A DNA stretch of 64,000 bases, from contig OX485806.1 of assembly GCA_950295325.1 (NCBI GenBank), positions 26,720,001 to 26,784,000 on the forward strand. The letters run 5' to 3'. Source of the stretch: Polytrichum commune (lineage: Eukaryota > Streptophyta > Polytrichopsida > Polytrichales > Polytrichaceae). The notes below the pieces were generated by a model that made no database searches, was not told the DNA's origin, and saw nothing but the letters and a program-made list of their open reading frames with translations. This document shows, one piece after another, positions 1 to 64,000 of the stretch; position 1 is the stretch's first letter; each line of letters starts with the position of its first letter. Both the position numbers and the translations under genes were made by a program.

Positions 1-257
1 AAATTACACTACATTGCAATTGGCTATGCATAAAAATTGAAGCTAATAATATTCTTGACCGAATCAAGTCAGATCAAATCAGATCATCAAATACAAATCT
101 GATTCAAGAATTTGATCGACTTGAGACTTCAAGAAAATTATCCTTTCTCATCGAATTGTGTTCTAATCCGCTAAGCCTACAGTAGATGCCTTCCTTTGAA
201 GTGTTTCAACTGAAGCAAGTGCAAATCCATGAGCGGATCAATTTAAGTTTTAGCAAC

Positions 258-5206
<4,949 letters not shown>

Positions 5207-5305
5207 ATTCTCTATCTACCTGTTGCTGATGAACCCCTGAGTAAAAATTACGTCTTTCTTGCTTCCGGCCAAACTCTAACTTCACCAAAACTTATTGCGT
5301 CCTCC

Positions 5306-6180
5306 CAAAAAATTTCTCCCAATGCAACCTGCCGCTTGCTCTCGCCTTTGAGCAACTTTGATTTGAGCTCTAAATGCACAGGTCTGACCTCAAGGGGACC
5401 TCAACTCAACAAGCCGATGAATGCCTGCACGTCAGCACCGAGCTATTTGCATCCGCTTCACCTAGAGAGCGAGCGAGAGAGAGAGCAAGACAAAGCTTAT
5501 GAGAACTTGTAGCTGGGGCTCAGCAAGCCTTTCTGCCGCTTGTGAACTTTGAATTCTTTGTTTCTCTTTCTTTTGAGACAAAATGAGTTATTTTGAATAT
5601 CTCTAATACAACCATCAAGTACACAAAGTTGGGTCCATCGCAACAAAAATCCTCCTAAAGCAAAATGCCGCTTGCTCTCACCAACAACTTTGAGCTCAGA
5701 ACGTATATCTAGGTCTGGTGACCTTAATACTTGCCTTCACTACTGCACCAAGCTACAGCTACTGCTGCTTCACTCACAGACACAGAGACGGAGACAGAGC
5801 TAGAAGGCTTCACAGAAATTGCAGCTGGGGCTCAGCAAGTGCTGCTTGTAGACTCAAAATTTCTCAGCAACCAGCAAGTCTACAGCTAAGGCAGCTACAG
5901 ATGAACCGGAAATCAATCTGGTCCCCAATCTGACCCAACCTTCACACAAAAATTGGTACAGAAGAATGCCCCTACTCTCCCCACCAACTTTGAGGCTCCA
6001 AATGATGACTCACCTAGCTCAAGCCAAAATAATTCAACGCCTTCACTTGTCAATCACAGCCAGAGGAAGGGATAGGTTCACAAAACTTAACAGACCAAGT
6101 ACTCAGCTGAGCTGGGCTCAGGAAGTCCTAGTGCTGCAGCTTGTGAACTCCTGCAAGCCTGATCTCAGGAGCTAACCTAC
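5306..6180. repeat. Three diverged tandem units of about 300 bp upstream of the peroxidase
   Basis: Units near 5306-5560, 5641-5880 and 5950-6180 share, in order, an AATGCC..CT.GCTCTC.C block, AACTTTGAG, a GCACC.AGCTA or similar block, a GAG-rich stretch, and a GCTGGGGCTCAGCAAG (third unit GAGCTGGGCTCAGGAAG) block followed by GCTTGTGAACT. This is the 5' flank of the minus-strand peroxidase. Unit 1 also holds a GAGA microsatellite. No TATA box was assigned. Confidence 0.65.
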
Positions 6181-7480
6181 AGGAAGCAAGCAAGCAAGCA
6201 GCCAGCTGACAGCTAAGGAATAGCTCACCGCATGAACTGAATGACGAGGATACTATAATAGCTACTTACTGCAATCAGGCCATGGGGTTCCAGTACTCTT
6301 ATAACTAGTACCAGTACTGCTCTAGCAAATAAAAGCCTGGTAAGTTAGCCCTGTGGGTTGAGTGATGGATGGATGGATCTGAAGTGAGCAAGCATGGTGG
6401 GAGGAGTCTGGTGTGGATCATCTCCAGTCTTTAAATGCTGCAGTACTGCCGCTAACCTAGCCTCCGAAACGAAGAGGCCAAGAAGGTGCCTTCACAGTTT
6501 CCCGGCGGCTTATAACTTGCTGCTGTTGAAACTTGAGACTGATCAGACTCACGTTGTGATGATGATCCTGATGTACCCTAAACTTGGAAGTTCCTCAAGC
6601 GCACCTGTTACTCATTCATTAAACCCTAAAGGCCGAAGCAAAATCTTCCCAAACTAGTCTTTACCAATAATTAAATTAGTCAAATTCATCAACTCGTTAC
6701 ATAACATTACTCAGAGGCGTAGGCCCTCATAACAAAACAGTGGGATGGTGGGAGTTCAAATTGAATATGAGTCTCCATGCGCAGTTTTTTTAGCATCCCA
6801 TTATTATATTTTAAGGGCCCACGGAATGAGAGTTGCATCTTGAGTAATGTTGATGTAAGAAAATTAGCATGTCTTATGGTAGATCTGACCATATGGATGA
6901 CATTGTTGACAAACCAAGATGGTTCACATGATCTAACCACGATAAGGTGTACCAAAATTGTATCACGCATCACTCTTTTTCCATAGTCCTTGGCACTCCT
7001 TTAAGTAGTTATCAAGCATTTATTTTAAACTTTACTTAGGGTTACAGTCAAGAGTTAGCATAATTATACATATTGTCAAGTGTTAGCATAATTATAGGAT
7101 CATATAAGTTGTGGCACCAAACTAAGATTAATTAAAGTCGACTCCAGCTTTCAGTTGTGGCATCTGACTCTCTCTCTCACAAATGCTGGGCCTGCAACAC
7201 GCATGAGCTAGCTAAAAAGGGCTCTGTAATTTGCTGCACTGCAGCAATTTATGACATCCATCTGACTCATTCACCTCCCCCTCTTTGATGAGCCGCGTTC
7301 TGTTGACACGACACGCATTCATGAGCGGTGGAAATTTGGTGGAAATTCCAGCAGCTTGCACTAATAAGTTACTGGATATGAAGTTGACGAGGTTGGCTAC
7401 CAGGTGGGAGTAACATAATGATGCGAAAGGGACAAAGAAGGAGCTTGTGAGCTGCCTGCATTCTTGCAACAACTCCCCCG
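6181..7480. other. Intergenic, no gene recognised
   Basis: Short simple repeats (GCAAGCAAGCAAGCAG near 6181, GGATGGATGGAT near 6366, CTCTCTCTC near 7170) are visible. The open frames here are short, lack recognisable motifs and overlap on both strands. Confidence 0.6.
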
Positions 7481-7483
7481 GAC

Positions 7484-8235
7484 AGTGTCGGGGAGATGTT
7501 TGGGCGTAATCAATCAAGATCCTAAAGTTTCCAAAACCAACAACCGGTTACATGTTGACATCTTTTGGTGCTTCTTTATTGAATTCAGGAACATAATCTG
7601 TGAATTTCTCTGAATGGGTCGGTAATTTACCTGAAGTCTCAAATTTGATCCGGTTATTTCTCAAACTCAACCAATGCATCTGGAATTGGCATAATCAGTC
7701 AAGATCCTAAAGTTTCCAAAACCAACCGGTTACATGTTGACATCTTTCGGTTCTTCTTTGTCAAATTGAGGAACATATTGTGTGGATTCCTCTAAATGGA
7801 TCTGTAATCTTCCTGAAGTCTCAAATTTGATCCGCTTATTTCTCAAACTCAACCAATGCATCTGGAATTGGCATAATCAGTCAAGATCCCAAAGTTTCCA
7901 AAACCAACTACCAGTTACATGTTGACATCTTTTGGTGCCTCTTTATTGAATTCAGGAACATATTCTGTGAATTTCTCTGAATGGATCGGTAATTTTCCTG
8001 AAGTCTCAAATTTGATCCGGTTATTTCTCAAACTCAACTGGTGCATCTGGAATAGACATGATCAGTCAAGATCCCAAAGTTTCCAAAACCAACAACCGGT
8101 TACATGTTAACATCTTTCGGTTCTTCTTTGTCGAATTGAGGAAAATATCGTGTGAATTCCTCTAAATGGATCGGTAATTTTCCTGAAGTTTCAAATTTGA
8201 TCTGGTTATTTCTCAAACTCAACTGGTGCTCCTAG
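7484..8235 (+). repeat. Tandem array of ACCGGTT-rich repeat, four units of about 184 bp
   Basis: GATCC(T/C)(A/C)AAAGTTTCCAAAACCAAC recurs at 7518, 7703, 7885 and 8070, with spacing 185, 182 and 185. Each unit also holds GGTTACATGTTGACATCTTT(T/C)GG, a GATCGGTAATTTTCCTGAAGTCTCAAATTTGATCCGG block and TTATTTCTCAAACTCAAC. Related units occur at 11985-12190, 14041-14665, 15880-16105 and 55632-55842. Confidence 0.9.
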
Positions 8236-8510
8236 GAATTAGCGGTCAGTTCTCGCTGTTCAGTGTCTGCGGATGAGGCAGCTCAGATTTAATGCAAGGT
8301 AGTTGATCGCTTACGAATCCATATGTGAGCCCACCCACCTCTTGACTCTCCCACCTTCCATTGCCCAATGGCTTTGTTGACGAAGTGAAGTGAGTATAAA
8401 AAGCTGGCACCAACATTGGGCTGCTATGTTTCTAACAAACATAATGTTAACTTTACAAAATCATCTATGCTACATTTAGTCTTTTAGGGAGATACCTTCA
8501 CATGGATAGA

Positions 8511-8826
8511 CTACAATAAATATGATATTTAGTATTTGATACACTAAATATCACTAACCCTATGAAAGTAAGTAACATTAAATGTAAACTCAAACATTGA
8601 ATATCAACTATGGTAATATGTGGAAGTTATGTGCACGAATTTAGTGTTAGTAAGGATATGAAAAAAAATTAACAATGATAAAAGGAGAAAGGAGGTGGTA
8701 GTAGGGAAGGTGGCGGCACATTTATGTCTAACACTAATTATCAAAGAATTGAAAATTAGTGTTGAGCAGGATAGGGTGGTAACAACGCTAAATATAATCA
8801 AACACTAAATATGATATTTCATGTAG
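8511..8826 (+). mobile_element. MITE family C, copy 1 (316 bp)
   Basis: It matches 20955-21282 in the same orientation, including GAAAGTAAGTAACATTAAATGTAAACTCAAACA and the stretch around GGCACATTTATGTCTAACACTAAT. Its ends are CTACAATAAATATGATATTTAG and CACTAAATATGATATTTCATGTAG, the terminal motif shared by families A, B and D. Several internal ACTAAATATCA copies are present. Confidence 0.8.
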
Positions 8827-8939
8827 TTAGTCTTTGATGAAGGCATGTACATGACAAATGAGATGGACAAGTGGTCGTTGAGGTTCTAAACCAAAGTAGA
8901 TGTTAATCTAAAACATTTCTAAAGATGTTTGTAAAGGGG

Positions 8940-10330
8940 GCCAAAAGAACATAGGATCCCAAGGGTGCACCTTTCATAACACGTATGAACATACTTGAGT
9001 GCACAAAAGGGGAATCAATTTGAACTTTGCCATACTACATATACTTATACTAAACAAATTGTGGCTCGTAATTATGTACATGTATGAAGGACCTCTAGAA
9101 ATATAGAACACTTGTACTTATATGGTAGTGTCACTAGACTTTATGGGATAAGTATTGAATATTGGATGAAACAAGGATAAATAAATTTCTCATTTCCTTA
9201 TCTCATCCATGCATGTATGGAAGAAGCAGTATTAGCATTTTGGAAGGGGTTGTTGAGCTAAGAACGAGGTTACTTCTTTCTTATGGTTGCAAGAGGAACA
9301 TACCATGCTTCTTTGTGGATGTTGATCAAAGGGGGTGCAAATGGTTGATGCGGGTGGTTGATGCAAGTAGTGATTGCAGTAATTAGGCGACTTAGAATTT
9401 AGGTCTTGCCACAAAGGCGAACATAAAATATCATTGAAATTGCTAAAGTTGCTCAAAACTCCTCCGTTGGTCATTTGTTCCGTGTGTTTCACATTGCCGC
9501 TACCTCCTTTTGCATTAAGGGGTGTGGTGTATTTCATTGTAGAAGCAATAGTAGGTTCTTATAGATAAAATTCTTCCATCGATTGAATTCGTGATTTAGA
9601 ATAGTAGACACAACGCTTGTCTTGTCTCTTAATTGAATTATAGCTATCATTAAAGCATGCATGGTAGAGACTAATTAACAAGTGGGATAATATGAGTCAA
9701 TTAATTTTTCTTGTTCAAGATACTGTGAATTTTAATTGCAATCAGAACTACAAGATGCAAGCAAGGAAAGTCAAGTCAAGAACACACTTGAATCTAGAAT
9801 TGTCAAAAATGTGGTAGACCAAAAGAATTAGCTCCAATTAAGGTTTGATTTGTTGGGAGGGTTTATAAGATGCGTGGAAAACTTGGTAATCATTGGGTGG
9901 AGTATAGAGATCCAATCAACTTGATGGATAGTTCATCAAACATGGAGATTGGCTTAATATGTCGGTATCAAAAAGGCCAACAACAAGTGAACTTACGATC
10001 TTACTGTTGATGATAAACTTGTTATGATCTTATTGATCTTTTGAAACAACAATTGCTTTATCTTCTTTGGCATATATTGTAAACTTAGATGCTTATGAGT
10101 TACATCCGGGGGATGAAAAGGCCTTCAACAACTTTGTGATGAATGCTAGGATTTTGCATTTTACATATGATACGGGTTGCTAGCTATTCAAAAGTATATT
10201 TGCATACTTATGTTAATTACTACATATCGATGTAATTCTTATTTTTATAAACATAATTGTCACTTAGATTTCATCATTGAAATTGTACGCGTATTGCTTG
10301 ACTTTACAAACTGAATACTTGTATATAGGG
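8940..10330 (+). pseudogene. Decayed copy of an unclassified gene-like element (copy 1)
   Basis: Two separated stretches match 16180-17050: 8945-9145 (TGTACATGTATG.A.GACCTCTAGAAA) and 9755-10010 (AATTAGCTCCAATTAAGGTTTG.TTTGTTGGGAGGGTTT, then CAT.AAACATGG.GATTGGCTTA). The frames are broken by many stops. Copy 2 gives a better translation with an AT-hook-like RRGRP followed by KVWFVGRV. I do not recognise the family; a degraded transposon gene is the simplest reading. Confidence 0.45.
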
Positions 10331-10493
10331 GGTTTTTAGAGTACGTTGCGAATACACGTCATTCAAAGGAGAGGTGCACCCCCTGGTATAGGATCCAAAA
10401 AAAAAGGATGGCCTTTCACCCTTTGTATCAAGTCTTTCCTTGTGTTACGGTTGCTCCCAAACAAAAAAATAGATGAATTCAAAGGGTAGGATA

Positions 10494-10854
10494 CTACACT
10501 AAATATGATATCTAGTGTCATATGGTAACTTTTTGGATGACATTTCTTATGAATAAGTGAACAAATATTGTGATGGAAGATGGATGAGTTCATCCATTGG
10601 CCAAAACCCTACCTTCTCTTGTCAGCAACTTTTGTTGAACTATCGACATGGATGATTGAAAATCTGGATGAAAAATCACTTGGTAAGTGACAGCAATTGC
10701 AACACTGTAAATCTACAACCCCACAAAAAAATTACAAGGGATGACAAATAATGTTGGGTTAACATTTAGTGTTGGTGACACTACACCGTGGTTTACAATT
10801 AGTATTGGGTACGACAATTAGAATTGGTGGCACTAAGTATCATATTTAGTGTAG
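10494..10854. mobile_element. MITE family B, copy 2 (361 bp)
   Basis: The ends CTACACTAAATATGATAT and TATCATATTTAGTGTAG are near-perfect inverted repeats. The interior is the reverse complement of 1862-2231. This is the best-preserved member of family B in the window. Confidence 0.85.
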
Positions 10855-11984
10855 CATTGTTACTCTATATCATGACATGTCATATTGTCATCCTGGATTG
10901 TGTAATTTGGACCCATGTATTATTGTAGCAGTGGCAACTCCGAAGTAATTCTTTAAGAATGGACATCAAAAAGAGTCCAGGTGGCATAGTGATGTTGGAC
11001 TAATTATGTGATCCTTATGTGGGTCACTTATCTCATGTGGCTAACAACTTTGGGGTTTTGATTGGAGTAGAAACACACATAAATTGGCCAAAACATGGCG
11101 TGTGTATATTAATAGTGATCAAATAGGCATATTGGCACAACTTCAGAGCAAAATTAATGTCCATTTTCATTCATGTCCAAAGTTTTGACAGTTGGAGTGG
11201 AGAACAAAACCCACTTTTGGACCACTTCTAAATGAAGATGGAGTGGGGTCATATTTTGTAACAAATTTGGACCACTTCCATATAATCTAACAAGTGCCAC
11301 ATAATACGGCCCATGCAAACAAAAATGTCATTGTAAGCACACATGTGCATGGAAATACCAACTTTAAGGTGGGTTTAAGGTAGACATGCCTAAATCCACC
11401 ATATCAATAATTTGGGACACCTATAGTCAAGGGGCATGTAATCAGGTGTGGGTCTAAGAACTGGTACAAAAGAAAGACATGTGTTCAAAAGAAATGGGAC
11501 CATGTGCTCAAAATATGCTAACTCTTCTAGGCTCATTAGCTAGCATGATCGAGGGGATTTATATGATCATCTAGCGAGCCTGAGACTCTTCAGTTTGATA
11601 ATGACTAAAATATTGTATGAGCTCCTGAAAACATGAGGCAAATGAGTATGGGCACGACTTGGATTTGTTGATCAATTCACACTAATTGCGTGTTTGGTAT
11701 CCTTTGAGAAGTGGATGCAGAGAGAAAAGCATAGTCCACCTAAGGCATGGTTACCTTAGATTTACCTGAGTAGACATACCTTTATGAATCATGAACGCCT
11801 GCACTTTGACTAGACATCCTAACTTCCAAGAGAATACACAATTGTAACTCATATTGCAAATTTGCCACCAACATTCTTCCCCATCCAAAAGGGCTAACAA
11901 TTAACGGGTTCTTCAATCTGCTAATTCAATGGCCATATTAATGACACGAGGAGTTGGAAGTGCCCACAATAGGCGCACGTCATT
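10855..11984. other. Intergenic with a weak dispersed repeat
   Basis: No gene was found. The stretch 11440-11720 shares blocks with 57640-57890 (GTGTTCAAAAGA, GAGAAGTGG.TGCAGAG), so it is probably an old repeat. 11949-11975 carries the GAGTTGGAAGTGCCCACAATAGG terminal block of repeat DR1. Confidence 0.5.
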
Positions 11985-12190
11985 GAACGGGGAGAACTGG
12001 CGGTTAGTTATAGATGAACCAGTTGAGTTTGAGAAATAACCGGTTGAAGTTCAAGACTACAGGCTAATTACCGATCATTTTTGAGGAATCTATAGAAGAA
12101 TATGCCTCAAATGAATGAAAGCAACACCAAAAGATGTCAACATGTGACCGATTGGATATAGAATCACTAGGATCTTGACCGACTATGCCC
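11985..12190 (-). repeat. Single inverted copy of the ACCGGTT-rich repeat
   Basis: The order of blocks is the reverse of the 14.0-14.7 kb array: GGGGAGAACTGGCGGTTAGTTA, then GTTTGAGAAATAACCGGTTGAA, AATTACCGATCATTTTTGAGGAATCTAT, GATGTCAACATGT and CTAGGATCTTGACCGA. It is an isolated unit, so the family transposes or is dispersed as well as forming arrays. Confidence 0.8.
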
Positions 12191-12218
12191 AAAAACTTTG
12201 TGGGTAGCGGTGCACGTA

Positions 12219-12430
12219 CCTTATGTGCTCAAAACATAGACACCATCATAAGTTCAATATCTAGATCACATTTGGAAACACCTATATGATCACATATCAT
12301 CAAGAAGAAATTGAAACCTTGACTTTGAACTCTTATTTGCACCTCAACTCCAGTTGCGAGATTCGGAATGCCAATCAGCGGGGTTCGCAACCGCTTCAAC
12401 TGTGTGACACTCTCCCCGATTTGATCCAAC
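12219..12430 (-). repeat. Partial copy of dispersed repeat DR1
   Basis: It shares TATGTGCTC..AA.ATAGACACCAT..TAA.TTCAATA with 61541-61585 and later blocks with 58250-58330. It abuts the Harbinger-like MITE that follows. The usual GTATGTGG-type end is missing. Confidence 0.5.
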
Positions 12431-12442
12431 AGCCCAAACTTA

Positions 12443-13007
12443 GGGCCGCTTCACACTATGGTTGTCCAAGTTGAGAGGCCGTGGGATTGAGTGGCCAAAC
12501 TTTGTTGAGAGTCCAAAGAAACGGGCTGAAAATAGCCAATAAAATATAGTAAGTGGAGCCTTTGGCCGGGCATAGTATGAAGCCTCCAAAGGCCAAGCCC
12601 AAAGTCCAAACCTTTGGCCATGAACTCCCACGGCCATTTGACTTGGACGGCCATAGTGTGAAGCCTCCGAAGGCCAAGCCCAAAGTCCAAACCCAAAAGA
12701 GCATTTCACTTTATTCCTTGCTCAAAATAGCCCTTCCCATCTACCAGCCAAGATCTTGTCAATGATTGGTCTTTAATGAAAAAAAATTGACAGCCTCTCG
12801 ACCACAGTTTGGGTTTCCATTCCTATCCGACCCAAACTTCCTTCGAGACCCAGTCGCCTTCTTCAAAAAGTAATCATTTTAAATTGCGACGGCCTTTGGA
12901 CTTTGGCCTCAGTGTGCAGGGTCGAGAGGCCAACCTCTTAGTTTCTTGCAATTTGATTGGTGGGAATCGATGGCCTCTCGACCTTCGGCCATAGTGTGAA
13001 GCGCCCC
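12443..13007. mobile_element. PIF/Harbinger-like MITE H1 (565 bp, TTA duplication)
   Basis: The 19-bp terminal inverted repeats GGGCCGCTTCACACTATGG (left) and GGGGCGCTTCACACTATGG (right, reversed) differ at one base. They are flanked by TTA at 12440-12442 and 13008-13010. TTA/TAA duplications with GG-starting ends are typical of PIF/Harbinger and Tourist MITEs. Inside, GAAGCCTCC(A/G)AAGGCCAAGCCCAAAGTCCAAACC occurs twice. No transposase is encoded, so it is non-autonomous. Confidence 0.85.
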
Positions 13008-13010
13008 TTA

Positions 13011-14040
13011 TTGTCGGTGTTTTGGATGTGCCCACACTATAATTCCACACAGCTTCGGGATATGGCCGGGCTGAGCTGGCTTCGGATTTCCTTTCACCCA
13101 CCATTGATATATACATTGTCGGAGGAGGAGGAATCCGCTGTCCATGACTGCCGACAAAGCCCGAAATTATATGTAATTTTTTATTTTTTTTAAAGAAAAA
13201 AAAGACTGGGCTCTAGATAACATATAATCGAGTCGCCCATGTGCGACTTCACTTTCTGAATCATGCAAAAGTAGTAGTTGTTGTTGTTGTTGTTGTTGTT
13301 CTGCTGCCTGCGGACATGAGCCATGTCGGTGTGAAAACGTGCTCATAATTTGGGCACAGATATGGTCCCCATGTGCTTATGAGAACGACCCCAACGGACG
13401 AGGCTTACGAGGCTGGCCACGCCACACCACACCACACCACGGACCGTGAAGTCGTCCCAAGGTCCTGTAAAATGTGTGATTGGTTGTTGGACTTGTCCCG
13501 GGACCACTTCGGTTCACACCAAGGAGACAATGTCAGAGTGACCACGGAGTTCGAGGTCCCCAAGAGACATGTTTCAAGGCCTGCATCGTCCACTGACACG
13601 GTCGAACGGGTTTTTGCGGTGGGAGGGGCAGAAGAGGTGCTCTAGTAGGAAAAGGCAAGAACCCATGACAGAGAGATGTTGTTATAATGAAATTGTAATG
13701 ATTTTTTTGCCCAAGGGGAAAAGAAGATGAAGACAAGAGAAGACAAAAGAATGGTCGAACTTGAGTTTCTTTTCAAAACCGTCCTTTTTGGACATATTTA
13801 TAAATAAATAAAAGCACAGTCACTTTTTGGTGCATGGTCGTTCCTCTTGGTCCACATTCGGTCTACACCTAGGAAGAGGCCCAAAGGCTTTGTGAATTGG
13901 TTACTTAAGCAATCGGGTCACGGAAGTTGGACCATGAAGTTGGACCATGAAGTTGGACCATGGAAACATGCCATCTTCCTAGGTCCGACTTCATGGTCCA
14001 TGGCAGTGCCCGGAAAGTTTTTGTGCATACATAGTCGGTC
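13011..14040. other. Intergenic; simple repeats only
   Basis: There is a GTT trinucleotide run near 13276-13300, an ACACC run near 13424-13440 and three copies of TTGGACCATGAAG near 13927-13962 followed by an inverted GGTCCGACTTCATGGTCC. The open frames have no recognisable domain. Confidence 0.55.
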
Positions 14041-14665
14041 AAGGTCCTAGTGATGCGAAATCCAACGGGTTACATGTTGACATCATCTTCCGGTTTTGCT
14101 TTCATTTATTTGAAGTATATTCCCATCCATAGATTCCTCTAACATGATCGGAAATTCTCCTGCAGTCTCGAACTTCAACCGGTTCATTTGTAACTAACCC
14201 CCGGTTCTCCCCAGTGATTGGGGAGATTGTTTGTACATAATCGGTTGAGATCCTAGTGTTTGCAAGTCCAACCGGTTACATGTTGACATCCTCCAGTTTT
14301 CCTTTATTAAATTAGAGTATATTCTATAGATTCTTCTAAAATGATCGGTAATTTTCCTGCAGTCTCCAACTTCAACCGGTTATTCCTCAAACTCAACCGG
14401 TCCATTTGTAACTAACTGCCGGTTCTCCCCAGTGATCGGGGAGATTGTTTGGACATGCATAATCAATTGAGATCCTAGTGTTTGCAAGTCCAACCGGTTA
14501 CATGTTGACATCCTCCAGTTTTCCTTTATTAAATTGGAGTATATTCTATAAGTCCCTCTAAAATGATCGGTAATTTTCCAGCAGTCTTGATCGTCAACCG
14601 GTTATTTCTCAAACTCAACCGGTTCATCTGTAACTAACTGCCGGTTCTCCCCAAGCAGTGGTCCG
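14041..14665 (+). repeat. Tandem array of ACCGGTT-rich repeat, three units of 205-222 bp
   Basis: Units start with (G)GTCCTAG or GATCCTAG near 14044, 14249 and 14471. Each holds CAACCGGTTACATGTTGACATC, AAATGATCGGTAATTTTCC, CAACCGGTTATT and TAACTAACTGCCGGTTCTCCCC. Adjacent units meet at CTCCCCAGTGATYGGGGAGA, a near-palindrome formed by their ends. Confidence 0.9.
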
Positions 14666-15091
14666 CAGTGTAAACCAGCTCTCATCAGTTTCTAACACTC
14701 GAAACGTCAACGTCTAAGCCAGGCTTGGCACACTTGAGCTCCACTAGCTAGCCTCCAGAAATGAAGGAGCAAATTAAACGCACAACGACCCCGTCCATCC
14801 ATCAATTGGGGTCGTTCCTTAACTTGCTCCTTCCCTGCGTTTGCTTTGCAGTCCAGTCAAACATCATCCTTATTACTACTGTGTGGAAGGTCACTCACAC
14901 ATGTGTGAGGGGTGTCACTCATGCATTTTGGCCTGCTTCTCTTATACTCCTCACAAGAACGCTTACAAAACGTCTTGCAACGAATTAAGTTAAGTTACGG
15001 ATAAGATAAGCGGGCAGGCCTCAAATGAACACTCTCTTAGGTCTGCATCCACTTCTTGTACATTGTCAATGTGAAACATGCAATCAAGTTA
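14666..15091. other. Intergenic, nothing recognised
   Basis: A 75-codon open frame from 14761 has no motif or homology that I can see. An ACGACCCCGTCC/GGGGTCGTTCC short inverted repeat lies near 14786-14818. Confidence 0.5.
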
Positions 15092-15703
15092 GGGCCGTTT
15101 TACATCTAAAGGCCGGGCTAATTCATTGTGTGAGAGGTTTGAAATTCTTACTTGTGATTGGTCAAAAGGCTGAAATCGGCCCCCACCCCTTTACACCTAG
15201 AGGCCGGGCCAATTCATTGTGTAAGAGGTTTGAAATTCTCACTTGCGATTGGTCAAAAGGCTGAAATCGGCCCCCACTCCTTTACACCTAGAGGCTGGGT
15301 TGATTTGGTGGTATGAGTTTTTGAATCAAAAAATGCATGGTATGACACGGCCCGAGCTCATTGGAGAGCCAATTCTTGGCCTCGGGGCCAATGCCACATT
15401 TCAATAAAAGAAAATAAAACTTTTTGTTATTAAAATGTGATTTTTTTAGCGAACTATATCATTGGATTATGTGGAAATGTGAACGGCTCTATGCTAGATT
15501 ATGCTAGATCCGTTGGATTATGCTAGATTTATTGAATCGGGCTAGATTCTTGGCCCTAAGGCCTTTACATATGAAACAATTGGCCCCCATTATAATCTTA
15601 TTATAATGTGTAGTTGAGGCCGGTCTCCAATCCAAAAGGGGCTGAAATTTCATGCAATCGGCCTCAAGGGGAATTGGCTTGGCCTCTAGGTGTAAAGTGG
15701 CCC
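15092..15703. mobile_element. PIF/Harbinger-like MITE H2 (612 bp, TTA duplication)
   Basis: The inverted ends GGGCCGTTTTACATCTAAAGGCC and GGGCCACTTTACACCTAGAGGCC (right, reversed) differ at four of 23 bases. TTA flanks both sides (15089-15091 and 15704-15706). The left half holds two close direct copies of an approximately 88-bp unit (GGCCGGGC.AATTCATTGTGT.AGAGG ... AAAAGGCTGAAATCGGCCCCCAC) and part of a third, each repeating the terminal motif. No coding capacity. Confidence 0.85.
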
Positions 15704-15879
15704 TTAGTGTGAGATGACCGACTGTTGATTCCAAATCGTGTATGTAGCTATTTTTTCTTTTAATTTTAGGAGTTCGTATGCGATTTGGGTGAACCAACCC
15801 ATACACTCGTTCCTTGTTGGATGCCTAAACCGTTGCCCCCAAGGAACCAGTGTACGGGTTGGTTCACCCTAGCCTTCAT

Positions 15880-16105
15880 ATGCTACGTCCAGGGAGAACC
15901 AACGGTTAGTTACAGATGAACCGGTTGAGTTTGAGACATAACCGGTTGAAGTACGAGACTTCAAGAGAATTACCGATCATTTTAGAGGAATCTATGGAAT
16001 ATACCTCAAATGAATGAATGAAAGCTAAACTGGAAGATGATGTCAACATGTAACCGGCTGGATTTAGAATCACTAGGATCTTGACCGACTTCCCGGGCAC
16101 TATTC
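15880..16105 (-). repeat. Single inverted copy of the ACCGGTT-rich repeat
   Basis: Blocks GGGAGAACC.ACGGTTAGTTACAGATGAACCGG, AATTACCGATCATTTTAGAGGAATCTATGG, GATGTCAACATGTAACCGG and CACTAGGATCTTGACCGA appear in reverse order relative to the array at 14.0-14.7 kb. Confidence 0.8.
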
Positions 16106-16179
16106 ATATGAACATGTAATTGATTCTCAAAAGTGGAGATTCTTGAGCTCATTAGGTGATTGTACATGTCTCCTCGTTC

Positions 16180-17050
16180 ATGTGGATTTCCGGGGGGTGC
16201 ATGAAAGGGATCTTAATTTGAACTTTTTCGTACTACCTATACATATGCTCCACAAATTATAACTCATGATTATGTACATGTATGGAAGACCTCTAGAAAA
16301 TATACAACATTCACACTTGTATGGTGAGGTCACTTATTGAGTCTCAGTTATTTTTGGAAGTGTGGAGGAGGATGAGGAGTGTGATTGTGATCATGATTGA
16401 TGGTTCTAGTGCACAAGGTGGTGTGACAAGAAAAATTGTAGTGTTGGAGAAGACAATTCAAACATGTGCAAGGATGTGGTTGAATAGAGACGGAATTGAT
16501 GCAATCGTAGGTTGAAAATGATTTACATAAAGTTATGGAGTTGTAAAGTGAGCTTCAACATGCCTTGGGTGTTCTAATCGATGAACGTGAAAATGTTGAA
16601 ATGCCCTATAATTCTAACATAAAGTCCATTACGGCTTATGTAAGGGTAGAGGAGTCTAGAATTTTCAAAATAATTGTTGTTAGTCAATTGAATGGAAATC
16701 CAAATTTATCTAAAGATTGATCGACTTGGATTAAGGCTAGCATATTTGAATTTGAAGCCTAAACTCTTTATTGTAGCAAATCACGATACTATGTTGAATC
16801 TTGGTTGTGATTGTAGAGTGTGTGTTTTGAACATACATGAAGCTAGAATTGTCAAGAGACGTGGTAGACCACAGAAATTAGCTCCAATTAAGGTTTGGTT
16901 TGTTGGGAGGGTTTGTTGGATGCATAGAAATTTGATAAGCATTCCATGGAGGGGATCCAATTGACTTGATGAACTGTCCATCAAACATGGGGATTGGCTT
17001 ATCTTGGTATCAAAAAAGAACCAACAACAAGTGGACTTATCATCTTACAG
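16180..17050 (+). pseudogene. Decayed copy of an unclassified gene-like element (copy 2)
   Basis: This is the better-preserved relative of 8940-10330. Frame pieces read LVSQ-like VVSQLNGNPNLSKD near 16675-16720, then NLGCDC near 16797-16815, then VKRRGRPQKLAPIKVWFVGRV near 16850-16915, and finally IKHGDWLI near 16980. Several stops and frame changes separate them. RRGRP resembles an AT-hook. I cannot assign a family; two dispersed copies argue for a transposon-borne gene. Confidence 0.4.
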
Positions 17051-17070
17051 ATCATTTGATGGTAGGTTTG

Positions 17071-17250
17071 GATGAAAAATCACTTGGTAAGTGACAATAA
17101 TTGCAACACTACATAATCTATAATCCCCCCCCCCCAAAAAAAAATACAAGGAATGGCAAATTTAGTGTTGGTGACACACACCACAGTTTACAATTAGTAT
17201 TGAGCAAGACAATTAGAATTGATGACACTAAATACCATATTTAGTATTAG
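17071..17250 (+). mobile_element. Truncated MITE family B, copy 3
   Basis: GATGAAAAATCACTTGGTAAGTGACA, TTTAGTGTTGGTGACAC and TACAATTAGTATTG match the right half of 10494-10854. It ends at ACACTAAATACCATATTTAG. The left half is missing, and a C10A9 run interrupts it. Confidence 0.75.
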
Positions 17251-17445
17251 CTACGCATGAATAGAATGTTGATTCATCCTGCACTAGACTATTTTGAGAT
17301 CTCCACCACCATTTTTGGAGTCATATTGTCAAAAAGAAATAAGGTTATTGATCCATGGCCTGCATTTCCAACTTCCTAATGGATGAGTATATGTAGACAT
17401 CACAAAGCTCTAGCCATATGTTATAAGCTTGCACTATATTTATAA

Positions 17446-17863
17446 GGGCCATATTACACCTGTGATCAAGGGCCATGAGAAGAAATGATTGGAAATTTCT
17501 TGTGGTCACGGTTTTCAGTCCAAAGACCATGACCACTTGAGAGAAATCCACATCACTTTAATAAAGCCTTGGTCACAGGACATAGTGTAAAGCTGACTTA
17601 GACTAGGACGTGGTATTTCCTTAACGTGGCATTTTCTCAACATGGTCACCTTCGTTTCCACTAAGACAACTTATTTGGATTTTTTCACCGCACAACCCAC
17701 ATGAGCACCAAACATTATCCAATCCTAAACATGCATGATTCCATTTCAATTCCAATTTGTTGTGACCTTGTGTAAAACAAACTGAGACTGCCATTCATTC
17801 TCAACCAATGAGAAATTTCAAAAAGCAATAGTCATGGTCATTGGTCACCGGTGTGATAGGCCC
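17446..17863. mobile_element. PIF/Harbinger-like MITE H3 (418 bp, TAA duplication)
   Basis: Imperfect inverted ends of about 32 bp: GGGCCATATTACACCTGTGATCAAGGGCC at left and GGGCCTATCACACCGGTGACCAATGACC at right (reversed). TAA flanks both sides (17443-17445 and 17864-17866). The right-hand TAA is also the left-hand TAA of the next element. Confidence 0.8.
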
Positions 17864-17866
17864 TAA

Positions 17867-18271
17867 GGGCCACTTCACACACAAGGCTGAAGGCCCTTGA
17901 CCATGGCAATGTAAGAGCTCTCATTGGTCGAAAAGGCAGAGACCGTCCAAGTTCACTTCACACTAGGAGGTGAAGGCCTAAAGGCCCAAAGAAAAGTTCG
18001 TGGATGAAAAGTCTACATGGAGTCCTACATGGCTGGTTGTGGATAAGGGTGCATGATCTACCGGAATTTGCGTCAGACCCACCTCCAAGAGGTGGGCTTG
18101 ACGCAAATTCCAGGAGACCATGACTTTTTTACATATGACTTCACACTACACTTGAGGGTCCGTGACCACACTACATGAGTTTGGAGGTGTCTTGGGCCAG
18201 CCTCTGGGCACTTTCTTTTGGGCTCTCACAATTTCATGGTCACGGCTCTCAGCTCGTGTGTGAAGTGGCCC
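17867..18271. mobile_element. PIF/Harbinger-like MITE H4 (405 bp, TAA duplication)
   Basis: The inverted ends GGGCCACTTCACACACAAG and GGGCCACTTCACACACGAG (right, reversed) differ at one base. TAA lies at 17864-17866 and 18272-18274. The interior has a long hairpin at 18063-18111: 23-base arms with two mismatches and a 3-base loop. Confidence 0.87.
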
Positions 18272-18274
18272 TAA

Positions 18275-18840
18275 TTGATGATCTCTATCCCTCGAGGATC
18301 CAAGAGAATGGATAAACCTTTTTACGACCACAGATTAACACAAGGATCATGAGACAGGCTTATGAAATAATAGCACTGGTGCAGACAGCCATTCCTTGAC
18401 AGAATGCGCTTGCTGGCATCATGCAAGCTCGAGCATATAAAATCTTCGTCACCTTTTTCTTGTCTTCACCATTTTGTTGTTCATTTGTGTCTCTACTATG
18501 TTAAAAAGGCAGACTTCATGTCGCAGACTGTCACTCCAATAATAATATTCTCAAGCCAAGTGTCTCTGCACTGGTACAGGATAAGAGGACGGGGGCCCTC
18601 ACTCAAGGGCCTCCTCCTACTTATAACTTTCCCATATATATCCACTCCGATTTTCAAACCTGAAATGATCATATGTGGTTTGAAATTCATCGAACGTATC
18701 ATTTGTGTGATTCGTTTATGTGTATCATTATATTCCAGTGACCTTGACGGCATACTCGAAGTATTGGCTTGCAAGCATGACCTCATCGTGCACCGTGATA
18801 TCAATGTTTACGTTTCATGAACACTGCATTAAATTCTTCA
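18275..18840. other. Intergenic, nothing recognised
   Basis: A 138-codon frame (18404-18820) and an antisense 102-codon frame overlap here. Neither shows a domain, a codon bias or a splice context that I can support. Confidence 0.5.
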
Positions 18841-19178
18841 TGTTTAGTGCCACATGGTATTATGTGTCATTGTGGTAGCTTTTCTAGTGACACTTCTTGT
18901 GAATGTGTTTACAGTGATTGTCATCCCGATTTATTTCAGTTCACCTATTTTTTTATTTGGTAGATTTTGCATCTTCACATTTTTGTAATGAAATATTGTC
19001 ATGGATGATTGAAATTTGAATGAAGTGACCTAATAAGTGACACTATAAAAAAATTATAAGGATTGACCAATAATGTTAGGTTTGCATTTAGTGTTGGTGA
19101 CATTACACAAGCGGTTTACGATTAGTATTGAGGAAGACAAATAGAATTGGTTGCACTAAATACAATATTTGGGGTATT
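18841..19178 (+). mobile_element. Degenerate MITE family B, copy 4
   Basis: TGTTTAGTGCCACATGGTA at the left, ATATTGTCATGGATGATTGAAA in the middle, and TAATGTTAGGTTTGCATTTAGTGTTGGTGACATTACAC plus TTTACGATTAGTATTGAGGAAGACAA at the right follow the order of 10494-10854. The terminal repeats are eroded. Confidence 0.65.
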
Positions 19179-19312
19179 GAAATTAACTGACATTCAAGTA
19201 TATTTGGACAAACCACTTGATTAAAAGTAATAAGGGATGTGAACTCGTGGGGACAAAAAATCAAACAACAATCACAACTCCGAATGTTTGTATTCCATGT
19301 TTGCCAACCATT

Positions 19313-20296
19313 CTCGGGGAGTTCACTAGACATGTATATATGTATACACGTGCATGACAAGGGCATTTATTCAAGGGGTATTTAATTATCCATCCTTAAT
19401 TTTTTGTACCGCATTATTATATAATTTGCTAATTTTTTGTTTTTAAAATGACCCTATAATTACTTTTAAATTTGATGAAGCTCTAATTTTAAGCTAGGTA
19501 TGTTCATTATAATTATTCAATTTTTCTCCAAAGGGTTTAAGAGCATTCAAAGTACTAAGTCACCAAAATCCAAGGCACAACAAGGTTTTACATTAAGAGT
19601 GTTCATAAATAGTTTCAAACAACAAAATCAGCCCATGTTCCTCAATCAAGTTACACAATTAAACACAACGGTACTAAGTGTAAAAAAAACAATTAAAACA
19701 CCAACAACAAAGCAAGCAAAAATAGGGTCCATGCAATAATGTAGAAGGATATAGAGTTAATACTACAACATCCTGCTTGAAGCAGACAAACACAAGACCA
19801 ACCAAAACTCCTCTAATTTATCTTGAGAAATTGTTTCTAGCATTTAAAAATACTAGCAAAACTGTTCATAGCAAATGAAAGATGTCATGTTCATCTTGCA
19901 AAACAATTCTTAGCTTTTACGAACACTAGTATATAATCAACAAATAATGCATGCCTTTAATCCTAAACCCAGGAATCCGTCATTTACCCTCATCAATCCC
20001 ATTTTTTCAACTGAATCGACATAGTTTTTCATCCAAAATCTTCCCGCCTCTGAACACAAAGGACACCTTATTTCAAAAAAACCTAGGATCCTTAAATCCT
20101 ACGGTATATTTTTACAAATATTTTAAAAATATGTGTTATTTGTATCAAGCCTATATTATTTATAATACAAATTTTATCATACATACTCACCTATATTACT
20201 TCTAAGAAAATTCTAAGTTTTTCCTTTTGTGAATATAAATTACCCTATATTTTCCCGCACGTTGTTTTCTAATATTATCGCAGTGAACTCCCCGAG
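19313..20296. mobile_element. 984-bp TIR element with a perfect 8-bp target duplication
   Basis: The ends CTCGGGGAGTTCACT (19313-19327) and AGTGAACTCCCCGAG (20282-20296) are perfect 15-bp inverted repeats. CAACCATT occurs immediately outside both (19305-19312 and 20297-20304). An 8-bp duplication is typical of hAT elements, though other superfamilies also make 8-bp duplications. The interior is very AT-rich and its short frames have no transposase motif, so it appears non-autonomous. I do not recognise the terminal sequence. Confidence 0.85.
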
Positions 20297-20304
20297 CAAC
20301 CATT

Positions 20305-20954
20305 CATACTTGTGTAGTTTTGCGATCTAGTGTACGTCGTATTGGTGTTTGGATTTGTCCAAAATCCATGCATACATACCAATATTCAACTGCTATCAAT
20401 CATTTCATTTTAATAATATCAATGACAATGCTTCACCCAAGTTTGTCAGGTTCAATCTGCCAGTAAGAGAGATAAGCACGGTCAAGTTCCGAATAGTATA
20501 TGACTCATACCCAACCCCATCCAGCCTACAGTCGTAGCTGGATAATGTTATGTAAATCCAAAAATATTTAAATTCCAGTTAATTACATTGTACTGAACTA
20601 GGAATCCTTGTAACGTCCGCTAATGAAAGGAGACAATTCTTGACTCAATTCAATGGTCGAACTTATTTGTGGAGTTGGAAGTGCCCATAAATATGACCAC
20701 ATACATTCTACACACCATGTACATTGAACACACCACATGCATTACACCACAAAAAGCTAAAAATTCAGTCCACCAAGTACTGGGTACATCAATGATGAAC
20801 ACTAGAAAAGTGGATTTCAAAACCAGGAAGCAGCCTTCAGTTCAATGCACAACACTAGAATCAAACTGTTTGATAGAAGACATTCAATGTTTGAAGGCAG
20901 CATTGGCATGCTTCAGTTCAACAAAATGCCTGTGAAGTTGCCGATTGCCAAACA
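20305..20954. other. Intergenic, nothing recognised
   Basis: Only a short fragment of repeat DR1 (GGAGTTGGAAGTGCCCATAA..GACCACATAC, 20672-20707) is recognised. It includes the CCACATAC end block discussed for 61797. Confidence 0.5.
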
Positions 20955-21282
20955 CTACACAAATAATGATATTTAGTGTTTGATGCACTAAATACGAACG
21001 CATACACTAAATATCAATAACCTTATGAAAGTAAGTAACATTAAATGTAAACTCAAACACTAAATATCAACTATGGTAATATGTGGGAGTTACATGTTTG
21101 AATTTAGTGTTAGTAAGGATATGAAACAAAAGGATATAATAAGGGAGGTGGCAGTAGGGAAGGTAGTGGCACATTTATGTCTAACACTAATTGTCAAAAA
21201 GTTGAAGATTAATGTTGAGCATGGAAGGGTGGTGACAAGAGTAAATATAATCAAACACTAAATATCATATTTTGTGAAGTAG
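20955..21282 (+). mobile_element. MITE family C, copy 2 (328 bp)
   Basis: It matches 8511-8826 throughout. The left end reads CTACACAAATAATGATATTTAGTG; the right end reads CACTAAATATCATATTTTGTGAAGTAG. The short open frame 21073-21261 is MITE sequence, not a gene. Confidence 0.8.
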
Positions 21283-22840
21283 CTACTAGAAGCATTAGAT
21301 TCTTCCCAAGTGCAAGATGAATTACTAGTTTTTGTAGAACTTTTTAAAAAAAAAACTTTCGGTGGCAGGTGATTCCAGATTCTCGAACATTCAAGCAATT
21401 TCATATACTTACCACTTGACGTACTTCTTCATGACAATATTAAACAATTTGTTTTTGTTCATGTGGGTCCCAAGAATCCCATGGTTATAGAACACACACT
21501 ACCTAATAATGTTATGATGATTCGTGTTTCGGGATGCCGAACTATAGTTTTCACGTGGGATTTGATGAGATTTGAACCACTGTAAGACTACCATGTGGCA
21601 AAAAAATCATTAATAATTATTTTTTATGTAAAGTTGAAGCAGGAATCACTCTAGTACGGTGCAATGACTATTGTTGTTTTTTTTTTGGTAAAGAGAATGA
21701 ATCTATTCATTGGTTAGCTTTTGAGGCACTTTGAGTGAGGTTGGAGGAGACCCAACTGGCAATGTGGGAATCGGGATGACTTAGAATAAGGCAAATGCAA
21801 GAAGAGGTCCTACAAGGTATATGCACGTGGTTATACATAATTTTTGTGGTGGGTGTATATGGCTATGTTTTGGCGGACGTGGAGCTAGCATGTGGCCCCC
21901 ACTTCTCAAATTGTTGATGTAAATGTGGCTAACACGATGCAAAGAACATAAGTATTTGGCTACTTGTTAGAATTAGTGTTTTAGAAAATTATTTCACTGG
22001 GGCATTGAATCTCAATCTTTTGACCTTGCCCTCTGCAACATGGAATGCCTTGCAAAACCACATAATAACACAACATGTCCACAACCCAAACAAAATTAGT
22101 ATTCAAAAGACCTGACATGCACTAACATTTTCCTCCAACGGCTCCATTCAAATACAGCCAGTGCACCTTACACAAATGGTCATGAAGGACCTGCACCCTC
22201 CACCATGCCACACATGGTTCAAAATGTGACGCAAGATTCTTGAAGTATAAATTCATGCCCTGCGTCATCATGTTCCAAAAATTGAGTGCAAAATCAGTAT
22301 ATTAGGTATGCCTTTATTAAGGTTGCAATGAATCAAAGAATGAATTGTAGACACAGATTGAATCGCTTGACAAAACCAATGATTGTGCAAAAATATACAG
22401 GCTTTGTATTGCTTCTTTTGCCACAATAGTGTTACACAAGTGTTGAGTGTTGCCAGCACTAGGAGTCCTCGAGCTAATGATTGGCCTCACCACGATTCTC
22501 TTAGTTGTAGACTGGCACAAGAACCTTAACTTTGAGCCTAAGTACTTGATTCGAGTGGAAAAAAATTTGAGGGCTCCTCTCATGGCCTATCAACCTCTCA
22601 CCTTATCTTATCTACTCCAAAAATCATCTAGAAGTTACGATTGAGGGTAATCTTGGTGTGCAAAGCCTTGTTCTGAGGTAACCTATAAGAAATATGGTTA
22701 ACACTCTCATAGAACTAGAACTACACTAGTCCTTCACTTTGCAAACCATTATTTGGTTGATACTAGATGCCCTTGACTTATGCATTTAGAAACTACTTGC
22801 ACCAACATATATTAGAACTCATTTATTGTTCCCCTCCATA
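21283..22840. other. Intergenic, no gene recognised
   Basis: A T-rich run with GGTAAAGAGAATGAATC near 21678-21705 may be another retroposon tail. Just before the LINE, 22730-22840 may hold broken LINE sequence, but I could not read a reliable frame. Confidence 0.4.
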
Positions 22841-22841
22841 G

Positions 22842-23636
22842 CGAACCCTCTATGCTTTCCAATCTAATATCAATGTTTGGTTAAAAAGGTATATATCCAT
22901 ATTGATAGGAAATATCTACTCACAATCTACCACCACATACATTGGAGAGTACTTTGGCAAAACGCAACCAATTCCCATACAAAGAGGAACCATACAGGGT
23001 GATACACTGAGCCCATACCTATTTATCATCTTTCTAGAGCCACTCCTACGATGGCTACAAATGGGAAATAATGGATACACCCTCCAAACCACCAACACTA
23101 AGCTAAACTCCGCAACGTATGCCGATGACCTAGCCGCTATAACCAACAAAGTAACATCCCTCCAAATTCAACTAGATAAAATAGACAAATTTTGCGAATG
23201 GGCGAGAATGGACTTAGGCATCTCCAAATGTGCGATCACCGGATGCCCCAACAAATCAAAACTAAGCCCACATGCCTTCAAAACACACTTACAAGAATCA
23301 AACATAAACTTTAGACACCAACCAATACTCATACTTAGCCAACACGAATCATATATAAACATGGGAATCAACCTAGTCCCCTCATTACAATGGAAAACGC
23401 AAATATACATCACCACGGCCAAACTAACCAAACAAAGTAAACTCTTAATAACTTGCCCAGATATTATTAAACAAAAAATAAAAATGATTGATATAGTTAT
23501 TAGAGCTAGCATAGCTTACAGCTTCTATGCTGTGCCATACTCTCTTCCGGCCATTAATAAACTAGACAAGAAAATAATAGCATTGCATAAATCCACATGT
23601 GGCCTATCAAAATGTATGTCCAATGCAGTCACATAA
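22842..23636 (+). pseudogene. LINE reverse transcriptase domain (truncated)
   Basis: The frame is open from 22842 to the stop at 23634-23636. Conserved RT blocks are visible: IPIQRGTIQGDTLSPYLF around 22970-23024 (RT block 4), ATYADDLAAIT at 23112-23144 (catalytic YADD) and a following DKFCEWARMDLGISKCAITG segment, the usual helix and K-x-x after the palm. The first catalytic Asp block is not readable, so the protein is 5' truncated or decayed. It would copy element RNA into DNA at a nick. The downstream frame continues the same polyprotein after frame changes. Confidence 0.9.
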
Positions 23637-25460
23637 CTGTCACACGATATGTTTGGGACATAAATTTTTTCATTAAAAAACGCATACATAACATGCATAG
23701 GAGAACAACTCATAAATGTCCTAAATGACAAAGGTAGACTAGGTAGAATATACAAAGGATTAATACAACACATACTTGCCAAACACGGAGGAGCCAAAAA
23801 TTTAACACGTATATCACCCCACGATTGTACGAGATCACCAATCACGAGATCTTTGTTCTTATTAAAAAAACAAGTGGAATCCACCTTAAAAGTACACTCG
23901 AACATTTTCCCCTCACCCCTACATCATTAGAAACACAATGGATGCTACAAGCAAGACACATTCCAACGTTGACCCCCGACCTATCACTAAAATACCTCCA
24001 CAAACTAATACTACACAACATATTTGAACTAAAACATATAACATGCTCCAATGGAACACACCTAATGAGTAACGATGAATTTAAAACCCACTACAATAAA
24101 CCCACAAAAAGAGAGAAAATTGCACTGGAATATGCTAGAAAGCTATTTTGTGAACCAATATGCCTTACCCAATGCACACAACCATGCCCAACACGTACAT
24201 CACCAAACACCCTGAAGAACGAATATAAAATACTAAATCATAACATACATATAAGGCCACAAGAACAACACACTCAACTGCAACCTCCATTATCATTAGA
24301 ACGTCCCAAACCACCCCCATACATACTCAAAGACCCAACACACTTCCCGATACAAAGCATCAGAAATGACCGCCTATGCGCATACACAGATAATTACAAA
24401 ATTTCAAAAAAATACACATCCTACATATGCCAATGGACACTTCCAAATGAAACAACTTACAACAAATGGCTACCCCAAAAAGAATTGTTTCCTTGGAACA
24501 ACCAAAATGCCATAAACCATAACATATTACTACTAACACAATACTACACTCGAAAACAACACCAACATTTTACTAACATACTAAACATAAACTTCAACCA
24601 AGAACAAATGAGAGATACTAGATATATCCCCCCACCACAAACCATACCCCTATGCCAATACACATTAACGAATGCAACCCAAAAGATAATATCGCATGCA
24701 TACAATATACTATCCAAACCCAATATGACAATGCACACATCTACGATAACTTGATTACCATTCATGAAACAAGACTAAAATGGTTATGGGCCCAATGCCA
24801 CCTAGCACTAAATAGACCACACAACCTTGAGCCCTGAACCCAACCATTCGAAACTGAAGTAGCATGGCTATACCAAAGGTATAAATACAAAACTCCCAAA
24901 AATGATCCCCTCAAATTCTTGCAATACACACTCCCAAATACCATCCTTGAAAACCTCATAAACACATTCCAAATAACACACTCATATTTCTCATCACCAG
25001 TACCATGCCCCACCACACTCAAACAATTCCACTCCCCATTCCCTAGAGATGCAGTTTTTGGATCAGTTGGAAAAACATTCTAACATAAATGGCATGGCAA
25101 TGGCTATGCACACCCACACACAAATACCGAAACTCAACAAGCCCGACATTGGGCCCGCATAGCAGCCAAATACGACTCAAACTCTATCACAATACTAGTA
25201 ATGCCAGACGAAAACTGGTATCATAATCTTAATCCTCATAGTGGCCCTTTCCCAGATTCGCATGTTATCACCTACTTCAAAGCCGATACCATCATCTACG
25301 AAGAACCAACAATTCCCCCAGAACTAAGAACTTAACCTAGAACAGAAAACCGAGCCATACAAATAGTATGCATACATCATAAGAATACACCCAAAAGAAC
25401 AGAGACCCATACCCAACAAATGCAATATATTGCCAACACACTAGGTATCCCCGAAATGTT
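23637..25460 (+). pseudogene. LINE linker region between RT and RNase H (decayed)
   Basis: A 309-codon frame (23825-24754) plus shorter pieces in other frames continue the RT polyprotein: LKNAYITCIGEQLINVLN near 23670-23725, then QWMLQARHIPTLTP, LCQWTLP-type and KQHQHFTNILN segments. The A- and C-rich composition matches the RT and RNase H blocks. Stops near 24753, 24838 and 25083 show decay. I see no separate enzyme domain here; it is probably the thumb, connection and a spacer specific to this LINE group. Confidence 0.7.
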
Positions 25461-25970
25461 TTGCCAAATAGCACCACTAACACCACTAGACACCCCAGTG
25501 AACTGCAATACAAAATGGACCAAACTCACCTACCCACCCCCCCCCCCCCGCCGACCATCCAAACTCCAACCAACCCATGGAATATCAACCCAGAACAATG
25601 CCTACCGCTTAAATACCCACCCCAATTTTGCTACTACACGGACGGGTCATTCAAACCTCCCAAACAAACAACCAATGGACAATGGAGATGGGAAAAAGCT
25701 GGATATGGTATTTACAGCCCTTTCAAGAACCTAAAAATTGCAGAAAGATTACTGGGACTACAAAATATCCTACAAGCAGAAATGATGGCCATACACCACA
25801 CTCTACAACTCCTCACCACAACATACCAAAATGAACCAACCCACATATTCACAGATTGTCTAAATATCCTATACCTCCTAAACACCCAAATCAAACACCC
25901 CACTAGTCATAACAGTCACCCGGACAAAATAATCCTAGAAAATATGATCAAAATATTGAACATAACTTAA
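25461..25970 (+). pseudogene. LINE RNase H domain, last motif missing
   Basis: The acidic residues of RNase HI are in place: Asp in YYTDGSFK (25641), Glu in LQAEMMAIHHTL (25779) and Asp in HIFTDCLNILYLL (25854). AGYGIY also fits the first strands. The frame closes at ILNIT, and only about 20 codons later the sequence reads QTHQLHKWLENDDIDK. The last RNase H block with the catalytic His and Asp therefore does not fit, which suggests an internal deletion near 25965. In LINEs this domain removes RNA during second-strand synthesis. Confidence 0.85.
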
Positions 25971-25983
25971 CAATTATAGCAAG

Positions 25984-26280
25984 TCAAACGCACCAATTAC
26001 ACAAATGGCTAGAAAATGATGACATAGACAAAATACTATCAAATGACTTTTGGACAAATCCCGTCATCACAGATAAGCAAAAAACATGCTTAATAGAATT
26101 CCGCACTGGACAATATATGGGCCACGCCTGGAAACAACTTTTCTTTGGCAGAGAAGCCTTCCCATCAAGAACATGTCCCATCTGTAACTCAACAGATGCG
26201 GATACATGGCTGCATGTACTACTTAAATGCAAACAACAACACATTCATGCACTAATAACAAAAAGACATAACAAAGCGGT
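25984..26280 (+). pseudogene. LINE segment with CCHC zinc knuckle
   Basis: Read in the frame of 26174, the segment gives LIEFRTGQYMGHAWKQLFFG and then CPICNSTDADTWLHVLLKC, a C-x2-C-x9-H-x4-C knuckle at 26174-26230. Such knuckles sit near the C-terminus of many LINE ORF2 proteins and bind nucleic acid. It continues with HALITKRHNKAV and a stop at 26282. Confidence 0.85.
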
Positions 26281-26347
26281 ATGAGAAATACGCAAACTCA
26301 TTGTATCAACCCGAATATCAAGACATTATGCATTAGTGAATGCATAA

Positions 26348-26929
26348 ACACATAATGAACTACCCCAAGAAAACACAATACCCCCATGGTTACTTCCATG
26401 TACATGTGATACCCTGAGATGTCATTGCAACGCTAGGCTCAAACCAAACATATTATGCATTATAGGCCATCCATATAACCCCCCCCCAGAAACCCCTACA
26501 CCTGATATCATCATACAGTTCATCGAATTCACATATTGCAATGATAGATTCGCCACTGAAACCCTAGATAGAAAAATCACAAAATACCAACCACTCATAA
26601 ACAACATCATAGCAAAGGGTTGGAATGTAGCCCCACTCATGGTACTAGTCGCAAGAGCAAGAGGCACAACACATATCCCATCAATGAAAAAACTGGAAAC
26701 AACATTCACAATCCCCATCACGAAAATCAAAAACACGTTTAAACAAATTAACATAATCGCCACACAATATGCACACTCCATATTAGTCCACAAACGAAGG
26801 CTAGAAAATCAACAAACTTTTAATGATCTCCGAACATACACTTTTTTTCACTCCGGCCTCCTCCGGAGACCAGAGTTCTTCTTCTTCTTCTTCTTCAATG
26901 CTTGGTATAGGAATGAGTTCAAGGTGTAA
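26348..26929 (+). pseudogene. LINE C-terminal restriction-like endonuclease candidate
   Basis: The frame is open for about 190 codons after the stop at 26345. It begins with PWLLPCTCDTLRCHCNARL (cysteine cluster CTC...CHC). Next come TPDIIIQFIEFTYCNDRF, DRKITKYQPL, KGWNVAPLMVLVARARG, and a basic helical end RRLENQQ. A PD motif followed by E-F-T and a later KITKY looks like a PD-(D/E)XK-type fold, as in restriction-like endonuclease LINEs such as R2 or Dualen. The usual Lys of the E-x-K is Thr here. The nuclease call is an inference from motif spacing. The last residues after 26820 are probably read-through into the tail. Confidence 0.6.
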
Positions 26930-26939
26930 AGGTTTTGTG

Positions 26940-28420
26940 CAAACATTTAGACCACCAAGTCTAGATGGATTGTAAGTGGGTTCCTCGACTTGCTCTTCAA
27001 AAATGACAAGGCGCTGGATGTTTTGTCATCTTCCACGCTAACCAACACTTTGACGTGAGCAATCTCAGCAACTTTCATAGATTTTGAGAGCTTTGCTGAC
27101 ATGAGGGCATTGCTAGAAAGTTGTCGTGAAAGCCGGGATGTGGGGTTCTTGGTCATGGGTAAAGACATGGCATCTTGACTGTTTGATATCATGATGATTT
27201 TGAAGAATGAGCTTGGGAGCTCAAGGTTGTGGACATCGAGGGGGTGGAGGCACCCACTCATCAACATCCGCGATCTTGGTGTCCACAAGTACCCACAATT
27301 TTCTTGTTGTCCCATACAATGTTTTCAATGCTGAAATATGCACAAGAGATGTAGCCTCAAATGCATCGGTGCCAATACTAGGTATAGCATATGCATAGGC
27401 ACCAAGCAAGGTAAAGAGAGCATATTCCGCCACTCTAGGAGCATGGAAAAGTTCTTCCTTGTTGTGACTCCTATGGGTATCCATGGCCATCTTTGTCACC
27501 CAGGGTTTGTACTCTTCAAGTATCCTCTTTGCATGTCCCAACATAAATATTCAGTGGGCCTTTACATTTCTAAGGATCTTGTTAGCTTTAGATTCCAAAC
27601 AAGATGCAAGTTTTTAGAACTCCACGGTGCGGTTGGGAGAGGAATTAAAGTACAAATACAACATTGTCAAAAGATCTCCTACATGTCTAACCAACTTGAA
27701 TTTGGAGAGGGTATGCACTACAAGGTTCGTGTGCCATGCAATGGACACCCACCATGAAGGGTGCATGTTTGTTGACTATCTAGACATGATCACCTAATAT
27801 TCACAACTTAATTAGAAGGTAAAAAACCCATCTTGCCCTAAATGTTACCAATCCTTCTCTAATTTTTTTGGTCGGATGGTCCATATTAAGCACAAGCAAC
27901 ACTCACAATGGCAATAGTAAGATTACTTGTTGTCCTACCCTCTACAACTTTCTCCAAGGTTAGAAGCAATGGATCCGCTTCCAATCTCATATTATATACA
28001 CATGGACATTGATTAATGATTGGCGGTCTATTGAAGTGACCTCATCACAAGACACGTTGAAAATAATTGCGCTTTGCATGACCTCTTTTGTTTTGTTCAA
28101 GTCAACATGCTCTATACCCTCAACCATCTCTGACCAACTACCATCACTCCAATGATGGTGTGAATTGTTCTTTGGTTTCAAGGTTTCAAACAACACATAC
28201 ATTTTTTGATAATTTGTGATCGATCTACCTCAAATCAGAAAGTGAAGAAGGGTGGCAAACAATATCAAATTATCCTTCCCATCTTTAAATGTCAACCCAC
28301 CCATTTGGGATTGGATGTTATTCTTGGGAATGGCAGCAGATAATCTTTCATTATGGTTATGAGTAGAGAATGATTCATGTATTTCTCTAGTTTCTACCCC
28401 ATGACCTAGTCTCTTGGTTG
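26940..28420 (-). pseudogene. hAT-family (DUF4371-like) transposase, decayed
   Basis: Pieces in several minus frames follow the hAT order: LLHFL and NYQKMYVLFETLKPK (about 28240-28185), FNVSCDEVTSIDRQS with VHVYI (about 28060-28000; catalytic Asp block), LLTLEKVVEGGTTSNLT (about 27975-27910), a GVHCMAH block (about 27750-27730), and the C-terminal dimerisation-like VEDDKTSSALSFLKSKSRNPLTIHLDLVV (27040-26950). At least five frameshifts or stops occur, including one between 27221 and 27315. The DUF4371 subtype is inferred. Its function would be cut-and-paste transposition; this copy is dead. Confidence 0.75.
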
Positions 28421-29533
28421 TCCCCGGGGGGTGGACTTCTTCATTGGAAACCTAAATGATGTGCGTGAGTCATTATGAAACTAAAACCCCTAGATACGCC
28501 AAGTTTATAAATACATTTATACGTACTAATGGTAGGCTAGAAAATGGACTCATATATTTGTACTCAACTTTTCAATTTAATGAGGTAATGCCTCCACTAC
28601 ATATACAAAAGTAGCCCTTTGTTGCATATAACATCCACTTTCAATGTCATTGAACAAATTTTCATCCAAATCATGTAACTCAATGATTGAGTCAAAAAAA
28701 ACAAAGACAATATTACAATAACTTAACCTTGACCTAGAAAGCAAAACTCAAAGGAGCCCATGAGCACTCAAAGAGCCTCCAATTTGTAAATACTTAGAAC
28801 TCTAATGGAAACGCTACCAAGAGACAAGGTAGTCATTATTTAAGGACTATTGCCATATGACAACAATGAATATAAACGTGAATTTGATGAAACCAACACA
28901 TCTATTGTTAATTTTCTCTCTACACCTCAAAGCTTTTTTTTTGTACATCTACCTTTACTTCTTTTTTTAAATTAATAATTTCTAAAACTGTACACACTAG
29001 AGAGAAATAAAACCTCTCCCTTATGTATACTATATACGCTAATGCCTCAAACAACACAACTTCTTACATTCATGTTAGTTTGTACATGGTATGAAGAGTC
29101 CACCCCTGGGTGGATGTCTTCTTCCCCTAGTGTTTCTACAAATTATCACTCTTGGCCACTAAGACTATTAACTTCCCACAAATATTAGAACACACCTTGC
29201 AGATCATTTTGGTTACTTCTCTTTCCTTGTAAATAGGCTTTGTTCAAGGAGAAAAGAGGCAACCAAAGGAGCTGGAATTGACGATTTTTTTCATAGACTT
29301 TTTTTGGGGGATAGTCTCACAAATGGGAGTTGTCAATTGCTCACAATCCTCAAGATTTGTGGAAGGGACAAAAATATCTGTGCGAGGCACTTGGCTTGTG
29401 CTAGAGACACTCAAAACTGGTCTAGAGAAAAATCTATAAAATATAAAACCCTTAGGAGGGGTTAAAGGCGGAGCCATGGCTATGGCTCCGATTATGGCCA
29501 AGAGAATGTAACACTCCTCAACAAGAACAACCA

Positions 29534-29564
<31 letters not shown>

Positions 29565-29739
29565 AGCTAGGGTATTGGAGATATCAACACAATGCATGAC
29601 AAGGAGGGTATTGGAGCTCATAATAAAGTGACCAACAAAACCTTAAGCTACATTCTGATCACAAAAACAAAAAAGTTCCCACACCTCAAACACCACACAT
29701 ACAAAGGTTTTTACAACCAATGAAGCAAAACATCATAGA
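28421..29739. other. Spacer between two decayed transposase genes
   Basis: Mostly AT-rich with no recognised domain. A CA microsatellite lies at 29537-29562. The 125-codon minus frame 29244-29621 runs through that microsatellite and is not supported. Confidence 0.5.
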
Positions 29740-32700
29740 TTATGGGAACTTATGTGCAAAACAACAACTTAGAAATACAAGAAAATCAAGAAAAATGCAA
29801 GAGGTGCCAAGAACCACAAATGACGCAGTAACCGTCCATGAGTCCGGCACTCTCTCATTTGTTTTTGTGATCCACCGCCGGTGCTGTTGGATTGCGACGC
29901 ACTGTCTTCCAAAATCTGAATGTACGGTGGGTGTCCGGGTTCGGTGGCGTACAAAAATGCAAGCGAGGGATGGGGAGGGTTGCGATTGTTGAAAGCCTAC
30001 GACGAGGGGACAATGCCTCCCTTTGCTGTAGTTGAAATCCGACATCCTTAAGTGCCAAAACCTCCTCTCTTGAAAGATTGGTACCTATCTTCACTAGCCA
30101 CGTGTGGGGCACTATATGCCAATCCAACACATACTTCTTTTTACTGCCACTCACACAACGTTTGATGTCATTTGGGCAAAACCAAAATTCATACTCCACA
30201 TTGTTGGGAGAGCGAAATTCCTTCCTGAGCCCTTTGTATGTCGGAGCAGGTGTGCTATGTTTGCCACTCCCGCCAGTCCATGTCCCAACATTGCATATAG
30301 TTCATGTAATGACATGCAATGCCCAACATAATTTGGCTGAGTTGGGTGGCAATCTTGCAATGTGCCACTTGGAAGCAAGACAATCAGTCTCTAACACGGA
30401 TGTAGTATGAGCTACACCATGCTTTGTAGAACTCAACGATTTCTCTATGCGTTGACGAGTTGCTCATGTGTTGGGGCAATGAATAAAATAGTTCACTTTG
30501 TCGGGTCGATGAGAATTACAATCAACACATGGTGGTAGGTTGAGTTTGCGTTTGGTGGAACCAAAGAGCTCGGACCCTTCCAATGCACAATCTATGGTGT
30601 TGATATCCTCTGCCCCTGGGTAAAACTTCATGGCATCAACCAACATTTTTGGATATCCACACTTGACAACCGCTTTGAGTTTCAAGGACGCCGAATCAAG
30701 ACCTTCACCATCTGACCCCCCCCCCCCTTTCAATCATGTTCAGTAATTTGTTATTTGCATGAAAGCACGGATCATGTCGTCCACTGTAGCTTCATATAAA
30801 CAAAACATCTTATTGCCGGACTGTTGGAGCCATTTGTTGTATATAGTCTCTGTAAGGTTGCATGTTGGCATTTCCGCATATTCTTCTATTGTCATATCCT
30901 ATGAATAACACACATATATGAGGATAATAAAAACATGATTTTTATATATGTGTGTGTGTACATGAACCCTTTGAAGTTTACGTTTGGTACACCATTCTTT
31001 ACCATGACAACATTCAATCTTTTCCAAAAAAGAGTTTGTATTCCACCATCTTTAGATTACATGTCATATCACGCAATGGTCAACACTTTACAGTATTGAT
31101 TGTCGTATACATGACAAACCATTGTTGTCCAGTCCTTCAAACATTTGACATGATCAAACATAATTTAAAAATTCTCCATGTCCCCCCAACTTGCATCTTC
31201 TTCACAAGCTCCACACCATTACCAGAAAGGTCTACAAACATCTTAAAAATAAATACTTTGTCCTTTGATTGCTCTGGGAGCCGACTACCATAGACAAACT
31301 TAAAAGCATAATGGTTTTTGAGTGCCATAATACTATCCATAATTTTCATTCCACTACGCAAAAAATGTTTTGATCCAGATACAAAGTTACGATAATTTGG
31401 GGACGCAAGAGTGCTAAATTTATCCATAATCACCTCTAAGGACGAACCAACCAAGTGATGGCCTTTGCCACTCGTGGGAGATTTAAAAAGATAATCGGCC
31501 ATGAATTGTTTGTTTGTTGCCATGACTATGGCTAATTTTTTTGTTGTGGGTATTTTTAATACTTCATTTGCAATGCACTGGTATGCAATGTCCAATGATT
31601 CATGACATGTGCCATTGGCTACATGATGATCATGTGCACCAAGATAAATGCAAACCTTGGACATCTCAACAAATGTGGAATGAATGTATATTATTCAAGC
31701 ATGATACAATATAATGCACAAATGTGTGGAATGACATACCTTACATTCAATAGTGGACATGGTAGGGGCAACAATACCCACAACAAATGAGAGAGGAGTT
31801 CAACTGGCCCATTTAGTATTATTCCACACATCGTTATTGCGATGCGTATAATCAGAACAGTCGTTATGACATTGGAGATGACTTGCACAAGTAGAGCGCT
31901 GAAAAGATAGTCCAAAATTATTTTGGATATTCGTGATTTTGGTAGTGCACCAAGGGTGACCATCGCACATTTTGTCCATGCCGTCCATTGAGCAACCATA
32001 CGTACTTGAAACTCTATGTGTCATAGAGGGCAAGAGAAATAAAACGTCGTCATTAAAACAAGATGGTAAGTACTTGACATCGCGAACATATATATTGTCA
32101 AAATCAATGGATGTGAGATCTGACTTTGATATTTTTTTCGTCTTTATAAATTTCAACGCATCAACGGTAGTCAATCCTATAAATGAAGGTGAAGGTTATA
32201 GTGGAGGACATTGAGAATGTGTTCTTTGGTGAACCAACCTCCCGTAAATAAGACTATATGGTGATTTGGCTACATGCATGAGAAGATGTGAAGGAGTAGA
32301 ATTAACACTTCTAAATGGAAATGACGACGTGTTTGAAAGATTAATAGATGCACAAATGCCATCTTCTGAATCTGATAGCACAAACACACTATCATTAGTG
32401 GGCTCCAATTAAACATGTGCGATAGAAGAACTTTGAACTGTGAATGTACCATATTCGTTTAGCAATATGACAGTTGAAGCTTGCATCTGAGACTCAGAAA
32501 TACCTACCATCATAAATGAACCATGCCCTAAAATCCACATAGAACCAACCTCAGTTCTGTTCTTTTGAACCAAAACCATTTCATACACCTCCTCATCTGC
32601 AGAATACATATCATGCTCTAAATACATAGTTCTTATCTGGAGGTTGAACCTCAAACTAAGCAAATCCTCCGAGACACCTACATGACCATCATAATGAAGT

Positions 32701-32750
32701 GACAACATGAAGGGAACAAAAGATCCATGAGCTCTAATGGTAGCCATGGA
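29740..32750 (-). pseudogene. Mutator-like transposase-type gene, multi-exon, decayed
   Basis: Consecutive minus segments form one protein order: an N-terminal region (32747-32196), MDGMDKMCDGHPWCTTKITNIQNNFG in 31800-32174, YLGAHDHHVANGTCHESL...LPEQSKDKVFIFKMFVDL in 31137-31664, then IMFDHVKCLKDWTTMVCHVYD down to VNFKGFM (31160-30955) with two stops. A deletion removes what should follow GFM. The order resumes with EEYAEMPTCNLTETIYNKWLQ (30895 on), ALEGSELFGSTKRKLNLPP (30464-30733) and DIKRCVSGSKKKYVLDWHIVPHTW (29855-30199). The HxxH..C pattern, the MFDHVK..WTTM..HVYD core and NKWLQ region look like MULE transposases; the exact family is from memory and needs a search. Confidence 0.65.
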
Positions 32751-32759
32751 GAAATAAAG

Positions 32760-34213
32760 TGATAGATGAACATCACATCACAAAAATATTGGATCGGTGG
32801 AGCTATTTGTATTGAGAGGTATATAGTACAATAATGGATGGAGATCAAAACATGTGATACCATATCATCTAATAATATAAAAGTAGACAAATTAAAATTA
32901 TAATCAAAGAATATTTGTAGGCAAGGCATAGAACCTTAAACCAAATCCTAAAAATTATCTCCTCTGAAAACTAAACCATAGGGAACCCCAACCCATAAGG
33001 ATGATATGGATTATAAGTCTATTACATGAAGATAAAAAAAAAATACATATCATAGAAAATAAGAACATGAGAGAAATGAGGGCACGGATATCATGGAGAA
33101 AATGGCGTTAAATAATAAACAAGTTGGCAAAGTTTTTAATTATGGTAGTGTACTTTGGATGTAGATGTAGATGTAGAAATCATTAGATTTGGCCGGGAAT
33201 GTGAATAATTGGCAAGTCTGAATAAAACCAAGTGGTTGGAGAAGGTTGAGGTGACATGGATATTTGGCGGGTATAATAAAAACTGAAGTAGAATGAAAGA
33301 CGCGTAGAAATAACTCGGTCATTGGATGCCAATTGCAACACGGATGATCAAAATTAACGCCAAGTTCATGTAAGATAGAGACATTGGAAATTGATATTTA
33401 AAAACATTTTTATTGAAAACAAGTAAGAAATAACAGTAATACAAAACAAATATGTTTAACAATAATAATATAAAACTTTATGAAATGTAATAATTTGAAT
33501 GTAGTCAATAAATAGGTATATAGCTAGGACAATGCGGAGAAGATAGAATTAAAATAACATAAAATAGGGAAAAAAATGTGTTGTAAGAATGTGATAGATT
33601 GGAAACCCATATTTGTGATATATAAGTATAAACAAATGAAACATATGAAGGTACAAAAGAAAAAAAATGTAGAGGGATATGGAAAATACGAAGCATAATG
33701 AGTATGTTTGATGAGGCCGGAAGACATTGTTGTTGTAGCACTGGAGAGATTAAAGAGGAAACGTAGGAAATTATTATATTTTACTTCAGAAAGGCACAGG
33801 TGTAGAAAGAAGTACATGCCAAGAGGACAAAAGAAAGGAAATAGTAGGAAATTAAATGATATAGTGGAGACCCAAAAGACATTGATTTTTGATGGGGAGA
33901 TGGAGACATTGACATCTGGAGACGTGGAAGATCAGTGTGAGAAAGAGGAAGGAAAAAATGGCCACATAATCAATAATGTGGATACGATTACGAACAATGA
34001 AGAAGAGGACGAAGAAAGAGATGTAAGCATTTGTCAATTATAAGCATTCATGAATTTTTATTACGTACATGATTTGCATGTGAAGGTCTTTGAATGGGAA
34101 TGTTCAGTAGGTATTATCTGAATTGGAATTGGCCACTACAAAACCGAAAACCTTAGCCGCCACCCTCACGCCCACTATATAGCTTTGAGTTTTGGTCTTC
34201 GTTTTCTTTTTTA
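32760..34213. other. AT-rich intergenic stretch
   Basis: A plus-strand frame at 33708-34043 (111 codons, basic N-terminal half, acidic C-terminal half) is the longest. It has no motif that I recognise and no clear start context, so it is not called as a gene. Confidence 0.4.
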
Positions 34214-34725
34214 AACCTAGAGTGAGGATGGAGGAAGGATTGGATCTTGAGTGTGAGGGTGGAGAAAAGACCGGATTTTAAGTGTGAAGGTGAAGGAAGC
34301 ACCGGACCTTTAGTGTGGAGGTGGAAAGAGGGTTGGATCTTGGAGGTGGAGGTGGAAGGAGGGCGGATTTTGAATGTGCAGGTGGAAGGAGGGCGGATCT
34401 TGAATGTGGAGGTGGAAGGATGGCGGATCTTGAATGTGGAGGTGGAAGGAGGGCGGATCTTAAATGTGAAGGTGGAAAAAGGGCGGATCTTGAGTGTCAA
34501 GGTGGATAGAGGGTTGGATATTGAGTGTCAAGGTGGAAGGAGGGCAAATTTGGAGTGTAGAGGTGGAAAGAGGGTTGGATTTTTAATGTGGAGGTGGATA
34601 GAGGGTTGGATCTTGAATGTGAAGGTAGAAAGAGGGCATATCTAGAGTGTGTAGGTGGAAAGAGGGTTGGATCTATAATATGAAAGTGAGTGGAATGAGG
34701 GTGGATCTTGAATCTGCAAGCCGGA
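34214..34725 (+). repeat. Minisatellite, about 17 copies of a 30-bp unit
   Basis: The unit is close to GTGGAGGTGGAAGGAGGGCGGATCTTGAAT. Copies from about 34350 to 34500 are nearly identical; outer copies are more diverged. Because 30 is a multiple of three, all frames stay open and give repetitive pseudo-proteins on both strands. Confidence 0.9.
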
Positions 34726-35094
34726 TCTTCAAACTGATAGGAGATTGTAAAGATGTAAAACAAATGAAATTGGCATTTGAAATGATAACAACATATGCAA
34801 GGAAAGATAACTCGTTTCATGACCACGACTTAATAATTATGGCAAGCAAAAGTGATATGGGAAGAAACAACTAAAGTTCTACAATATTTACAGGTATCAA
34901 ATATGAAGTTCATTATTGCAATTTATTTGAATGTATGTAATCATATGAGGCAATCATGTTCTCAGCTTTTTTGAAGAAAACAATACTCTTGTCTAAGATA
35001 CATCCAACAAATTGTATTATCAACGAAAAAAACAAAAGTTATTGAATTTCATTATGAAAGCTAATTATATGAACAATTTATGCAGACTTAAGTT

Positions 35095-36450
35095 GAGGGT
35101 AATGGAGTAAGGCGTTAACGTCCTACTTCATCACCCCCAATTTAAGTCTGTACAAAGAGATACAAGCTTCATTGAATGTCTGTGGATGTTCTGTGACTGC
35201 AATCGATACAAAAACAAATATAAGCAAAATGCACCTCACATGTGGCAATTATGTTATCAGTTGGGGTCGCGAAGGTAGGACGTTAATGCCCTACCTTTTT
35301 GACATTAACTGATGTCCAAACAACCGCATGCATGCATACCCATTGGAAGCTAATTTTTGGAGCCCAATTAAGGTCAATGAAGTAGGGCATTAACGCCCTA
35401 CCCCCGCAACCCCAACTGAAGTGTATAGTGTAAGAGTACGAAGCAAGAAAAAAAAAATCCAAAACTCATAGATTTCATAATTCTTTAGTAGAGTGTACCT
35501 CACGCCTGTCAAACAAAAATTGTTTGATTTTTTTTAACATAAATATCATTAGCTTGCGTACTTAACCAAAAAAATTCAAATTTTTTTCTTCAAACACCAA
35601 ATAATAAGAATTTTTTGAAAAGTACAGAAATTGGCGACATTGTAGATTTCTACAAAATCTACCCATAGGCTACATTTTAAAAACTTCCAAAATTGTTTTC
35701 TCCTTGATGAGTGTAACTCATTCTAAGATGGTTAAAAGTTCAAATCCTTTATATCCATAACATGTCATAAGTAGTCCAGAAAATGTTTTTTTAATCAATA
35801 TTATTTTTTCATTTCATTATATAAGCTTTTAGTTGGCTCTCACTAAATGGGGCATTAACATCCTACCCCTTCGCTTTTAACTGTCATATGTATTTTCTGG
35901 TTTCCCAAAATCATCTTTTATTGTTGTTTAGCATTAAACACTTCTTCAATTGGCTCTAATTACATAGGGCGTTAACGTCCTACCCTTTCACCTTCAATTG
36001 TCACAAGTTTTTTTGGTTTTTAAAAATAATTTCATGTTTTTTGTAGCATCACATACACCTTCAATTGGCTCTCATTGAATAAGGCGTTAACGCTCTACCC
36101 CTTCGCCTTCAACTATCACATGTTTTTTTGGTTTTCAAAATAATTTCATGTTGTTTTTTAGCATTACATATACCTTTACTTGCCCCTCATTGGGTAAGAC
36201 GTTAACACCATCCTCATTCTTCTTCAACTGTCATATGTTTTTTTAATTCTGCATAAAAAATTCATGTTTTTTTAACATTATGTACACCTTTAGTTGCCTT
36301 ACATTAGGTAGGTAGGGCGTTAATACCCTATCCTTTCCTCTTCACCTCTTATATGTTTTATTGATTAATTATATTATTATGTTTTATTACGTTATACAAA
36401 CTTTAAATTCACTCTCATTGGGTATGTTATTACCACTATACTCTATCAAT
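35095..36450. repeat. GTTAAC-centred palindrome repeats; tandem array with about 115-bp period
   Basis: The motif close to AGGGCGTTAACGCCCT, a perfect palindrome in consensus, occurs at about 35109, 35275, 35383, 35849, 35965, 36080, 36195 and 36313, with a relic near 36425. The last five lie 116, 115, 115 and 118 bp apart, within units that also carry CTTCAACTGTCA.ATGTTTTTT, a poly(T)-rich part and TTGGCTCTCATT. The first three are solitary, with a GGGGTTG/CAACCCC flank. Confidence 0.85.
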
Positions 36451-36539
36451 TTCACTTGTGTTTATTTATTTCTAATATTTATTGCATTATGCTCTTATAT
36501 ATGGAGGTTATTTATGTACTAAGTTTTTCTTTTGTATTT

Positions 36540-39430
36540 TTAGGATGGAAATATGGAAATTTCGGAGACCCAATAATTTTTTTTTCTACAAATATTATTG
36601 ATCGTGAACCGCGACTTTCTGATACAAATCTTCATGTTCCTACTCAACCTAGAATTGGAAAGACTATTCGATGTAGAAAAAAATAGCAAACAAAAAAATC
36701 ACGATGATGATGTTTCTTCAGATTTTCATGATGAGGTTCTCGAATCTTCTGAAAACGACGATATTTTTTCCTATCATGCCAAGATATCTTATATAATGAC
36801 CAAATGAAAAGTAAATGCTAGTGCTATCATTAGTGAATTACGTGTAGCTTGTTTTTGTGTGCCTCTTTGTCATATGGATACAATGTCCGTTGTTCGTCAT
36901 GTTCTGAATATTGACATTCTCAAGCTTGAAGGCGAATTTCTCAATGGCTACCGAGATGGAGATCGTATATTTTATTTGACCCTAACCAATGAGACGGGTT
37001 TCTCTCAAGTTGTTACTCTTAACCTCTTTATTTTTCATGCTTTGCTTATTGGATAAAGACCAATGATATAGTCTTGAAGATATGCTTGAATATGATCATG
37101 CCCTTCATTCCTTCATAGACAAAATCATAGATTATTGGCATAGAAACCCTATATCGATCGAGTATATAAAAATGATTATTGAAGACATATGCATGCTGAT
37201 TCAATCATTTTGGATCCAAAAGATGGTGTTCCAAATTTTTTGAGCGCTATGCACGACACAAACAAATATGTATTTTTTGTGATTTTAATGAATTCTAAAT
37301 ATTTTCTTTTATAATATGTGTTTCAAAATTGATATTGAATCTTCCATATTTGTTTTAGATCTACTAAATTTTTTTATTTCTATACCAACCTTGTACACAC
37401 TCTTATTCGTGTGTAACATATTGGAAGTATGCATATTTTATTTTTCAAAAAACAACTTCATACTGATATGTATCAAAAATATCTTATGAAGTTCAAAGAT
37501 ATGTGGTATTTGCTCACTTGTAACGTCTTCTTGGACTACATGTACAGTGTAAATATAGTACTTGTCATTTATATATTATAATCTTTCAATGATTTTTGTC
37601 AAGTTCATTTTATTTTTCTTATGTGTTTTTTTTTGTTGCATATTCGAGAAAGAATTTGCGGAAGCTGAAGACTTAGGACTCCGAAAATACAACGAAATGA
37701 CACCCCCTGAGCAAAAAAACTCGAAAGTTGTTAGTATGGCTATCAATTAGGTTATTAAGGAGAAAACGGCACAAATTAGACACATTTTTAATTAAACAAC
37801 TTCAAATTGTTGACCCTACTCTTATTCATATTTTTCTTGACCAAGTTCAACTTCACTATAATAAGTTACAAACTATTCAAATGACGCATACAAAATTACA
37901 CCGTCTTGCTATTTGTGTTGTTGATAATGAATTCAAGATTCTTGGCTAAAATTATAAAATGACTTTGTCTATGCTATGGATATTTTATGTTTTCCTAAAT
38001 CATTATTTTTTATATGATTTTTTATGAATGGTTGCACAAAGCTTCATTCTGGGCCAAGCTAGAAAAACATGCTTTACAAGAATATTCAAACATTTTGGCA
38101 AAATTATATAATGTGGACTCTTTGACTTGGCTGGCAATTGATTCATTTTCAACATATATCAAGAAATGGCAGAATATTGCTATGAAATTTCTCTTCCATC
38201 ATGAATTTCAAATTGGACTTATCAAGAGAAGAAATTCATGAGAGGAACAACCTTTTGGTGAATTTGCTTCGTAACGAATAATATTCAGTTTTTTTTAATT
38301 GTTGATGTTTTTTTGAATTTGTGATTTTATTTTGAATTTTTTATTGGATAGTGTGAACAAATACATATGATTAAAAAATTATATGTATTTTGGTTGACAA
38401 TAGATATTTTTTATTTTTATTGATTTCGAATAAGTACTTCATCGAGTTTCCAGATTTTGTGAAGGTTTGGAATGATATATCTTTTGAACATTGCATGTAC
38501 ACCACAAAATGCTTCAAAAATGAACTAAGCCTCATTTTGACGATTGTGGATGGTACCTCGATTGTCCCAAGACCAATACTTATATAAAAGAATTATTATC
38601 TCGAAAATCTCTTGATGTTGTGCCAATTGATCCAAGAGATATAGTGGATCTTCAATCACAGATTTATAAATTTAAAATCAATTAAGATGTCGGACTACCT
38701 CTACCACTCATATACAATAAAAAATCAAAGAAGGTAGACGCATCACAAACAGAAGTAATATCTAAAGTTTTTTTGTAGCATGATCACGCATCTTTCCCTT
38801 CTTCACGTTCAGCGCGTTTACATTTTCCTTCTATCTTACTATCAAGTTATTCCTAAGAAATACCATATTTTTTTATCTTAAGAAAACTACACATTTTAAA
38901 TTTCATAAGCATTTGATATATATATTTTTCTTCTTACAACATCAACAATTTTGCAACCTTCTACATCAATCCAAACATAATTGATTTTCAATTCTAGTTT
39001 TGATGCCATTGATGTTGGGGTCACTACTACATTTAGAAAATTAATCATTTTCAATAGTTTTCTTACCTCTGGCCAAACAATGAGCTGCAAACAAATCCAA
39101 ACATTTTACTGGACCTCTCTCTAATCAAGATCCGGGACCACCTGAATGAATTTAAGCTGAGGAATTCACCAACCATGTATTCATATTTTTATTTTTATTT
39201 TTCAATTCATATTTATTTTTCTATTGTATATTGATTTTGATAAATTTAATCAAAATTATACTTATTCTGATATCTTTTGTATCCGATGCTTTCAGGTTTC
39301 CGATGGTTATGAAGATTCTATTACATGTTCGAAAGAGACCAATGTTGTAGATCTCATTTTTACACATATCTATGATGGGCTTCCAGTTCCCACAAGTGGA
39401 GCACCCAATACAATGTCATCTTTGTGAGCC
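36540..39430 (+). pseudogene. Decayed multi-exon gene, 5' part of the methyltransferase-like gene
   Basis: Frame pieces in one order: SSDFHDEVLESSENDDIFSYH (about 36715-36780), PLCHMDTMSVVRHVLNIDIL (from 36859), NGYRDGDRIFYLTLTNETGFSQV, EFAEAEDLGLRKYNEMTPPEQKN (about 37651-37719), FPDFVKVWNDISFEHCMYTTKCF (about 38450-38516), LDVVPIDPRDIVDLQSQI (about 38613-38665) and TCSKETNVVDLIFTHIYDGLPVPTSGAPNTM (about 39320-39415). Stops and AT-rich spacers separate them; some spacers may be introns. I do not know a named family. Co-linearity with the segment at 42599-43362 suggests one gene split by an insert. Confidence 0.45.
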
Positions 39431-41782
39431 CAAATCCCCCTCACCCTTCGATTGCGTCCTAGTCCGGGCGAGGGTTCATGAGCCACATTCGAGTTAGCAA
39501 TTCACAAGTGCACACAAGGAATAGATGGGGAGAAGTGGTGTGTATAACACCCTTTTCTTTTTATATTAAGAGCTCACAAGTACTTAAGAATACTTATGTC
39601 CTTTACAACATGTCCTTGTATTGCCACGGTTCCTCTAAACTAGACCCCAACACTTTGAGCCTGGTCCTATCACTACTCACTAAGCATTCCTTCCTTAGCT
39701 CTAGTCACCCAACTTCCACTTATTTCTGCACCCCATTCCTAAGAACAACATTGGTCTCTCCACGCAACACCTGCAATAGAAGAACACAGCCTCGGTGCAG
39801 CCTCAGTCGCTAACGTGCCCAAGTTGGCCGCAGTAACAGGTTACCCTCGTGCAACTCCCACCCTTCCAGTTCCCCCGAGTCTGACCTCTTCCTCGGACTA
39901 CCGATCAGCTACCTCCTTCGGGGACCCTGCACCACCCAGGAAGTCGAGTTCGCAATGGCCACTCCCCTCCCAGTCCCGCCAGCTAGGGATTGGTTTTGAA
40001 CACTGCCTCTACTCCTCCACAGCCGCATCCTGCACACTTCCTTGAGGCATAGAAAAGTTGCCCACACTACTTCCTCACCCTCTAACAAGTTAGCATCATC
40101 ACAAGGAGCTCACGATGCAACAACCCGACGAAACTAGACCCCCACTTTAAGAAACTGGTATGGAGGGGGGAGCTCTGAGAGGGCCCCTAAACACAGCGCA
40201 CCACCTCCTCGGTGGTCCCGCATTCCTAGATTACATGCACCCCATGAAATTGCCCAGCCGAATTCCCTTTCCCAGTCATCCCCGATTCTACCGGCACCCC
40301 CCCAGTGTACTTCCCTCGGTGGTCCCCTTTGTGGAAGTTAAGTGTAACCCTGGTTACTGAAATTGAATTCGATGACCTGCACCGTTGTTGGCGGCATGGT
40401 TCCCCAATGTGCTGGTGACCATTCACAGTGATCTAACACAGGAGATGCAGTCTAAAATGAAGACACTGCAAACCCCTCCGTGCCCAACCATGTTGCCCAC
40501 CTCGGATGAGTTCTCTTGATGTGTGTTACCTTTCCTATAACTCCCTGAAAGTGAGACAGAGGTGTCTTGATCTTCCCCAAGGTGTGACCTATCGCCGACG
40601 GCACTCCGGATTTAAGCACTTCTACCAACACCCCCTAGTGATAGCCCTTACCTGATGCGATTGATTCACCCTTCCGTTCATGTTATGTCGTTTTCTTTCT
40701 TTGGTTGTTCGTTAACTCTGGTTCGTTTCCTCCTATCTACGAGTAGACTTGCATGCCCAACATTTGGTAGCTCCAGATGAGGGCGATGTGACAACTGGTT
40801 TAACTTACAAGAGTGAGTCTTCGTCACAACAACCACTAATAATTACTACCCAATTCTCCTACTCTAACGACCACCATGCGCAAGAGAGGGCAAATGCACT
40901 TCCCTGGTTACGCCGCCTCCGATACCACCACTTAGCTTCCCCGAAAATGTCGTTTCCCGGACTCGGAACCCTGCCTTCACTAGTTGAGTGCCCTTATTTT
41001 GAGTCGCTACGATGGGACCAGATCCTTGATGTAATGAGTGGTCCCCCCGTCATGCTCAGCAAGTTCATCCTACCTCGCTCGTCCGAAGCGATCGCCGCTG
41101 CCTCCTTCCCTGCCTCATGGACCTTGCTGGTTACCGGCATTGGGATTGCCTCTGGACGCCTCGTCTCCTCCCGCAAGGAACAACTGAGCCTTTTCTCAAA
41201 AAGACAACCCCCCCACTTTTACTGTCGTTGAGCAATCTAACCCGTCACATTTCATGTATCCCTTCCTATCATCCAACCTTACTTCCCACCGCCGCTACCC
41301 TTCCACGGACCGCGAAGATGCTGCGCCTTACCATCCCACAGCCATCCGCTCGGTGCAGCGGCAATGCTGCAACCCTTCCTCTCTGCTGATGCCGGCCTCT
41401 GCCTCTACTAGTTTCTTCCCACTCCTCCGTACATCGCTTCCTTGCATCAAATCCCCAATGTGGCAGGGCTTCACCACATTTTTTCTCTCTCCCCCTCCTC
41501 TACTTCTCCTAAGCATTCAATCCCTATCGGAGCAGGGCTTCGCCCTCTCTCCCTTCTCTCTCCTTCTCCTACCTTCTAGCATGCATAATGAGCTCTCTAC
41601 CTCCTACCTCCCAAGACCCCTCCAACCTCTACCTTTTTTCCCGGGTTGCCCGGCATCTTTCGGGCCGCCCGAGAGAAAAAAACGGGTTAAGACCTTTTCC
41701 CTTGGCCTCTCCCCCTTCCAAACCCACTTTCCTTATTCTTCACTTGACTTCTTCTCCCCCTAGACTCATAGATACATAGAAC

Positions 41783-41785
41783 AAT

Positions 41786-41820
<35 letters not shown>

Positions 41821-41824
41821 GATA
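41783..41824 (+). repeat. TAGA/GATA microsatellite
   Basis: About nine copies of TAGA in a row, followed by the SINE-like stretch. Confidence 0.9.
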
Positions 41825-41879
41825 AAAGTAACCCACCATAGTTGTTAGCAAGTAATCACGCTCGTGTTATGGTATAAGT

Positions 41880-42120
41880 TGAGGGTTGTTGTGGTTGTGG
41901 TCACCAAGTCATGTTTCCTCGGTTGGTTGAGGAAGGATGTTAGTATTACACTTAGCCGGTCCGAGTTCGATTCCCGTTGAGTTCGTCCGACCGCTTAGTG
42001 CCTTACACATGACTTGGCTAGTGATTTCTAGGCAGGAAAATTAGTATCCAACCAACCGGCTCTTACCCATCCTCCTGAGCTATCCGTGTAAATATCATTC
42101 AATAAATAACGGTCATCGTC
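41880..42120 (+). mobile_element. SINE-like sequence with a pol III B-box
   Basis: GGTCCGAGTTCGATTCCCG at 41960-41978 contains a good B-box (GTTCGATTCC). A weaker A-box-like GTTGGTTGAGGAAGGATG lies about 40 bp upstream. The spacing fits a tRNA-derived SINE, and the flank holds no complete tRNA cloverleaf. A microsatellite precedes it. Confidence 0.4.
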
Positions 42121-42598
42121 ATGACCCCCCTTCTATTCTATTGGTTTTCCTTGGTCCTTTTAAGCATTCTTTTACTAGACTCCCCATGAAACGCTTATGC
42201 CTTATTCCCCTTTAATCCCCCTAAGGTCAAATTCTCCCAAGCTCATAATCACCTTTTATCCTAATTTCACCGAGGTATTTAACACCTTACCTCTCCCATC
42301 CTTGCATACTGAACCCAAGTATTTGAGCAGGGCTTCGCCCTCTCCTCCTTCCCTTTTCTTTTCTCGTTTGCCCGCAACCGACCTTTCCAATAATGTAATT
42401 TGACCTAGCCTTCTTGTCTTCTAGTTTAGGGGTCCACCTTGCCTACTCACCAATATTCCTTCTCCTCATTAATCCATGTGGTCACCTAGGCTAAGGTCCT
42501 GGTAGGAATGCACCAATAATTCATTGTTTCTTCCGTAATTGCTTAAACCTTACTTAGCCTTATTAACCCCTTTTTGATTAACTTTTCGGTATTTACAT

Positions 42599-43362
42599 GT
42601 GAGTGAGATTTTGCGCTCACAATCTTGGAATGTCAAGCATAATAAAACATTTCTTATGTTTATGTCTGTTGCACACGCAAATCTTTTAGATGATAATGTC
42701 ATTGTTATTTGCAATAATGTTCATCTTAAAAATCGGAGGGAACTCAATCCATGCCTTAATCAAGCACAAATGATGGTTATAAAGACAATTTATTCCATCA
42801 ATGTGAATTATCATCTTGTCAATGCAGATAATCCAAGGCAAACAATAAGTATCTTATCAATCAAAGTTTGTGATATTTTTAATTTGAATGTATATCTTAA
42901 CTTGAATGTATTTTCAACATGTCTTTTACTTATTTGCAGAGCAATGTTTGTTTTGCATACATTATTACATGAAGATGGGATGATCCTTTGAAACGTCAAC
43001 AAAATTTTAAGTTTCTAAAGTTTGAGGGCCTTGAAATGGACATATCTACTACGAATGTAGCAATCAATATGGTGACATATAATGACCTTATCATAAAAGA
43101 TAAAATTACGAGAAGGACATGGAGAGGTGGATGGCGGAAAGCTCCTCATTTCTTGTAAATATTTATGGAATGTCTGTCTCCAAAAGGTAATCGTGTCGTC
43201 AACCTCACTTGCTCTACAAGAGGTTCAATTTTGGAATCTCCTGTAGGCGGTCGTCACCTCCTTGTATTTGAGGGAGACCAATAAATATTCGATTGTGTGT
43301 TAAAACATATTCCGAATAATGTTCCAAAATATGATGTTGAAAATGAAGTGCATTTGTATTAG
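42599..43362 (+). pseudogene. Methyltransferase-like segment, frameshifted
   Basis: The first frame (42599-42991) reads QSWNVKHNKTFLMFMSVAHANLLDDNVIVI and VNYHLVNADNPRQT. A frameshift near 42975 leads to KFLKFEGLEMDISTTNVAINMV and RRTWRGGWRKAPHFL, a stop at 43156, then FMECLSPKGNRVVNLTCSTRGSILES and VGGRHLLVFEGDQ. The order (helix, DNPR, W-R-G, then a PKG..VVNLT..T-G-S..GRHLLVFEGD AdoMet-site-like block) resembles N4/N6-type DNA methyltransferase folds that end in a T-G-S and E-x-D motif. No DPPY motif is seen. It may be a domesticated or transposon-borne methyltransferase-like gene; this copy is broken. Confidence 0.4.
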
Positions 43363-45250
43363 TTAATTTATGTGCATTTGAATGACCTTCATTTTATTTT
43401 GCGACACATTGTGATATTATTTTTTTGATTCATTAGATGATTGGATTTCAAAGACTTGTTTGTTTGCAAAAAGTAATCTCCATTTACTAGGATGCACATA
43501 GAAAGTTCTTTGTAAATTTTTAAAAACATTATAATAAAAAAATCATTCACATAAGGGACATTATTCTGGGAATTTATTTTCAAATGAAATAAATTTTCGA
43601 CCTTGAGATTATTCAATTATTGATGATACCTTCACAATGTATTCAAATGGTATTATATTATATAATCACTTGTGCATTTGTGTATTCACTTGTGCATTTG
43701 TTTCCATGAAAATAGGTATAGACTTTGATTTTTCATTAAATAATAAATAATATATTCATATATAATATATTGTACATAAATATAATATAAATAATTTTTT
43801 AATTTTTTTACATTCAAGTGTTCTAGGCTCCTGGACCTAGGCTCACCACTCATTGCTCATGAACCTAGGCTCACTTGAGAGTGAGTAAGTTTTAATACAA
43901 TAATTGTTGATTCGATTCATCCATTTCATTAAATTTCATTTGTTCATAATCATCCTATAATTCCAAAATCAATTTGTAATGTATAGGTGTTCAAATATAT
44001 GTAGATGACGAGGCAAAAGATAGTAACATGTTCAGTGCTACTAGTGATGAATAAATTTGGTATCCATTGGATTTCATGTTGTTTATCCTCCCCACCCCTC
44101 TTATTACCTAAACCCCATAATCATAATTCTTTAGGCCACAATTCCACGGTTATAGGGTATTAGTGGCCCTATTACCAAATATTTCACCTTCCTCACTGCT
44201 CACAAGTTACCGCTCATCGCTCACCACTCATTGCTCACCACTCACAAGATAGCACTCCCCTAGAGGCGGGCCATGGGTGCATGGGGGGGGGGAGCGTAGG
44301 CTGAGACTATTGTGAAGGAGCGAGTGGGCACAAAAAGATGTAGGTAAGCGGGTCGATGAAGGGGGAAAGGGCATGGGACATGGCAGTAGATACGAGGAAA
44401 GGGGATTGGTGACAAGGCGGAGTGGCAATGGCAACTATAGGCACCAACAACACGCACATAAGCAACTCACCACATAGTGACACAACCAATGACATGGGCA
44501 CTTCACTAGTGTCGACAATTATAGCCCCAAACACAACCAAAGTACATGGGTCCAACGACCTGCCAGCCCACCAACACCAATAACCCACAAATCCAACGCC
44601 TCAAGATTCCATGGATTGTTTCATTTGAGATCGGTGACCCCAATGACTCAACACCCTACCAACCCAACCACTTAGCCACCTACCAACGCCACCAATTTGG
44701 CAACCCCAACAATCCACTAGTGTCCAATAGAAAGAAACAAGCTTGAAGCTAGCGCCAATGACCAATGAGTTATAGTCTTCGCAACAACAAGGGAGGACCT
44801 TCACTATGTGATAGATTATCACCTGAGAAAAATTGTATATTTTCACCGATTTAATATATGATCAATTGAGCTTTGCATCGGATCGTCCATACTTTGTATC
44901 GTCTCGCATTCCTTGTATTATGTATGTTCATGCGGGTTCACTTGCTTGTGCAATTTTACCTCGTTCACGAATGGAAGCTTGTAAAAGGGTGCGACCCCGT
45001 GTCCGCCTCATTTATGAACGACCGTTTGTAAATGTTCACTAAGGTGCGCTCACAAACGAGTGTTCGTGAATGATGCGCCTTGCCACTGCTGGCCTTCATT
45101 CATGAATGAGCGTTCACAAATGTACCCTTCAACACATTTTCCTTAAAATCTTGTTTTGTCTCCTCATTTTTTTCCATAATGCATCGTCTTCATTTTTGAC
45201 GCAAATTTGTTTACTGGATCATAGCATTAAACTAGTCGAATTGTTAATCA
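43363..45250. other. Intergenic, AT-rich left half
   Basis: Repeated CTCACCACTCATTGCTCA words occur near 43840-43860 and 44210-44240. Open frames at 44228-44746 lie on both strands in a low-complexity C/A-rich stretch and are not supported as genes. Confidence 0.5.
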
Positions 45251-45253
45251 CAG

Positions 45254-46013
45254 GATCCCTTGGAGATAGATCGCAACCCCTCGGCCAGTGGACTTGAGAC
45301 CCGAAACAAACCGTTCATATTTTTTGACCTCAACGGGGTGTTGTGTCACACCAAACACATCCCCAAGGTCCCCACGCGTCCCTTCTGTCACCCCGACGAG
45401 AGGGACTATGACGGCGAGCTCAACACCCTCATAAACCGCAAGGTTGTCCGCGCCCGTCCCGGCTTGCGAGACTTCCTTCGCGAGGTGCTCAACTTTGCTC
45501 ACGTCGTTGTGTGGAGCTCCATGGTCATGGAGAACACGGAGCCCATCGTCGACTTCCTATTCCATGATCTCCCGAGCCCTTGTCTCGTCCTCGGCCAAGA
45601 GGCATGCGATGAGCTACTCGACGAAAGAGTATGCCGGTGCCCAAGTTCGGTGGTCGGGGCGGAGGACAACAATTCCTCAAGGTCCTCATGTCGAGACTGT
45701 GGCGAGGCGTCCCCCCATTGGAGGGGTACCCCACGGGTGGTGGTCAACTCCAGAGAACACCCTCCTCATCAACGACAGCCCCACCAAGAGCGTTTTGAAC
45801 CCCCCGGGCAACGTCGTCTTCTCTGACCCGTGGACCAGTGATAGGAACGACACATTTTTGGTCCATAGGCTAGCACCTTACCTTAGAAGGCTTGTGCTCC
45901 ATCCCAGGAGCATCCTTGATTTTGTTAGGTCCAACCCCATCGCACGGGGAGGTCACTTAGTGCATTTTAAAAACAACGTGCGGCATAATATAGGGAGGAT
46001 TAAAATCATTTGA
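45254..46013 (+). pseudogene. HAD-superfamily, FCP1/SCP-like phosphatase relic
   Basis: An AG at 45252-45253 precedes the frame, which reads KPFIFFDLNGVLCHT (HAD motif I), ARPGLRDFLREVLNFAHVVVWSSM (motif II region) and VDFLFHDLPSPC. After a frameshift near 45620-45750 it continues as PENTLLINDSPTKSVLNPPGN (motif IV) and RLAPYLRRLVLHP to a stop at 46011-46013. In active FCP/SCP phosphatases motif I is DxDxT and motif IV is usually DDS. Here the second Asp of motif I and the first of motif IV are both Asn. The protein, even if repaired, may not be catalytic. The region is GC-rich compared with its flanks, which may mean recent origin or capture. Confidence 0.65.
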
Positions 46014-47590
46014 CATAAAATTTATAAAAGAATTCCAAATAATGAAGGGTCCATTAAAAGTACATAAGTCCATTACAAGTAAAATAGATAGGTATAAAAT
46101 ATGGGCCATTCCCTTTTAGTAAAAATAATATAGGGGCTGAAAATAAGGATCTTAGGATGTATGTTTAGTAGAATCAATTTCGTACGCATGCCTCACGAGG
46201 GATGGATGAAAAATTACTCATCATTCACCCAAAAATGGATGAAATTGGAAGCCTAACTCTATGCCCGACTTCTCTTGGTGGTTTTTCTCCCCTTCTCTTT
46301 TGAAACTCTTCAACCTGATTGTAGGACGCCCGTTTGTGCACAACATTTGAGCCTCACCGTTGTCTTTAGGGTTTAGGATTGCTTGTCGTCATCCTCTTCT
46401 CCAATCTTGTGTAGAGTTTTTTAGCCAGGCTGCGTGATCGGATGCGGAAACCTTGAAGAGCAGGTCTGAAACGATCCATAGAGATTAGTGATCATTGAGT
46501 GTCGTGGTTATTCTTATTGTTAGTCAATTTTTGCTCCCGAGCTTTGCAGGAATTAAGCATAGCGCAGGCAGAGAGTACCAATATCGCATTGCTTGTTGTC
46601 CTCCTATTCTCCAATCTTGTGTCGATATTTTCACTAGGCTGAATTTTATGATGCGAAAGCTCGCTTGCCTCGCGGATAGCAAATGAATTGATGTAGATTG
46701 CATTATATCTACGGTAACCATGAGCTACAATTCTACAAATGAGGTGTACACTCTTGATAGGAATGATTCAGAGCAACTGTCCAAGTTTGTGACAGAACAA
46801 ACTATATAAGATTCATGACCAAGCTTAAAGTGTTTCACACTATATGGTTTTGGTCTTCACTAGCATGTAAAGTAATTTTGAATAAATGATTTTCATGGAG
46901 CGGGTGTTGTGTTTGTGAACACACACACAATCTTGTTGTGTTTGTAAACACACACTCAATCATGTTGTGTTCCATCCTAAGTCTTCTTTTTGTATTTTCA
47001 TTTAAAGTTTTTGTACTTGGTTTTTGCAATGGTACGTAATTTTTATATTTTTTTGTTGCCATGCTTTTCCCATCACTTTTGCATTGCATACATTCTTAAA
47101 TTCAAATTTTTTAATTAAAAAGAATATAGACTACAAAAAAATTCAATGACATGGGCATTATAAGTAATGGTAGGGTACAAAAAAATAGGTCATTTTAGAA
47201 TATTATGTAATTATAGGGAGCTTTTAATTCGTGCCTTGATGGTAAATAGTCCCTAAACAAATACCCCTCCGCCGCACGTGGTACACAAAAATCCTACTGA
47301 GTGACCTCCCTGTGCCCCATCGGCAATGCGGCACTTAGCCCCCGCGATATGGTACATGAGGGTGTCTATATATTGAGGGTATATAAGAGCATCATGAGGC
47401 TCGCAAAATTCAATGAATTGATTTGAAATATCTCCGTGCATGTGATTGTGTCTTTGTGGTTCACATATCTAATGCTTGCTTCATACTTGGGTGTCTTTTT
47501 TTGTGCACATAGTTTACCCCCCTATGTGACACCCCTCTCCACGACGGCCTTTCTCGTCCCCCCTCATCCCCTGGCTCCCCTTCTCGTGAC
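46014..47590. other. Intergenic; one short tandem duplication
   Basis: 46370-46460 and 46587-46680 share TTGCTTGT.GTC.TCCT.TTCTCCAATCTTGTGT.GA.ATTTT and AGGCTG..T..T..GATGCG.AA..C, about 215 bp apart. A TGTTGTGTTTGTGAACACACACAC inverted stretch lies near 46903-46930. Confidence 0.5.
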
Positions 47591-48469
47591 GTGATGGATT
47601 CCCAAATCCCCTCCCTCTACCAATTTTTGGTGGTGGATGCAGCCTCGGCCGTGGATTACTCCCGTGATGTTGGCAACGACGACGGTGTTGTGAACAACGC
47701 GCTCCCCAGAGTTGTCGCCCACGTGTACGCCCCGTCACCCTCTCCAAGAAGAAACGAACGCTCGTTCGGTTGGGACATGTGTCGCCCTCGAGGGACGATG
47801 CCGTTGCTCATCATGGGCCGAGCCAGCATCTCTGCATGGAAGCTCCCCGGTGCGACCCCTCCCCCGTCGACTCCGTTCCTCCTCCCGCAAACTCGTCCAC
47901 GATCGTCAGCCCTCCTTGCCTTGCTTCCCCCAAATTACTCAACAATGCCACAGTTCAATCGGCTCCGCATGCTCCCGTCGACGCCCCCGCCGTGCCCATC
48001 GTCCCCGGGATCGACGTCACCAAAGCCAAGGTGCCCTTTTTCACCATTGCTTTCCTCTTGTCTCTGCGTGCCGGGAACTTTACGAGCGCCCATCCCAAAC
48101 CGCCCTCATTATTTTCCCCACTTCATTCTTATTCTTATTTTCCTATGGCGTTGTTTTGCAGGTGGCTCCCGCTCGCTTGGTGGCCGGCCCTCCTCGACTT
48201 CTTCATTGGATAGGCACACCCTCAAGGCCGCATCTTCCGAGTCCAATCGTTGTGTGGCCTTCCGGAGAAGTGGAAGACGTTCCCTCTCGCAAACGCCCTT
48301 GTATTCCACTTACAATACCACCTCATACTATTCGGGAGCGCGTCCGGATATATGGAAGAACGACACATATTCCGGTCCAGTCAACAAACATGGATACAGC
48401 CGTGGGCCAGAGATTTTTAGAGCCATGGAGGCCGCCAAAAACAAGGACATAGCCGCGAAAAAAAAATAG
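47591..48469 (+). pseudogene. GC-rich coding relic of unknown family
   Basis: All three plus frames are long and open across 47591-48469. Sensible protein switches frame: DSQIPSLYQFLVVDAASAVDY (47594 on), then PSQHLCMEAPRCDPSPVDSVPPPANSS and VDAPAVPIVPGIDVTKAKVPFF (47820-48050), then RIYGRTTHIPVQSTNMDTAVGQRFLEPW (48360-48450). A possible 3' splice site TTTTGCAG is at 48155-48162. I recognise no domain. The high GC contrasts with the AT-rich flanks, so this is probably a coding relic rather than chance open frames, but which frames are real is unclear. Confidence 0.35.
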
Positions 48470-48479
48470 TGGGACTAGA

Positions 48480-49080
48480 AACGTCTACTTGATACGTAAA
48501 TGCGTGTAGGGGTAGAACGTAGTGCTTGGTTATTTATTATCTTTGAAGGTCTTCAAGACATTGATGGTATTTCCATTATGTTTGTATTTCAAGCCCATTG
48601 AATAGATTCAATTTGCAATCGTTCTCCTCATATTCCCTTCCATCGGCATCGATTTCTCATTTCATACGCAAATGTTTTCATGTATGCTTCATATTTTTTC
48701 ACTTTCATACATTTATGTATGATAATTGTATCCAAAACTGTATATGTGAGATTTTTATGTTGTCATTATTGGTCCACATTTGAAAATTGCATCCTTAAAA
48801 AATCTCAAAATCATCAAAAGGTCTTCGATTACCGAATATAGTGATATGGGAAGAAACTTAAAAAATAGGAAAAATTGACTTTGGTATGGATAATGAATAT
48901 TGCCAAGATGAATAGTAAGAATATTGTGAATGGTGTCAGTATTTTCAATGATAGTACTACTATGAATATATTTTCAGTGAATAATACCGTAATGAAGAGT
49001 GTTTATTGTGAATAACACCCAAATGAATAATGATGCATGTGAATAGTGCTAGAAATATAACTCCACCTGACTTTCCAAAT
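48480..49080. other. Intergenic with GTGAATA-type short repeats
   Basis: Between 48885 and 49060 the words GAATAGT, GTGAATA and AATGAATA recur about ten times at irregular spacing. No gene is seen. Confidence 0.5.
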
Positions 49081-49081
49081 G

Positions 49082-49600
49082 TCATCCCAGATCTATAAAT
49101 AGTATATGAATATTCTTATTTTGTTCGGGGGGATCTACATGACATAATTGACAAGTTCCATGGTCATGGAATCGACCCATATGGGTGAATAGTGTTACGT
49201 AATCCCTAGATGTGACACTGTGGATCCTCTTGAACATGTTGTTCGTCTTGATGGGTGCACACCCATTCCTAAGCGTATTGTACGTCAAGAAGATGAGACT
49301 CACCGCTTCCACCTACTTGTTGCCCTTGGCCTCGTTGATGGCAATTATCCCTTCCGTCTTCGCAGGCACGTATGTGTTGTGAAAGATGTTGTACTCAAAC
49401 TTGATGGTCTCCTCGTACAACTCGGTGACAACAGAGACCTTCTCCTCTTCCACAATCCACAACATACGTGTGGCTCCCTCATGGCTGGCGATGTGTACTC
49501 CATGAATTTTGCCATGAAAGGGTTGTAAAATGACACCCCCTTCACCCCTTGCCGTGAAGCACCCGGGATACCCCATAAATTGATGAGCACAAAGGGGCAC
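49082..49600 (-). pseudogene. Minus-strand ORF of 173 codons with one internal stop, unknown family
   Basis: One minus frame is open from 49600 to 49082 except for a single stop at 49313-49315. The translation contains HGKIHGVHIASHEGATRMLWIVEEEK, NIFHNTYVPAKTEGII and, after the stop, RIHSVTSRDYVTLFTHMGRFHDHGTCQLCHVDPPE with a C-x2-C pair. Overlapping frames on both strands are also open, so the coding frame is not certain. I do not recognise the family. Confidence 0.35.
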
Positions 49601-50054
49601 CCTCTTCGGTCCTCCCTCACCTCAGCCCTACTGGTGAAAGGTGTACGAACATCCGTTTGTATATCCCAAGTCATACTCTTTCTGTATTGTAACTTTGATC
49701 GCCATAAATCTTGTCGATTGTGTAACCGACTAAGATTTTTTTTTTTCATATCTTTCAATCTTTTGCCATACACATATATATTGTTCTTGGACACCAATGT
49801 AAATATACGTATTGTGTGATCCTAAAAATTACGTGTCCTTTGTCCCCTCCACATTTAATTGTAAAATGAGATGGGTTTTACAACTACGTGTTCGTGAACG
49901 TTTGTGAAAATCATGTCTTTTATTGATGTGCAACCATCTTCATGGTTACTCAACAATTGATTTCAATGCCCTCTAAGAATAGTAAATAACACCATAAGAT
50001 GCTCATGTCTATTGGAATGTGAAAATATGGATTGTTTGCACATGACACTATATT

Positions 50055-53000
50055 GTGATATACACAAAGATTGTGTCCGCTCTTGTATGCATTGCATCGG
50101 TTGTGTGGTTGGTCATTCTATGGTTCTTTTCTAAGGTGGCATTGGCAATGAATGTAGGAGATAGTGTTTTTGAGTTGTCGACAAATGCATCGTTCTTAGA
50201 TAGTGAATGTGAACTCTCGTCCCCGTTGGTGGACAATATTGACAGGACAAACGTGGTGGGTGTGTTTGTGGATACATCCTCCAATGAATATTTTGAAGTG
50301 AACGAGCAATCTCATCATTCTAAGGATGATCACGATGACATTCCATTATGTGCCAGTTTTGGGAGGGAGCATTGGGTGGGACTTGATGTTGTTCTACTCA
50401 ATGAGTTTGGTGTCATGGTGGCAAATGACATATGTACAAACTTCGATTCTTGTGAATGTGTTGATGCCAACCCCCTTGGTCTCAACGATGTCAGCGTGTG
50501 CATCTTGAGTTCCTTGCTTTCGTTTGAGGTTTCGTTGACGTGGAGATTCTCCTTGCATCAATGGCCCCTTCGACGGGTTCTCCATGAAAGAGTAACTTGT
50601 GGGATCATGGACAACGGCATAAACAAACACAGTCTGCATTGTTGGCCACAATGCGTCCTTGCAAAGGTCTATGTAGTTTTGATTCTAGTCGCATGTCTCG
50701 CGGAGATAAGGGGCATCGGCTTGATTGTATATTAGGAGACAATTCTATTCGTCTTGTGTCTGCAAATGACTATTGCGCGAGGAAATGTTGCCAATTTTTT
50801 CCTTGTGAAAAAATTAGATTTCTTCATCAAGAGATGTGGCTTGTGGATTTTTGTATGTGGTTGGCGAAGAAACTCGAGGTCCACAGAAATTTGCACATTG
50901 ATATTCAGGGCCATGAGGTGGTGATCCTTGGGAATGTGAAAGTGTATTGCATAGCATGGTTATATCATCAACGCAGTTTCCAAGGCTGACTTTTATAGGT
51001 TTCGGAAGTATTCTTCATTGGGTCACCGCTCTCGATTTCATGATAGTTCTTGACACAGAAAAACCTAGGGAGACTACACTCCAAGCCTCTGCAGAGACGC
51101 TCTCCACCATCATAGTGCCATTGGCCGCTGCAATGTTCCACATGACTAGGACATTATCATCAAGGGAGAAAGTTGTTCAAATGGTGTTGCCCACAGGCAT
51201 AAAATGGGACAACATCTTAAAGGACATCAATAAAATGGGTCGCATAGCGGGATGTGGGCCCATTTCTTTGTCCAAGTTGAGTGTAATTAAAAACCAACAA
51301 TTTGCAAAATATATTTTGAAGAGACTTGGGGACAAGTTTGTCAGGTGTACAGCATGTGAAAAATACAAAGGTCCTCGAGACACCCATTCTATAGGTACTG
51401 AATTCCATACTAGACACCAAAAAAAATACATCGAGCATGTCAACAACCAGGAAGTACACCGTCAAGATTACTACAAGAATCGTGTACTATCCATAATGAG
51501 GCCCGCAGAGGTTCTAAGAATCATCCATGGTAAAATAGACCATGCCAAAATGGTATGCCCTTGTTATGCACGCAAAATAAACGCCACGGATGGTCTCTTT
51601 AAGTTGCCTGTAGCTGTCACAGATTTGTAGAGAATCCGAAATATATGTTGAGGTTTGTGAGGCCAAACCGCCCACCCTTAAGCGTCCTATTCCGAGTGAG
51701 GGAATGGGGATCACATTCATGTTTACATAACTCCCTCTTTCCAATTCGTAAGAATCCATCACATCTCCTCATTAATCATTGCACACCAATCCATTCCACG
51801 ATAATATTACAAGCGTTGACAAACGCTCTTCTCTATTATCACAATCCTCACTTCGTGTTCTATTATCTTGCTAATGACTAATTATCTAAAGTAACATTAA
51901 GTAACAACCCAATCAACTAACTATCATTTAGTCCAAAATAACACTACGGTTTTTTCCCTTATTATCAATAAGGTTCCCCCTTAATTATCTACCCAAGTCA
52001 CTAAAGGCCTAGCATTAAGCCTTGAAGCTGCTTTACTAAGTCCCCTTACAAGTGTCAGCTGACTAAACTTATTAACCGGCAGCCCCAACAGTAGCTGCAG
52101 CTGCTCCCACATATTAACCAGTAGCCCAACAGTAGTTGCAGTTGCTCCCACATATTAACCAGCAGCCCAAACAGTAGCTGCAGTTGCTTCAACAATTAAC
52201 CTTGCAGCTGCTCCAACATATTAACCAGCAGCCCAAACAGTAGCTGCAGCTGCTCCAACATAGTAACCAACAACCCAAAACAATAGCTGCAGCTGCTTCA
52301 ACAGTTAACCTTGTAGCTGCTCCAACATATTAACCAGCAGCCCAAACAGTAGCTGCAGCTGCTCCAACATAGTAACCAACAGTCCAAACCGGCAGTTGCC
52401 CAATAGCCTTACAACCATAATAATCTGATTTTCTGGTTCCTCCTAATCAAATCTATATTTTAAACTACCCCTAATCCAATCTATCCTCTAAGTTCCCCTA
52501 CTCAAACCTATTCTCTAATTTCCCCCTAATCAAATCTATTCTCTAACACACTACACCTCACACACACTCCCACACACACACTCACTCACACACACACCTC
52601 TAAGAGGGAGAGAGAGAATGAGAGAGAAAGAGGAGGAAGAAGGGAGGACACCCAAGACCACAAATCCCTCAACCTTCTCCTACTTAGTAGGACCTTATCC
52701 TATCCATTAACTCCTTACCCCCTAAACCAACAAGAACACGTTCTAATTTAAACAATTAAATCAAAGGCACTTCCCCTTGCCTCATCAAGCACTACTCCTC
52801 TAATCAAAACACTCCCTAATGTCACTAAGCTTCTAATTCACCACACAAAATGGCTTAAGGCCTAAACATAAATCCACACCAAGCCTCACTCTTTTTATAC
52901 TTTTGATTGTTTTAATAACACTCCAATTGCAATCCTAATCAAATTCTAAACCTAAAACAAATATGAGCACTCATTTTGGGCTCATAAGGTCTCTCCAATT

Positions 53001-53971
53001 TACAACTTCATCCATCTGCATAGTATTTATTTCATAATTTTATTGTTCACGCATTGTTTGGTTCTCTCAAGTATGATCGCCCACGGCCATGTGGACATGA
53101 AATATGCTCATTATGGATTGGACTTTTACCATGGCAATGCCAACCACACGGTCGGTTCATTTGCAAAACTTTTGTGCAATTTTGAGAAGCCACCGGTACA
53201 TTCTTTGTTCAAAAAGGGCACAAGTGTACCGGTGTACCATACCCCTTTAAGAAGCAGTGCTCCAGGGGAAGGAGGTTTGTATGTTTTCATTGCGGGAGCC
53301 ACTTGGAGAACCCATTCTAGCAAAACCATTGCCTCCAACTCTCCATGTTCAACTTGATAATTATGCTAAAGATAATGAATGTTGATAAGTGTTTTGTTTA
53401 TTTATCATTGTTCGTGGCAAAAGGCATATACAAAGAGGAATTGATAGGTCTGTGAAAAATTCGCAATGGGCGAGCATTACGTTGGCCCTACGTACAATCG
53501 TTTAGCTCCGTCGTTTCATGTGGATGTTGATTGCCACGAAGGTTATATGGTCCTTGTAGGCGCAAGACCAAATAAGAGAATCCAATTTGGTTGTAGGAAT
53601 ATCCCAAACCAATTTGGTTGGTGAAAGCATTGTCTTCATCCAATTTTGTTCGAACTAGCCCCAGCTTTCGTCAAATTGAAATGGAATATTATTGTCCAAG
53701 CACCAAAGACCATAACGTGCTCTGCACCTATTTAGGTTGGGACACTAGAAAGGGTTTCAAGTGGATAGTGGACTCAGCATACGGAGCGGTTTGGATAAAC
53801 ACGGCTACCATCCATTGTGCTTGGAAGCCACGCAAGGGTTCCAAATTGGAGACAATGACCATTCCCCAAAAACATATTGATATTGCCAATGACAACTTGA
53901 CACGTATTGCAGCTATGGAAAATAAAGCCGATAATGGATATGAAGCGGAAGATGGAGATGGAAAAACATAA
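50055..53971 (+). pseudogene. DUF7869-like plant/TE-associated gene, decayed
   Basis: Pieces: HHSKDDHDDIPLCASFGREHWVGLD (50310-50385), MRPCKGLCSFDSSRMSRGDKGHRLDCIL (50652-50735), ASANDYCARKCCQFF-like (50755-50800), then after a frameshift near 50960 TEKPRETTLQAS to DGLFKLPVAVTD (51055-51627). GT at 51631 and AG at 53069 could bound an intron of about 1.4 kb (or an insertion). After it come MIAHGHVDMKYAHYGLDFYHG (53072 on), VQLDNYAKDNE with two stops (53348-53385), and NFVRTSPSFRQIEMEYYCPST, YLGWDTRKGFKWIVDSAYG and CAWKPRKGSKLETMTIPQK (53636-53873), ending at 53969. The QLDN..KDN and the following V-A-K-G block match DUF7869-type proteins from memory; the GHTHDDID block expected next is lost. 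The C-terminal end is well kept. Confidence 0.5.
52070..52400 (+). repeat. Minisatellite of about 42 bp, CAGTAGCTGCAGCTGCTCC-type
   Basis: Units close to CAACATATTAACCAGCAGCCCAAACAGTAGCTGCAGCTGCTC recur about eight times with one-base variants. The core AGCTGCAGCT is palindromic. It lies in the possible intron or insert of the preceding gene. Confidence 0.85.
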
Positions 53972-55604
53972 TGTAGGTTGGACTTAAGGTGGAAAATAGG
54001 GGTAGTTCATAGACTTGGTTTTATTGCGCCTACATTCAAATTTTTAAATACATTTGGGATGTGCCATCCAATTCAATATGACCTTTATATATGGGATGCG
54101 CACCCTAGACTCTATATTGACATAAAACCACCTATTTTGGGGATTTGATTGTTATTTTCCACATGTAGTTTATGTTTTGATTATGATTTACATACTTACT
54201 ATATATAGGAATGTGAGTATTCTTCAAGTGTAAGTTTGTAAAACATCGTGTTCCCGATGTTCCCTATGCTCACAATATTGGCAACCCAAACTATGGGTGT
54301 ACTTTATTTGAGACTTTCCAAAGTCTCCGAATAACGAATATAGTGTTAACAACTTAACCTAAGCATAAACATGGTAAAATCCTAATAGGCTAATGCTTGA
54401 GGTTGCAACTTTTTAATTTGACAAACTCCTATGTGAAAGCACCATGTTAGGAAAGATAGTTGGATGGAGATTTTCCTTGCATAATGGTCCCACCCACCTT
54501 ATCGGGTCTTGAGAGATACACAAATATGTAGGAGATTGGGATGGCCTCTGAACAAGAGGATGTGCTAAGAACTTGAAAGTAAGGCTCATAGAATTGCTCA
54601 AGAAATGTTGAGTTCTCTTTTTCTCTCTACATGTTTGTATTTTCGATAACATGGAACAACATTTTAAGTCGTTTGTGGTGAGAGAGAACTATTGCAAGCA
54701 TACAAATGTCCCTTTCATTTTCCAGCAATTTAACCATTGAGATCATATCTCAATAATATGAAATATGAAAGTTAATTTTTAAGTTGATTTGTCACCAAAA
54801 TAAGCTTCAAAGACCCCAAATTACTCTAGTCAAACGCATTTGAAATGAATCAACAACCTTTTGGGGAGTATTTAAGATTGGTGGATGAAAGTAATATGCT
54901 TGTATGCAACAATTCCCTCTCGGGGTCATGCACATGCTTCACATGTTGAATACAATGTCTTTAGGGACCGGACATAAACTTAAAAGAGTGGCAATGGCAG
55001 GTACCTAATTATTTATTAGCCCCTTGCCAATAGAATTAGCTCGGACATGAGTCACTGCAAAGCAAGCATTTTCTAGGCAATAGGTTGAACTTGTTTCGCT
55101 TGTCTCAAGAAAATAAAAAGTACTATGTATTAAAAAAATTAGCAATTCTCGAATCTAGAGGCTGGAACTCATAACATTATTGTGGGAAATATTAGGAAAT
55201 ATCATACTAAATGTGGGAAATATCAGGGAATATTCTGTGAAATATTGTCAGTCCCACCAAACATTGTTATGAATCTGAATAATGTTATGCAGGCTGTAAT
55301 TATCTGTATGATGTATCATATTTTGACTGCACAGGACCCAGAGTCTACCCAACTTCTCATGTGTTTCCTCATGCAACTTCTGATAAGGGCTCGGCTTGTG
55401 ACCACATATCTGGTTTCTTTGATTTGTCTGCAGATTGCCAGTATAGCTGTCATAGGATAGGATTGCCGTCATAAAACCTGGGTTTTTTTTGTTTTGTTTT
55501 GTTTTGTTTTGAGAGACAGGAGGTCAAACGACCAACGCCAAAATGAATAAAAACCTGGTTATTTGTGAAGTGTTAATTTCTCCAGCACACAGCCTACAGG
55601 ACTA
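53972..55604. other. Intergenic; possible captured exon near 55332
   Basis: No gene is established. TGCACAG at 55329-55335 is followed by an open stretch reading PRVYPTSHVFPHATSDKGSA and CDHISGFFDLSADCQYSCHR to a stop at 55476-55478; its three Cys and proline-rich start look more like a real exon than chance. Retroposon tail TTTTGTTTTGAGAGACAGG lies at 55490-55520. Confidence 0.35.
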
Positions 55605-55631
55605 CAGTAATCTCCTGCTTAAGTATGCACT

Positions 55632-55842
55632 TTAACAGTGATCGGGGAGATTTTTGGGCATAATCGGTTGAGATCCTAGTGTTTGCAACTCCAACTGGTT
55701 ACATGTTGACATCCTCCAGTTTTTCTTTATTAAATTGGGGTATATTCTATAGATTCCTCTAAAATGATCGGTAATTTTCTTGCAATCTTGAACTTCAACC
55801 GGTTATTTTCCAAACTCAACCGGCCGGTTCTCCCTGATCATT
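55632..55842 (+). repeat. ACCGGTT-rich repeat, single copy inside the Tigger element
   Basis: It reads AGTGATCGGGGAGATTTTTGGGCATAATCGG at the left and CCGGTTCTCCCTGATCATTG at the right. The two ends are inverted (CAGTGATCGGGGAGA versus CAATGATCAGGGAGA when reversed), and possible ACTTTAA/ACTTTGA flanks bound it. This suggests the repeat is itself a small TIR element. Confidence 0.7.
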
Positions 55843-56044
55843 GACTTTGAACTGGAGCCGTTGGTGCGCTCTTAGTTGGTAGGTGCGTACTTTAATCATA
55901 TCGCTTTCTAGACTTTATGATTCGATGAATCGTAACAAGAAACGGATGCAACCTGAGGCAACATGAGGCAACCCGATCGATGTGAAGTCATTGCAAAGTA
56001 GAGCAAGTTGAATGCGCCAAGCAAGCGGGCGCTAGGGCGAGAGT

Positions 56045-56395
56045 ATGAAGTCAGTGAAGGTGCCATCCGGAAAGTCTGAGACAATCGGGAGAACATATTG
56101 CAACGAAATCCAACCTACTGAGACATTTGTTGAATCTAAAAGTGTTACCAACTTCAAAGGCTTTGAAGCTTTACACAACATTGTCCTCGACATCGACGAC
56201 CAATTGCTTTGCTCCAATGTTCAAACGGAAGCTGAACAAATGTATGATAAAATGTGACAATCGTTCGAGACAGTTCAACAAAACGTTAAAAAACTAACAC
56301 TGTATGTGAAGCTTAAAAAATCATGCATTTGCGGCAAAAGACTTTGCATGACATGTTCAAACAATAAAATGTGAACCCTAACTTTTGTCAAAAAA
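56045..56395 (+). pseudogene. Tigger/jerky-type transposase C-terminal fragment
   Basis: The open frame 56045-56257 ends ALHNIVLDIDDQLLCSNVQTEAEQMYDKM, then a stop, then in frame FETVQQNVKKLTLYVKLKKSCICG. Acidic DIDD and a terminal helix followed by a basic tail are common at the C-terminus of CENP-B/Tigger proteins. Its place inside a CAGTAAT...TA-flanked element supports that reading. It is too short to contain the DDE core. Confidence 0.5.
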
Positions 56396-56443
56396 TTTGC
56401 GTACTTAAACGGGTGTGTACTTAAGCGGGAGATTACTGTATTG

Positions 56444-56575
56444 CACCAGGCATCAACCAATTCTAAGTAGATACTAGGTCCAACTTTCATAGCTCTAAGG
56501 TTAGTGTTATACACCAGGCATCAACCAATTCTAAGTAGATACTAGGTCCAACTTTCATAGCTCTAAGGTTAGTGT
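56444..56575 (+). repeat. Perfect tandem duplication of 68 bp
   Basis: CACCAGGCATCAACCAATTC and the following bases through GCTCTAAGGTTAGTGT appear twice, starting at 56444 and 56512. The two copies are identical over 64 bp. It begins six bases outside the Tigger element. Confidence 0.95.
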
Positions 56576-56643
56576 CTATCATAGTCATAGTTGATTATGA
56601 CTAAGTTTGGGTCTTTACTTTTTGGCCATTTTTGTGAGATAAG

Positions 56644-56865
56644 CTATACTAAATATGATATTCGGTGTCACTTACTATTTGAAATTACGCTATGCTATAC
56701 TTGTTTACTATTGATGTAATTCTTAATCATGTAAAGTTGCTATTGTTCTATAATGTCCAAACAACCAATTTGACATTTGTTGGTAAGTATGAGATATATA
56801 GTAAATAGATATAGCATTGCGTAAATCCAAATAATAAGTGACACTAAATAGTGTATTTAGTGTAG
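56644..56865. mobile_element. MITE family A, copy 2 (222 bp)
   Basis: It matches 1148-1372 over its full length. The ends are CTATACTAAATATGATATTC and TATTTAGTGTAG. Confidence 0.8.
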
Positions 56866-57974
56866 TTCATTCCCCGAAAGCATACAACATAACATTGTTA
56901 ACCCTCAAAGCATGTCACCCTAAGCAAGAGAATAATATGGTGAAGAGTTGGGAGTACACATGTTGTGATTCTCAAAAAACAATGGTCTAAATCTTAGTGC
57001 CATGGCAAAGTCCCCTTATAACTTGGCATCTTTTTTGTTTAGAAAGAGTGAGGGAATACAAGGCTTAGAAATATTACGAGGGTCACTAGGACCTAAGGAA
57101 AGAGAAAAGACCATCGCAGTGCAATCAGACAACTCCAAGAAAGGTAATATAACATCCTCGGGGGGGGGGGGTAGTCATTGGTTGGAGTAGCAATATACGT
57201 GCGAACAAATGATAGGGCATTTTAAAAACATGGGAGCAAAAAATTATAATTGGGCTTAAGAGTAATATAGGTTATCAAAAATGACACTGGACATCTTTAA
57301 AGTACTATAGGGTATGGAATAATAGGTAATTTGAAATTATAAGTAATGCAAGCCATTTTTCTATTGACCCAAAGTAGAAATTTACATAATGATAGCATGT
57401 GAAAAAAAGAAGAGAATTGAAAGTAATACCCCCCTATAAAATAATGGTTGTTCGCACCTATATCCTTAACTTTTTAACACACTGCCCCCCCCCCCCCCCC
57501 CGAGATAACACCTAGCCATGGATAAGTAAGCTAGCAAAGGATGCTCAACATTCCAATGAAAATTGGAGGTGTATAAGTTTTAGGTAAGCATGCTTGTTTC
57601 GGTAACTTACCTTAATAGGAAACTTATAGTTTGAGAGGTGTGTAAATAGATATGGATCCAAGAAAGGCCACCAAAAACACAAGTGTTCAAAAGAGGTTGG
57701 ACTGAGCACTCAATACTTTGTTGACTAGTCTAGGTTCAATAGTCACTGTTCACCTCATAATGAAAGAGATCAATTCATAACAGCTCCAAAATTTATGAGG
57801 AAAATGGATCTGACATTGATTTAGAATTGATAATCATCTCATATTGATTGCACGTTCACTGTTAGTATTCTTGGAGAAGTGGGTGCAGAGTTGTAAGTGT
57901 CCATTTTGGGCCCATCTACTTGGAGAAGGATATTGGCACCTCACAATGCAGCCGCTTGGCAATCTCAACATCCT
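56866..57974. other. Intergenic with homopolymer runs
   Basis: A G-run (57162-57171), a C-run (57483-57500) and AGTAATA-type words occur. 57640-57890 resembles 11440-11720. A 62-codon frame at 57002 has no motif. Confidence 0.5.
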
Positions 57975-58386
57975 CTCTTTTTTGTGCTTTTTGTTTTGAG
58001 ACAAATGAAACTAGTGTCGTAACATTCTTACGTGGTCATTCATCATCAGACTTCTACATTTGATTGGCATATGAAAAGGTTTTGAGCCTAGAATGAACCC
58101 ATCACACCAAGAAGCCATATGTTACAATGAGATTGAACTCCATGCTCATAATATAGACAGAAATCTACATTACATAGTGAAGAAGATTGGAAGTGTCTAT
58201 CGGATCATTTGAAGAGTAAAAGGATCATCACTTTGAACTCTCTTAACTTTTACATCTTGACTCCAATTCTGAAACTTGAATTGAAATTTCTGTGGTTCGC
58301 AATTGCTAACTGGAGGAGACAAATCCTGCGCCAATCCATCGGCCAGAAATGACTGGAGTTGGAAATGCATACAATAGGCCACATAC
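57975..58386 (-). repeat. Dispersed retroposon-like repeat DR1, full copy
   Basis: TTTTTGTTTTGAGACAAATGAAAC marks its poly(A) end (minus strand). Shared blocks with 460-934 and 61541-61797 continue to GACTGGAGTTGGAAATGC and end at AATAGGCCACATAC. Read on the minus strand it starts GTATGTGGCC. It has no tRNA-like promoter that I can support. Confidence 0.55.
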
Positions 58387-58714
58387 TTTTATGTACATGT
58401 ATACATGCGATTCTCACTTTGATCGCCTTAGATAATATTTCAGGAGATGAGATCGTTTGATGAGTGTTTGGGTTGTGCAATATACTTCTGAGATCAGTGC
58501 AAGTGACATTGATGCTACACATTCAATCATGACTATGTTTTGGCAGTCGCTAAAATAAATGTGAGATGACCAGTTGACCCTCACTTTGCTGTGTGGTCTT
58601 GACATGGTTTTGGAGCTCTCGCCACAAGTAATGCATATCAAGGTCTTGGGGGTGGAGAATTTAGTGGGCTCAAAAATTTAGTTCAGACATACATGGATTG
58701 ATCATTGTCTAGCA

Positions 58715-59253
58715 CTACACCATTTATGATATTTAGTGTCACGTGCACTAATTGCGAAGGGTCTAAAATAGATGTCTAAAGGTCTCAAAATGTCACGCTC
58801 GCTAATTGTCAATATAATTTCATTTGTCCATAAAAGTAACTTCTTCAAGTGAAAAAATATCTACATTTTGACGTTTAGAGTAGCACATTGGATGTGTTAG
58901 ATGGCAGTCTTGCATTTCAATATGCAAGGGGAAGATATTTTGAGCATACTAATGGCAAGTGTCGTGTGTTTACATTCTAATATGCAAGAGGAAGATATTC
59001 TTGAGCATGCTTATGGCAAGTGTCATTTGTGTACATTTTAGTCAACTTGTAGACCATTATGTAACATAGGCATACACCTCATCACATTATTGAACATGTT
59101 CATGCCAAGATATCAGTAAGCGCACTTGAATGCCAAGTGTCACGAGGTGACAATTATGGTGAAGTTGTTAATCATCAATGTACCTAGCGCACGCCTTAGA
59201 ATAGGGTAAGTGACACTATTACGCATGTGACACTAAACACCATAAATGATGTA
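58715..59253. mobile_element. MITE family D (about 540 bp, possible 7-9 bp duplication)
   Basis: Left end CTACACCATTTATGATATTTAGTGTCA and right end TGACACTAAACACCATAAATGATGTA are inverted. ATTGTCT occurs just outside both ends (58704-58710 and about 59252-59258). A 7-9 bp duplication would fit hAT or MULE origin. Two internal copies of AATATGCAAG.GGAAGATATT..GAGCAT lie near 58920-58945 and 58980-59010. Confidence 0.7.
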
Positions 59254-60427
59254 TTGTCTGAGAGACCATGTAATGTTCTAGAAAGTTTTGGAGTGTGTAG
59301 GGCATGCAACACTGTCATAATCAATGTGAACTCTTCACATTGATTGATATGAATATCAATTTAAAAAACAACTTTTTCCAAATTGGTTAACAAATCCCTA
59401 CGTTGAATGGCATTACTTAACAAATGCCAAACACACTTAATAGAGGATATTTTCAAAGTACGGAAACAATGTAGAAATAACCTCACCATTTCAAAATGAA
59501 AGCATGGCGAATTTGAGAAATAAAGAAAGCCAGAATTATATCTGGCTAATATCCCTAAGCTACTGTTTGGGACAAAATGAACTATACATGGATTGACAAT
59601 TTAATTGAACTCTGGAACATGGAATGTCATTACAAAGTTATGGGTGATTACAATGTCCAGAAGCTAACATAATCCTTCAATTCGAAAGTGATAAATTTCA
59701 AGTAGCTGTTAAAAATTGTTCTCACCGCTATTATGATGAAAAAATATAATTGGTGAACGAGACTACCAACTCTTATACAATGAGTGTAGGACTTGTTTAA
59801 GCTAATAACATGTGACGCTTTGAGTGAGTGACATGTTGTGACCTATATGCCGACCTATTGATCCACCTAACCACCTACTTACCTAGTTACACACCCACAC
59901 ATGTTCCTATTAGGTATGGGTGCACATCCCGACTTATAGATGAATAAGAGTTTCTGTGAAGGCAGAATATCATAGAAATCTTGCTAAAACCAACTACATG
60001 TTTGGCTCCCACAAAACGTATCATATCATAAATCATATGCACGTGTACCATGTCCCGACTAGTCATCAAACAAGTATCTCGTCAATTTGCACTAACCCTA
60101 GCTCTTTCCAATTTTCTCTCCTGAGTTCTAGCTATGAACAATAAATGCCTAATTCTGTGGGAACTCGAATAGCTTGCCTACTGAAGTCACATAAGTGAAA
60201 CTAAATTCTGCTCAAGAGTGGACAACTCTGAATCTCCTAGTTATTCATTCTTCCTTAATCTTACAGACGGGTTTTTCCATGATGAGCACTACTCAGCCTG
60301 ACGCTCCTCTTTTTGCTGACACGAGGATATATCACGCAAAACAAGTCCGATTTTGGGTCCTTCTCCACCTTCCTGTCTTATATCTGCAGTTGTTGCTCCT
60401 GATCAGCTTGTTGATCCTGGATTGATT
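59254..60427. other. Intergenic, nothing recognised
   Basis: Short frames only (60195-60425 and similar) without motifs or flanking splice signals I could support. Confidence 0.5.
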
Positions 60428-60520
60428 TTTATTTACTTTTGAGATAAATGAAACGTTATTTTAATGGCATTGCCAAAAAACATACAAGACCACTGGGATA
60501 CAAAATAGGGTGTGGGTGCA
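60428..60520 (-). repeat. LINE/SINE 3'-tail fragment
   Basis: TTTTGAGATAAATGAAACGTTATTTTAATGGCATTGCCAAAAAACATACAAGACC closely follows the sequence at 470-525. It gives GGCAATGCCATTAAAAT...TCATTTATCTCAAAA on the minus strand, typical of plant L1-type 3' ends. Confidence 0.6.
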
Positions 60521-61540
60521 GAAGTTAGAGGTTCAGCTCATTTTCTTCAAGTAATCGGGTTCCAAAGGAGCCTGCTCCAATTTAGTGATTCCATAACTTG
60601 AAGATGAGTCTGGTGTAGAAGCCCTTAATAAATGTATAATATATTTTTATCAGATTTAGTATGGATAAAGGACAAGCAGGCCCAGTCAATGTAGTATGTG
60701 TAACAAATTGGTATCTGTCCCTGTATATGAATCATCAATTTTACAACCACCTAGCTTGAATATCATGTTCTCAAATTATATGAGTATTTTGCACTAAGAT
60801 AAGTGGCCTTAAAACAGACAGTTTTAAGTTCTGCACCCACTACCATGATATTAAACATGCGATTAGTTGGAGATAATTATCAAATCCAAATCAAGGCAGT
60901 AGCCATTTTATCGATAAATTATCACATGAACATTTTATTCATTATCAATTTAGTGAAGATTCTCTTTCTTCTTGAATGATCATACAACTTCCCCCAATTA
61001 TGTGGATTACAAAACCTAATTAATGTTTGATCCCATAGTCCAATCTCTTTTAAACATGCATCTTTTCAGCGTCCGCTCTTATATTCAACCCTAACCACAC
61101 GCCCCTCAAATATAGATGTCTTGCCTTCAGAGGTCAAAGATGGATTCTCAGAAATTAAAACCTATCCTTCTGAGAAGTCTAGTGTTTAGGTAAGCAAACA
61201 AGAGATTGATGAGATCACTCCAAAATAATGCTCTCACATGAAATTATATTTTGAGCTCTTCACTCTAATTTTACGAGTGGGTGAAGCACTGAAATCCAAG
61301 GGCCAGTAATTAACTATGATCCAATTTAAACCCATCATTCTAGTCTCAGTCTACAGCATTCATCTTGAAAGTTGGGACCTGCCAAGGTACTAAGAAAGGT
61401 GTGTGGGCCTTTTGAGGTCACTATTCTTAATCAGACACATAATGTAAGCGGTACATGACATGCAAGGCTTGTTGTGAAGAACGATACACTTAAAAGACAC
61501 GTGTACTTAGTATGATGGGATTACACATACTTAGAGGGGA
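60521..61540. other. Intergenic, nothing recognised
   Basis: AT-rich, no frame of note and no clear repeat except short DR1-like words. Confidence 0.5.
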
Positions 61541-61796
61541 CTATGTGCTCGTAATATAGACACCATTCTAAATTCAATAGTCAACACAATTGAAAGTGGG
61601 GTTGTGTCAGCAGTTGAGTACAAATGAGAATCTTGAATCATTGACAGATTCTTATAGCTTTTGATCGCAACTTCATATAGAAACTCGAAACAACAATCTT
61701 CGTGATCTTCACAATTTGCTAACAAGATGAAACAATTCCTGATCCAAAGGCCAAAATTGTCTGGAGATTGGAAGTGTCCACAATAGAGCCACATAC
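61541..61796 (-). repeat. Dispersed repeat DR1, copy next to a predicted exon
   Basis: CTATGTGCTCGTAATATAGACACCAT and CAATTTGCTAACAAGATGAAACAATTCCTG match other DR1 copies. Its end block GAAGTGTCCACAATAGAGCCACATAC reads GTATGTGGC on the minus strand, exactly at the donor of the exon at 61797. Confidence 0.6.
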
Positions 61797-62072
61797 CTCA
61801 GGTCAAGGTGGGGTTGGAGATCAGAAATTAGCAGGAATTTCATGTCGGATTGTGAGAGGCAGCGTCGTTGCTGAGGACCGAAGTTCATGTCGCCAATGCC
61901 AAACTGCTGGCCGGTTGGGGCGTCGTCCCGCCGTTGACCGCCAATCTGCTCAAGAAAATAAGCGGCAGTATAAGAATCTCCATATCTGACGAAATCTACA
62001 AACTTTTCTGTGCACTTGTTTGCAAGATCAATAGAAGATTCAGCCAAGCCCTGGATCGAGCGTGACAGGATT
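61797..62072 (-). CDS. Predicted internal exon of an unknown gene
   Basis: The minus frame is open for 91 codons between an AG (CCCTTAG or CGATCCAG) and a strong donor AG|GTATGT at 61796-61791. The peptide reads SRSIQGLAESSIDLANKCTE, KFVDFVRYGDSYTAAYFLEQ, and later QSDMKFLLISDLQPHLDLR. It begins with an amphipathic-looking helix followed by a Gln-rich segment. I do not recognise the family. The 5' edge abuts a Harbinger-like MITE and the 3' edge abuts repeat DR1. It could belong to the same gene as 62836-63357. Confidence 0.5.
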
Positions 62073-62076
62073 CTAA

Positions 62077-62612
62077 GGGCCCTTTACGCTAGAGCTTGAG
62101 TTGAGAGCTAGAACTTGCACTTTCGACTTTTCAGGAGTTTGATACAGCTTGGATTTGACAAGTCTTCATCCAAAGCTCGAACTATGGAGAGCTTCACGGG
62201 TCCTCTTGAAAGCTCTCAATAGTTGGAGCAAGCGTAAAGTTGGCAATGATCAAAGTGAGATCTCGTGGCAGGTGGTAATAAAGAAAGTTGAATATATGAC
62301 CAAGAATGCTCAAAAGTCCATTTGGCTTGGGACCCTCAAAATCATGTGAGCTCAAACTCTCGACATTCCTAAGCAAGCAATCTCCATGAGGTATCTTAGA
62401 ATTTTGACTGAGAGCTTGTCAAAAACGTTTAACATGCGCCATCTACACATTATAAGGTCGATCAAAAGTCCAAGCTCTCAAGCTCACAAGGCTTCAAGTG
62501 TAAAGTTGAACAAGCGTGCCTAAAAGGCTCTAAGTTTTCCACCAGTGAGAAGTCTCTTTTCTTCAAGCTCTCAATCTTGGAGACCTAAACCTCTTGAGTG
62601 TGAAGGGGTTCT
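62077..62612. mobile_element. Possible diverged Harbinger-like MITE
   Basis: TAA|GGGCCCTTTACGCTAGAGC at 62074-62095 resembles the ends of the four Harbinger-like MITEs above. The likely right end CTCTTGAGTGTGAAGGGGTTC near 62591-62611 is only partly inverted to it. AAGCTCTCAA and AAGTGTAAAGTT words repeat inside. The right border is unsure. Confidence 0.35.
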
Positions 62613-62835
62613 ACGGCATGCCTAAGGTTATAACCCCCTTAATTATCCCTTGGGTCATCACCCCTCCGATACTACTCGGACAGTACTCTAGACCACCACC
62701 TCATCTCATCATCCAGTCACTTCTCGCACTTGAAAATCCGTTCACAGCCAAACTCAAAGTTGGGTAGTCCAAACACAAAACCACTTAGAGTGAGCCTATG
62801 AAGCTCAATGTTCTCTTTCTAAACCTGGTAACACC

Positions 62836-63357
62836 CTATCCCCTCTCTTCCACCCACTTCGAATCCAGGCTGAAATTGAATAAAATTCCCGTACTATCCC
62901 GCAGCTTCATTCTAGAATCAAAGTGCAATATCCAACTTAGACTGTTCCCAAGTCGGAAAGAGTAAAATGATGGCACTCTATCCTCTCTGAACCTACTTGA
63001 GAATGCTGTATACGAAGCTAATTGGGTGGGTGAGGGTTTATAATACTCGGATTGAGGCGGTACCAGAAGTTCAACATCACCACCAGCCGGAATGCAGTTA
63101 CAACCCTGCTGCACTTCAAACGATCCACGCCGGAGACAAATAGTAGCGGACCTTGTCGTCGTCGTCGTCGTCGTCGATGATGATGATGATTCTTTCTCCA
63201 ATCCAGCAGTCCGGAGACAAATAGTACTACAGTTAGAGGGTCGACTTCTAGATCCTAGGTTTCTCCCAGTTGCGGAGCTGGAGGAGTACTGTCGAAGAAT
63301 TGACAGCAGCTGCACCATCGCAACTCTGCCGCCGGCCTGCCGAAGCTCCAGCTCCAT
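62836..63357 (-). CDS. Predicted first-exon ORF, 173 codons, unknown protein
   Basis: The ORF starts with ATG at 63357 and is Ser-rich and basic near its start (VQLLSILRQYSSSSATGRN), which could be a plastid or mitochondrial targeting sequence. A SSSSSTTTTTTT run comes from the microsatellite at 63159-63193. A conserved-looking part reads CIPAGGDVELLVPPQSEYYKPSP. A donor-like GTATAC lies at about 63013, so the reading frame after that may be intron. I cannot name it. It may form one gene with the exon at 61797-62072. Confidence 0.4.
   Translation of the reverse strand: MELELRQAGGRVAMVQLLSILRQYSSSSATGRNLGSRSRPSNCSTICLRTAGLEKESSSSSTTTTTTTRSATICLRRGSFEVQQGCNCIPAGGDVELLVPPQSEYYKPSPTQLASYTAFSSRFREDRVPSFYSFRLGNSLSWILHFDSRMKLRDSTGILFNFSLDSKWVEERG
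63157..63195 (+). repeat. Compound GTC/GAT trinucleotide microsatellite
   Basis: About six GTC repeats then five GAT repeats, inside the ORF on the other strand, where they read as Asp/Ser/Thr-rich sequence. Confidence 0.9.
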
Positions 63358-63390
63358 CCCACCACATTAATTCCAGCATACAAGCACTAG

Positions 63391-63422
63391 CACCACTACC
63401 ACTACTAGTAGTGGTAGTGGTG
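63391..63422. repeat. Perfect 32-bp palindrome
   Basis: CACCACTACCACTACT is followed at once by its exact reverse complement. It is 34 bp upstream of the ORF start at 63357, where it could form a cruciform or influence transcription. It is built of TAGTGG words, so it may have arisen from an inverted microsatellite. Confidence 0.9.
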
Positions 63423-64000
63423 TAGTAGAAGTAGTAGTAGTGCAGCAACCGTAAGTTTAAGAACATGCATGAGGGCCGCAGACTGAGATCGGTAAACTGT
63501 GGTCCATTTCTCAGTGGTATCTCTATTTATGATCAATATCTGCAACACAAGTTGTTGATCATGACCCCGGTGTGTCGACGATCGAGTATCGCTTGTAGGT
63601 TGTGGTGATCGACATGATCATCAACATCTAAGTTAGAATGAATCATGTACATATGGAGACTAGCGAATCGCACACGTTGCTGCACCAAACAATGATGGAA
63701 AGTGGGTGTTTCTCTTCTGTCGGAAGCAGGAACCCCTAGCCTGGTGTTGGAGCCTTGGAGGGAGGAGCCCAAAAGTTGAGTCTGTCTCCCTATACCTAGG
63801 ATCTAGGCCAGGGGTAGATGTGTCAGCTCCACCAGTGGTTCCATCTACACATCTCATAACCGGTCGCTCATCCAAGAGCAGGAGGGTTATCAGAACTCAT
63901 CCCTGTATTTTGCCCATGGAGGTGCTATTATAATATCATCCATAATTGGGTGGGGGCTCAAGAAGTATGTCTCCCTATATCTAGAATCTAGGACGCCAGT
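63423..64000. other. Intergenic with a direct repeat
   Basis: GTCTCCCTATA.CTAG.ATCTAGG occurs at about 63785 and 63972, nearly 190 bp apart, suggesting a tandem unit that continues past the window. No gene is seen. Confidence 0.5.

Follow-up and report, generated by a model that had tools for sequence, protein, structure and literature searches.

Dualen/RandI elements of green algae were reportedly described by Kojima and Fujiwara in 2005. R2 elements possess, to our knowledge, a single endonuclease and neither an apurinic-type endonuclease (APE) nor an RNase H. In the accessible portion of PMC4640811, the Dualen architecture is given as APE, restriction-like endonuclease (RLE) and RNase H, and the accessible portion of PMC3747384 reports Dualen/RandI from green algae, with repeat tails other than poly(A) and with SINE partners. 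For land plants, L1 and RTE are the only LINEs named in the accessible portions of PMC9033089 and PMC3747384. The LINE described here is situated in the moss Polytrichum commune, in a window of 64,000 nucleotides (contig OX485806.1, positions 26,720,001 to 26,784,000) to which the coordinates below refer. The LEAFY genes of this genome point to a land plant, probably a moss. Its family is very likely a large and abundant dual-endonuclease LINE of a land plant. We found no description of a land-plant element that combines two nucleases, a 2A signal and a PCIF1-like piece.

The copy within the window extends from 22901 to 26896 on the + strand and is 5'-truncated, frameshifted and dead. The LINE reported by the initial annotation at 22842-26900 is thus real, but its bounds had to be corrected. 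In DNA comparisons with seven fetched copies, homology started at 22901 (five copies) or 22903 (two copies), and the 45 bases upstream of the 5' junction matched L002, L003 and L004 at just 13-14 positions. Consequently, about the first 59 bases of 22842-26900 are flank. The closest fetched copy was L003 (94.5% over 200 bases). A possible target site duplication, weak and recognized by eye, comprises TCAATGTTTGGT at 22870-22881 (no strand assigned, 19 bases from the junction) and TCAATGCTTGGT at 26895-26906. At the thresholds used, neither a second copy of the LINE nor a SINE copy nor a match to the L1 query L040 was detected in the window. The block is A/C-rich, as previously noted, and G-poor, with a GC skew of -0.46 at 24001-26000.

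The window LINE begins inside the reverse transcriptase (RT), so that nothing N-terminal, any APE included, is visible there. The C-terminal part of the RT (22902-23591) is 73% identical to that of the intact relative L009, scores RVT_1 with E 9e-13 and contains YADD at 23118-23129; this score and the genomic copies demonstrate that the similarity is not due to chance. The RT is followed by a broken linker at 23598-24649 (two pieces, 46 and 61% identical to L009), a PCIF1-like domain with three stops at 24658-25533 (59% identical to L009, where PF12237 scores 1.3e-10), an RNase H at 25602-25958 (67% identical to L009; PF00075 7e-5, under its cut-off) and a CCHC knuckle with an RLE remnant at 25970-26815 (two stops; 63% identical to L009 over 25937-26815). 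All lie on the + strand, as do the motifs that had been listed, every one of which is present. The reading as a single polyprotein does not apply to this copy, whose frame shifts several times and contains stops. The RNase H motifs YTDGSF, AEMMAIH and FTD are found at 25611-25865, but the gene is cut by a deletion (junction at about 25961-25970) that removed its 3' part and the final conserved residues. Further downstream, the C-x2-C-x9-H-x4-C knuckle occupies 26174-26230 and the C-x-C-x4-C-x-C cluster (CTC-x4-CHC) 26399-26428; the Cys/His columns of the former and the four Cys of the latter are invariant in alignment A1. The 3' end is formed by a terminal hairpin at 26832-26875, which according to a comparison with L035 is the 3' part of a 3' RNA module whose remainder is absent, and by a (TTC)7 microsatellite tail at 26876-26896.

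Full-length relatives, which had been recommended for study, exist in the same 408 Mb genome; in these, an APE is present at the N-terminus and the RNase H is complete. Their design consists of ORF1 and a giant, G-poor ORF2 with a frame of up to 2924 codons, encoding in this order a 2A-like motif, APE, RT, linker, PCIF1-like domain, RNase H, CCHC knuckle and C-terminal nuclease. The length of the full element is estimated at about 13 kb. Genome-wide, 1584 candidate RT copies were recorded, 145 of which were scored; for nine of these 145, the frame is open over 2000 amino acids or more. Pfam matches of intact relatives reached 1.5e-29 for the RT (PF00078) and 3.6e-12 and 1.5e-14 for RNase H (PF00075). 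For the APE, PF03372 gave 25.5 bits in L010 (cut-off 24.5), in L009 Pfam reported no APE at E values up to 1, and exonuclease III was matched with E 0.007 over 42 residues. N, E, GDFN and SDH, which we take to be the APE motifs, are readable in the relatives. Purifying selection acts on the individual domains. For L009/L012, dN/dS was 0.55 in the leader, 0.12 in 2A plus 30 amino acids, 0.13 in the N-terminal domain, 0.07 in APE, 0.06 in RT, 0.14 in the PCIF1-like domain, 0.06 in RNase H and 0.09 in RLE. For L009/L010, where the 2A, linker and PCIF1-like stretches gave no value owing to saturated synonymous sites, it was 0.42 (leader), 0.24 (N-terminal domain), 0.11 (APE), 0.06 (RT), 0.17 (RNase H) and 0.12 (RLE).

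The C-terminal domain, proposed earlier as a restriction-like nuclease candidate, was modelled from 14 relatives (pLDDT 70.7, pTM 0.73). The top seven Foldseek and VIA matches of the model were R2 proteins (E 2.7e-6 to 8.9e-3), with structural Z values of 14.0-12.1 compared to 8.4 for the next fold listed. Thus, the predicted structure matches the R2-type PD-(D/E)XK nuclease fold, the best among the folds listed. By sequence, the RLE profile reached R2Bm at E 1 only. In alignment A1, which covers 14 of 22 loci with an RLE match, D152, E179, K195 and K198-Y199 are invariant in all rows. For the RLE of R2Bm, the accessible portion of PMC10499050 names Asp996, Asp1009 and Lys1026, the latter on a helix. 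The EFTY and KITKY motifs of the window copy (26522-26536 and 26573-26587) correspond to the second acidic residue and the helix lysines, and their assignment to the nuclease is borne out by the conservation of this segment (26522-26587). The PD that had been combined with them (TPDII, 26498) is a chance motif; the conserved K/R-P-D-I site lies at 26441-26458 and reads KPN in this copy, the Asp being replaced by Asn. A1 and alignment A2 do not include incomplete or broken loci, those truncated at the end of the locus, or the near-duplicate L011. Conservation and fold together rule out a chance C-terminal motif. Scanning IMG/VR with the RLE alignment gave 31 pattern matches, none confirmed as relatives.

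It is rather improbable that the RLE is a relic and that DNA is nicked by the APE alone, even though Dualen is discussed in the accessible part of PMC4640811 as evidence of RLE being replaced by APE. Of the 19 copies readable at this site, among them the window copy, 17 retain PDI, and E/K/K/Y is retained in 19 of 20, across lineages which are only 44-47% identical, and four further pairs showed dN/dS values of 0.08-0.12, similar to the 0.09 of L009/L012. The two PDI exceptions are the window copy and its near relative L035, and in L021 Glu replaces K195; L035 and L021 are outside A1 but within the readable-copy counts. Because of these losses the RLE is not intact in every sub-lineage, and since the window copy and L035 share the Asn, one sub-lineage may lack RLE activity, which makes a relic slightly more probable.

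In the phylogenetic tree, the RTs of the family form a clade of their own (support 95/98), separate from the R2 clade and outside the L1 clade (100/100), which comprised four elements of this genome in a tree that also included R2 rows and a group II row. The earlier reading would have been abandoned if the C-terminal segment had a non-nuclease fold or the RT fell inside plant L1 or RTE; the segment matches the R2 nuclease best, and the RT lies outside the four L1s, the group for which this was examined. With plant L1, the family shares APE, RT and RNase H, and differs in RT clade, RLE, tail type and 3' module. An ordinary plant L1 or RTE with a degraded, merely nuclease-like C-terminus is highly improbable, in spite of these shared domains and of the zf-RVT elements that exist in this genome: it is at odds with the RT position, with an RLE that is conserved in 14 of 14 rows, under purifying selection and of R2 fold, and with tails of (TTC)n and (TATC)n instead of poly(A). 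For L1, RT tree, RLE and tail type are taken as decisive. Of 322 zf-RVT candidates, 150 were scored, which gave 141 matches.

The deeper branching is less clear. The AU test gave p 0.157 for own plus L1 and 0.085 for own plus R2, thus a sister relation to R2 is not rejected, and the branch of the group II RT outgroup is too long for rooting. The family resembles R2 in its R2-type RLE (fold match with Z 14), which a CCHC knuckle precedes, in the nearest solved RT and in a structured 3' RNA. It differs from R2 by its APE and RNase H and, judged by eye, in having no single insertion site. The 3' flanks vary among copies, also by eye only. In the PDB, the best match of the RT was R2 (8e-26), far above the LINE-1 ORF2 protein (5.9e-14). 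Moreover, own and R2 rows join when the group II row is omitted, though this split is identical to the L1 branch regarded from the other side. These data, together with the restriction of plants to L1 and RTE in the accessible portions of PMC9033089 and PMC3747384, might speak for a separate deep R2/NeSL-like RLE lineage that acquired APE (and RNase H) independently, its architecture being convergent with algal Dualen. This is unlikely, since the domain set is identical to that of Dualen (PMC4640811, accessible part), tails other than poly(A) and SINE partners are as in algal RandI/Dualen (PMC3747384, accessible part), and shared ancestry is the simpler account. By its architecture, the family is a probable member of Dualen/RandI: the full-length relatives possess APE, RNase H and C-terminal RLE, as the Dualen-like reading of the initial annotation implied, as well as repeat tails and a SINE partner. 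The moss family differs from the algal elements in its land-plant host and its length; the 2A motif and the PCIF1-like domain set it apart only if algal members lack them. In IMG/VR, none of the 66 pattern matches obtained with the RT alignment was confirmed as a relative.

The 2A core (D/G/C/N)(V/I)ExNPGP gave 267 genomic matches and none in reversed controls. While L015-L024 were picked for matching the 2A pattern, L009-L012 were chosen by their RT frame, and all four contain a 2A-like motif, two of them (L009 and its near-twin L011) in the form DIKPNPGP with K for E. DIExNPGP upstream of APE is also a feature of the 2A-bearing APE LINEs (L1Tc of trypanosomes and animal LINEs), from which the moss family is distinguished by its land-plant host, a second nuclease and a doubled 2A in L024. 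In the latter, both motifs are in one frame and a stop immediately precedes the first. In L010 and L016, the 90 codons that precede 2A are free of in-frame ATGs, and in L017 the only one lies about 68 codons upstream. Codon counts in successive stretches upstream of 2A were clear for L009/L012 and mixed in four other pairs; a constraint beginning about 45 codons before 2A was seen in L009/L012 only. No natural use of 2A by plant viruses was found in the accessible portions of the literature.

By sequence, the PCIF1-like domain shares PF12237 (41.6 and 47.0 bits, cut-off 31.1) with the cap m6Am methyltransferase PCIF1/CAPAM. It had not been noted in the initial annotation, from which the 2A motif and the SINE partner were out of view. 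Genome-wide, 150 of 698 candidates were scored. A PDB search retrieved human PCIF1 at E 0.001, and a low-confidence model (pLDDT 52.5) matched PCIF1 best (Z 8.6, rmsd about 9), with RlmJ close behind (Z 7.3); the structural matches listed were mostly PCIF1 and other adenine methyltransferases. Besides the 0.14 of L009/L012, dN/dS was 0.11-0.19 in four other pairs. The score above cut-off, the purifying selection and the structural matches would suit an active N6-adenine methyltransferase marking the RNA or DNA of the element. On the other hand, NPPF, which is needed for PCIF1 catalysis according to the accessible part of PMC8452764, occurs in none of the 14 rows of A2 (14 of 25 loci with a PCIF1-like match) and in none of the 19 copies readable at the site. 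HPHN, HPPN, HPHT, HPHS, FPTD, YPTD or HPKD is found instead, thus the replacement itself is not conserved. Due to the loss of NPPF, methylation activity is very doubtful. Embedded in a LINE polyprotein, the domain probably serves as a binder of the element RNA or cap that transfers no methyl group. The IMG/VR scan with the PCIF1-like alignment gave 21 pattern matches and no confirmed relative.

The 3' RNA module had 1165 genomic matches and none in reversed controls. In alignment A3 (16 of 19 loci matching the 3' core; L046, L049 and L056, which lack the 5' half, were left out), nine of 25 pairs were changed on both sides among the 16 sequences. Rfam revealed no match at gathering score for seven loci. 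Microsatellites such as (TTC)n and (TATC)n form the tails. An abundant SINE (40 scored of 1777 candidates) bears the same 3' module; its head is tRNA-like by eye only, as ARAGORN detected no tRNA in nine loci. With this LINE/SINE pair, recognition of the 3' RNA can be tested in a natural setting.

From these features a course of insertion may be conceived. ORF2 would be synthesized with an N-terminal peptide ending in 2A, the ribosome skipping at NPG/P and thereby freeing the polyprotein, as motif and constraint suggest. Covariation and the sharing of the module with the SINE point to recognition of the folded 3' RNA module by the RT, which could start at the slipping microsatellite tail. The RLE, placed as in R2, may set the priming nick and the APE the other one, RNase H may remove the RNA, and the PCIF1-like domain may hold the element RNA or cap without methylation. 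It is conceivable, albeit tentative, that a captured PCIF1-type cap methyltransferase became a non-catalytic RNA or cap binder between RT and RNase H, so that one protein grips both RNA ends, its PCIF1-like domain the cap and its RT the 3' module. Each of the two target strands would then be cut by one of two unrelated nucleases, and a natural 2A would free the machine in a land plant. If true, target-primed insertion would here involve a division of labour of which we found no description. An abundant family with long intact frames allows the assignment of nucleases to strands to be tested, and the role of a captured cap-methyltransferase relative in retrotransposition as well as natural ribosome skipping in plants become testable.

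L009 and L011 are located on different chromosomes and are 98-100% identical per domain. The near-identity of this pair suggests recent movement of the family, although a duplication could also account for it.

The initial annotation had described positions 22842-26900 as a LINE encoding a single polyprotein. When this interval was translated in the three forward frames, Pfam detected a reverse transcriptase (RVT_1, 9e-13). The RT fragment, searched against the same genome (408 Mb, 64 contigs), gave 145 scored copies among 1584 candidates, which makes the feature a member of a repeat family. The element itself was correctly recognized, but its borders are narrower. Compared to seven fetched copies, DNA homology starts at 22901 (five copies) or 22903 (two), the closest copy, L003, being 94.5% identical over 200 bases, and a (TTC)7 tail closes the element at 26896. 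Over the 45 bases 5' of the junction, no more than 13-14 positions agree with the copies L002, L003 and L004; the longer protein alignment with L002 is thus an overrun. The reported RT, RNase H, knuckle, Cys cluster and EFT...KITKY segment were all recovered from one strand of a G-poor block. Overall, the observation was partly confirmed. However, the copy is 5'-truncated within the RT and changes frame several times, and hence does not contain one polyprotein. Its RNase H is present, but reached only a sub-threshold score (7e-5) and has lost its end near 25961-25970.

The organization of the family was deduced from four relatives (L009-L012) selected by a long open frame at the RT. They possess ORF1 and, downstream of it, an ORF2 whose open frame extends over 2625-2924 codons. 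In ORF2 of L009, a 2A-like motif (residue 576) is followed by an N-terminal domain, an APE (about 800-1050), the RT (1420-1686), a linker, a PCIF1-like domain (2169-2264), RNase H (2438-2578), a CCHC knuckle (2701), a Cys cluster (2776) and EFTY (2819). Pfam matches over cut-off were obtained in intact relatives for RVT_1 (1.5e-29 and 3.9e-27), RNase_H (3.6e-12 and 1.5e-14) and PCIF1_WW (1.3e-10 and 2.9e-12), while Exo_endo_phos passed in L010 only (1.3e-5; 25.5 bits, cut-off 24.5). Neither of the two ORF1 pieces tested came near a Pfam cut-off, but three copies have ORF1 frames related to one another, sharing 26-38% of 356-489 aligned residues (E values from 4e-51 to 3e-102). From a composition change near 1.0-1.1 kb of locus L027, the element in L027 and L010 is about 13 kb long, its 5' end being approximate. 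Stop-free frames of at least 2000 amino acids hold nine of the 145 scored RT copies. Between L009 and L011, which lie on two chromosomes, identity is 98-100% in each of the domains compared. This suggests recent movement, although the near-identity, established for the domains, may instead reflect duplication.

A second, C-terminal endonuclease is supported by structure prediction. The AlphaFold2 model of this segment (pLDDT 70.7, pTM 0.73) yielded R2 retrotransposon proteins as its best seven Foldseek matches (E 2.7e-6 to 8.9e-3). With VIA-align, R2 proteins scored Z 14.0-12.1, followed at 8.4 by viral cap-snatching endonucleases, which likewise belong to the PD-(D/E)XK group. A non-nuclease fold of this segment, which would have spoken against the earlier reading, was thus not what the model showed. 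By sequence alone, the profile matched R2Bm with an E value of only 1, across the knuckle and RHN region. D152, E179, K195 and K198-Y199 are kept in all 14 rows of the RLE alignment, drawn from two lineages 44-47% identical, and the E/K/K/Y set in 19 of 20 readable copies (the alignment, rows left out of it and the window copy). Catalysis in R2Bm relies on Asp996, Asp1009 and, on a helix, Lys1026 (PMC10499050); the lysines of our model are likewise predicted on a helix after the acidic strand. The PD named in the initial annotation turned out to be a nearby chance match. At the conserved site (26441-26458) the window copy reads KPN, where all 14 alignment rows have K/R-P-D. PDI occurs in 17 of 19 readable copies; in the other two, the window copy and L035, which is closely related to it, Asn takes the place of the conserved Asp. 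Possibly, to judge from these sequences, the two represent a sub-lineage that multiplied despite a crippled RLE; if so, it would be a natural test of the purpose of this nuclease.

For placement of the RT, a tree was calculated with ten family rows and four L1s of the same genome located through zf-RVT; PDB alignments supplied three R2s, and a single group II RT served as outgroup. The family formed a single clade (95/98; 100/99 without outgroup), in which the window copy is nested (100/99), separate from L1 (100/100) and R2 (85/60). A position of the RT inside the four L1s sampled is thus not what the tree recovered. Overall, the earlier reading of a Dualen-like or separate deep clade is supported. 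Neither a grouping of the family with L1 (p-AU 0.157) nor one with R2 (0.085) was rejected. Excerpts of two reviews give only L1 and RTE for land plants (2022; PMC9033089) and RandI for green algae (2013; PMC3747384). Among the titles and abstracts of the literature matches listed, there was no land-plant Dualen element, no LINE-encoded PCIF1 domain and no 2A in a plant LINE, which does not prove priority. Overall, a known kind of element is seen here in what appears to be a new variant; most surprising are its PCIF1-like domain and the presence of a 2A in a plant.

Against PDB, L010 matched human (E 0.001) and zebrafish PCIF1 (0.005), and a 14-row profile matched the zebrafish (0.0037) and human (0.33) proteins. 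The best structural match of a low-confidence model (pLDDT 52.5) was PCIF1 (Z 8.6, rmsd about 9), closely followed by the adenine methyltransferase RlmJ (Z 7.3, rmsd 4.4), other methyltransferases scoring lower. Genome-wide, PF12237 gave 150 scored of 698 candidate places. NPPF, according to PMC8452764 required for PCIF1 catalysis, is missing from all 14 rows and all 19 copies readable at the site. For the L009/L012 pair dN/dS is 0.14; four further pairs, with a synonymous divergence close to 1 or higher, gave 0.11-0.19. A domain constrained yet probably non-catalytic suggests a role in binding; that the ligand would be the cap is our inference only.

The 2A pattern DIExNPGP, searched as degenerate DNA, had 267 genome matches, the reversed pattern none. 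A slightly wider pattern occurred 15 times in 14 fetched loci, N-terminal of the APE; ten of these loci had been selected by pattern, and the motif is also present in all four copies that had not, two near-identical ones reading DIK. In L024 (456-6848, forward strand), a single frame of 2131 codons harbors two motifs separated by 267 residues, apparently through tandem duplication of 2A plus N-terminal domain. In L009/L012, dN/dS over the 195 aligned codons of the upstream leader is 0.55, compared to 0.12 for the motif plus 30 residues. For this lineage at least, it is therefore probable that translation includes a short N-terminal piece ahead of 2A and that the long leader is mostly non-coding. 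Windows of 15 codons gave the same trend for this pair and mixed results for four others, some of which lose frame downstream. No in-frame ATG lies within 90 codons upstream of 2A in L010 and L016, and in L017 the only one is about 68 codons away. As far as the consulted sections go, a 2026 survey found no natural 2A use in plant viruses (PMC12846837), and both PMC4981915 and PMC11512398 refer to 2A in non-LTR retrotransposons.

The elements end with a 3' module of about 130 bases and a tail of (TATC)n, (TTC)n or related type. The core of the module had 1165 genome matches (reversed controls 0). The consensus fold of 16 sequences contains 25 pairs, nine of which change on both sides with pairing kept, and single folds of three members were stabler than shuffles (z -3.2, -3.4, -2.2). 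The module and a (TATC)n tail also occur in two loci, L058 (1-330, reverse strand) and L059, which share only the last 326 bases of the latter (96%) and did not match the LINE proteins tried. A- and B-box-like sequences were seen by eye, while ARAGORN reported no tRNA in these loci. A search with this 330-base tRNA-like sequence gave 1777 candidates, of which 40 were scored, at 98-100% identity. It is an abundant, young SINE that appears, from the shared module, to use the LINE's machinery; some of the 1165 matches are accordingly SINEs. SINE partners, along with tails other than poly(A), are also known for the RandI/Dualen LINEs of Chlamydomonas (PMC3747384). In the 3' UTR between ORF2 stop and module, L009, L010, L012, L015 and L017 share another block of conserved sequence. 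It contains a B-box-like stretch, ATCGAACC, in antisense orientation and may derive from an ancient tRNA-like insertion or be a functional part of the element.

Some further observations were made. G content in L010 is about 5% in the leader between ORF1 and 2A and 11% in ORF2, versus 19% in ORF1, and 10-12% in L012, L024 and L029. This extreme depletion resembles what cytosine deamination of first-strand cDNA leaves on the sense strand, or alternatively an effect of selection for unstructured RNA. A second family fragment with its own 3' module (L025:3087-3680, forward) lies on the opposite strand to the L012 element, about 2.4 kb upstream of its ORF1 frame. Identical scores and frame lengths were found for the LINE copies G000:C3:872459 and C24:9672, and C6:20939255 and C36:7565, each pair combining a large and a small contig; chromosome sequence may thus be present a second time in some of the small contigs. 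SAM_LFY, which we take to mark a land plant or close algal relative, had four matches in the genome. The seven large contigs would likewise suit a moss such as Polytrichum. The LEAFY DNA-binding motifs at G000:C1:40571941, C1:62299361 and C7:8636087 read MRHYV once and MRDYV twice, Asp at this position presumably being the moss type and His that of most land plants.
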